NCBI GenBank assembly: GCA_902781215.1
Contig: CACZIO010000027.1
Location: 1 to 39,924, forward strand
Direction of reading: 5' to 3'
DNA from: an uncultured Lachnospiraceae bacterium
Lineage (GTDB): Bacteria > Bacillota > Clostridia > Lachnospirales > Lachnospiraceae
DNA: 39,924 nt
Shown: in pieces, positions 1 to 39,924 of the stretch
How positions within the stretch are numbered: position 1 is the stretch's first letter
Layout of the letters: every line of letters starts with the position of its first letter
The notes under the pieces: generated by a model
The model's database searches: none
What the model was told of the DNA's origin: nothing
The model's input: the letters and a program-made list of their open reading frames with translations, nothing else
Program-made: the position numbers and the translations under genes

Positions 1-23
1 GACAGAACAAGTTTGCTGGACCA

Positions 24-91
24 CCGCCTTTAGGCGGAATCACAACAACGCCCCGGAGGGGCTAACACAAACCACCAGCGGAGCTGGTGGT
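24..91. repeat. Cluster of three hairpins upstream of the protease gene
   Basis: Three perfect inverted repeats follow one another, separated by A/C-rich linkers: ccgcc-ttta-ggcgg (24-37), gcccc-gga-ggggc (50-62) and accaccagc-gga-gctggtggt (71-91). The last has a 9-bp stem with a 3-nt loop and overlaps the only plausible start codon of the protease gene. Strings of short hairpins like this occur at the ends of IS200/IS605-type elements and in their guide RNAs, so this may be the end of an element lying mostly left of the window. That is inference; no transposase is visible here. Confidence 0.55.
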
Positions 92-800
92 CCTGACTTG
101 GCAGACGTGGCAGTACAACGACTCGGAGACGAGCGCGAAGCACTTCCGCGACTGTCTGGACGCCATCCCGAGCGGCGAGGAGATCGAACTGCACGTCAAC
201 AGTGTCGGCGGAGAGGTCGGCGAAGGCGTGACCATCTTCAACCTGCTCAAACAGAAGGGCGAGCAGGGGAACAAGATCACGGCCTATGTCGACGGCATGG
301 CCTACAGCGTAGCCATGGACATCGTCATGGCGGCGTCAGAAATCCACATGGGGCTCGGAACAACGATGTTCCTCCACAACCCCTGGATGTACTGCGAGGG
401 CAATGCCGAACAGCTCCGGAATTATGCAGAACAGCTCGATGCTCTGAGCGCGGCGTCCCGCCAGCTTTATCTGGCGAGGAGCAACGGCAAGATCGACGAG
501 CAGACCCTGCAGGAGCTCATGGAAAAAGAGACAATGCTGGATCCGCAGACCTGCATGCAGTACGGCTTCTGCGACGTCATCGACGACTTCAAAGCCGAAG
601 AGGACGATGGGGAAGAAGATGACGACAAAGACGAGATCATCCAGGAGCTTCGGAACCAGCTGTTCAGGCAGCAGGAGATGAACCGGATGATGCAGTCTGC
701 AGGCATGCAGGCCGGCCAGGAACCGCCGGAAGATCCTCGCAAGGAAGCCGCGAAGCGGATCCGCGAGACACTGATGGCAGCTATGGCAGCAACCAGATAA
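87..800 (+). CDS. ClpP-like head maturation protease, N-terminus disturbed
   Basis: This is a ClpP-fold serine protease of the type that trims the capsid protein during head assembly; it sits directly before the major capsid gene. The protease fold covers about residues 1-165. It contains the ELHVNSVGGEV strand-turn, the nucleophile region DGMAYSVA (usual form DGLAASAAS) and MFLHNPW with the catalytic His. The last 70 residues are very acidic and then charged and helical, as in scaffold-like tails. The reading frame is open only from base 66, because TAA lies at 63-65. The first usable start is GTG at 87, inside a hairpin and without a well-spaced ribosome site. Family members normally begin with an extra beta strand that is missing here, so the true 5' end may have been cut off by an insertion or be restored by splicing. 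The family call is firm; the start is not. Confidence 0.8.
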   Translation: MVLTWQTWQYNDSETSAKHFRDCLDAIPSGEEIELHVNSVGGEVGEGVTIFNLLKQKGEQGNKITAYVDGMAYSVAMDIVMAASEIHMGLGTTMFLHNPWMYCEGNAEQLRNYAEQLDALSAASRQLYLARSNGKIDEQTLQELMEKETMLDPQTCMQYGFCDVIDDFKAEEDDGEEDDDKDEIIQELRNQLFRQQEMNRMMQSAGMQAGQEPPEDPRKEAAKRIRETLMAAMAATR

Positions 801-826
801 GCAAACCAAGAAAAGGAGAACATATT

Positions 827-2035
827 ATGCCTATCATGAAAAACAAAGATCTCCTGAAGGAGGAGAATTACAAGATCGTCCAGAAGCTCTCCCAGGCCAT
901 GCAGGACGGAGACGCTGAGGCGGCAGCGGGCGCGATCCAGGAGCTCCACGACAGCGTGGCAAACAGGATCGAGCAGGAGTTTGAGCAGTACGGGAACGTC
1001 ACCGACATGATGGTCCTGCAGAGCCGTGGCCTCCGCGCCCTGACCTCTGAGGAGACCGAGTGGTACCAGAAGTTTATCAACGCGGCCAAGTCTGGCGCGA
1101 AGCAGGAGATCCAGAACCTGACCGACCACATGGTGCCCACCATCATCGACCGCGTCATTCAGGACATGCAGAAGGCTCACCCTCTTCTGGCGGCCATCGA
1201 CATCCAGAACGCCGCCGGCGCTGTCCGCCTGGTCATGAACGCCAAGCAGATGCGCGGCCTTCTGGGAAGCTGGGGGCCTATCACCAGCGCGATCACTGCG
1301 CAGGTTCAGGGCGCTATCAAGTTCATCGACATCGACAGGGCGAAGTACACCGCGTACTTCCTCATCCCCAAGGACTTCGTCCGTTTCAACTTCGGCTTTG
1401 CTCCCATGTGGGTTGATGCCTACATCAGGAACATCCTCTCCGAGACCGTGGCCTTCGGCCTGGAAAAGACCATCGTCCAGGGCAATGGCAAAGACCAGTT
1501 CATCGGCCTTGCGTTCGATGTCTCACAGTCCACCGATGGCGTATATGCCGAGAAGACTGCCGAAGCCATCACCACATGGGATGGATACCGCGACAAGATC
1601 GCCGACAATCTCCTCCTGGATGCAAACGGCGACTACAGGAACATCAGCGAGGTCCTGATGGTCGTCAACCCTGTCGACTACATCAAGAAGATCAGGCCCG
1701 CGATGCAGGTGATCACCACCGCCGGCATTCAGAACATGATCGACCGCGCTTTCCCGACCAGAGTTGTCACCTCTCCCTTTGTGGCAGAAGGCCGCGCCAA
1801 GGTCGGCCTCGCGGAGAATTACTTCGCGGCCATCAATGGCGGCCAGTCCGGCATCATCGAGTATTCCGACGAGAACCAGTTCCTCCAGGACAACAGAGTC
1901 TACACCACCAGAGTGTACGGCGGCGGCCGCCCTGTGGACAACACCAGCTTCATCAACCTCGACATCTCAGGCCTGGAGGACTACGCGACTCCGGTCAAGG
2001 TCAAGGGAACCGTGAAGACCAAAGAAGAAGCTTAA
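827..2035 (+). CDS. Phage major capsid protein, HK97 fold
   Basis: This 402-residue protein builds the icosahedral head. It follows the protease gene by 26 bp and has a good ribosome site (aaaaggag) before ATG 827. About residues 1-105 are charged and helical and resemble the delta/scaffold segment of HK97-type capsid proteins. The remainder has the typical mixed beta character, including the P-domain-like stretch around IRPAMQ and a C-terminal part with TTRVYGGGRPVDN. Position, length and composition all fit the HK97 family. No cleavage site can be assigned with confidence. Codon use matches its neighbours. Confidence 0.85.
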   Translation: MPIMKNKDLLKEENYKIVQKLSQAMQDGDAEAAAGAIQELHDSVANRIEQEFEQYGNVTDMMVLQSRGLRALTSEETEWYQKFINAAKSGAKQEIQNLTDHMVPTIIDRVIQDMQKAHPLLAAIDIQNAAGAVRLVMNAKQMRGLLGSWGPITSAITAQVQGAIKFIDIDRAKYTAYFLIPKDFVRFNFGFAPMWVDAYIRNILSETVAFGLEKTIVQGNGKDQFIGLAFDVSQSTDGVYAEKTAEAITTWDGYRDKIADNLLLDANGDYRNISEVLMVVNPVDYIKKIRPAMQVITTAGIQNMIDRAFPTRVVTSPFVAEGRAKVGLAENYFAAINGGQSGIIEYSDENQFLQDNRVYTTRVYGGGRPVDNTSFINLDISGLEDYATPVKVKGTVKTKEEA

Positions 2036-2062
2036 CCGAGTCGGATCTGAAACGGAGGTGAC

Positions 2063-2422
2063 ATGATGGCGATCACTGAATCTGTATATAAGATGCTCAT
2101 TCGGGCGCTGCATGTCACCTACACGCCGGATGAAGACACGGAAGCCAGGATCCGCGCAGAGGGTGCGGCAGGAAAAGACCTGCTCAACCGCTACGCGGAT
2201 CCGGATGCGGGATGCGAGCCGGGCACACGCTGCGGCCAGCTCCTGTGTGACTACGTCATGAGGGCCGAGGCCGGAGCTGCCGAGACCTTCTTGACGGATT
2301 TCGCGCAGGACATCGTCGAGATCAAATCGGAATATGATCTCAGGACATGGGCCGCAGCCAAAGGCTACACACCGGAAGAGAACACGGAGGCAGAGGGCGA
2401 TGCTGAAACCGAAGGCGACTAA
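2063..2422 (+). CDS. Head-tail connector protein, gp6-like
   Basis: A small, acidic, helical protein of 119 residues directly after the capsid gene, where siphophages encode the gp6/gp15-type adaptor that sits under the portal. The central part (LLNRYAD... then CGQLLCDYVMRAEAGA) fits the helix pattern of this family, in which helical bundles carry a conserved Y-V-x-Y/R-A type helix. Ribosome site ggaggtg precedes two possible starts, ATG 2063 and ATG 2066. The end overlaps the next gene by 23 bp, so translation is likely coupled. Assignment rests mainly on position, size and helical make-up. Confidence 0.65.
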   Translation: MMAITESVYKMLIRALHVTYTPDEDTEARIRAEGAAGKDLLNRYADPDAGCEPGTRCGQLLCDYVMRAEAGAAETFLTDFAQDIVEIKSEYDLRTWAAAKGYTPEENTEAEGDAETEGD

Positions 2423-2747
2423 CCTCCAGACCTACACAGACGGCTGGGGGACATCGTGGGAGGTATCCGACCGCAGGCTCGTCAAGGAGAAGCAGAAGAT
2501 CATCCACTTCGCGGAGACGACCGTCGGCATGTATCGGTTCTGGGAGGCAATGATCGCGGGAACGCAGCTCCGGAAAGCGATCCTCGTCCCGGAGCGGACC
2601 GACATCATGGAAGGCGATATCTTCGTCGACTCCGACGGCACCCAGTACGAAGTCAAACAGGTCGACAGGAAGGACACCAGGCCGGTTTCCCTCCTCGTAT
2701 CACTCTCTGCGGCGCAGGTCACATACAGGAGACGTTCAAATGGCTGA
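2400..2747 (+). CDS. Head closure / head-tail adaptor protein
   Basis: A 115-residue protein, mainly beta, starting at ATG 2400 inside the end of the previous gene. It fits the SPP1 gp16 / HK97 gp-type head closure family: a small beta barrel with a segment like GDIFVDSDGTQYEVKQV, matching the usual 'D-x-V-x-x-D/G-x-x-Y-x-V' strand pattern. The protein would lie between connector and tail and seal DNA in the head. Its end overlaps the next start by 8 bp. The longer frame opening at 2334 was not chosen because ATG 2400 fits the usual length and overlap. Confidence 0.65.
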   Translation: MLKPKATNLQTYTDGWGTSWEVSDRRLVKEKQKIIHFAETTVGMYRFWEAMIAGTQLRKAILVPERTDIMEGDIFVDSDGTQYEVKQVDRKDTRPVSLLVSLSAAQVTYRRRSNG

Positions 2748-3159
2748 CGTGAAGATCCAGACAGCGGGAGAACTGCAGGAGGCTGTCCAGAAGTCTCTGG
2801 AAGCGGTCAGGATCGCGTCGATCACAGCTCTCGAAACGGCTGTAGACAAGACATCGAAAGAAACCCTGAAGGAGACGAGAGAAAAATCCCCAAAAAGGAC
2901 CGGTGTCTATGCCAAAAGCTGGACCTCCAGAAAGACGAGCGAGAGCATCGGAGCCTACGGAAGGGAGATCTACCAGAAGAAAAAACCGGGACTCCCTCAC
3001 CTGCTGCAGGACGGCCACGAGATCACCGGCGCGGAATTCTTCCGGAAGAACAAGACCAGGACAAGGGCATTCCCTCACATCCCGCCAGACGCAGAGGTCG
3101 AGAAGGCCTTCGAGGAGAATCTCATGGCAGAGATTGACAAGGAGATGGGCAAGACATGA
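2740..3159 (+). CDS. HK97 gp10-like tail completion protein
   Basis: A 139-residue basic protein. The PHLLQDGHEITG stretch and the later AFPHIPPDAE stretch are the typical pattern of the HK97 gp10 family, where a 'hEitg' motif is followed by 'PHl.PA'. These proteins act at the head-tail joint during tail completion. It starts 8 bp inside the previous gene and ends overlapping the next by 4 bp (ATGA), so the block 2063-3500 is one translationally coupled unit. Confidence 0.75.
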   Translation: MADVKIQTAGELQEAVQKSLEAVRIASITALETAVDKTSKETLKETREKSPKRTGVYAKSWTSRKTSESIGAYGREIYQKKKPGLPHLLQDGHEITGAEFFRKNKTRTRAFPHIPPDAEVEKAFEENLMAEIDKEMGKT

Positions 3160-3500
3160 CCAGAGACGAGATTCGGGAGAAGATCGAGGGCTTCGGTATC
3201 TACTTCGATCCGGACCATCCAGACCATATCAGCCGGGACAAGATCGACACGCTCGAGCCTCCGTTCCTGGAGTGGGGGACGCAGAAACGCTCGCTTCGCG
3301 CTGACGGCATCGATTACGTCCTCTGGGAGCACCTGACCATCTACCTCTACACAGATACCAATGAGGACGTCGAGACGCATACAGCCGACGGCAGGCGCTT
3401 CGAGGATGCCCTCGCAGAGGCTTTCGACCGCTTCAACGCGACCAAAAACTACGACGACGAGCTCGGACTTTATTTTACCGAGTACACCATGGAGGTGTAA
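3156..3500 (+). CDS. Tail terminator / minor capsid-like protein
   Basis: A 114-residue acidic protein that starts in an ATGA overlap with the gp10-like gene and sits just before the major tail protein. This is the position of the tail terminator (SPP1 gp17 / lambda gpU-like), which caps the tail tube. The sequence LWEHLTIYLYTDTNED resembles the central strand of the family, in which a small alpha/beta protein carries a similar beta strand. Function is called from position and size; direct sequence evidence is modest. Confidence 0.55.
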   Translation: MTRDEIREKIEGFGIYFDPDHPDHISRDKIDTLEPPFLEWGTQKRSLRADGIDYVLWEHLTIYLYTDTNEDVETHTADGRRFEDALAEAFDRFNATKNYDDELGLYFTEYTMEV

Positions 3501-3505
3501 AAAGC

Positions 3506-4102
3506 ATGGCGAACAAATACAGGTACGACGTAAAGAACTGCTACTACTGCCCCGGCAAGCGGAACGCCGACGGCTCGATCACGTTTGACGAGACGCGGAT
3601 CCGCCAGGAGCCCGGCCTGCAGTCCATCGATATGCAGGCAGAGGGTGACATTTCCAAAATCCGGGCAGACGGCATCGATTACATCATCATCGCGTCCAAT
3701 AACGGATATACCGGGACGCTCAACTTCGTGAAGATCTCCGACCAGTTCCGCCAGGACTGCCTCGCGGAGACGGTGGATATCACGACCGGCATCCAGTACG
3801 AGGACGCGGACGCGACGCCAGATCCCTTCGCACTCATGGGCGAATTCAAGGGCGACACGGAAGGCATCCGGTTCATTTACTACAACTGCACGGCCTCCAG
3901 GCCGAACCAGACAGGCGAGAACAAAGACAACATGCGCGAGCCTGACACGGAGTCCCTCTCCCTCCAGGCATCCCCTCTTCCCTGCGTCATCGACGGCGCG
4001 GAGAAGAACATCGTGCGCGGCGGCGTGACAAAGAGCGCGAACGCAGCCACATACAACCAGTGGTTCTCGAAGGTCTGCCTGCCTGGCATCAGCAACGCAT
4101 AA
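3506..4102 (+). CDS. Major tail (tube) protein
   Basis: A 198-residue protein directly upstream of the tail assembly chaperone. It fits the phi13/TP901-type major tail protein family: N-terminal KNCYYCP segment, a middle part with GYTGTLNFVKISDQF and a later GEFKGDTEGIRFIYYNCTASRP strand pair, which is the usual layout of these beta-sandwich tube subunits. Ribosome site is gaggtg before ATG 3506, although spacing is a little long. The protein would polymerise around the tape measure to form the non-contractile tail tube. Confidence 0.8.
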   Translation: MANKYRYDVKNCYYCPGKRNADGSITFDETRIRQEPGLQSIDMQAEGDISKIRADGIDYIIIASNNGYTGTLNFVKISDQFRQDCLAETVDITTGIQYEDADATPDPFALMGEFKGDTEGIRFIYYNCTASRPNQTGENKDNMREPDTESLSLQASPLPCVIDGAEKNIVRGGVTKSANAATYNQWFSKVCLPGISNA

Positions 4103-4114
4103 AAGGAGAATCAC

Positions 4115-4567
4115 ATGGAAAAGGTGATCCAGATCGAAGAAGGCAGGAGCGCGGCATTTCGCGCCTCCGCCTTTTCGCCTATACAGTACAACCGCCTATT
4201 CACGGGGCGCGACTTCATGCGGGACATGGACGCTCTGAGGAGCGCCAACGACCGCGCGAAGAAAAGCGAAGAGAACGAGGCGGCAGAGGGCGAAGAGAGA
4301 AAGCAGTTCTTCGACATCGAAGACTATGAGACCTTCGTGAGGGTGTCCTACACCTTCGCTTATCAGGCGCTCTCACCTTCGCCCCGCGTGTCGGACGAGC
4401 AGCGGGCTTTCCGGGAAAAGTACCCGGATGCCTGGGACTGGATCGACGACATGAACACATTTTCAATTTATCAGATCCTGCCGGAGATCGTAGATCTCTG
4501 GTTCGGAGGAGCGGTACAGGTCGCAGGCTCAAAAAAAAATATGAGCCCACCGTCCGGGAAATCCTGA
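4115..4567 (+). CDS. Tail assembly chaperone, short (G-like) product
   Basis: A 150-residue, acidic, largely helical protein between the major tail and tape measure genes, the position of the G protein of the G/GT chaperone pair. Ribosome site aaaaggag precedes ATG 4115. The frame ends at TGA 4567 just after a run of nine A (4531-4539). An open frame shifted by -1 continues to 4734 with no start of its own, so a fraction of ribosomes should make a longer G-T fusion of about 206 residues. The two products together chaperone the tape measure while the tail tube polymerises. Confidence 0.8.
   Translation: MEKVIQIEEGRSAAFRASAFSPIQYNRLFTGRDFMRDMDALRSANDRAKKSEENEAAEGEERKQFFDIEDYETFVRVSYTFAYQALSPSPRVSDEQRAFREKYPDAWDWIDDMNTFSIYQILPEIVDLWFGGAVQVAGSKKNMSPPSGKS
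4531..4539 (+). promoter_or_regulatory. Programmed -1 ribosomal frameshift site (A9)
   Basis: The zero frame reads TCA AAA AAA AAT. The run of nine A offers the slippery heptamer A-AAA-AAA. After slipping back by one base the frame reads AAA TAT GAG and stays open to TGA 4732-4734, one base before the tape measure start. This is the standard arrangement for tail assembly chaperones. The shift size (-1) follows directly from the two frames. Confidence 0.82.
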
Positions 4568-4734
4568 CACCGACCTACCTGCTCCGGTGCAAGCAGATGG
4601 GTCTGCTCCTTGAGGAGCTCGACATGATGGAATACGGCATGGTCATGGACATGATGATCGAGTCCGGGAATGACACTGTCGACTATCCGAAGAAAGCGAC
4701 ACAGGCCCAGTTCAACGAATTCGTAGGAGGCTGA
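4537..4734 (+). CDS. T-like extension of the tail assembly chaperone (reached by -1 frameshift)
   Basis: A reading frame of about 65 codons in the -1 frame relative to the chaperone gene, running from the A9 run to TGA 4734. It encodes a charged helical segment (KQMGLLLEELDMMEYGMV) as expected of the T part, which contacts the tape measure protein. There is no ribosome site for an independent start, although internal ATG codons exist. It is therefore read as the C-terminal half of the G-T fusion rather than as a separate gene. Confidence 0.75.
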   Translation, partial: KYEPTVREILTPTYLLRCKQMGLLLEELDMMEYGMVMDMMIESGNDTVDYPKKATQAQFNEFVGG

Positions 4735-4735
4735 C

Positions 4736-7207
4736 ATGGCAAGCCGTACAAAGGGAATCACCATAGAGATCAACGGCGACGTCACAAAGCTGGACGATTC
4801 GCTGAAGGAAGTAAACAAGTCTCTGAGCGAGGCCGGCAGAGGCCTCAAGGACGTCGACAGGCTCCTGAAGCTGGACCCGTCGAACGTAGACCTCCTTAAG
4901 CAGAAGCAGGAGTACCTGAACACCTCCATCGAAAGCACGAAGGAGAAGCTGCAGAGGGAGAAGGAAGCCCTGGAGCAGATGAAGAACACGGAAGGGTTCG
5001 ACAAAAGTTCCGAGGCAGCCAAAGCCCTGGAGCGTCAGATCGTCGCCGACGAGGAGGCTCTGAAGAAATTCCAGGAAGACGTGAAGAAGCTCCCGACACC
5101 CTTCCAGGCATCCATGCAGGAAGCCGGTAAGAAGGTTGAGGAAGTCGGCAGCAAGATAGAGGCAGCGGGCGGCAAGATCAAAGGAGCGGGCGAAACCCTG
5201 ACCAAGGGAGTCACCGCTCCGATCGCGGCAGTGGGAGCTGCATCCGTGGCAGCGTGGAAAGAAGTCGACGAGGCCATGGACACCATCACCACCAAGACCG
5301 GTGCGTCCGGCGAGGCCCTGGCAGACATGCAGCAGCGCGCCAAGGATATCGCCACGACCATCCCGACGGACTTCCAGACAGCCGCCGACGCAGTAGGCGA
5401 AGTCAATACCAGGTTCGGCCTTACAGGCGACGCTCTGCAGAACCTGTCCGGTGATTTCGTCAAATTCGCGCAGCTCAACGACACCGACGTCTCCTCCTCG
5501 ATCGACTCCGTCCAGTCTGCCATGGCTGCGTGGGGAATCGGAGCAGAAGACGCCTCTCTGGTCCTCGACACCATGAACAAGGCCGGCCAGGATACCGGCA
5601 TCAGCGTCGACAAACTGAGCGACATGCTCAAGACCAACAAGACGGCCCTGGACGAGGCGGGCCTGAGCTTCTCCGATTCCGCCATGCTCCTCGCGAACAT
5701 GGACAAAAACGGTGTCGACGCAGGCACAGCACTCGCCGGCCTCAAGAAGGCTCTGCAGAACGCCACAAAAGAGGGTATCCCGGCGAACGTAGCACTGCAG
5801 CAACTGCAGGATAAAATGAGCGACGGCTCCAACAAAGCCGAGGCATATGCTGCAGCCACAGAACTGTTCGGCGCGAAGGCAGGCCCCGCGATCGCGGACG
5901 CCTGCATGGAAGGACGTCTTTCCTTCGACGAACTGGGGACATCGATGCAGGACTTCGCCGGAAATGTCGGCTCGACCTTTGACGAGACCCTGGATCCGAT
6001 GGACCAGATGCAGACCAACATGAACATGATGAAGGAGCTGGGCGCCGACATCGTCGAGACTGCCGCTCCCATGATCGTGGAGGCCATGACCGCCATCCGG
6101 GACGCCATCACCACCCTGAAGGAGAAGTGGGACGGGCTCAGCGAAGACCAGCAGCAGATGATCATCAAGATCGCCGGCATCGCTGCAGTGGTAGGCCCAG
6201 TGCTCGTAGTCATCGGCACAGTGGTCGGTGCGATCGGCGGCATCGTCGGAGCTGTAGGCGCCGTGATAGGCATATTGGGCTCGCCTCTTCTCGGGCCAAT
6301 CGCGCTCGTCGTGGCAGCAATACTCGCGGTGATAGCACTATGGCCGCAGATAAAACAATTTTTCGATGACTCCGTACAGAAGGTCAAGGACTTTGTTAGA
6401 GACACGAAGGAAAAGTGGGAGAATTTCAAAAACGACACCATTGAAAAATTTACATCCATAAAGGACGGTGCCAAGCAGAAAATCGAAGATCTTCGCGACG
6501 GGGTCGTGGAGAAGGTACGAAGCCTCAAAGAAGGGGCCGAGCAGAAAGTCCAGGACATGAAGGACTTCTTTGATGAAAAATTCGGAGGAATAGCTGACAA
6601 GGCGCAGGAAATTTTCAGCAACGTCCAGAAATTCATCGAGGATCCTGTCGGCACAGCCAAGGACTTCGTGAGGCAGGCCATCGAGGATATCAAGGGCTTC
6701 TTCAATTTCGAGTGGAAGCTGCCGGAGCTGAAGCTCCCTCACATCAATGTGGGCGCCTACATTGATGTCCCGGCTCTCGGCACGATTCCGGATCCGAGAT
6801 ACCTGACCGTCGACTGGTATGACAAGGCGATGGACAAGACCCGCGTGCTGAAGGGAGCGACCATCTTCGGAGCAGCCGGAGGAAAGCTTCTTGGAGGAGG
6901 AGAATCCGGAAGGGAAGTGGTCTCCGGAGAAGACCACCTGCTCGACATGTTCATGAGAGGCGTCGAGAAGGTCATGCAGCGCGTCCAGGTCGCCATGCAG
7001 ACACCTGCAAGTGACACCATCCAGAATGCCATCCGGGCGCTGTCACAGACGGCGCAGAGGGCCGGAGATTCGATTCGCAACTTTAAATACGGCGATGTGA
7101 GCATCAACATCTATCCGACAGACAGACAGGATGCCCACGAGATCGCCAGAGAGGTCGCCGACATTCTGGGCGACGATATGGCAAGCGCGGAGGCAGTGTA
7201 TAGATGA
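4736..7207 (+). CDS. Tape measure protein
   Basis: An 823-residue protein that sets tail length. Residues 1-150 are a heptad-rich coiled coil (DVDRLLKLDPSNVDLLKQ is the usual opening of clostridial tape measures). Residues ~150-420 carry the TP901-type minor tail region, with MQQRAKDIATTIPTDF and the repeating 'M-x-K-x-G-x-D/S' pattern. About 480-550 are strongly hydrophobic, Gly/Ala/Val-rich, likely membrane-active segments for DNA entry. A second charged helical part follows (550-680). At roughly 1.5 angstrom per residue the tail would be about 120 nm; this is an estimate. ATG 4736 overlaps the stop region of the T frame and follows gtaggagg. The end overlaps the next gene by 4 bp. Confidence 0.92.
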   Translation: MASRTKGITIEINGDVTKLDDSLKEVNKSLSEAGRGLKDVDRLLKLDPSNVDLLKQKQEYLNTSIESTKEKLQREKEALEQMKNTEGFDKSSEAAKALERQIVADEEALKKFQEDVKKLPTPFQASMQEAGKKVEEVGSKIEAAGGKIKGAGETLTKGVTAPIAAVGAASVAAWKEVDEAMDTITTKTGASGEALADMQQRAKDIATTIPTDFQTAADAVGEVNTRFGLTGDALQNLSGDFVKFAQLNDTDVSSSIDSVQSAMAAWGIGAEDASLVLDTMNKAGQDTGISVDKLSDMLKTNKTALDEAGLSFSDSAMLLANMDKNGVDAGTALAGLKKALQNATKEGIPANVALQQLQDKMSDGSNKAEAYAAATELFGAKAGPAIADACMEGRLSFDELGTSMQDFAGNVGSTFDETLDPMDQMQTNMNMMKELGADIVETAAPMIVEAMTAIRDAITTLKEKWDGLSEDQQQMIIKIAGIAAVVGPVLVVIGTVVGAIGGIVGAVGAVIGILGSPLLGPIALVVAAILAVIALWPQIKQFFDDSVQKVKDFVRDTKEKWENFKNDTIEKFTSIKDGAKQKIEDLRDGVVEKVRSLKEGAEQKVQDMKDFFDEKFGGIADKAQEIFSNVQKFIEDPVGTAKDFVRQAIEDIKGFFNFEWKLPELKLPHINVGAYIDVPALGTIPDPRYLTVDWYDKAMDKTRVLKGATIFGAAGGKLLGGGESGREVVSGEDHLLDMFMRGVEKVMQRVQVAMQTPASDTIQNAIRALSQTAQRAGDSIRNFKYGDVSINIYPTDRQDAHEIAREVADILGDDMASAEAVYR

Positions 7208-7926
7208 GCGCAGGCGGATTCTTCATATACGGCGGAGCGTCCTCGAGAGACTACGGCATCCTGATCGACAGCGTGTCGGGAATATGGGATACACCCGAGA
7301 GAGACTCCGAGCAGATTGAGATCCCGGGAAGGAACGGAGACCTGACTGTCGACAACGGCAGGTGGAAGAACGTCCCGGGCACATACACCTGCGGCATCGG
7401 CGTCGATTTCAAAAAGAACTTCGAGCGCTTCCGCGCCATGATCACGGAACACAGGGGCTACGCGAGGCTCGAGGACTCCTGGCATCCGGACGAGTACCGG
7501 ATGGCCAAACTGACCGGCAACATCGCCCTGGAACTGGTTAAGAACGGAGCTGCGGCTACGTTTGACGTGAACTTCAGCGTGATGCCGCAGAGATTCCTCA
7601 ACTCAGGGGAGAAAGCCAAGACATTCACATCGTCCGGGAAGATCACGAATCCGACCGCGCAGGAAGCCAAGCCTCTCCTGCGCGTATATGGGACAGGGAC
7701 CTTTTCCATCGGCTCAACGAGCATGCAGATCACTGCAGCCAATACCTACACAGATATCGACTGTGACATCTGCGAATGCTACAGGGACACGATGGCAGAC
7801 AACCGGAACGCAAGCGTGAAACTCCTCTCCGGAGGCTTCCCGGTACTGCATGAGGGTGACAATGGAATCACCATCGGAAGCGGGATCTCGAGGATCATCA
7901 TCACGCCGAGGTGGTGGAAGATATGA
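7204..7926 (+). CDS. Distal tail protein (Dit)
   Basis: A 240-residue protein starting in an ATGA overlap with the tape measure gene. The order tape measure, Dit, Tal is conserved in Gram-positive siphophages. The N-terminal part carries the family pattern: FFIYGGASSRDYGI, then PGRNGDL, then a segment with FERFRAMI and WHPDEYRMAKL. The N-terminal domain would form the hexameric ring that joins tube and baseplate; the C-terminal part is a galectin-like beta domain. It ends overlapping the next gene at ATGA. Confidence 0.87.
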   Translation: MSAGGFFIYGGASSRDYGILIDSVSGIWDTPERDSEQIEIPGRNGDLTVDNGRWKNVPGTYTCGIGVDFKKNFERFRAMITEHRGYARLEDSWHPDEYRMAKLTGNIALELVKNGAAATFDVNFSVMPQRFLNSGEKAKTFTSSGKITNPTAQEAKPLLRVYGTGTFSIGSTSMQITAANTYTDIDCDICECYRDTMADNRNASVKLLSGGFPVLHEGDNGITIGSGISRIIITPRWWKI

Positions 7927-10151
7927 GATTATACAGCCCGGCGACAACCGATTTCTCAACGAACGGAATCGGACAGCTGTCCTCCGCGATCAGCTGCTTT
8001 GTCGAGGAAAAACGTAATGGATCCTACGAACTGGAGATGCAATATCCCGTCGACGGGGTCCATTTTTCAGATATACAGCATTCATGCCTGATTATGGCGA
8101 AACCTGCGGACGGGAAACCGGAGCAGCCTTTCCGGATCTACAAGATCACGAAGCCGCTTAACAAGCGCGTGACAGTCAAGGCCAGGCACATCAGCTACCA
8201 GACATCACACATCCCGGTGGCTCCATTCGCGGCAGCGTCATGTGCGCAGGCCTTGAATGGCCTGAAGAGCAACGCGGCAGAGGCGTGTCCTTTTGAATTC
8301 TGGACCGACAAATCCACGACGGCAAATTTTTCCGTTGAGGAGCCGTCTTCCATCCGGTCGCGGCTGGGAGGCACGAGAGGATCCATCCTGGACACCTACG
8401 GCGGGGAGTATGAGTGGGACGGTTACACCATAAAACTCCACGAGAATCGCGGATCAGACAAGGGCGTGACGCTCAGATACGGGAAGAACATCACAGACAT
8501 AACGCAGGAAGAGAATATTGAGAACACCATCACGGGTGTCTATCCGTACTGGAAGGGCTCGGAAGAAGGCAGCACAGAAACGCTGGTGGAACTGGACGAG
8601 AAAGTCCTCCACAGCGCGAATGCACAGAACTTCCCCTACCAGATGACGGTCCCCCTGGACATGTCCTCGTACTTCCAGAATCCTCCGACGCAGGCCCAGC
8701 TCCGCGAGAGAGCGCAGGCCTACATGAAAGCCAACAAGATCGGCATCCCGTCGGTGTCCATCAAGGTGTCCTTCCTTCCGCTTTGGCAGACGGAAGAGTA
8801 CAAAGAGCTCATGAACCTCGAGCGCGTCAACCTGTGCGACACTGTCACAGTCATCTTCGAAAGACTGGGTGTCGAGGCGACCGCCAAGGTCGTCCGGACG
8901 AAGTTCAACGTCCTGACCGACCGCTACGACGAGATCGAGCTGGGAGATGCAAAGAGCAGCTTCGGTGAGACACTCCAGGGCAGGATTGACGAAGCTGTGG
9001 AGATCTCCACAGAGCAGGTCAAGGACGCCAAGAGCGAGCTCAGGAAGGCCATCGAGCACGCCACTGACATGATCACCGGAGGCCTGGGCGGATACGTCGT
9101 CTTCGGTCGGAATGCCGACGGCACACCGGAAGAGATCTATGTGATGGACAAACCGGATGTCACCACGGCTGTGAACATCATCCGGATTAACAAAAACGGC
9201 ATCGGGTTCTCAACGAACGGATTCTCAGGCCCATATGCCAACGCATGGACCATCGACGGGAAGCTGGTGGCCGATTTCATTACCACGGGCACCCTAACCG
9301 CAGTCCTGATCAAGGCAGGCATCCTCTCAGACGTCGCCGGCAAGAACTTCTGGAACATGGAGACCGGCGAGTTCCAGCTCGCCTCCACGGCCACCGTCGG
9401 CGGCAAGACCGTGGCGAAGATCGCCGAAGACGCCGTGGATGACTACGACACAGACCTGAATCAGCTCAAGATCTTCAACCGCCTGACCAACAACGGCCAG
9501 ACACAGGGCATCTACCTGAACAACGGAAAACTCTACATAAACGCGTCATACATCGCAACGGGCACCCTCGCAGACACCGGGAACAACACTGTGTTCAACT
9601 TGAGCACCGGTGAGCTGACCATGAAGAAGGGATCCATCAACATCGGGAATGGAGCCTTCCAGGTATCAACAGCCGGAAAGCTGACAGCGACGGGGGCGGA
9701 CATCGCCGGCACGGTGAAATCTTCCGGAAATACGGCATGGTGCAAGCTTGTCGACGGCTATCTGGAAGGAGCTCACAACTCATACAGCGCAACGTCCCCG
9801 AACGGATGGGTCGGCTTTAATGTCTACGACTCGATCAACAGACAGTATGGAGCGGCCATAGCGGGACGCGGAGAAGTCGCCATTCTTGCGCCGAAAATTG
9901 TGGTCGGCGGCTGGACGTCGATTGGCGGAACGTTTACAGGCTACGATGGCTACACCGGGAGCCTGTCCTATGCGAATGGGATCGGGAATGTGGACGTGAC
10001 AGTCAAGCCGACATATACAGAATGGACCAATGTCCAGAGGTCTACCGGCGACTACTACTACAGCATCAGGGCCATGACAGATGTCTCGGTGACGGTGAGC
10101 GTGACGCCAAGCTACGGGACACTCGCTTTCAAGAACGGCATCTGCTACTAA
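7923..10151 (+). CDS. Tal-like tail tip protein (prophage tail endopeptidase family)
   Basis: A 742-residue protein starting at ATG 7923 in overlap with the Dit stop. Residues ~1-340 match the Prophage_tail/gp27-like fold: NGIGQLSSAISCFVEEKRNG followed by YELEMQYPV, KPEQPFRIYKI and ARHISYQ, all typical of the tail-hub domain. Residues ~340-380 are a coiled coil (ISTEQVKDAKSELRKAIEHA). The rest is beta-rich with repeats such as FNLSTGELTMKKGSINIG, as in tail spike-like extensions that end in a beta-sandwich tip. No clear peptidase motif is visible, so enzymatic activity is not claimed. Confidence 0.8.
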   Translation: MRLYSPATTDFSTNGIGQLSSAISCFVEEKRNGSYELEMQYPVDGVHFSDIQHSCLIMAKPADGKPEQPFRIYKITKPLNKRVTVKARHISYQTSHIPVAPFAAASCAQALNGLKSNAAEACPFEFWTDKSTTANFSVEEPSSIRSRLGGTRGSILDTYGGEYEWDGYTIKLHENRGSDKGVTLRYGKNITDITQEENIENTITGVYPYWKGSEEGSTETLVELDEKVLHSANAQNFPYQMTVPLDMSSYFQNPPTQAQLRERAQAYMKANKIGIPSVSIKVSFLPLWQTEEYKELMNLERVNLCDTVTVIFERLGVEATAKVVRTKFNVLTDRYDEIELGDAKSSFGETLQGRIDEAVEISTEQVKDAKSELRKAIEHATDMITGGLGGYVVFGRNADGTPEEIYVMDKPDVTTAVNIIRINKNGIGFSTNGFSGPYANAWTIDGKLVADFITTGTLTAVLIKAGILSDVAGKNFWNMETGEFQLASTATVGGKTVAKIAEDAVDDYDTDLNQLKIFNRLTNNGQTQGIYLNNGKLYINASYIATGTLADTGNNTVFNLSTGELTMKKGSINIGNGAFQVSTAGKLTATGADIAGTVKSSGNTAWCKLVDGYLEGAHNSYSATSPNGWVGFNVYDSINRQYGAAIAGRGEVAILAPKIVVGGWTSIGGTFTGYDGYTGSLSYANGIGNVDVTVKPTYTEWTNVQRSTGDYYYSIRAMTDVSVTVSVTPSYGTLAFKNGICY

Positions 10152-10160
10152 GGGGTGATC

Positions 10161-10376
10161 ATGACATACCAGATTCTAAGAAATAACCGAATATTCACAG
10201 TTCGCTCAGACGAAGAGGCGAAGCGGTACGCGGAAGAAGGCTGCACCGTCACAGCTTTGACGGAAATGGTCATCAAAGACGGGGCTCTGGTACCGATCGA
10301 AGAAGCGGCCACAGTGACGGGAACCGGCAGCGGGGGAGACCCACCTGAGGACCCGTTGAGAACAGGAACAGCATAA
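10161..10376 (+). CDS. Small baseplate-region protein, unknown
   Basis: A 71-residue acidic protein with a start at ATG 10161, 7 bases after aagggg; a GTG at 10155 is less likely. The N-terminal part (YQILRNNRIFTVRSDEEAKRY) reads like a short beta hairpin plus helix; the end is Gly/Pro/Asp-rich and disordered. Small proteins of this size between Tal and the fibre genes are common in clostridial phages, but I do not recognise a named family. It is followed after 14 bp by the next small gene. Confidence 0.55.
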   Translation: MTYQILRNNRIFTVRSDEEAKRYAEEGCTVTALTEMVIKDGALVPIEEAATVTGTGSGGDPPEDPLRTGTA

Positions 10377-10390
10377 AAGGAGGTTTGACA

Positions 10391-10660
10391 ATGACAAGCG
10401 CAAGAATTCTCTCAGCTCTGGAAACAATGATCGAAAACTTCGCAATTAACTCATTTGCGCAGAACGAAGTGACACAGGAGGAGGCTGCCGTGGTCATGGA
10501 AGCCCTGGCTGGGCGGTTCAGCCGGAGGGCATACAACGAAATGATTATGTCCATGATCGCACCGGTGAAACCGAACGTGACGGTCACACAGGCCGAGCCG
10601 GTGATCAAGAAGGCGGAGCCGGGAACGGCACCGGAAGGAGTAGAAGATGCCGATGTATAG
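10391..10660 (+). CDS. Small helical baseplate-region protein, unknown
   Basis: An 89-residue protein starting at ATG 10391, seven bases after a near-perfect ribosome site (aaaggagg). The first ~55 residues form two predicted helices (MIENFAINSFAQNEVTQEE, VMEALAGRFSRRAYNEMI); the end is Pro/Glu-rich. The gene overlaps the next by 14 bp. Small helical proteins in this place can be baseplate fillers or chaperones of the fibres. No family recognised. Confidence 0.55.
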   Translation: MTSARILSALETMIENFAINSFAQNEVTQEEAAVVMEALAGRFSRRAYNEMIMSMIAPVKPNVTVTQAEPVIKKAEPGTAPEGVEDADV

Positions 10661-11003
10661 AAAATATGTCAAGCTCGACGCTGTGCCGGGCGGCAACCCT
10701 GTGAAGATCTACATCAGTCAGGGCGACAAGAGGAGCAGGCACATCGAATTCAGCTTGTTCGCCAGGGAGGGAACGCTGGAGCTCCCCTCCGGGACGACGA
10801 TAAAGCTGAAGGCGAGAAGGCCGGATGGCCAGGAGCTGGAAATCACCGGCTCCCGGAATAACCTCGCAGTAACATTTGACATCCCGGAATCTTTCGCAAC
10901 CTATGCCGGAGAGATCCCGGCGGCGGTGACGGCATATTCCGGGGACGAGCGCCTGACATTCGAGCCTGTATGGCTGGTGTGCGATAAGAAGGAGGGCGAA
11001 TAA
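10647..11003 (+). CDS. Stand-alone BppU-like N-terminal domain protein
   Basis: A 118-residue protein whose sequence runs in parallel with the first ~115 residues of the next gene: MYRKYVKLDAVPGG versus MYTKQIRLDVTPGA, and FSLFAREGTLELPSG versus VELFATDAEFTFPTG. Both carry the pattern of the BppU N-terminal domain, which docks baseplate or fibre proteins onto the tail. Here the domain stands alone with no fibre. It may cap or adapt the docking site, or be the remains of a duplicated fibre gene. Ribosome site gaaggag precedes ATG 10647. The next gene follows directly after its stop. Confidence 0.65.
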   Translation: MPMYRKYVKLDAVPGGNPVKIYISQGDKRSRHIEFSLFAREGTLELPSGTTIKLKARRPDGQELEITGSRNNLAVTFDIPESFATYAGEIPAAVTAYSGDERLTFEPVWLVCDKKEGE

Positions 11004-14000
11004 ATGAGCATGTATACCAAGCAGATCCGGCTGGACGTGACACCGGGCGCAGGGCCGCAGGTGATCCACGTCAGCCAGTACGATAAAAACTCCAGGACAT
11101 TCGAGGTGGAGCTTTTTGCGACGGATGCGGAATTTACGTTCCCGACCGGGGCGACCGTGGCCATCATCGGCACAAAGCCGGACGGCCACGGCTTTGACAT
11201 CGCAGCATCCATCTCCGGAGAAAGGATCCTCTTCGGCCTTGACGAGCAGATGACGCCCATCGCCGGGCGGGTGCCCTGCAAGCTCACGCTCACCAAGAGC
11301 GGAGAGGAGCTGCTGACCGAGAGATTCATCCTTTCCGTCGACCGCACGGCCATGGACCTCGACACGATCCGGAGCGACTCCAAGATCCGCCAGGTGGAAG
11401 AGATCGCGGAAGACTTCGACGAGATCATCGCTGCAGCACAGAACATCGCCGGCACAGCCGAGACCGTGACTGCGGCCAAGCAGGCAGCGGAAGCTGCACA
11501 GGCAGCGGCAGAGAACGCCCAGGACGCCGCAGAGACGGCGGCGCAGGCAGCGGCCAATGCGGCGTCACAGATTGATGCAGCGGACCTCGACGGGAAGCTG
11601 GAGGAGATCGAGGAGGCTGCCACGGCAGGCGTCGGCGCTGTCAACTCCGCCAGGGGAAACGCAGTCGAAACTGTCGAATCCAAGGCCCAGGAAGTCGTCC
11701 AGATGAAGTCCAACGCAGAAGCAGTAGCGACGCAGGCTCTCTCAAAAGCCAACAACCTGGAAAACGCCTTCGCGGAGGTCGAGCAGAAGACCATCGTCCT
11801 GCAGCAGGCCGTGAACAGGGTGCAGAACCTGCTCCGCCAGAAAGCTGACGACGGATATGCCGACGGCAAAGGATACCTCTATCTCACATCTGACGGCGAC
11901 GACATCGCCGGACCGATCGGCCCCTTCGGAACCGGAGGCGGCGGTGGAGGCGGTGGCGGCGGAGAGTCCACCGACAACGTCGAATTCAAGGCCAGGAACG
12001 CGTCCGGATGGAACGCTCTCTCCATCAAGACGGGCGGATCCGCGATCGCGAAGGTGGAATGGAGCTCCATCGAAGAGGAGATGGAGACCGGCAAGGGCAC
12101 GCTGCAGGTCGTCGTCAACGACGTCACCAAGGCCATGCTGGAGGTCAACCAGGGCCTCGTCTCCGTGGATATCGGCCCCTACATCCCGACCGGCGACAAC
12201 ACCATCATCCTCAGGATCTCCGACGTATACGGCCATAACAAGAGATTCGTCCTCACGGTCACGGCTGTCGACACGAGCTTGTCCTCGTCCTTTGACACGT
12301 CCCAGAGATACGAGGGACCCTTCCAGTTCCCCGTCACGCCTGTCGGCGCGGTCTCCAAGGTCATCAGCCTGCTCGTGGACGACAAGCTCCTCGACACCAT
12401 CACAACTTCTGTATCCGGCAGACAGATCACCTTCACGATCCCGCAGCAGAGCCATGGTGCCCACTCGATCCGGTGCTACTTCGACTGCGAGATCAACGGC
12501 CAGCCGGTCCGCTCGAATGAACTCTACTATGAATTCATTGCCATCGAGCCACTGAATAACAACACGATCATCACCAGCAACTTCAAGCGCGACACGGCCG
12601 CGCAGTATGAGCAGCTGGGTATAGACTTCACAATTTTCAACCCGACGAGCGAGACGGCAGAGGTCGACCTGATCAAAGACGGCCTGACCGTAGCGACGAG
12701 GACTGTCGACAGGACACAGCAGGGCTGGACGATGAGATTCGATACAGCCGGCAGCCACACCTTCGCCATCAGCTCCGGCGGCGTGACAAAGTCTTTCTCC
12801 ATCAACATTACTGAGACCGACATCGACGTCGAACCTGAGACGGATGCCCTGGCACTCTACCTCACGGCAGAGGGACGCTCAAACACAGAGGCCCATCCGG
12901 AGGAGTGGAAGAGCGGATCCATCGAGGCATCCCTCACTGGTTTCAACTTCGTGCGAGATGGATGGCAGACGCTGGAAGACGGTTCCACCGTCCTCAGAGT
13001 CTCCGGAGACGCAAGAGTTACGATCCCCTATCAGATCTTCGGGACCGACTTCAGGACATCCGGAAAGACTGTGGAAGTGGAGTTTGCCACCAGGAACGTC
13101 CTCAATTACAACACCACAGTCTTGTCCTGCATGTCGGGAGACAGAGGGCTGCAGATGACCGCCCAGCGGGCGGACCTGAAGTCAGAGCAGTCTCAGCTCT
13201 TCACACAGTACAAAGAGGGCGAGCACATCCGCCTCTCCTTCGTGGTTGAAAAGAGATCTGAAGACCGCCTCGTCCTGGTCTACGTCAACGGAGCGGCATC
13301 CGGCGTCGTCCAGTATCCGCAGGACGATGACTTCTCGCAGCAGACGCCCGTCGGGATCTCCATCGGATCCAACCAGTGCACGATCGACATCTACAACATC
13401 AGGGTATACGACAACGACCTGACCAGATACCAGGTTCTCGACAACTGGATCGCGGACGCCCAGAGCGGCGCGGAGATGCTCGACAGGTACACCCACAACA
13501 ACATCTACGACGAGTACGGAAACGTCGTCATTGCCAAGCTCCCCGCAGACCTTCCTTACATGGTCATCGAGTGCGACGAGCTCCCGCAGTACAAGGGCGA
13601 CAAGAAGACCGTCTCCGGATATTACACAGACCCGCTCCATCCGGCGAAATCCTTCACTTTCACCGGGTGCCAGGCCAACGTTCAGGGCACTTCCTCCGCT
13701 CCGTATGCGAGAAAGAACTACGACATGCAGTTCAAGGCAGGATTCGAGATGCACGACTCCGGCCACGCGAGTGACTACACGCTGGCAGAGGGTGTCATCG
13801 CCTTCAATAGATTCGTCCTCAAAGCGGACGTCGCCTCTTCGGAGTCGGCGAACAACACACGCTTGGTCCGGATCTACAACGAAGCGTGCCCCTATAAGGT
13901 TCCAGAGATGATCACCGACCCACGCGTGCGCTGGGGAATCTACGGACTCCCGATCGCGCTCTTCTGGCACGACACCGTCTCCGACACAGTGAGCCTTCTC

Positions 14001-14060
14001 GGAAAGTACAACTTCAACCTTCCAAAGCGAGCACCGGCCCCCTACGGATACGCAGTATAA
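11004..14060 (+). CDS. Large baseplate/fibre protein ending in the N-lobe of a CotH-like domain
   Basis: A 1018-residue protein, probably the first half of a split gene. Order of parts: BppU-like docking domain (1-115); Ala-rich coiled coil (~130-290); a linker of ten glycines (~311-320); beta-sandwich, Ig-like stretches (~330-600); a LamG-like domain with GDRGLQMTAQRADLK and HIRLSFVVEKRSEDRLVL (~610-820); then the start of a CotH-kinase-like domain (~850-1018: GTSSAPYARKNYDMQFKAGF, RFVLKADVASSESANNTR, LGKYNFN). The frame stops at TAA 14058-14060, while the next gene continues in the same frame 16 bases later with the rest of the CotH-like domain. The protein would reach from the baseplate towards the cell surface. 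The stop inside a domain is the odd feature. Confidence 0.8.
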   Translation: MSMYTKQIRLDVTPGAGPQVIHVSQYDKNSRTFEVELFATDAEFTFPTGATVAIIGTKPDGHGFDIAASISGERILFGLDEQMTPIAGRVPCKLTLTKSGEELLTERFILSVDRTAMDLDTIRSDSKIRQVEEIAEDFDEIIAAAQNIAGTAETVTAAKQAAEAAQAAAENAQDAAETAAQAAANAASQIDAADLDGKLEEIEEAATAGVGAVNSARGNAVETVESKAQEVVQMKSNAEAVATQALSKANNLENAFAEVEQKTIVLQQAVNRVQNLLRQKADDGYADGKGYLYLTSDGDDIAGPIGPFGTGGGGGGGGGGESTDNVEFKARNASGWNALSIKTGGSAIAKVEWSSIEEEMETGKGTLQVVVNDVTKAMLEVNQGLVSVDIGPYIPTGDNTIILRISDVYGHNKRFVLTVTAVDTSLSSSFDTSQRYEGPFQFPVTPVGAVSKVISLLVDDKLLDTITTSVSGRQITFTIPQQSHGAHSIRCYFDCEINGQPVRSNELYYEFIAIEPLNNNTIITSNFKRDTAAQYEQLGIDFTIFNPTSETAEVDLIKDGLTVATRTVDRTQQGWTMRFDTAGSHTFAISSGGVTKSFSINITETDIDVEPETDALALYLTAEGRSNTEAHPEEWKSGSIEASLTGFNFVRDGWQTLEDGSTVLRVSGDARVTIPYQIFGTDFRTSGKTVEVEFATRNVLNYNTTVLSCMSGDRGLQMTAQRADLKSEQSQLFTQYKEGEHIRLSFVVEKRSEDRLVLVYVNGAASGVVQYPQDDDFSQQTPVGISIGSNQCTIDIYNIRVYDNDLTRYQVLDNWIADAQSGAEMLDRYTHNNIYDEYGNVVIAKLPADLPYMVIECDELPQYKGDKKTVSGYYTDPLHPAKSFTFTGCQANVQGTSSAPYARKNYDMQFKAGFEMHDSGHASDYTLAEGVIAFNRFVLKADVASSESANNTRLVRIYNEACPYKVPEMITDPRVRWGIYGLPIALFWHDTVSDTVSLLGKYNFNLPKRAPAPYGYAV

Positions 14061-14086
14061 AGCAAAGGAGAAAACATGGCAGTATA
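14052..14086 (+). repeat. 8-bp direct repeat at the gene split (stop, ribosome site and start between)
   Basis: The octamer gcagtata occurs at 14052-14059 and again at 14079-14086, 27 bp apart. Between them lie TAA, aaaggag and ATG, all in one frame. If one repeat and the spacer (27 bp, nine codons) are removed, the frame reads on without a break as PYGYAVYDESWEF. The layout suggests a short insertion or tandem duplication that turned one gene into two translated pieces. Confidence 0.8.
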
Positions 14087-17000
14087 CGACGAAAGCTGGG
14101 AATTCCAGAACAACACATCGGCCAGAATGCTGTTCAAATCCGACGACTTCGACGAGATCTACACGGATCCGGAGACGCAGGAGACATATCCCGCCTGGAA
14201 GAACGACTTCGAGGCCAGATTCCCGGAGGACACCTACGAGGACATCACCCAGCTGAAGACCTTTGTCAGCTGGGTGGTCTCCACAGACCGCGACCAGGCG
14301 ACCGGCGATGCGCTGCCGGCGCCTGTGACCTACGGCGGGGCCGAGTACACCACCGACTCTGCAGACTACCGCCTGGCCAAGTTCAAGGCGGAGTTCGCGG
14401 ACTATGCGGAGACAGAATCTTTTATCTTCTACTACATTTTCACGGAGCTCTTTCTCATGGTCGACTCCCGGGCGAAGAACTTCTTCCTGGGCTTCCATGG
14501 ATCTGAGTGCAGCATCGAAGGGATGAGGAGAAAAGCGGTCGCGGAGCCCTACGACATGGACACGGCCCTCGGCACGAACAACGAAGGCTCCCTGGTCTTC
14601 CCGTATGATCTCGAGGACACGGACCACCTGGAAGGCGGCGCGGACATCTTCAACGGCCAGAATTCTACGCTCTGGTGCAACCTCCGCGACTCGCACAGGG
14701 CGGAGATCTCCCAGATGTACAAGACCCTCCGCTCCAACGGCATCCTGGCATACGGAAACGTCGAGAGCCAGTTCGAAGAACACCAGTCCAAGTGGCCGGA
14801 GGCCCTCCTCAACGAGGACTCCTGGTTTAAGTACATTACACCACTCACGGATCCGGACGTCGGCAAAGAGCCGACCGCAGTCTATCTTCCCATGATGCAG
14901 GGGCCGAAGACAGAGCAGAGAAAGTGGTGGCTCTATAACCGCTTCCAGTACGAGGATTCAAAATATAATGCCGGCGACGCCCTGAATGAGGTGATCCAGC
15001 TCCGCGGATACGCCAAGGCCGACATAACTGTCACCCCCTACGCGTCCATCTATCCGACGGTCAAGTACGGCTCCTACCTCGTCCAGAAGAGAGGCTCCGC
15101 AGGCGTCCCGACACTCCTGGAGTGCCCGGTCACGACCCTGAACGACACGGAGATCTACATCTACTCGGCCAAGCAGGTCGCCTCGATCGGCGACGTCTCC
15201 GGCCTTAAGGTCGGCTTCGCGGATTTCTCCATGGCCACACACCTGCAGGAGATCAAGGTGGGCGACGCCTCATCCGAGTACCAGAACGGGAACCTCAACG
15301 ACCTGACGCTCGGGAGCAATGCTCTCCTGAGGAAGATCGATGCGAGAAACTGTACGGCACTCGGCACCGGCAAACAGAAGGCCGTGGACATGTCCGGCTG
15401 CGTCATCATCGAGGAAGCATACTTCGACGGCACGAAGATCCAGGGCCTGACGCTCCCGATCGGCGGCGTCCTGAAAAAGCTCCACCTTCCGGACACCATG
15501 ACCAACATCACGATCAGGAACCAGCATCTGATCAGCGAATTCATTTGCGCGGGATACTCAAATGTGACGACTCTCCGCTTGGAGAACAACTCCTCCGTCA
15601 TCGACGAGAGAGCCATCCTGCACGCCATCCCTTCCGGAGCCCGCGTGAGGCTCGTAGGATTCTACTGGGAGTGCGAAAATGCTGCAGATATCGAGGCGAC
15701 GCTCGACCTGCTCGACACTATGAGAGGCTTGGACGAGAACGGAAACAACGTCGAGAAGGCACAGGTCTCCGGAACGATCCACACCGCTTCCCTCACCGGA
15801 GCGCAGGTGGCGTCCTACAATGCGAGATATCCCTACATCGCCATCATTGCCGACTCCGTCCTGTCCTACCGGACATACGCCGACTGGGACGAGACCGTCA
15901 TCAAAGTGGTCGAGTGCCACGACGGCGTGCCGCAGGAAGCCGCGCCGACAGGCCTCACGAGGCCCAACAGCTCCGATGGCCACTACAGCTACACCTTCGC
16001 CGGATGGGCTCTGGAGCCCGACGCGCAGGCTGCGGATTCTTCCGCCCTCGACAACGTCATCGCCGACCGCACGATCTACGCAGCATACACCTGGAACGTC
16101 AGGACCTACACAGTGGCCTGGAACAACTCCAACGGAACGCACCTCGAGACCGACGAGAACGTGCCGTGGGGCACGGAACCAAGCTACAACGGCGCGACAC
16201 CGCAGAATCCGACATCCGGAGGCGGACCCTTCACCGGATGGGTACCGCAGATCACGGCCGTCACCGGAAATACAACATACACGGCATCCTACACGCCGGT
16301 CTACAACGTGTACTTCTACAACGGCTCGACACTTCTGGATACCGTCCAGGTGCTCCAGGGTGGCTCTGCGACCTACACCGGACCGACACCTACGGACGGA
16401 GACAAGATCTTCACCGGATGGAGTCCGAACCCCGTGAACGTCCAGGGCAGCCTCTCTGTGTACGCACAGTTCAAGGCGAACGTCGAGACACCGACAGCAA
16501 CCACGGCAGACGGCGCCTATGGCGTCGAATGGGACTACTCCCAGAGCTCGCCGGCACTCACGAGGAAGGGCCTCGCGGCAGCATTCGCAAATCCTGCGCC
16601 GGCAGAGGGCAACAGCGGCAGCGGGTCATCACCGTTTGACAACATCCTGCCGTGGTCCGGCATGAAGCGCTTCAATGTCATCGGCTCCGAATACGTCCCG
16701 GAGACGGACAGCCGCTTCGACCAGGCTGCCAATGATACCGTGGTCTACATCCCGGAATTCTATTACACGGCCTACAAGGACACGACAAACAGCAAGTGGC
16801 TCTGGGCGATCTCACCGACAGCGAAGGAAGGATACTGCAAGCATCCAGGATCCGGCAGATACATCGGGCGCTACCACACGGGCGGAAGCAGCTCCGGCGT
16901 CTACTCAAAGTCCGGCGTGACACCGCTCGTCAACACATCACAGACCAATTTCAGAGCATACAGCGCCGACAAGGGCGCCGGCTGGCGGATGATGGATCTG

Positions 17001-17555
17001 GCTGCATGGTGTGCCCTGGAACTCCTCTACCTCGTGGAATTTGCGAACTTTGATTCGCAGACAACACTCGGAAAAGGATGGAGCACCGGTTCACTCGGTA
17101 CCATGGGCGGAACAGATTCCGCAGCATACCACACCGTCAAAGCTTCCGGAGCCCATAACCAGTACCGCTGGATTGAGGATCCTTTCTCGAATTGCTGGGA
17201 TTGGATTGATGGATTCATGGGAAACAAAACGAAGACGTATGCAGCGGCGAACAGCTCCTACGCGGGCGGAAACAGTGACCTCAACGAGCTTGGATTCGCA
17301 CTTCCGAGTTCCGGAGCAATTCATGGTTTCGGCTACAGCGAATCAGCAGCATGGGCCTTCATTGCAGACACGGCAAGCGGATCAGATTACACGACTTACG
17401 TCTGTGACCGCGTCAACTCGAACAGCTCGCTCTACCCGGCCTGTGTCGGCGGCAAGTATAACGACGACGCGGACTACGGGTTCTTCTACTTCAATGCGAA
17501 CAACTCCGCGTCGTTCACCTTCGGCGGCCTCGGCTCCCGCCTCCTTAAAACCTAA
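14076..17555 (+). CDS. DGR target protein: CotH-like C-lobe, B-repeats and C-type-lectin-like tip
   Basis: An 1159-residue protein, probably the host-binding part of the tail. Order of parts: remainder of a CotH-kinase-like fold (~1-300) with DSRAKN (D130, N135) and PYDMD (D160, D162), which match the catalytic loop and metal site of CotH kinases; leucine-rich-repeat-like strands (~390-540); three InlB B-repeat-like units with FAGW, FTGW and FTGW cores (~600-800); and a formylglycine-enzyme/C-type-lectin-like domain (~820-1159, GWRMMDLAAWCALELLYLVE, FSNCWDWIDGFMGN). The last ~47 residues are encoded by the DGR variable repeat. Start ATG 14076 follows aaaggag. Tandem stops TAA TAG close the gene. 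The preceding gene is in the same frame, so the two probably derive from one protein of ~2180 residues. Confidence 0.88.
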   Translation: MAVYDESWEFQNNTSARMLFKSDDFDEIYTDPETQETYPAWKNDFEARFPEDTYEDITQLKTFVSWVVSTDRDQATGDALPAPVTYGGAEYTTDSADYRLAKFKAEFADYAETESFIFYYIFTELFLMVDSRAKNFFLGFHGSECSIEGMRRKAVAEPYDMDTALGTNNEGSLVFPYDLEDTDHLEGGADIFNGQNSTLWCNLRDSHRAEISQMYKTLRSNGILAYGNVESQFEEHQSKWPEALLNEDSWFKYITPLTDPDVGKEPTAVYLPMMQGPKTEQRKWWLYNRFQYEDSKYNAGDALNEVIQLRGYAKADITVTPYASIYPTVKYGSYLVQKRGSAGVPTLLECPVTTLNDTEIYIYSAKQVASIGDVSGLKVGFADFSMATHLQEIKVGDASSEYQNGNLNDLTLGSNALLRKIDARNCTALGTGKQKAVDMSGCVIIEEAYFDGTKIQGLTLPIGGVLKKLHLPDTMTNITIRNQHLISEFICAGYSNVTTLRLENNSSVIDERAILHAIPSGARVRLVGFYWECENAADIEATLDLLDTMRGLDENGNNVEKAQVSGTIHTASLTGAQVASYNARYPYIAIIADSVLSYRTYADWDETVIKVVECHDGVPQEAAPTGLTRPNSSDGHYSYTFAGWALEPDAQAADSSALDNVIADRTIYAAYTWNVRTYTVAWNNSNGTHLETDENVPWGTEPSYNGATPQNPTSGGGPFTGWVPQITAVTGNTTYTASYTPVYNVYFYNGSTLLDTVQVLQGGSATYTGPTPTDGDKIFTGWSPNPVNVQGSLSVYAQFKANVETPTATTADGAYGVEWDYSQSSPALTRKGLAAAFANPAPAEGNSGSGSSPFDNILPWSGMKRFNVIGSEYVPETDSRFDQAANDTVVYIPEFYYTAYKDTTNSKWLWAISPTAKEGYCKHPGSGRYIGRYHTGGSSSGVYSKSGVTPLVNTSQTNFRAYSADKGAGWRMMDLAAWCALELLYLVEFANFDSQTTLGKGWSTGSLGTMGGTDSAAYHTVKASGAHNQYRWIEDPFSNCWDWIDGFMGNKTKTYAAANSSYAGGNSDLNELGFALPSSGAIHGFGYSESAAWAFIADTASGSDYTTYVCDRVNSNSSLYPACVGGKYNDDADYGFFYFNANNSASFTFGGLGSRLLKT
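17407..17546 (+). repeat. DGR variable repeat (VR)
   Basis: This 140-bp stretch codes for residues ~1111-1157 of the target protein and aligns without gaps to the template repeat at +276 bp. There are 12 differences: 11 fall on adenines of the template (17719, 17742, 17748, 17790, 17791, 17796, 17797, 17802, 17803, 17817, 17818) and one on a C (17732, C to G). Resulting changes relative to the template: Y to C, N to K, two N to D, two N to F, N to G and N to L. The changes cluster in the last half, at surface-loop positions expected in a C-type-lectin fold. Confidence 0.93.
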
Positions 17556-17563
17556 TAGGGGGA

Positions 17564-17583
17564 CCGGGGGAGCATTCCCCCGG
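17564..17583 (+). repeat. Hairpin downstream of VR (8-bp stem, GCAT loop)
   Basis: ccggggga (17564-17571) pairs perfectly with tcccccgg (17576-17583) around a 4-nt loop, GCAT. It begins 17 bp after the end of VR homology and 8 bp after the stop codon of the target gene. In the Bordetella phage BPP-1 DGR a hairpin with the same stem and loop lengths just after VR helps the target site receive the cDNA. No T-run follows, so it is a poor transcription terminator. Confidence 0.7.
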
Positions 17584-17682
17584 GCTTACAGGAGACGATG
17601 AGAAACCTTTAAGCACAAAAGTAAAACAAACGTAACTGTAAATCGGGGATCATCCGTGCCCTGTGGCTGAGGTCTGCCCGGT

Positions 17683-17822
17683 ACCGCGTCAACTCGAACA
17701 GCTCGCTCTACCCGGCCTATGTCGGCGGCAACTATAACGACAACGCGAACTACGGGTTCTTCTACTTCAATGCGAACAACTCCGCGTCGAACACCAACGG
17801 CAACCTCGGCTCCCGCAACCTT
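17683..17822 (+). repeat. DGR template repeat (TR)
   Basis: The 140-bp donor copy of VR. It contains 35 adenines, mostly as AAC codons in the VR-equivalent frame, the classic design that allows adenine-directed mutagenesis to reach many amino acids. It is bounded by gt at the left (VR has tg) and tcaaag at the right (VR has aaaacc). The AAC codons that changed in VR are at the 3' half; several in the 5' half are unchanged. Confidence 0.93.
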
Positions 17823-17942
17823 TTCAAAGACGGAATATCAACCAATTGCACGGATGGTCCCCTGGCTCTTGCCAGAAATATCGCCGATTTAGGCAGGGCT
17901 TAGTAGGGCTCTCGAAAGGCCCTGAGGCGAAAAGGAGGACCA

Positions 17943-19073
17943 ATGCCGAAAAGAGTCGGCTACCTCTACGAGCGAATGCTCGACAAAGAAGTGATCAGAA
18001 GCTGCATCATCACCGGCAGCAGAGGAAAGAGAAAAAGACAGGACGTGAAAGAAGTCCTGAGTGATGTGGATGGATACACGGAGAAGGTCTACAAGCTCCT
18101 CGCGACGGAAACCTATGTGCCAACAGTCCCGAGAAAGATCCGGATCTTTGACAACTCGTGCCGGAAGGAAAGAGACATCAAGGTAGTGCCATACTATCCG
18201 GACGGCATCATCCAGCAGCTTGCCGTCTACGCCATGAAAGGCGTCCTTATGCGCGGCATGTACAGGTGGAGCTGCGCCAGCATTCCTGGAAGAGGGAACA
18301 GCTGTGCAGCGAATTATGTGAAAAAGCACCTGAAGGAAGACACGAAGGGAACCAAGTACTGCGGAAAATTCGACATCCATCACTACTATCCGACGATCTC
18401 CAAGAAGAAGATGATGGATGCACTCCGGAGAAAGATCAAAGACGAGAAATTCCTGAACCTGGTCGAGATGATCATTCGGTCCGATCCGGATCCGGGAATT
18501 TCCATCGGATTCTATCTCAACCAATGGCTGGCGAACTTCTTCCTTGAACCGCTCGACCACTTTATCTGCACACTGAAAGGTGTCAAATACTACGTCCGGA
18601 ATATGGACGACATTGTGATCCTGGGCGGGAACAAGAAGAAACTCCACCGGGCAAGGGAACACATCTCAAGATACCTCGAGACAATGCTCGGCCTGCAGCT
18701 GAAGGACAACTGGCAAATCTTCAAGACCGACTCGCGAGGCGTAGACTTCGTTGGATTTCGCTTCTTTCACGGGCGGACAATCCTCAGACGGAGAAACTTC
18801 CAGAAGCTGCGCAGGAACGCCAGAACGGCGCGGAGATTCCTCGAGACGCACAGGAAGATCCCGCCGCACGTCGCGGCAGGACTCCTCTCACGAGCCGGCC
18901 AGCTCCGGCACTGCAATGGCCAGAACATTTTCGACAAGTACATCAAGCCCATCGGCATCAACCGATTAAAAGCTATCGTCCGGAAGGATACGCTCCGGAG
19001 AATGGAGGCAGATCATGACACAGGTGAAACTGGGAACAGGAAAGACATTCGAAGCTGCGGAATTTGCGCATGA
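17943..19073 (+). CDS. DGR reverse transcriptase
   Basis: A 376-residue reverse transcriptase that would copy the template RNA into adenine-mutagenised cDNA. Motifs: N-terminal RT0/1 region (~1-70); KVVPYYPDGIIQQL (81-93); KFDIHHYYPTI with catalytic D144; IGFYLNQ (188-194), matching the IGxxxSQ-type motif 4 that marks DGR enzymes instead of QGxxxSP; and motif 5 as N220-M-D222-D223. The first position of YxDD is usually an aromatic residue; here codon AAT replaces an expected TAT/TAC, one base change away. VDFVGFRFF (motif 7 area) follows. Ribosome site aaaaggagg precedes ATG 17943. The 3' end overlaps the next gene by 59 bp. No maturase or endonuclease domain is present, which argues against a group II intron origin. 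Confidence 0.9.
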   Translation: MPKRVGYLYERMLDKEVIRSCIITGSRGKRKRQDVKEVLSDVDGYTEKVYKLLATETYVPTVPRKIRIFDNSCRKERDIKVVPYYPDGIIQQLAVYAMKGVLMRGMYRWSCASIPGRGNSCAANYVKKHLKEDTKGTKYCGKFDIHHYYPTISKKKMMDALRRKIKDEKFLNLVEMIIRSDPDPGISIGFYLNQWLANFFLEPLDHFICTLKGVKYYVRNMDDIVILGGNKKKLHRAREHISRYLETMLGLQLKDNWQIFKTDSRGVDFVGFRFFHGRTILRRRNFQKLRRNARTARRFLETHRKIPPHVAAGLLSRAGQLRHCNGQNIFDKYIKPIGINRLKAIVRKDTLRRMEADHDTGETGNRKDIRSCGICA

Positions 19074-19335
19074 GCACATCGTGGTATCATGCGCGGATCT
19101 GGAAGGGTTCCGCGCCATTGAAGACATGATGAACGAGGAAGGAGCCCTGGACACGGTAGAGGCCTCTGCGAACGGCCAGACCATCGCGACCATCACCGGC
19201 ATGCAGATCGCCGGCGCCCAGACCGTGGCCAACACGGACGGGTCCGTCACCGGTCACATCTACACGCGGGGCGGCACCTATGAGCTCGGAGGCGAATATG
19301 CACAGGCGGGCAGGATCCTGCTCGGAGAGGAGTGA
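19015..19335 (+). CDS. Small phage protein after the reverse transcriptase, unknown
   Basis: A 106-residue acidic protein. It starts inside the reverse transcriptase gene at ATG 19015, six bases after ggagg, and ends three bases before the next start. The sequence is beta-rich with Gly-rich turns (HIYTRGGTYELGGEYAQ) and looks like a small structural domain. It is not basic or four-helix-like, so it does not resemble the DGR accessory protein Avd. Its position between the RT and a carbohydrate-binding protein suggests a baseplate or host-contact role, but I do not recognise it. Confidence 0.6.
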   Translation: MTQVKLGTGKTFEAAEFAHEHIVVSCADLEGFRAIEDMMNEEGALDTVEASANGQTIATITGMQIAGAQTVANTDGSVTGHIYTRGGTYELGGEYAQAGRILLGEE

Positions 19336-19337
19336 TC

Positions 19338-19751
19338 ATGGATAACATCATCGAAAGAGCCAGAGTCCTGAGAGGCACCATCGAGGAGATGGCCCAGAAC
19401 CTGGAAGACGAGAAAGCCCTGGAGAACGCGGAGCTCTTCCCCGTCTGGAACCCTAACGGCTGCGAGTACAAGCCCGGCGACCGGGTGAGAGTGGACGGGA
19501 CACTCTACAAGGTGCTCCAGGCACACACATCACAGCCGACATGGAATCCGGGAGCAGCCGCAGCGCTCTTCGCGGAAGTCCTTCCCGGTCAGGATGGGAC
19601 TGAGATCGGCGAGTGGGTGCAGCCTGACTCCACAAACCCCTACATGGAGGGAGACAGAGTCATCTTTAACGGCTCGACCTACGAGTCGTTGATCGATAAC
19701 AACGTATGGAGCCCGGCGGACTACCCCGCAGGGTGGGAAAAGGTAGATTAA
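19338..19751 (+). CDS. Protein with two carbohydrate-binding (CBM5/12-like) repeats
   Basis: A 137-residue protein with an N-terminal helical segment (1-40) and two repeats of the CBM5/12 (chitin-binding type 3) pattern: WNPNGCEYKPGDRVRVDGTL then YKVLQAH (~44-80), and WVQPDSTNPYMEGDRVIFNG then YESLIDN (~97-135). The W-x-x-x-x-Y-x-x-G-D-x-V core and following aromatic residues are present in both. ATG 19338 was chosen because aggag lies five bases before it; the GTG at 19332 overlaps the previous stop. The protein would help bind surface glycans, either as part of the tail or with the lysis proteins. Confidence 0.75.
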   Translation: MDNIIERARVLRGTIEEMAQNLEDEKALENAELFPVWNPNGCEYKPGDRVRVDGTLYKVLQAHTSQPTWNPGAAAALFAEVLPGQDGTEIGEWVQPDSTNPYMEGDRVIFNGSTYESLIDNNVWSPADYPAGWEKVD

Positions 19752-19765
19752 GCAAAGGAGACTAC

Positions 19766-20146
19766 ATGGATATCGTTTACAGCATACATTTCGCAAACAA
19801 CTACTGGATCATCGCCCTCCCCGCCATCTTTGCCATGTCGGATGTCATCACCGGCCTCATCCAGGCGCAGATCAACAACTGCAAGAACAGCTCTGTGATG
19901 AGAAAAGGCCTCTATAGGAAGGTCGGAGAGCTGGGCGTCATCATGCTCGTCTGGGTGACATGCATTGCCATCCAGCTGCCGATCAAATACCCGGTAGCCG
20001 TGGCCCTGTATGTGTGCCTCATGGAGGGGTTGAGCATCATGGAAAACCTCCAGGCGATGGGTGTCCCGATACCGGACTTTATCACAAGAAAAGCGAAAGA
20101 TATCGACGAAGAGATCAATCATGGAGATCCTACAAAGAAAAAGTGA
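19766..20146 (+). CDS. Holin
   Basis: A 126-residue membrane protein with about three hydrophobic segments (~10-32, ~55-75, ~79-100) and a charged C-terminus ending in KKK. The pattern fits the phage holin family 4 / TcdE-like group, including SDVITGLIQA, the following KNSSVMRKGL loop and SIMENLQAMG. It would form holes in the cytoplasmic membrane at the end of infection. ATG 19766 follows caaaggag; upstream in-frame starts would extend into the previous gene. It sits directly before the endolysin, as expected. Confidence 0.85.
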   Translation: MDIVYSIHFANNYWIIALPAIFAMSDVITGLIQAQINNCKNSSVMRKGLYRKVGELGVIMLVWVTCIAIQLPIKYPVAVALYVCLMEGLSIMENLQAMGVPIPDFITRKAKDIDEEINHGDPTKKK

Positions 20147-20153
20147 GGGAGAT

Positions 20154-21446
20154 ATGGCTAACAGCAATCTGATTTCCTGCACCGTTTACTCTCCGAATCA
20201 TTCCGGCCAGAGGACCTACAAGGTCACGCGCATCACGCCCCACTGCATGGTGGGGCAGATGACTGCGCAGGCCTGCGGAAATCTTTTTAAAAAGGCATCC
20301 TACGAGGCCTCATCCAATTACGGCATCGGAAAAGACGGAGAGATCGGGCTTTATGTCGACGAGAAAAACCGCTCTTGGTGCTCCTCGTCCGCAGATAATG
20401 ACAACCGCGCGATCACGATCGAGTGCGCCAGTGGCACGAAGCACCCGTATTCCATGAACATGGTGGTATGGGATTCCCTCGTAAACCTGTGCACAGATAT
20501 CTGCGAGAGATACGGAAAGAAGAAGCTCCTCTGGCTTGGAGATAAGAACAAGACTCTTTCTTATGTGCCGGCGGAAGACGAGATGGTACTCACCGTGCAC
20601 CGGTGGTTCGCCGCGAAGGCCTGTCCTGGCGACTGGCTTTATGAGCGCATGGGAAGGCTCGCGGAAGAGGTTACAAAGCGTCTGAAGGATCCGGCTGGAG
20701 CCGAGAGAGAAGAGGAGCATCCGAACACGGCGGCCGCAGCCATGATCAACAACGAGGAGGCGGACCGCGAGAAACAGATCTGGAGCTTCTTCGCCGGAAA
20801 GGGTCTGAATGCCAACGCCATCGCCGGCCTCATGGGAAACCTATACGCGGAATCCGCGTTCCGCCCGAACAACCTCCAGAATTCATTCGAGAAAAAACTC
20901 GGGATGACGGACAAGGGCTACACCACAGCCGTGAACACGGGGACCTACGCGGGATTTGTGAACGACGGCGCGGGCTATGGTCTGGCACAGTGGACATGGC
21001 ACACGAGAAAGAAAGCCCTCCTGGACTACGCAAAAGAGAAGGACGCATCCATCGACGACATGCAGATGCAGCTTGAATTCCTCTGGAAGGAGCTGCAGGG
21101 CTACAAGGCATCCATGGAAGCTCTGAAAGCCGGCAAGTCCGTCCAGGCTGTCTCTGACGCCATCCTGACAGACTTCGAGAAACCAGCAGACCAGTCTGCG
21201 GAAGTAAAGAGACGCCGCGCCGCTTTCGGAAGAGCATACCGCGATAAATACGGCGAAAGTGGAGCAGACTATAGCAAAGCTATAGCAAAAGAGGAGAAAA
21301 CCGAAGCAAAACCGGAAGAAACCGCAGCAAAAAGCGGAAAGCTCTTCCGGGTCCAGATAGGCGCCTTCTCATCGAAAGAGAATGCCGAAGCCCTGGCAGC
21401 CAAAGCCAGGAAGGCAGGCTTTAAAGCGGTCATCAAAGAGGAGTGA
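20154..21446 (+). CDS. Endolysin: amidase plus phage lysozyme-like domain plus SPOR repeat
   Basis: A 430-residue cell wall hydrolase. Residues ~10-175 fit the zinc-dependent N-acetylmuramoyl-L-alanine amidase (Amidase_2/PGRP) fold: H30 in ITPHCM, and VHRWFAAKACPGDWL as the second metal-site region. Residues ~200-330 fit the phage tail lysozyme family (IWSFFAGKGLNANAIAGLMG, then YGLAQWTWHTRK). Residues ~396-430 are a SPOR-like repeat (FRVQIGAFSSKENAEALAAK). ATG 20154 was chosen with gaggga upstream; it lies just after the holin stop. Two catalytic domains in one endolysin are common in clostridial phages; the SPOR repeat would add binding to denuded glycan strands. Confidence 0.87.
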   Translation: MANSNLISCTVYSPNHSGQRTYKVTRITPHCMVGQMTAQACGNLFKKASYEASSNYGIGKDGEIGLYVDEKNRSWCSSSADNDNRAITIECASGTKHPYSMNMVVWDSLVNLCTDICERYGKKKLLWLGDKNKTLSYVPAEDEMVLTVHRWFAAKACPGDWLYERMGRLAEEVTKRLKDPAGAEREEEHPNTAAAAMINNEEADREKQIWSFFAGKGLNANAIAGLMGNLYAESAFRPNNLQNSFEKKLGMTDKGYTTAVNTGTYAGFVNDGAGYGLAQWTWHTRKKALLDYAKEKDASIDDMQMQLEFLWKELQGYKASMEALKAGKSVQAVSDAILTDFEKPADQSAEVKRRRAAFGRAYRDKYGESGADYSKAIAKEEKTEAKPEETAAKSGKLFRVQIGAFSSKENAEALAAKARKAGFKAVIKEE

Positions 21447-21448
21447 TC

Positions 21449-22993
21449 ATGGGAAAGACTTTGTATAAGATCCAGGTCGGAGCCTTCCGTCAGAAGGCAA
21501 ACGCCGAGAAGATGCTGGCGAAAGTGAAAAAGGCCGGCATCCCGTCCTCCATCGTCCCGGACGGCGACGTCATGAAGGTACAGTGTGGCGCTTTTTCCAT
21601 AAAGGCCAACGCAGAGAAACGTCTCGCACTGGTGAAGAAAAAAGGATTCCTGAGCGCCATCATGATCACGGTCCAGGGAGAGGAAGAGAAACCGGCGACG
21701 GTTGAGGTTGGATTCGAGAAGGTGCTCGCGGTACTCACGGCCATCATGGCAGCGAAAGATCCGCACCAGGAAGTGATCAACCTCCTGAAAAAGCATGGAT
21801 ACACCCTGAAGAATTCCTCCGCCTGGTGCACCGAGACGGTAGCGGCAGCATTCCTGGAGGCGGGATATATCGACCTCATCGGAGGATACGCGGAAGACGC
21901 CCCATCGCTCAAACGGCATGCGCAGGCGAGAGAAATCTGGCACGGAGGATCTTCGGGTATCAAAGCGGGAGATATCGTCCTCTATGGATCCGGAGAGCCG
22001 AATCACACGGAAATCGCTATAGATGGCACTTATAATATCTCCGGGAATTACGGAGGAACCGTCAAGAAGAGAAAGAGAGCGGGCAGAACGATATACGGAT
22101 ATATCCGGCCGAAGTATCCGGACGAGAAGATTCCGAAGGGCCTGCCACGGATCCGCATCGCCGCCCTGGCCTTCTTCGACAAGGGAGACGAGTCGAGCCA
22201 ATACGGCGACTGCACCGCCTTGCTCCAATACGGAGAAGATGACAAAACCGTAGAACATGCCGTCCTGATTGACACGGCCATGGGCAAATCGTCCGGGAAC
22301 GTCATTAAAAAGCTGAAAGGCCTGGGCGTGACGAAGCTGGACGCCATCGTGATCAGCCATGCGCACGGCGATCACTACGGTGGGACCGGCGACATCATCA
22401 AAACTTTTCCGGCAAGCGAGATCTACGTCCCGGACCCGACGGAACTGGACAAACACCAGAAGTCCTATGGAGACGCCTTGCGCCGGCAATACAAAAAGGC
22501 CACAGGGCATTATGTAAAGCCGGGAAGCTCCTGGAAGATCGGGAATATGGAATTCTCATGCATCTACCAGTGCAAAGCGAAAGACCTGAAAGAGCACGAT
22601 AACCACCACTTCCCGAACAACGAATCCTCCGTGTTGCGCGTGAAGCTGAACGGCTGGACATATCACTCGGCAGGAGATCTTCAGAACGAGGGGAACAATC
22701 TCCTGATCAAGGCTGTAAAGGACCTGAAAGCCGACATTTTCAAGTGCCAGTGGCATGGAGATGCCAATGCCACAAATGAGGCGATCTGCAAAGCCGTGAA
22801 ACCGCTGGTGGCAATATCAAATTATCATCATGCGGAGAGATCCGGAAGGGGGACTACCAGAAAGCGTCTGGAGGCCGTCGGGGCCGTGGTGGCAAGGAAC
22901 CACGAGAACGGCGATATCTATATCGATCTCACATCGGAGCAGATGGAGCTGTCATGCTCGAAAGGAAACCTGCACAGGATCTACAAGAGGTGA
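21449..22993 (+). CDS. SPOR–CHAP/NlpC-like–metallo-beta-lactamase fusion protein
   Basis: A 514-residue protein starting at ATG 21449, two bases after the endolysin stop. Two SPOR-like repeats open it (~4-75: YKIQVGAFRQKANAEKML, MKVQCGAFSIKANAEKRL). Residues ~85-230 look like a CHAP/NlpC-P60-type peptidase: AWCTETVAAAF (Cys), KAGDIVLYGSGEPNHTEI (His). Residues ~235-500 are a metallo-beta-lactamase fold of the ComEC C-terminal type: HAHGDHYGG metal motif, NNESSVLRVKLNGW and SAGDLQNEGN. ComEC-type domains have nuclease activity in DNA uptake; here the substrate is not known. A peptidoglycan-binding and cleaving module joined to such a hydrolase is unusual. Domain calls are from motifs; the combined role is inference. 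Confidence 0.75.
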   Translation: MGKTLYKIQVGAFRQKANAEKMLAKVKKAGIPSSIVPDGDVMKVQCGAFSIKANAEKRLALVKKKGFLSAIMITVQGEEEKPATVEVGFEKVLAVLTAIMAAKDPHQEVINLLKKHGYTLKNSSAWCTETVAAAFLEAGYIDLIGGYAEDAPSLKRHAQAREIWHGGSSGIKAGDIVLYGSGEPNHTEIAIDGTYNISGNYGGTVKKRKRAGRTIYGYIRPKYPDEKIPKGLPRIRIAALAFFDKGDESSQYGDCTALLQYGEDDKTVEHAVLIDTAMGKSSGNVIKKLKGLGVTKLDAIVISHAHGDHYGGTGDIIKTFPASEIYVPDPTELDKHQKSYGDALRRQYKKATGHYVKPGSSWKIGNMEFSCIYQCKAKDLKEHDNHHFPNNESSVLRVKLNGWTYHSAGDLQNEGNNLLIKAVKDLKADIFKCQWHGDANATNEAICKAVKPLVAISNYHHAERSGRGTTRKRLEAVGAVVARNHENGDIYIDLTSEQMELSCSKGNLHRIYKR

Positions 22994-22996
22994 GCC

Positions 22997-23944
22997 ATGG
23001 TAGATTATAAAGTGAGTCTCACGACAAAGCTGAAACCTCCGCAGAAAGGCCTTATCGTCATCGAACCGGAAGACTACACGAGCGCCGAAGTAAAGGGCCT
23101 CAGGGACTCCGGAGCGAAAGTGCTGGCATATCTCTCGATCGGATCCATCTCCGACGAGCGCGAATACTACGGAGCCTACAAAAAGTATGCGCTCAAAAGA
23201 CTGGAAAACTGGCCGCACGAGAGATACCTGGATCTCCGGATTCCGAAGGCAAGAGAGTGGTGTGTGAATAGAGCTCTCATGCTGCGGAGGATGGGATTCG
23301 ACGGACTCTGGCTTGACAATGTGGACATCTACGAGGAGTACAGGACGACGGAGATGTTCCAGGCCATCGTCAACACTCTCATGGCGATCAAAGCAATCAG
23401 GGGATATGTAATGATCAACGGAGGGAGCCTTTTCCTCACAGACCTGATGATCCCGCACAAAGTACAGCTGGGCGCCTACAAAAACGAAAAGAACGCCAAA
23501 AAGATGGCCGCAGCACTGAAGAAGAAAGGATTCAACGCGACGACCATCGAGATGGACAACCTACAGAAGGTACAGGCCGGCGCTTTCTCCTCACAAGAAA
23601 ACGCCGACAACCTGGTCGAGAAGCTGCATGCAGCGGGATTCGGCTCCGCGAAGAGGATCACGCTATACGCGGGAAAGCCTGCGGCATGCATCGACGGTGT
23701 GACACAGGAGGAAGTCTTCTCGCTGATCACAAATTACAAAGGCAAAGGGAAATTCACAAAGCAGACGAGAGAAGAGTCTGAAAGATACCAGGCACACATG
23801 CGCAGGATCGTGAAAAACGGCCTGCAGGGGTTCCTTCTGGAATATGTCGACAAAGACGACAACACCCTGAGGCTTCGGATCAAAACATTCTGCGAAGTGG
23901 CCGGCATGACAGGATGCTGCATTTCTGCAGACAAAGACTTATAA
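22997..23944 (+). CDS. GH114-like TIM-barrel protein with two inserted SPOR repeats
   Basis: A 315-residue protein. Residues ~15-150 have the start of a GH114-type (endo-alpha-1,4-polygalactosaminidase-like) barrel: KVLAYLSIGSISDEREY and FDGLWLDNVDIYEEY. About residues 154-222 are two SPOR-like repeats (KVQLGAYKNEKNAKKMAAAL; KVQAGAFSSQENADNLVEKL). The barrel then resumes with ITLYAGKPAACIDGV, EEVFSLI and GLQGFLLEYVD. The SPOR pair therefore sits inside the barrel, between the INGGS strand and the next one. Ribosome site agaggtg precedes ATG 22997. As the last phage gene it may degrade exopolysaccharide or a teichoic-like glycan, or serve as a lysis helper. Substrate is not known. Confidence 0.75.
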   Translation: MVDYKVSLTTKLKPPQKGLIVIEPEDYTSAEVKGLRDSGAKVLAYLSIGSISDEREYYGAYKKYALKRLENWPHERYLDLRIPKAREWCVNRALMLRRMGFDGLWLDNVDIYEEYRTTEMFQAIVNTLMAIKAIRGYVMINGGSLFLTDLMIPHKVQLGAYKNEKNAKKMAAALKKKGFNATTIEMDNLQKVQAGAFSSQENADNLVEKLHAAGFGSAKRITLYAGKPAACIDGVTQEEVFSLITNYKGKGKFTKQTREESERYQAHMRRIVKNGLQGFLLEYVDKDDNTLRLRIKTFCEVAGMTGCCISADKDL

Positions 23945-23986
23945 GAGCATAGAGCTGATCCGGATCCGGACAACTATGCACATAAA

Positions 23987-24023
23987 AAACCCGGGAGGCA
24001 GCCAGACGGCACCTTCCGGGTTT
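23987..24023. terminator. Bidirectional terminator between prophage and tmRNA
   Basis: aaacccgggagg (23987-23998) pairs with ccttccgggttt (24012-24023), with one G-T pair. On the minus strand the stem is followed by a T6 run (ttttttatg), so it should end transcription from the tmRNA side. On the plus strand tttaatgttt follows, giving weaker termination of the lysis genes. Confidence 0.8.
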
Positions 24024-24127
24024 AATGTTTGATTCGTCAGAACAAATCAATGGTGATGATAATGACGTGTCGCCAGACTCGAACCGTGATGGGTTCGCCT
24101 GAGAGGGTTCGACTGTGACCCGTCCAC
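24024..24127. other. Phage-host junction next to the tmRNA 3' end
   Basis: Non-coding. It holds a small hairpin (cgaacc / ggttcg, about 24080-24097) and a direct repeat gggttcg at 24091 and 24105, which resembles the T-arm sequence of tRNA-like molecules, as does the gggaatcgaaccc in the tmRNA itself at 24138-24150. The right attachment site should lie here or in the tmRNA 3' end. It cannot be fixed without the left end of the prophage. Confidence 0.45.
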
Positions 24128-24472
24128 TGGATTAGGCGGGAATCGAACCCGCGTCCAAAAGCCCATTCAGTGTACTTCTACGATCATATCCTGTTCTTGC
24201 GGTTGCCCATTTCCCTCATCCGGCGAGAGAACAGTCAATCTGGCCGGTTTGGTAGCTTCATCATACGCCCATAGCCGCAAAGCTTAAGCTATGTCGTTTC
24301 CCGCTATTTTGATGCCGGATCCGGAAGATGCGGGTTTCCTCCGGGCGACACGCAGCAATTAAGCTGCGAGTGCTACTCTATCGTTAGCGTTTATTTTTAA
24401 TTTTGCCGTTTGACGCTCGGCTCCGGATCGCTTCTCCACCTGCAAGACCCCTGTCGAAACCTTTACTAACCC
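24128..24472 (-). ncRNA. ssrA: tmRNA (transfer-messenger RNA)
   Basis: The RNA rescues stalled ribosomes by adding a degradation tag. On the minus strand the 5' end gggttag (24466-24472) pairs with ctaatcc at the 3' end (24129-24135), giving a 7-bp acceptor stem with one G-U pair, with discriminator A at 24128. The 5' part has ggtttcgacaggg and the 3' T-arm has gggttcgattccc, both typical of tmRNA. The tag frame is at 24359-24406: GCA resume codon, peptide AKLKINANDRVALAA and TAA stop. The 3' CCA does not seem to be encoded. The gene lies against the prophage end, so it is the likely integration site. Confidence 0.93.
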
Positions 24473-24517
24473 ATAAAGCAACAGGCAGCTCACCTGCTCA
24501 CCTGGAGATGTATGAAC

Positions 24518-24546
24518 AGTATACATGGTGCGGAAGATATTTTCAA
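24518..24546 (-). promoter_or_regulatory. Promoter of the tmRNA gene
   Basis: On the minus strand TTGAAA (24541-24546) and TATACT (24518-24523) are 17 bp apart, a near-consensus sigma-A promoter. Start of transcription would be near 24511, giving a leader of about 38 nt that would be trimmed to the mature 5' end at 24472. Confidence 0.75.
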
Positions 24547-24573
24547 GAGGGGGTGAAAATGTGAATGAAAGTT

Positions 24574-24633
24574 CACAAATGCGTGGTTGTCGTGAAGGCC
24601 CGTCCCAACAGCGCGATCACCCCCGCATTTGTG
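24574..24633. repeat. 10-bp inverted repeat between tmRNA and dapA
   Basis: cacaaatgcg (24574-24583) pairs perfectly with cgcatttgtg (24624-24633) around a 40-nt loop. The left arm and the bases around it (24572-24592) recur with one mismatch at 39813-39833. It lies just downstream of nothing coding and before the dapA promoter, and has no T-run, so it is not a plain terminator. Confidence 0.55.
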
Positions 24634-24642
24634 CATATCCCC

Positions 24643-24672
24643 TTATCATATTTCGCCAAACTGTGCTACAAT
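24643..24672 (+). promoter_or_regulatory. Likely dapA promoter with extended -10
   Basis: TGC-TACAAT (24664-24672) is an extended -10 box. TTATCA (24643-24648) is a weak -35 at 18 bp. The transcript would have a leader of about 80 nt before ATG 24758. Confidence 0.5.
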
Positions 24673-24757
24673 AATAACCTGTATGAATTCAACAGCATAA
24701 GCAGGCATGTACATCCGCCTGTCTGTTCAACCAAAATATGGAAGGAGCGTTTCAGGC

Positions 24758-25642
24758 ATGTCAATTTTCAAAGGTTCCGGTGTCGCGCTGGTGACACCCA
24801 TGAAGGAAAACAAAGAAATCAATTATGATTCCATGGAGAGGCTGATCGAGGATCAGATCAAGAACGGAACGGATGCCCTGGTGGTCGTCGGGACCTCCGG
24901 CGAGGCGCCGACCCTGGATGATCCTGAGCATCTGGAGGCGATCCGCTTTGCCGCGCAGGTGGCAAAGGGCCGGGTCCCTGTCGTCGCCGGAACAGGATCC
25001 AACAATACAGCCCATGCGGTGATGATGTCGGAGGAGGCCGAGAAGCTGGGCGCGGACGGCCTGCTGCTGGTGACGCCCTACTACAACAAGGCGACCCAGG
25101 ACGGCCTGTATGAACACTACCGCACGATCGCATCCGCGACAAAGCTTCCCTGCATCGTCTACAATGTCCCCTCCAGGACCGGGACCAATATCCTGCCGGA
25201 GACCATGGCGAGGCTGGCAAAGGATCAGAAGAACATCGTTGCGATCAAGGAAGCGACCGGCAATATCAGCCAGGTCGCAAAGCTGGCCAATCTCACGGAC
25301 GGCATGATCGACATCTATTCGGGCAATGACGACCAGATCGTTCCCCTGTGCTCTCTGGGCGGTGTCGGCGTCATCTCTGTCCTGGCCAATGTGGCACCCC
25401 GTCAGACCCATGACCTGGTCATGTACTGTCTGGAGGGAAACTATGAGGAGGCCAGAAAGCTCCAGCTGAGGGCCCTTCCTCTGATCGAGCAGCTCTTTAT
25501 TGAAGTCAACCCGATCCCGGTCAAGGCCGCACTGAATATGCAGGGCTTTGAAGTGGGAATTCCGCGCCTGCCCCTGACAGAGATGACCAGGGCGCATCAG
25601 GAGACCCTGCGCAAGGCCATGGAGGAATTCGGATGTCTGTAA
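24758..25642 (+). CDS. dapA: 4-hydroxy-tetrahydrodipicolinate synthase
   Basis: A 294-residue aldolase-type TIM barrel that condenses pyruvate with aspartate semialdehyde, the first committed step to lysine and meso-diaminopimelate for the cell wall. Key residues are visible: T45/T46 in GTSGEAPTL, Y135 in VYNVPSRTG with R140, and the Schiff-base lysine K164 in AIKEATGN. Length is typical of the family. ATG 24758 was chosen, with aaggag 11 bases upstream; an in-frame ATG at 24707 would add 17 residues that do not belong to the family. It is first host protein gene after the prophage and seems to be transcribed alone. Confidence 0.95.
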   Translation: MSIFKGSGVALVTPMKENKEINYDSMERLIEDQIKNGTDALVVVGTSGEAPTLDDPEHLEAIRFAAQVAKGRVPVVAGTGSNNTAHAVMMSEEAEKLGADGLLLVTPYYNKATQDGLYEHYRTIASATKLPCIVYNVPSRTGTNILPETMARLAKDQKNIVAIKEATGNISQVAKLANLTDGMIDIYSGNDDQIVPLCSLGGVGVISVLANVAPRQTHDLVMYCLEGNYEEARKLQLRALPLIEQLFIEVNPIPVKAALNMQGFEVGIPRLPLTEMTRAHQETLRKAMEEFGCL

Positions 25643-25671
25643 TACGGGCCGGACGCGGTATGGAAGATGCT

Positions 25672-25742
25672 GCCCTTACGGGCAACCCGCAACCGTCATC
25701 ATGCCCTTTGGGCCTGTGCAGGACTCGCAGGCGAGTCTTGCA
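25672..25742. repeat. Three hairpins downstream of dapA
   Basis: gccc-ttac-gggc (25672-25683), gccc-ttt-gggc (25703-25713) and tgcaggactcgc/gcgagtcttgca (25717-25742, one G-T pair). The last is a long stem without a T-run. The string of three hairpins with A/C-rich spacers recalls the cluster at 24-91. One of them may serve as the dapA terminator. Confidence 0.45.
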
Positions 25743-25839
25743 CTGGAATAAGGTTTGAGCCGCAGTGGATAAGTATTTGAGAGAAAACAAAAAAGCGGGT
25801 GGCCCGGTACATACGCTGAAAGGCGGAGCAAATGCGGGT

Positions 25840-26640
25840 ATGACTCATAGAATACGTGGCAGGATCGTGCCTCAGAAGATCATATGCCCCCAGTGCGGGG
25901 CCGTCATTCCGCCTGGAGAGGCCCGGTGTCCCTACTGCCTGTCCGCCTATGCGCCGGGCGCTGAGCGGGAATACATGGAGCACCTGGAAGAGGTCCGCAG
26001 CGACCTGGACCAGGTCGGCGATGTCGGCAGAGTGGCTTCGCACCGGGAGATCGGCAGTGTCGGGAGGAGGATCGCCACTGTCGTGGGGGTCATCCTGGCC
26101 CTTGCCGCCGTCTTATTCGGCATCTTTCTGTATATGGAACGGCGTGAGGTTCAGAAGGACCGCCGGGAATATCTATGGAAAAAGGACCATCTTCCGGAAA
26201 TGGAGCAGCTTTTTGACGCGGGCGAATACGACCAGCTTCTGGACAAAATACAGGCTGCGAGGGACGACGGCATCGGTCTCTATGACTGGAAGCACAGCGA
26301 TTTCATGAGCATCTACGAGACCACCCGCTATATGGACAGTGCACTGGAGGCCAGACGGAACGGATATTTCAGCGAATTTGACGCTGAAAATCTCCTCTAT
26401 GATGAGCTCCGCTGCAGGGGCATCGAATGGCTGAGTGAAATGCCGGACGCTGACCGCGAGAAGATCAGGCCCTTCCTGGAGCCCTACCGGAATGATCTGA
26501 CGGAGATCTTCCACGCAGCACAGTCGGAGATCGACAGTTTTGACAAGGCTCTGAAGGAGCGTGACGGCTATCCGGATTATGAATCCTGCAAAAAATACAT
26601 AGCTGCCCATCCGGAGATTCTGCTGGAGAAAAAACCGTAG
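25840..26640 (+). CDS. Zinc-ribbon membrane protein, unknown
   Basis: A protein of ~266 residues. An N-terminal zinc ribbon (CPQC, then CPYC 11 residues later) is followed by a charged stretch and one transmembrane segment (VGVILALAAVLFGIFLY). The extracellular part is acidic and helical (EYDQLLDKIQAARDDG, LEARRNGYFSEFD), like TPR-type helices. The next two genes have the same plan, so the three probably form a small family. Two starts are possible: ATG 25840 used here, or GTG 25765 adding 25 residues; neither has an ideal ribosome site. Function not known; a membrane-bound sensor or scaffold is possible. Confidence 0.65.
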   Translation: MTHRIRGRIVPQKIICPQCGAVIPPGEARCPYCLSAYAPGAEREYMEHLEEVRSDLDQVGDVGRVASHREIGSVGRRIATVVGVILALAAVLFGIFLYMERREVQKDRREYLWKKDHLPEMEQLFDAGEYDQLLDKIQAARDDGIGLYDWKHSDFMSIYETTRYMDSALEARRNGYFSEFDAENLLYDELRCRGIEWLSEMPDADREKIRPFLEPYRNDLTEIFHAAQSEIDSFDKALKERDGYPDYESCKKYIAAHPEILLEKKP

Positions 26641-26670
26641 GATCCTCCGAACGTAAAGGGCTCAGGAAGT

Positions 26671-26750
26671 TTCAGCAGAATAGCGTTACAGCAGAATGAA
26701 GCTTCAGCAGAATGAAGTTTCAGCAGAATGAAGTTTCGCAGAATGAAGCA
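26671..26750. repeat. Five tandem copies of a 16-bp repeat
   Basis: The unit ttcagcagaatgaagt occurs five times in a row, two of them identical; the first copy has tagcgt in place of tgaagt and the last is one base short. It lies in the 273-bp gap between the two zinc-ribbon genes and is not in a coding frame, since the period is not a multiple of three. Confidence 0.7.
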
Positions 26751-26913
26751 TCCGCCAAAGGAAATGCGCTGAGAATGGAATCAGTAATATAACGTATTGC
26801 CATAACTTTTTTCTAAAATTTTCTACAGGAATGCGCCGCGGCAATGAAGAGCTGCAGGAAACGCCCCGCATTCTGAAAGACAGTATCAATCCGGAAACAA
26901 GAGGAATACAAAC

Positions 26914-27660
26914 ATGAAATGCACCAACTGCGGCGGAGAGATCCGGCTGGAAGACCTCTATTGTCCCTATTGCGGCAGTCCCAACATGGAGGCGCACATG
27001 CATGCCAGAGACATGCATCACTACCGCCAGGAATTTCAGCAGACGCGCCGGGATGTCATTGAACGTGCCGGCCGGCAGTCGCGCAGGGCTGTCAGGATCG
27101 CAGCTGTGGCGCTCCTTCTTCTGGGGATCGGCGTCAATATTTTTCTGCAGGCCAACAGCTATGCCTTTTACCGCATTTTTGAAGAAGCGGAGTTCAGGAA
27201 ACATTCTGCCAAATACATACAGCGCATGGAGGAGTACCTGGATGAAGAGGACTATATCGGCTTTTCCGCCTTCTGCGCTGCCAACAATCTCTCCAGTACC
27301 GACGATTTCTATGACAACTGGTATCCCATATACCGGGTCGCCAATTCCCTGCGCTATTCGGAGTCCTATATCATGAAGCTGGTCAATCACGGTGAATACA
27401 CCGGCATTGACCATGTCAAAAAATATACCTCCGAGACGATCCAGGAGTTTTATGACAATATGGATCCGGATAATTACTCCTATGACGACAGCGTTCAGTC
27501 CCCGGAGACACAGCGCCATCTGGATAATATGAGAAAAGATATGGAGGCTATGCTGGTCGCCTACCTGGGGATGACGCCGGAGGAGGCGCAGAGCATGCAG
27601 TCGTGCTCGAGAGGCAACAGAGTGCTGCTCATTGAGCGGGGACTTGAGGCATATAACTGA
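26914..27660 (+). CDS. Zinc-ribbon membrane protein, unknown
   Basis: A 248-residue protein with an N-terminal zinc ribbon (C3, C6, C17, C20: CTNC, CPYC), a basic stretch, a transmembrane segment (IAAVALLLLGIGVNIFLQ, ~65-82) and an acidic, Tyr-rich helical extracellular part (YIQRMEEYLDEEDYIGFSAF, ANSLRYSESYIMKLVNHGEY). Same plan as the gene at 25840. ATG 26914 begins right before the first zinc-ribbon Cys; ribosome site is weak (aagagga). Function not known. Confidence 0.65.
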   Translation: MKCTNCGGEIRLEDLYCPYCGSPNMEAHMHARDMHHYRQEFQQTRRDVIERAGRQSRRAVRIAAVALLLLGIGVNIFLQANSYAFYRIFEEAEFRKHSAKYIQRMEEYLDEEDYIGFSAFCAANNLSSTDDFYDNWYPIYRVANSLRYSESYIMKLVNHGEYTGIDHVKKYTSETIQEFYDNMDPDNYSYDDSVQSPETQRHLDNMRKDMEAMLVAYLGMTPEEAQSMQSCSRGNRVLLIERGLEAYN

Positions 27661-27744
27661 ACCGGGACGGCAGGGCCTGGATGACAGGGCTCTGATCAGA
27701 TCTGACCACAGCGCGTCTTGATACACAGATGATAAGGTGATGCT

Positions 27745-28164
27745 ATGAATATGAACAAAAGGAAGCCATTTTCTTTTTTAAACCTGGTGATCGTTCTGCT
27801 CAGCTTTGTGCTGGCGATCTCCATCATCACTACCATTTTTGTCTTTCGTGAAAACAGGACTGTCTACTATGATTCCGAGTCCACGCTTTATATGTATCTG
27901 TCGGATGAGGAATATTCGACCCTGGCTAACCGCTATTACGACAATGTCATCGGGCATGAGGAGGACAGCCAGGTCAGGAAGGTGGCGGACTTTTACGCGG
28001 TGGGAAGGTATTTTGAAAGTGCTTTTCTGGCCAACGCCTATCAAAAGGCCGGAAACTCTGAAAAGGAAGAGAAGATGAGGCAGAAAATGGAAAGCTTTGG
28101 CGAGGAGATGGGACAGTTTGCGGGGGAAAAGGACAGGATCCTCTCCCTGTTCCCGGATCTCTGA
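27745..28164 (+). CDS. Single-pass membrane protein with TPR-like helices, unknown
   Basis: A 139-residue protein. It has a short basic N-terminus, one transmembrane segment (LNLVIVLLSFVLAISIITTIFVF, ~12-34) and an acidic helical part (DEEYSTLANRYYDNVIGHEE, YFESAFLANAYQKAGN) that reads like a TPR repeat. It has no zinc ribbon but otherwise resembles the extracellular parts of the two genes before it. Ribosome site aaggtg lies before ATG 27745. The set is followed by a strong terminator. Function not known. Confidence 0.65.
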   Translation: MNMNKRKPFSFLNLVIVLLSFVLAISIITTIFVFRENRTVYYDSESTLYMYLSDEEYSTLANRYYDNVIGHEEDSQVRKVADFYAVGRYFESAFLANAYQKAGNSEKEEKMRQKMESFGEEMGQFAGEKDRILSLFPDL

Positions 28165-28274
28165 CCATTTAGTTATCAAAGAACTCTTAAATCAATCGTT
28201 TCCGGATATCAAAACGATTGGACAGCAAAAAATTCGAATAACGTAAAATCCGAAATCACAAATCTCTGGATATC

Positions 28275-28310
28275 AAAAAGGACAGCCGCATTGAACGGCT
28301 GTCCTTTTTT
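28275..28310. terminator. Strong intrinsic terminator
   Basis: ggacagccg (28280-28288) pairs with cggctgtcc (28296-28304) around a 7-nt loop; A5 lies before and T6 after the stem. It can act in both directions and ends the membrane-protein gene set. Confidence 0.88.
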
Positions 28311-28402
28311 CAAAGTCCTCTTTTGATTCTGCTGCCGGAGGATCAGGCCGGAGCCGGCTCCGGGCCCCTGCCTACCCGGATCTCAGACAGACGGAATGGC
28401 TG

Positions 28403-28537
28403 ATGGATCATTCCGAACCTTCCGCCGACATGGAAATGGCGGAGCTCACGGAGGATATGGACGCTTTGCAGCTGGCGTCAGAGCTGCTGCCGCTGGAGAT
28501 GGAGCTGATCACGATCCGCAGCCTTCTGAAAGCGTGA
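28403..28537 (+). pseudogene. Possible remnant of a coding sequence
   Basis: A frame open from well before 28380 to TGA 28535-28537 encodes an acidic amphipathic segment (DMEMAELTEDMDALQLASEL, then LITIRSLLKA). The only ATG is at 28403 and it has no ribosome site. Base composition is like a gene, so this may be the 3' end of a lost gene. I do not recognise it. The rest of the 541-bp gap (28165-28705) shows a terminator and a weak promoter only. Confidence 0.25.
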
Positions 28538-28705
28538 CCCGCGATGGTAATCGGCGATGGTGATCCGCGATGAATCCATCTTCAGGCAGACAAATCATGC
28601 GTCCTGCAAGTCACTTTATGTTACAATAGATATCAGTGAAGAGAAGATTTCTTTTCAAAGCCCTGCTTATTTCCTGACCAAATACATATAGAAAGGAAGC
28701 TTGTT

Positions 28706-29653
28706 ATGATCGACATAGAATATCTCTTATTGCTGCAGAATTTCAGGAATGCCACCAACAATATCCTCACGCCTTTTATGGAGTGGATCTCCCTGTTCGC
28801 GGTGACCAGACTGATCATCATTCCGGTCTTTGTCTACTGGGTCGTGGACAAGAAAAAAGGCCTGTATACGCTGGCCGCCTACTATCTGGCCTGCGGCTTC
28901 AATGCAGTCGTCAAGCTGACCGCCTGCATCTACCGGCCCTGGATCCGCGACGCCCGGGTCCTGCCGGCGGGGGACGCGATCCGGACTGCGACGGGGTATT
29001 CCTTCCCGAGCGGCCACACGGTCACGGCCGGCCCCATCTATGGAGGACTCGCTGTCTCCGGAAGGAAACGGGTCCCCTGGCTCTCGGTCATCTGCCTTAT
29101 CGCCCTGTTTCTGACAGCCTTTTCCCGCAACTACCTGGGCGTCCATACGCCGCAGGATGTCGCCGTCGCTCTCCTGGAGAGCGCTCTGGCCCTCTATCTG
29201 GTCGCATGGGTCTTTCATTACCTGCGCAGGCACCCGGACAAGGAAACTCTCTTCCTCATCGGCATGTTTGTGTTCGGATGGCTGGCCATCATCTATATCA
29301 CCTTCAAGCCCTATCCCATGACCTATATTGACGGGGAACTCCTGGTGGATCCCCAGCGGATGATGAATGACGGCTACGGGGACATCGCCCTTCTGATCGC
29401 CTTCCCTGTCGCCAGATTCATCGAACACAAATGGATCCGCTTCCGGGCGGCCGGCCTGCACTGGAAGGGCATCCTGACCGGCATCATCGGCGTCGTGCCC
29501 CTCTGGCTCATGACCGAATATATGAAGGCTCCCCTCGACGCCGCCCTGGGCTCTCACTGGGGACACTTTTTAAATACATTCATTATCGTCATCTACTGCA
29601 TGGCCCTCTTCCCGGCATATATCTGTCTGGTATGGGGGAGGGAGAAAGCCTGA
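28706..29653 (+). CDS. PAP2-family membrane phosphatase
   Basis: A 315-residue integral membrane protein with the three PAP2 phosphatase motifs: K70-x6-R77-P78, P101-S-G-H104, and S140-R-x5-H147-x3-D151. About eight hydrophobic segments are visible. Enzymes of this family remove phosphate from undecaprenyl pyrophosphate or other lipid phosphates at the outer face of the membrane. Length is longer than the simplest members, with an extra C-terminal set of membrane helices. ATG 28706 has gaaagga 9 bases upstream; an extended -10-like TGTTACAAT sits at 28619-28627. Confidence 0.87.
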   Translation: MIDIEYLLLLQNFRNATNNILTPFMEWISLFAVTRLIIIPVFVYWVVDKKKGLYTLAAYYLACGFNAVVKLTACIYRPWIRDARVLPAGDAIRTATGYSFPSGHTVTAGPIYGGLAVSGRKRVPWLSVICLIALFLTAFSRNYLGVHTPQDVAVALLESALALYLVAWVFHYLRRHPDKETLFLIGMFVFGWLAIIYITFKPYPMTYIDGELLVDPQRMMNDGYGDIALLIAFPVARFIEHKWIRFRAAGLHWKGILTGIIGVVPLWLMTEYMKAPLDAALGSHWGHFLNTFIIVIYCMALFPAYICLVWGREKA

Positions 29654-29754
29654 CCGGCCCGCGCCTGCCATTCACCGGTAATCTATTCACAGATCAGGCG
29701 ATCGATGATGAAGCATTCGTCGCGCGGCAGATCACATGAAAGATCCCGCAGCAA

Positions 29755-29795
29755 GTGTCATACAACAATTCATCATGTGTCATACAACAATTCAT
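29755..29795. repeat. Direct repeat of 19 bp before the rRNA methyltransferase gene
   Basis: gtgtcatacaacaattcat occurs at 29755-29773 and 29777-29795, a perfect tandem duplication with a period of 22 bp. It lies directly before the ribosome site of the next gene and may alter its leader RNA. Confidence 0.75.
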
Positions 29796-29806
29796 AAAGG
29801 AGCTCA

Positions 29807-31318
29807 ATGAAAAAAGGCGACATACTGGAAGGTAATGTATCCCGGGTCGATTACCCGGGCAAGGGAATCGTGGAGACACCGGAGGGCATCTGCATCGTCA
29901 AAAATGTCCTGCCGGGGCAGCGGATCCGCCTGCGCGTGACCAAAAAGCGCCGCGGAAAAGCGGAGGGGACCCTGGTGGAGGTCCTGGAGAAGGCGGCCGG
30001 GGAGAGAACCGCCCCCTGTCTCCACTTCGGCAGCTGCGGCGGCTGCATGTATCTCAATCTTCCCTTCGAGGAGGAGCTGCAGCTCAAATGCGGCCAGGTC
30101 CGCCGGCTTCTGGAGGCATCCATGGAGCAGGCCTCGCAGCTGTCCGGCCTGCCGGCAGAGGAGCTGGATGTCTCCGGCTGGTTTGAGGGGATCCTGCCCA
30201 GTCCGCAGGAATACGCCTACCGCAATAAGATGGAATTTACCTTCGGGGACGAATACAAGGACGGTCCCCTGGCCCTGGGCATGCACCGCAGGGGCGGCTT
30301 CTACGACATCGTGACCGTCGACGGCTGCCGGATCACCGATCCTGATTTTTCCCTGATCCTGCGGACAACGCTGGAGTATTTCCGGGAGACAGGATTTCCT
30401 GCCCTGACCTCTGAGTCCGGCGGCCAGGCCGGCGCAGAAGAGGGGAGCGCCGAGAGAGGCTATGGCCCCCTTCCCTTTTACCACAGGCTCCGCCACACGG
30501 GGTATCTGCGCCATCTCCTGGTCCGCAAGGCGGCCTTCACCGGCGAGATCCTGGTGGACCTGATCACGACGACACAGATGGCACCGGACCTGACCGGATT
30601 TCTGCAGGCGCTTCTGGACCTGGAGAAGGAGGGCCGGCTGCAGGGCCGGTACGCCGGAATTCTGCACACGAATAATGATTCTCTGGCGGACATCGTCACC
30701 GACCAGGGAACGGAGGTCCTGTATGGGACCGACCACTTTACGGAGGAACTGCTGGGTCTAAAGTTTCAGGTGACGCCCTTTTCCTTCTTCCAGACCAACA
30801 GCCATGGTGCGGAGGTCCTCTATGAGACGGCCCGCAGGTATCTGCTGGGGGATGAGGAAGCAGGGGCCGGACGCGGGAAGGGCATCGTCTATGACCTCTA
30901 CAGCGGGACCGGGACCATCGCCCAGCTCATGGCTCCCGCAGCGGAGAAAGTCATCGGCGTCGAGATCGTGGAGGAGGCCGTGGAGGCGGCCAGGATCAAT
31001 GCGGCCCGGAACGGCCTGACCAACTGCGAGTTCATCGCGGGCGACGTCCTGAAGGTCCTGGATACCATCGAGGAGAAACCCGACACGATCATCCTGGACC
31101 CTCCCCGGGACGGGATCCACCCCAAAGCCCTGCCCCGGATCCTGTCCTATGGCGTGGAGAATATTCTCTACATCTCCTGCAAGCCCACCAGCCTTGCCAG
31201 GGACCTGCCCGCTTTCGTCGCCGCCGGCTACCGTCCGGTGCGGGGCGTCTGCGTCGATCAGTTCCCCTGGACCAGCTCGGTCGAGACCATCTGTCTGCTC
31301 AGCAGGACGGACGGCTGA
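29807..31318 (+). CDS. rlmD: 23S rRNA (uracil-C5)-methyltransferase, RlmD/RlmCD type
   Basis: A 503-residue SAM-dependent methyltransferase of the TrmA/RumA family. It has an N-terminal TRAM domain (~1-60), Fe-S cysteines C71, C77, C80 and one more near C95, a SAM site (VYDLYSGTGTIAQLM) and the catalytic end ILDPPRDGIHPKAL with nucleophile Cys in YISCKPTSLARDL. QTNSHGAEVLYE is also typical. Members modify U1939 and/or U747 of 23S rRNA; which one cannot be told from sequence alone. It is ~50 residues longer than usual, due to a Gly/Glu-rich insertion around residue 205-225. Ribosome site aaaggag precedes ATG 29807. Confidence 0.9.
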   Translation: MKKGDILEGNVSRVDYPGKGIVETPEGICIVKNVLPGQRIRLRVTKKRRGKAEGTLVEVLEKAAGERTAPCLHFGSCGGCMYLNLPFEEELQLKCGQVRRLLEASMEQASQLSGLPAEELDVSGWFEGILPSPQEYAYRNKMEFTFGDEYKDGPLALGMHRRGGFYDIVTVDGCRITDPDFSLILRTTLEYFRETGFPALTSESGGQAGAEEGSAERGYGPLPFYHRLRHTGYLRHLLVRKAAFTGEILVDLITTTQMAPDLTGFLQALLDLEKEGRLQGRYAGILHTNNDSLADIVTDQGTEVLYGTDHFTEELLGLKFQVTPFSFFQTNSHGAEVLYETARRYLLGDEEAGAGRGKGIVYDLYSGTGTIAQLMAPAAEKVIGVEIVEEAVEAARINAARNGLTNCEFIAGDVLKVLDTIEEKPDTIILDPPRDGIHPKALPRILSYGVENILYISCKPTSLARDLPAFVAAGYRPVRGVCVDQFPWTSSVETICLLSRTDG

Positions 31319-31396
31319 GCGATTATGAACGCCGCGGGACCATGAACGGAATAACGACAGGACAGATCCAAGTCTTCCACAGGAGAGGAGGGCACC

Positions 31397-32893
31397 ATGT
31401 TTGTTAAGAAGCTTTCCCGCACGGACATGCTGGGCTGTGTGCTCTGTTCCCATGCCCCCTGTTCAGCAGCCTGTCACCATCTGGATCCGGCGGGTTTTCT
31501 GCGGAGCATCTGGTTTGACAATGAAAAGGGAGCCGCCTCAAAATTTCCTGCCCTCAATCCCTGCGCGGACTGTCCCGCACCCTGTGAGGCAGCCTGCGTG
31601 AAGCCGCACGCCGTGCCGGTTCAGAAGCTGATGACCCGCCTGCACGATGAGGTGAAACCGGCGCTGGAGCTGGATCTGCCGGAAAACGAGGACCGGCTTC
31701 ATGCAAGTTTCTGCGGAATCCCGCTTGAAAATCCTTTCCTCCTGTCGTCCTCGGTCGTGGCCAGCACCTATGATATGTGCGCCCGGGCTTTTGAAGCCGG
31801 CTGGGCAGGGGCTGCCTTCAAGACCATCTGTTCCTTTGACATCCATGAGGCCTCCCCTCGGTTCTCCGCGATCACCGGTGACAACGGCAGCATCATCGGC
31901 TTCAAGAACATTGAGCAGCTCTCGGACCACAGTGTCGAGGAAAACATGGAGATCTTCCGGCGGCTGAAGGAAAAATATCCCTCAAAACTCATCCTTGCCT
32001 CCATCATGGGACAGAACGATGCGGAGTGGGAGAGTCTCGCGCGTAAGTGTGAGGACAACGGCGCGGACGCGATCGAACTTAATTTTTCCTGTCCCAACAT
32101 GGCGGACGGCGGCCTGGGATCGGATATAGGCCAGGTGCCGGACCTGGTGGAGCGCTTCACGGCCGCCGCAAGAAGAGGGACGATGATCCCCATCCTGGCC
32201 AAGCTCACGCCCAATGTCGCCGCCATGAGTCCTGCTGCGGAGGCTGCCGTGCGGGGCGGGGCGGACGGAATCGCCGCCATCAATACCATCAAGAGCATCA
32301 TCGGCGTGAACATACACAGCTATGTGTCTGCCCCGGCGGTACACGGCAGGTCGGCCGTGGGCGGCTACAGCGGCAGCGCCGTCAGACCCATCGCCCTGCG
32401 CTTCATTGCGGAACTGGGACAGAATCCGGCCCTGGCCGGGAAGCACATCAGCGGCATGGGCGGGATCGAGACCTGGCAGGATGCCCTGGAATTCATGCTC
32501 CTGGGCGCGGGAAGCGTCCAGGTCACGACGGCCGTCATGCAATATGGCTACCGTATCATCGACGACCTGAAGGCAGGCCTGAACATCTACCTGGCGGAAA
32601 TAGGATTTGGGAGCGCGGAGGAGGTCGTCGGCCTGGCTCTGGATTCGGTGAGTGAGACGACGGACGTCCTGGAGCGGGACACCGTCCTCTTCCCCAGATT
32701 CAACCACGAACGATGCATCGGCTGCGGCAGGTGCGTGATCTCCTGCGCGGACGGAGGCCACCAGGCCATCACCCTGGACCAGGACCGCAGGCCTCGCCTC
32801 AACGGTGCCAAATGTGTCGGCTGTCATCTCTGTCTCCTGGTGTGTCCGCAGAAGGCCATCAGCCGGGCCGGGAAACGGATCCGCAGAGCCTGA
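31397..32893 (+). CDS. PreA-like dihydroorotate dehydrogenase-fold Fe-S oxidoreductase
   Basis: A 498-residue protein. The N-terminal ~95 residues are Cys-rich (CVLCSHAPCSAACHH, CADCPAPCEAACVKP), like the Fe-S part that PreT or mammalian DPD has before its FAD domain. Residues ~100-400 form a flavin-binding DHOD-type barrel (FCGIPLENPFLLSSSVVAST, ELNFSCPNMADGGLGSD, AKLTPN, ISGMGGIETWQDALEF). The C-terminus has two [4Fe-4S] motifs (CIGCGRCVISC, CVGCHLCLLVCPQ). This suggests reduction of a pyrimidine or a related substrate, but the FAD/NAD module of PreT is missing, so the electron donor must be something else. Ribosome site aggagagga lies before ATG 31397. It ends 14 bp from a convergent regulator gene. 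Confidence 0.82.
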   Translation: MFVKKLSRTDMLGCVLCSHAPCSAACHHLDPAGFLRSIWFDNEKGAASKFPALNPCADCPAPCEAACVKPHAVPVQKLMTRLHDEVKPALELDLPENEDRLHASFCGIPLENPFLLSSSVVASTYDMCARAFEAGWAGAAFKTICSFDIHEASPRFSAITGDNGSIIGFKNIEQLSDHSVEENMEIFRRLKEKYPSKLILASIMGQNDAEWESLARKCEDNGADAIELNFSCPNMADGGLGSDIGQVPDLVERFTAAARRGTMIPILAKLTPNVAAMSPAAEAAVRGGADGIAAINTIKSIIGVNIHSYVSAPAVHGRSAVGGYSGSAVRPIALRFIAELGQNPALAGKHISGMGGIETWQDALEFMLLGAGSVQVTTAVMQYGYRIIDDLKAGLNIYLAEIGFGSAEEVVGLALDSVSETTDVLERDTVLFPRFNHERCIGCGRCVISCADGGHQAITLDQDRRPRLNGAKCVGCHLCLLVCPQKAISRAGKRIRRA

Positions 32894-32907
32894 TCTTAGG
32901 ACAGGCC

Positions 32908-33780
32908 TTACATTCCTTCATGAGACTGGTCCCGGAAACGGACCGGGCTGACACCGTTGTTTTTCTTGAAGATCCTGGAAAAGGCGAGCTGGTCGTCGTA
33001 GCCGACGCGGGACGCCACCTCCTGTACTGACAGGCCTGTTTCCTTGAGAAGGTAACGGCTCCGTTCCATGCGGCACTGGATGAGGTACTCCTGGGGGGAC
33101 ATGCCCGTATATTTTTTAAACATGGTCGTGAAATAACTGCGCGTGAAGCCGATGAACTCGACCACATCGCCCACATTGATGGTCGCAAAATTGTTGTCCA
33201 TGAAGCCGACTGCCCTGCGGATATATTCCTGTGTGGAGTAGTCGTAGCGGTGTTCCTGCTTTCGGCGGGGATTTTCCGCGGCCTCCATGGCCAGGGACAG
33301 GTATTCCAGGAGGATCCCGCGTCTGGAAAGGTTGTGGACATAATTCATCTCGGGCTTCTCGTGCATGCGCCGGACCAGGTCGTAGAAGAGCTGGATCTCC
33401 ACAGAGCTGTCCAGACAGTAGATCCCGTCGGTAAAGCCGATCTCTTCAGAGACCCTTTTCGCGTCCCTGCCGGTAAAGGTGACCCAGCAGTAACGCCAGG
33501 GGTCATCCATGCTGGCCTGGTAGCGGACCTCCTCTTTGTCCTTTAACAGAAAGAGCTGGCCGCTGCGGGGATGGAAGACCTGACCGCCCGCACACAGAGT
33601 CCCTGTCCCGGACCTGACTGCGTGAAGATGATAACAGTCCCGCAGCTCGGGGCCAAAGGTGATCCCGGGATCGCAGCGTTCGATCCCGCAGGCGACCAGG
33701 CAGAGGTCTCCCTCCTGATCGCGGTCATATTCCAGACACCTGTAGTAGCGGTTGCGATTGACGGTGTCGATTCCTTTCAT
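32908..33780 (-). CDS. AraC-family transcription regulator
   Basis: A 290-residue regulator with an N-terminal cupin-like sensing domain (~25-140: HLHAVRSGTGTLCAGG, HPRSGQLFLL, WRYCWVTFTG) and two helix-turn-helix motifs at the C-terminus (~190-288: INVGDVVEFIGFTRSYFTTM, FKKYTGMSPQEYL, SVQEVASRVGYDDQLAFSRI). The sugar-responsive AraC/RhaS type is likely. ATG 33780 was chosen since gggag lies five bases before it; an upstream ATG (33801) would add seven residues. A -10 box TATAAT lies upstream at 33876-33881. A sugar-binding lipoprotein gene remnant lies upstream on the same strand, a usual partner. Confidence 0.88.
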   Translation of the reverse strand: MKGIDTVNRNRYYRCLEYDRDQEGDLCLVACGIERCDPGITFGPELRDCYHLHAVRSGTGTLCAGGQVFHPRSGQLFLLKDKEEVRYQASMDDPWRYCWVTFTGRDAKRVSEEIGFTDGIYCLDSSVEIQLFYDLVRRMHEKPEMNYVHNLSRRGILLEYLSLAMEAAENPRRKQEHRYDYSTQEYIRRAVGFMDNNFATINVGDVVEFIGFTRSYFTTMFKKYTGMSPQEYLIQCRMERSRYLLKETGLSVQEVASRVGYDDQLAFSRIFKKNNGVSPVRFRDQSHEGM

Positions 33781-33875
33781 AGTCTCCCTGCCCCCCTGCA
33801 TGAATCAAAAGCACAGGACGGGCTGCCCGTTCGTTATATATGTACAAATCAGCTGCCCTGCCCTGTTTCATTTTT

Positions 33876-33881
33876 ATTATA
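33876..33881 (-). promoter_or_regulatory. Possible -10 box for the AraC-type regulator
   Basis: Perfect TATAAT on the minus strand about 96 bp before the start codon. No good -35 box is seen at 16-18 bp, so it may need an activator, possibly the regulator itself. Confidence 0.4.
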
Positions 33882-33937
33882 GCAGGTGGGAAAGACTGAA
33901 TTTATGCATATTTGTTTTGAATATTCAGATAAATATG

Positions 33938-33977
33938 GAAAAAAGAGAGGCGGCCCTGTCAGGGCCGTCCCTCTTTT
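33938..33977. terminator. Intrinsic terminator between regulator and lipoprotein gene
   Basis: Stem cggccct / agggccg with flanking agag / ctct pairs; A-run before and T6 after on the plus strand, and T-run on the minus strand too. It ends the lipoprotein transcript on the minus strand. Confidence 0.75.
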
Positions 33978-34071
33978 TTACTTCGGTCTGCGGTCATTTC
34001 GCCGCATTTTTCATTTGCCGGGATGCCTGTGACTAAGAACAGGCATCCACGGATTTCTATGAATGAATATC

Positions 34072-34650
34072 TTATTCGGTCGCGAGAACATCGTTCATCA
34101 TCTGCGCCATCTCCTTGCAGACATCCGCCATGGTCTCGGGATGCTGCCATGCAGGGACAAGTCCTGTCGTGAAGCCGCCTTCCCATGCGGTTGTGTAGCG
34201 GGAAGCGGGGTGCTGGATCAGGGTGCCGTCCTCCTCGACAGTGAGGAAAGGAGCGATGTCCATGCCGTCAAAAGCGGAAACAAAGGCGTCGGAGCAGCCC
34301 TTGTAGGCAGCCATGGTGACGCCGAGCTCAGCCTGTTTCTTCTGGCCTTCCTCGGAGCAGAATGCGGAGATCAGGCTGTAGGCAGCGTCGGGATTCTTTG
34401 TTTCCGCGGAGGCGGCCCAGCCGAGTCCGTTGTAGAGGGAGACGCGCTCGCCCTCGTCCTCGTCGCACTGGCCGTTGCCGTTGGTGTCATGATAGGGAAT
34501 CTGTGCCCATGCATAGTCCGCTGCGTTTTCCGCGGTGTAGAAGGTGTTGACCATCCAGGAGCCCTGCAGCATCATGCCGGCGCTGCCGCCGCATGCAGCC
34601 AGAGAGAACGCGATGCAGACTGTGAGGATCATGGCGATAACTCTTTTCAT
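34072..34650 (-). CDS. Extracellular solute-binding lipoprotein with internal deletion
   Basis: A 192-residue protein. Signal peptide and lipobox (AMILTVCIAFSLAAC) end at residue ~21. Directly after GGSAG comes MMLQGSWMVNTFY, a segment normally found around two thirds into ABC sugar-binding proteins (family 1), followed by the C-terminal lobe (YSLISAFCSEEGQKKQAELG, YTTAWEGGFTTGLVPAW). Family members are ~400-450 residues, so roughly 230 residues of the N-lobe are gone while the frame remains open. No permease genes lie nearby. Ribosome site gggagg precedes ATG 34650. It may be a decayed gene or a short derivative; sugar binding as a two-lobe trap is not possible as it stands. Confidence 0.75.
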   Translation of the reverse strand: MKRVIAMILTVCIAFSLAACGGSAGMMLQGSWMVNTFYTAENAADYAWAQIPYHDTNGNGQCDEDEGERVSLYNGLGWAASAETKNPDAAYSLISAFCSEEGQKKQAELGVTMAAYKGCSDAFVSAFDGMDIAPFLTVEEDGTLIQHPASRYTTAWEGGFTTGLVPAWQHPETMADVCKEMAQMMNDVLATE

Positions 34651-34930
34651 CTTTTTACCTCCCGTTCATTATTACCTGAATCAGTTGATCTGTTGCAGTA
34701 ACTTTTGAATACATTTACATGATATCAATTTACGAAAAAAGGACGATAGTCTTCGGTTCTCTTGATATAGCCAAATGTTCTGTGCGGACATATAGTCCGG
34801 GGCGTGGCTGCAGCTGACGCAGAGATCCACTGCAGACCCAACGGAAAAGACTGGTGAAAGGCTGCTCGGCGCATGCGAAGCGCATTGGAAACGCCGCAGG
34901 CGGGCTCATACAAAGAGAAAAAGATGTATA
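34651..34930. other. Non-coding region with a long antisense-like open frame
   Basis: No gene is supported. A 100-codon open frame on the minus strand (34725-35027) has no ribosome site and has the look of shadow coding, with Arg/Ser/Ala-rich low-complexity content. A few short palindromes occur (gcgcatgcgaagcgcat near 34870). The promoter of the next gene begins at 34931. Confidence 0.4.
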
Positions 34931-34959
34931 TTGACCGGCACGGATAAATTGCGTACAAT
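34931..34959 (+). promoter_or_regulatory. Promoter upstream of the CofE-like gene
   Basis: TTGACC (34931-34936) and TACAAT (34954-34959) are 17 bp apart. The transcript would start near 34966, with a leader of about 157 nt that shows no clear riboswitch or terminator structure. Confidence 0.65.
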
Positions 34960-35122
34960 TTAAAAAGCTTCCAATCTTTCTTGCTCCAATGGGGCGGTAT
35001 CATAAGTTTGACCGTATACCTTTTCAACTCAGTTTTTGTCTGTTAAAATATGGAATTGGCTGAAATCGAAAATTTCCGCTGGATTAGCATGAAAACGAAT
35101 TTGAAACAGGAGAAAAAAGAAC

Positions 35123-36325
35123 ATGAGCAAAACCGAGCGCAGAGTTGGTACCGTATCCAGAGGTATCCGCTGTCCCATTATCCGTCAGGGCGACGACCTG
35201 AGCGAGATCGTCACAGACAGTGTCCTGGAGGCTGCTGAGTTTGAGGGCTTTTCCATCCGCGACAGAGATGTCATTGCAGTGACCGAGTCGATCGTGGCGC
35301 GCGCCCAGGGCAACTACTGCAGCGTGGACAACATCGCGGAGGATGTCCGGGCCAAGCTGGGCGGGGAGACCATCGGCGTTATCTTCCCCATCCTGTCCCG
35401 CAACCGCTTTGCCATCTGTCTGCGCGGTATCGCGAAGGGCGCGAAGAAGATCGTCCTGATGCTCAGCTATCCTTCCGACGAGGTGGGCAATGAACTGGTC
35501 AGCCTCGACAAGATCGATGAAGCCGGTGTCAATCCCTACAGCGATGTCCTGACACTGGAAAAATACAGAGAGCTGTTCGGCTCCAATCCCCATCCCTTCA
35601 CCGGCGTCGACTATGTGGACTACTACGGAGACCTGATCCGGTCCTGCGGCGCCGAGGCAGAGATCATCTTTGCCAATCAGCCCGCTGCCATCCTGCCCTA
35701 CGCGGATCATATCCTCAATTGTGACATCCACACGCGCAAACGCACAAAGAGGATCCTTCTTGCGGCCGGCGCAAAGGTCGTCTGCAGCCTGGATGAGATC
35801 ATGAACGCCTCCGTCGATGGCAGCGGATACAATGAGACCTACGGCCTGCTCGGCTCCAACAAGTCCACGGAAGACAAGGTCAAGCTCTTCCCGCGCGACA
35901 GCAGGGACCTGGTACTGAACATTCAGAAGAAGATCGCAGACAGGACCGGCAGGCACGTCGAGGTCATGGTCTACGGCGACGGTGCCTTCAAGGATCCCCA
36001 GGGCAAGATCTGGGAATTGGCGGACCCGGTCGTCTCCCCCTTCCATACAGACGGACTCATCGGAACCCCTAATGAACTCAAGCTCAAATATCTGGCAGAC
36101 AACGACTACAAGGATCTCTCCGGTGAGGCGCTTCGCGAAGCCATTTCCGAGAGTATCCGTAAAAAGGATGCCGACCTCAAGGGCAGCATGGCCTCCCAGG
36201 GCACGACCCCGCGCCAGCTGACCGACCTGATCGGCTCTCTCTGCGACCTGACCAGCGGTTCCGGTGACAAGGGTACGCCTGTAGTCCTCGTACAGGGATA
36301 TTTCGACAATTATACCAACGACTGA
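35123..36325 (+). CDS. CofE-like (F420-0:gamma-glutamyl ligase family) protein
   Basis: A 400-residue protein. The N-terminal and central parts fit the CofE fold: RGIRCPIIRQGDDLSEIVTD, DRDVIAVTESIVARAQGNY, IFPILSRNRFAICLRGIAKG. CofE adds glutamate to coenzyme F420-0, but the family is found in many Clostridia that lack F420, where the true substrate is not known. The protein is longer than archaeal CofE (~250), with an added C-terminal part including GSMASQGTTPRQLTDLIGSL. ATG 35123 follows caggag at 10-bp spacing. It has its own promoter and terminator, so it is a one-gene unit. Confidence 0.75.
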   Translation: MSKTERRVGTVSRGIRCPIIRQGDDLSEIVTDSVLEAAEFEGFSIRDRDVIAVTESIVARAQGNYCSVDNIAEDVRAKLGGETIGVIFPILSRNRFAICLRGIAKGAKKIVLMLSYPSDEVGNELVSLDKIDEAGVNPYSDVLTLEKYRELFGSNPHPFTGVDYVDYYGDLIRSCGAEAEIIFANQPAAILPYADHILNCDIHTRKRTKRILLAAGAKVVCSLDEIMNASVDGSGYNETYGLLGSNKSTEDKVKLFPRDSRDLVLNIQKKIADRTGRHVEVMVYGDGAFKDPQGKIWELADPVVSPFHTDGLIGTPNELKLKYLADNDYKDLSGEALREAISESIRKKDADLKGSMASQGTTPRQLTDLIGSLCDLTSGSGDKGTPVVLVQGYFDNYTND

Positions 36326-36333
36326 CACTTTGC

Positions 36334-36369
36334 AGAGTTCACATTCCTCCAGGGGTGTGAACTCTTTTT
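36334..36369 (+). terminator. Intrinsic terminator after the CofE-like gene
   Basis: agagttcaca (36334-36343) pairs perfectly with tgtgaactct (36356-36365), followed by T4. It lies 8 bp after the stop codon. Confidence 0.85.
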
Positions 36370-36386
36370 ATCTCAGTGCTAGAAAA

Positions 36387-39300
36387 ATGGTGAATGATAT
36401 GATGGAAAAGGCAAAAAGCGGATCCAAAGTGGCAGGACTTGTCTTTGCAGGCCTTCTTTCGGGTCTGTTTGTATTAATCGTATCTGTTTTGGATGAAGGC
36501 ATGTCTCCCATGGCCTTCCTGAGCCTGGCCTATGCGGCGGCCGCGGTCCCGGTCGGCCTCTTTGGCATCAAAAGAGTCATCAAAATAAAGCCAGGGACCT
36601 TCAGGAAGGGAATCCTTTTCGGCGCGCAGCTGACCTGCACCGGATATCTGCTGATAAAAAGCGTTCCCAGTACCGATCCGATCAGTCTCTGTGGTCTGTA
36701 CAACCTTACCTTTATCTTTATCGTTCCCATTCTGATCATCCTGAGGGAGCGTGTCAATTTTCTGGCCGGGATATCCACCCTGATGGCAGTGATCGCACAG
36801 GCCCTGATCATTGATACCAGCCTGGGGGACCTGAAAAGACTGGAGAATATCGCCATCGTCATACTGGCAGATGTCATATACGCCTCCTACCTGATCTGCG
36901 TAGACCGCCTGGGACGGGACGAGGACACTGTTCAGCTTGTCTTTTCACAGAACCTGTCTGCGGCAGCTATTTCGTTTGCCGGCTGGATCATCACCCGCGG
37001 GTATTTCCCGGCACCTTCTTCCCTTGAAAATGTTCTGATCTGGATCGGTGTGATTCTGACCGGTCTCCTGTTCATCCTGCCGGCCGGTCTTTTGAGGATC
37101 TCAGCGCAGAAATATATCTCGGTACTGGAAACGGGGCTGATTTTATCGGTCCGTGTATTGATCCTGATCATACCGGCATGGCTGATCATTCAATTGTCCG
37201 GAGTAACGGGTATCACACTGACCAACCACCGGTACGTTGGCTGTGCCTTTCTGGTGATCGCAGTTCTCCTGTCCAATGAGAAGGTTCAGAAGCGGCTCGG
37301 TTACCACGATATGGATATCGGAATCCGGAACGTGAGAGATGGTTCTACTGTCATCAGGATGTCTCTGGCCGGCAAGGTGATCCTGGCGGTCCTTTCCCTG
37401 TCCCTGATCACTTTGCTGCTGGGCACTGCACTCACCGTGGTCTCCATCCAGTCCATTAATCAGACTGTGACGGCTGATTCCGAAAAGGAGGGGCTGGAGG
37501 CCTCTCAGACCAGTATGGATATGCTGCTGAAGGACCTGGAGTCTGATCTGAACAAGAGGGCAGACGACAAGGCGATGCTGGCAGAAGAGAAACTGTCAGA
37601 TTATGCCCTGGACGTTCTCTACGCAGCGACCTATGCACAGTCCCTGTATCAGCATCCTGATGAGTACCCCGCGCGGGAGGTGGAACCCGTGCGTGCGGAG
37701 GACGAAGGCCGCTGGACCATGCGCCGGACGCTCGCGTCGAGGGACATCTCCTATGAAGACCTGCAGAGAGACTGCATGCTCCTGGGAAATATGGAGGATG
37801 TCTTTGTGCCGATCGTCGAGAATGATCCGCAGATCGCGACCATCTATATTGCGACTGAGGACGGGCTGATGATCAGCTATGACTGTGACAGCGGTGAAAA
37901 CGGAACGGCGGAAAAGGGCTATTATGAGTACCGGAAAGCAGGCTGGTATCAGACCGGCATAAAATCGGAAGCCTACGCCGTGACAGACCCCTACGCGGAT
38001 GCATACGGGAAGGGCCAGGTCATTACCTTCTCCGCACCAGTCAAAAGCCCCTCCGGAAACGCCCTGGGATGTATCGGAATCGACCTCAGGATCCGGGAAA
38101 TCGAAGAAGCGATCGTCAAATACGGAATCGTGTCTCCCTGGCAGGCGGTCATGATCAATCCGGACGGAAAAGTCATGGTCGGAGGACGGAGGGAATCATC
38201 CAGTGAATTCTCCGGGACGATTTATGATGAAAGTGTATACGGTGCTCTGAGCCTTGTGGCTGACCAGATCCTGCAGGACCGGGATGGGATCTTCAAGAGC
38301 GGAGAGGGCAAGGATGCCGTGTATGTTGCCTGCGCCCCTGTTGATTCCGTCAACTGGCTCCTGTGCATGGAGGCACCCGTCTCCGAAGTGACGGAATCCG
38401 CTGAGACCATCAGAGAGACCATCAATGCAAATACAGAAAACGTGACCGAATCGATCAGGGAGGGGGCCCTCCAGAACTTTCGAAATATTCTGGTGCTGAC
38501 AGAGCTGATCCTCCTGGCCATCACGATCAGCTCGGAGCAGATGTCAAAAAAGATCACCGATCCCATCCGTCAGCTGGAACACGATGTGAATGTGATCAGT
38601 ACGGGCAATCTGAAGCAGCGCGTCGAAGTAAGTTCGGAGGACGAGATCGGCAGTCTGGCCGCATCCTTCAACAACATGGCGGATTCGCTGGAAAAATATA
38701 TCGCCGATGTCAAGGAAATGACCGCCAAGGAAGAGCGGATGGCAGCGGATATGGCGCTCGCGAAGCAGATCCAGGCGGCCATGCTTCCCAAAAACTTTGA
38801 AGAGTTCACTGAGGGCAGGAATTTTGAACTCCACGCCTCCATGAAGCCTGCGAAGGATGTCGGCGGAGACTTCTATGACTTCTTCATGATCGATGACACC
38901 CACCTGGCCCTGGCCATCGCGGATGTATCCGGAAAGGGCGTCCCGGCGGCCCTCTTCATGGCCCGCGCCATGACCTCCCTCCGCATGCGGTCCCTCGCCG
39001 GCGGGTCCCTGTCCCAGATCATGGAGGATGTCAACGACCAGATGTGTGAAAGAAATGATGAGGGACTCTTCGTGACCATCTGGATGGCGGTCATCGATCT
39101 GGAGACCGGCAGGGGCATGGCCTCCAACGCGGGTCATGAAGATCCGGTCCTGCGGCGCGCCGGCGGCTCCTACAGGCTGGTTAATTACAAGCATTCGATC
39201 TTCATCGGCGCCATGCAGGGAATGCCGTTTGAAGAGCATCCCTTCCAGCTCAAACCGGGGGACAGCATTTTCGTCTATACGGACGGTGTGGCCGAGGCGA

Positions 39301-39503
39301 CAAAGGAAGAAAAATTATTTGGAACAACCCGCCTGACCAGAACCCTGAACCGGGATCCGGATGCCGATCCTGCACAGGTCATCCGCAATGTCGACGAAGC
39401 CATCCTCGAATTCACCGCGGGCGAAGAGCAGTTTGATGACATCACCATGCTCTGCGTCAAATACCTGGGACCTGATTCCGCGGAATCTCCGGAAAAAAGC
39501 TGA
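36387..39503 (+). CDS. DMT/EamA transporter-like–dCache–HAMP–PP2C (SpoIIE/RsbU-type) fusion protein
   Basis: A ~1038-residue membrane protein. Residues ~10-300 have about ten hydrophobic segments of the drug/metabolite transporter (EamA) type. A further membrane helix (VILAVLSLSLITLLLGTALT, ~350) leads to a large extracellular dCache-type sensor (~370-690: IATIYIATEDGLMISYD, GYYEYRKAGWYQTG, NALGCIGIDLRIREIE). After a helix (ILVLTELILLAITIS, ~710) come a HAMP domain (DPIRQLEHDVNVISTGNLKQ) and a PP2C phosphatase (KQIQAAMLPKNFEEF, KDVGGDFYDFFMIDD, ADVSGKGVPAALFMA, SNAGHEDPVLRR, FVYTDGVAEA). It likely senses an outside ligand and acts on an anti-sigma antagonist or related partner. ATG 36387 was chosen; earlier starts lie inside the terminator. 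Ribosome site is weak. Confidence 0.85.
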   Translation: MVNDMMEKAKSGSKVAGLVFAGLLSGLFVLIVSVLDEGMSPMAFLSLAYAAAAVPVGLFGIKRVIKIKPGTFRKGILFGAQLTCTGYLLIKSVPSTDPISLCGLYNLTFIFIVPILIILRERVNFLAGISTLMAVIAQALIIDTSLGDLKRLENIAIVILADVIYASYLICVDRLGRDEDTVQLVFSQNLSAAAISFAGWIITRGYFPAPSSLENVLIWIGVILTGLLFILPAGLLRISAQKYISVLETGLILSVRVLILIIPAWLIIQLSGVTGITLTNHRYVGCAFLVIAVLLSNEKVQKRLGYHDMDIGIRNVRDGSTVIRMSLAGKVILAVLSLSLITLLLGTALTVVSIQSINQTVTADSEKEGLEASQTSMDMLLKDLESDLNKRADDKAMLAEEKLSDYALDVLYAATYAQSLYQHPDEYPAREVEPVRAEDEGRWTMRRTLASRDISYEDLQRDCMLLGNMEDVFVPIVENDPQIATIYIATEDGLMISYDCDSGENGTAEKGYYEYRKAGWYQTGIKSEAYAVTDPYADAYGKGQVITFSAPVKSPSGNALGCIGIDLRIREIEEAIVKYGIVSPWQAVMINPDGKVMVGGRRESSSEFSGTIYDESVYGALSLVADQILQDRDGIFKSGEGKDAVYVACAPVDSVNWLLCMEAPVSEVTESAETIRETINANTENVTESIREGALQNFRNILVLTELILLAITISSEQMSKKITDPIRQLEHDVNVISTGNLKQRVEVSSEDEIGSLAASFNNMADSLEKYIADVKEMTAKEERMAADMALAKQIQAAMLPKNFEEFTEGRNFELHASMKPAKDVGGDFYDFFMIDDTHLALAIADVSGKGVPAALFMARAMTSLRMRSLAGGSLSQIMEDVNDQMCERNDEGLFVTIWMAVIDLETGRGMASNAGHEDPVLRRAGGSYRLVNYKHSIFIGAMQGMPFEEHPFQLKPGDSIFVYTDGVAEATKEEKLFGTTRLTRTLNRDPDADPAQVIRNVDEAILEFTAGEEQFDDITMLCVKYLGPDSAESPEKS

Positions 39504-39582
39504 GCTACGTTCCTTTCATCCGGCGCTGACCGATCTTGTGAAGATGCGAACACCAGACCAGAGATAATTGAACCCAAAAAAG

Positions 39583-39626
39583 AAAGCCGTTCCGGTACTC
39601 TCTGAGAAGTACCAGGAACGGCTTTT
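39583..39626. terminator. Bidirectional intrinsic terminator
   Basis: aaagccgttcc (39583-39593) pairs with ggaacggcttt (39615-39625), extended inside by ggtact / agtacc with one bulged A. T4 follows on the plus strand and a T-rich end on the minus strand. It serves the convergent phosphatase and FeoB-associated genes. Confidence 0.88.
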
Positions 39627-39640
39627 ATGCTGCACGTGCA

Positions 39641-39802
39641 CTAATCTGTTTGATCCTTTATCCCGCATTCCTCCTGCAGGGAACAACCGCTGCAGCCGCA
39701 CCCACAGCCTCTGCCTTTTTTCCGGCGGGAGAGTATGCTGCGGATAGCGAGAAGGACGATCGCTGTGAGGAGTACAATGAGGATGATATCAATGGTATTC
39801 AT
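39641..39802 (-). CDS. FeoB-associated Cys-rich membrane peptide
   Basis: A 53-residue protein with one transmembrane helix (TIDIILIVLLTAIVLLAI), a short basic stretch (RRKKGR) and a Cys-rich tail (GCGCGCSGC, then EEC). This is the typical layout of the FeoB-associated Cys-rich protein family, encoded beside the ferrous iron transporter FeoB. feoB itself would lie upstream on the minus strand, beyond the right edge. aaagga precedes ATG 39802. The upstream 120 bases on this strand are also open in frame but show no recognisable FeoB end. Confidence 0.82.
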   Translation of the reverse strand: MNTIDIILIVLLTAIVLLAIRSILSRRKKGRGCGCGCSGCSLQEECGIKDQTD

Positions 39803-39812
39803 GTTTAGTCCT

Positions 39813-39833
39813 TTCACAAATGCGTGTTTGTCG
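39813..39833. repeat. Second copy of the 21-bp dispersed repeat
   Basis: ttcacaaatgcgtgtttgtcg matches 24572-24592 (ttcacaaatgcgtggttgtcg) at 20 of 21 bases. At 24574 the first ten bases are one arm of an inverted repeat; here the partner arm is not in view. Function not known. Confidence 0.5.
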
Positions 39834-39924
39834 AGGAGGGACGGACTTTCGGCTGCACCTCTCTGCTCGTTCAGGAGTTCGTCGTCAAGATGTACTAAGG
39901 CTTGCTTATGCTCAGAGCAGGCCG

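Follow-up and report, generated by a model that had tools for sequence, protein, structure and literature searches.

The retroelement locus

The window, the whole 39,924-nucleotide stretch analysed from an uncultured Lachnospiraceae bacterium, carries on its forward strand a tail gene, two repeats, a structured RNA and a reverse transcriptase (RT) gene. The tail gene (14076..17555, +), recognized from its open reading frame and PHROG families, encodes a 1159-aa protein (target 1). Residues 7-592 match phrog_14959, a family of unknown function, and residues 803-1157 match the tail family phrog_5302. Its C-terminal domain ends in the variable repeat VR1 (17407..17546, +), a 140-nt copy of the template repeat TR (17683..17822, +), and similar TRs occur in 11 IMG/VR loci. 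Within the window the two repeats are 91% identical over 140 nt with a start-to-start spacing of 276, and VR1 ends 6 bases upstream of the stop codon of the tail gene. TR is followed by an RT-18 RNA (17863..17937, +) and by the RT gene (17943..19073, +), whose 376-aa product matches phrog_1423 (E 1.4e-93) and, when aligned with BPP-1 and other RTs, shows the motifs IGFYLNQ and NMDD.

TR and VR1 differ at 12 sites, 11 of which are adenines in TR (hypergeometric p = 6.1e-7). The adenine changes are spread over 7 codons; the sole change at a non-adenine, C to G at 17456, lies in an eighth. The preliminary description had claimed a 140-bp VR, a TR 276 bp away with these differences over seven codons, and a downstream RT with an IGxxxNQ motif 4, and all were found, the last as IGFYLNQ in the ORF 17943-19073. 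Of its 11 adenine sites, only nine count as changes. VR1 has a conserved, GC-rich, IMH-like 3' end (17529..17546, +), CTCGGCTCCCGC followed by CTCCTT, and at 17541-17542 it reads CT where the window TR reads AA. CT is present at the matching positions in 14/14 VRs (8 distinct VR1 and 6 VR2), even though the TRs read AA, AT or AC there. Because CT is invariant while the TRs vary, these two positions were left uncounted; the CT looks like a fixed 3' end difference, IMH versus IMH* as in BPP-1, rather than mutagenesis. Without 17541-17542, changes in VR1 fall on 9/33 adenines and 1/101 other sites (p = 1.1e-5).

A hairpin or cruciform with an 8-bp stem, CCGGGGGA/TCCCCCGG, and the loop GCAT (17564..17583, +) starts 8 bases past the VR1 stop codon. 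Folded as DNA it has an energy of -11.3 kcal/mol, and 0/200 shuffled sequences were as good. The hairpin with the same stem behind the second variable repeat (VR2, see below) folds at -10.6 kcal/mol, an energy reached by 6/200 shuffles, which counts against it. In relatives the stem is kept while the 4-nt loop varies (GCAT, GTAT, GAAT, GCCT and others). None of these loops matches the consensus GRNA given in PMC3240598, also a point against. An exact-pattern scan for the VR end plus hairpin returned 17 stretches, and four further contigs were read; the scan was excluded from the fixed-CT count, as its pattern holds CT, and from all counts of changed sites.

DGR target domains usually have the C-type lectin fold. 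For the domain studied here, a Pfam search with 11 members returned 0 families, and a PDB profile search gave one weak match (E 0.16). AlphaFold2 models reached a mean pLDDT of 31.9 for the VR1 C-terminal region (alignment of 11 sequences) and 35.7 for the VR2 protein (alignment of 8 sequences). The variation in VR1 likely varies what the tail tip binds; target 1 may act as the receptor-binding tip and affect host range, as the preliminary description had it.

The prophage and its second target

The first 99 bases of the window (1..99) are identical to the last 99 bases of another contig, C34, on which the remainder of a prophage and a second target are located. A phage record of 44,218 bases, G002, matches both contigs. 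Because of this overlap and the shared match, the window and C34 are judged to be parts of one prophage; the idea that VR2 belongs to another prophage was rejected, since C34 and the window overlap. The length of the prophage, measured from its ends, is about 44.4 kb including an IS200-like insert. A serine recombinase is found at the left end, and on the right the prophage reaches its end at the 3' terminus of the host gene for tmRNA (24125-24472, minus strand). The matches of G002 to window 24044-24140 and to C34 from position 14951 share 13 bases, a putative right attachment core (24128..24140). The two prophage ends agree in 12/13 bases at this core, which is weak alone (E 2.1).

Families for a major tail protein, Dit, tape measure, BppU, portal and protease were found, and no sheath was detected among the proteins searched. 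This set fits a siphovirus-like phage. The earlier term "siphophage" therefore agrees with the families, with the addition that the phage is an integrated prophage. C34 also carries a Gram-positive-type PolC gene (TIGR01405), a mark of Bacillota, which fits a host of that phylum; of the term "clostridial", as first proposed, this much is supported. An IS200-like transposase gene (C34 34733-35152) adjoins the head protease gene. It sits in DNA missing from G002, which is uninterrupted there, and an Rfam search of the insert end on C34 gave no match. With this element, the present prophage copy may be unable to make phage.

When the own genome was searched with TR, six matches were obtained: TR itself, VR1, C34 22142-22259, and three short stretches with E values of 0.1 to 0.8. 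The C34 match, VR2, is 81% identical to TR over 118 bases (E 2e-26) and terminates a 391-aa ORF (C34 21093-22268). The gene lies in the early region; a repressor-like gene is found on one side of it and the genes for replication and packaging on the other. Its product matches phrog_5302, as does the C-terminal end of target 1, and has no match to phrog_14959. The two target domains are homologous.

A remote VR2 is present in 5/8 phage records searched (G001, G002, G005, G006 and G008). The other 3/8, all shorter than G002, gave matches to TR and VR1 only and no VR2; one of them, G007, stops within the gene just upstream of the VR2 position. Relatives of the second target were found in 2/200 genomes of the host family, the own genome included, and tblastn against "phages" gave 4 records, which are 30-34% identical and do not include one named after Faecalibacterium. 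VR2 most likely serves to vary a second phage binding protein, in the virion or in the lysogen.

Variation in related phages

A search of IMG/VR with the RT yielded 17 loci, 11 of which have a TR like that of the window. Eight distinct TR-VR1 pairs, the window included, were compared over positions 1-134; L010 was dropped as identical to L009, and L011, L013 and L015 have TR without a VR1 pair in the sequence pieces examined. Over the 8 VR1s, 122/273 TR adenines are changed versus 3/799 other sites. The changes are predominantly to G (81), with 38 to T and 3 to C. L007 and L012 have an identical TR. These two loci have 0 differences over 600 bp 5' of the VR, yet differ at 16 sites inside it, 16/16 at TR adenines. 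Their 5730 shared bases contain 38 differences, made up of the 16 in the VR, 17 in a patch (L007 2607-2766) and 5 at the far end. In five comparisons of a relative's VR1 with that of the window, 6 to 8 of the 25 to 28 differences lie off the TR adenines of both, which counts against a purely adenine-directed origin; the TRs in these pairs differ from the window TR at 7 to 10 sites.

From these comparisons the DGR lineage to which the window prophage belongs is judged to be active. The adenine-directed retrohoming proposed in the preliminary description is supported by the site counts over the eight VR1s. It was to be doubted if VRs of related strains varied equally at non-adenines, which the same counts contradict, or if TR and VR drifted jointly, which does not describe L007 and L012 with their common TR, differing VRs and identical flank.

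VR2 varies in the same way. Over 6 VR2s, each compared with the TR of its own genome, 83/172 TR adenines and 15/526 other sites are changed; these changes off the adenines, like the single one in VR1 of the window, count against the DGR reading. The non-adenine mismatches of the own-genome VR2 fall from 3 with its own TR to 1 with a TR like that of L014, and those of the G005 VR2 from 10 to 1. Because these two VR2s fit the L014 TR better, an exchange of TR or VR2 between phages is pointed to.

Spacer RNA and reverse transcriptase

The RNA between TR and the RT gene scores 70.7 bits against a gathering threshold of 41.3 and is by this score a member of the Rfam family RT-18 (RF03021). It was found in 11/11 loci, L007-L017, in an RNA-family search that left out L018 and L019. 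When 13 stretches were aligned, both sides change in 14/17 pairs, and 90% of the cells of the alignment can pair versus 28-45% with slid partners; this pairing test used the Rfam structure in its fit to the window sequence. Among 391 genomes of the class, the RT-18 RNA was found in 5, own genome included and one of them below the gathering score. It is probably the structured 3' part of the template RNA.

A scan for adenine-biased repeats covered 18 loci. RT-18 is borne by 12/18, with L079 below the gathering score, and a TR/VR pair was found in 10/12 of these; none was found in LBR48 and L015 within the pieces scanned. All four loci with other spacer RNAs have a TR/VR pair: RT-3 (p00), Phage_DGR (BPP-1), RT-4 (Epona) and RT-17 (L023). 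Two loci gave no Rfam match in the spacer; Arawn has a TR/VR pair and L064 has none. Since RT-18, like RT-3, RT-4 and RT-17 in other phages, is placed between TR and RT, these Rfam families would seem to form part of the template RNAs of DGRs. A literature search found no link between RT-18 and DGRs, the presumed source paper of RT-18 being outside its reach.

Motif 4 of DGR RTs is typically IGxxxSQ, and IGFYLNQ has N for the usual S. The window RT also reads NMDD where YxDD (YMDD) is usual, a point against a working DGR. N replaces this Y in the window, in nine aligned close relatives (L007-L009, L012-L017), and in L018, L063 and LBR48; Y is kept in ten other loci with a motif match, and the motif search gave no match in L022, L064, L065 and L078. 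As the lineage appears active from its sequences, the YxDD tyrosine seems to be dispensable in it. In the host genus the RT was found in 2/62 genomes, own included.

Avd is not known from all DGRs and is thus not treated as a defining part. The search for an accessory protein covered two Avd models, PF22296 and PF05635, which were over the cut-off in 0/5 of the sequences searched (the own genome and four phage records); each gave one own-genome match, far below the cut-off. The lack of a match over the cut-off counts against the DGR reading, as Avd is required in BPP-1 (PMC12875486).

Comparison with known systems

The BPP-1 DGR (mtd-avd-TR-brt) resembles the present one in that a tail gene carries a VR at its 3' end and, by the record annotation, TR and then RT follow on the same strand. 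It also shares the adenine bias, 17/17 in BPP-1, and likewise carries an Rfam RNA, in its case Phage_DGR (RF03022), between TR and RT. A hairpin with 8-bp repeats after the BPP-1 VR is described in PMC3240598. The present DGR is unlike BPP-1 in that no Avd was found, the spacer RNA is RT-18, the loop is GCAT and not GRNA, the RT has NMDD and not YMDD, and there are two targets. Lactobacillus phage LBR48 is similar in its RT (38% identical), its RT-18 RNA and the N for Y in motif 5 (NIDD), but no TR/VR pair was found in the 7859 of its 48211 bases examined.

Phage DGRs with two targets, the second of them distal, are already in the literature, and the window DGR is another such case. According to PMC8008677, the Quimbyvirus DGR likewise has two VRs, one in a structural module and one in a distal, supposedly non-structural gene; Quimbyvirus is, in contrast, a Bacteroides phage with its RT in three overlapping frames and a second target on the opposite strand, next to defence-related genes. 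A second VR in temperate phages or prophages is also described, for other phages, in PMC11792537 (the Faecalibacterium prophages Lelie, Lagaffe_CP and CP11); Lelie and CP11 have, as here, one large and one small target protein. Four human gut prophage species, again other phages, have a second VR distal from the RT (PMC12629997), and nd4 and nd12 are reported as two-target phage DGRs (PMC10743442). According to Roux et al. (PMC8144416), their own survey would miss remote targets.

A model and its alternatives

By analogy with BPP-1, TR would be transcribed together with the RT-18 spacer RNA, and the RT would copy this template with errors opposite the template adenines. Within one prophage, the cDNA would replace both the VR1 that terminates the tail gene and the VR2 that terminates the early-region gene. 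Both target sites would, again as in BPP-1, be marked by the GC-rich 3' end that they share and by the hairpin that follows each VR. Judged by its sequence this is a genuine DGR, as every feature that could be tested is present except Avd: a TR/VR pair that differs at TR adenines, VRs inside coding sequence at its 3' end (VR1 and VR2), a GC-rich IMH at the 3' end where VR and TR show fixed differences, a hairpin (stem of 7-10 bp, loop of 4 nt) after the VR, and an RT adjoining TR with a motif 4 of the IGxxxSQ type. The preliminary description had called the DGR complete; its parts are indeed there, but this understates the element: the second VR lies on the other contig, out of view of that description, and the hairpin and the RT-18 RNA go unmentioned in it. 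We give a probability of roughly 0.92 to the reading of the element as a DGR with the two targets VR1 and VR2 that belongs to an active lineage and resides in a temperate, siphovirus-like prophage.

A first alternative is that TR and VR are a plain duplication that drifted, or that the VR variation came from recombination between phages. In its favour, the TRs of the 11 relatives differ from the window TR at 2 to 22 of 140 sites; exchange also seems to occur, given that 2/6 VR2s fit the TR of another phage better. The adenine bias over the eight VR1s refutes this as the main cause, and the differences between L007 and L012, all at TR adenines next to an identical 5' flank, speak against it as well, so that such an origin is very improbable. 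That VR2 is no DGR target but arose from VR1 through duplication or gene conversion is scarcely more credible. The two protein domains are 47-50% identical, as a copy might be, but VR2 has its own GC-rich end and hairpin, it also occurs in records with RTs that share only 74-76% identity with the window RT, and its changes lie at TR adenines and coincide with those of VR1 at the rate of chance. In four genomes the coinciding changes observed and expected were 6/5.7, 9/9.1, 3/4.0 and 9/7.4, and with an overlap so near chance, gene conversion between VR1 and VR2 was rejected. In the sequences, two related protein domains are seen to vary independently of each other and in an adenine-directed manner.

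A DGR that was formerly active and is a fossil in this particular prophage is a more serious alternative, though still an unlikely one. The IS200-like insertion next to the head protease agrees with it, as does the number of adenine sites at which VR1 departs from TR, 11 here compared with 14 to 20 in the other eight pairs (fixed positions included). It is opposed by the RT ORF, which is intact and 96-98% identical to those of nine full-length-matched loci (L007-L014, L016), and by VR2 of the same genome, in which 17/27 adenines are changed.

Significance of two targets

Within the preferred reading of a two-target DGR, a more specific proposal is offered tentatively and is rather doubtful. 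One DGR may diversify two homologous binding domains whose action is separate in time and place: one at the tail tip, late and in the virion, the other in a free-standing 391-aa early or lysogeny protein without a tail anchor, in or on the lysogen, where it might act, for example, in superinfection control or another phage-host conflict. This would be done without Avd, with an RT-18-type template RNA and with an RT that has no YxDD tyrosine.

The locus provides a clean natural case of one template with two far-apart targets, and the set of near-identical phages shows which positions change and which stay fixed. With a second target in the early region, the function of the distal target in phage DGRs, a matter not settled in published work, becomes testable.

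Gene content of the prophage

At its right end the prophage overlaps the 3' end of the host tmRNA gene, which lies on the minus strand at positions 24125-24472 of the window. Despite this location of the right end at a tmRNA gene, the left end carries a serine recombinase. The phage protein encoded at 21443-22993 of the window matches lysis families; it also matches ComEC and metallo-beta-lactamase-fold models, those matches being below the curated cut-offs.

The head protease is adjoined by an IS200-like element, which occupies positions 34588-35290 of C34, the contig carrying the rest of the prophage, and runs on to position 98 of the window. Its transposase gene (PF01797) is at C34 34733-35152. 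Comparison with C34 and the window shows that the related 44,218-base phage record G002 is without this element.

In the early region of C34, ARAGORN detected a tRNA-like gene at 19136-19213 (1136-1213 of stretch L025) with a four-base anticodon, atca. A small protein is encoded at C34 19907-20416, two genes upstream of VR2, the second DGR target. Read from its sequence letters, it appears to have a signal-peptide-like start and wall-binding-like repeats. Relatives were found in all six records compared, at 37-99% identity.

Other phage DGRs

Another DGR, in L076 (G234; 5930-6045 and upstream), has a single TR with two VRs upstream. VR-TR differences fall at TR adenines in 15/15 cases in one VR and 26/34 in the other. 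The TR-RT interval of other phage DGRs holds Rfam RNAs: RT-3 in p00 (L062), Phage_DGR in BPP-1 (L060), RT-4 in Epona (L061), and RT-17 in phage locus L023.
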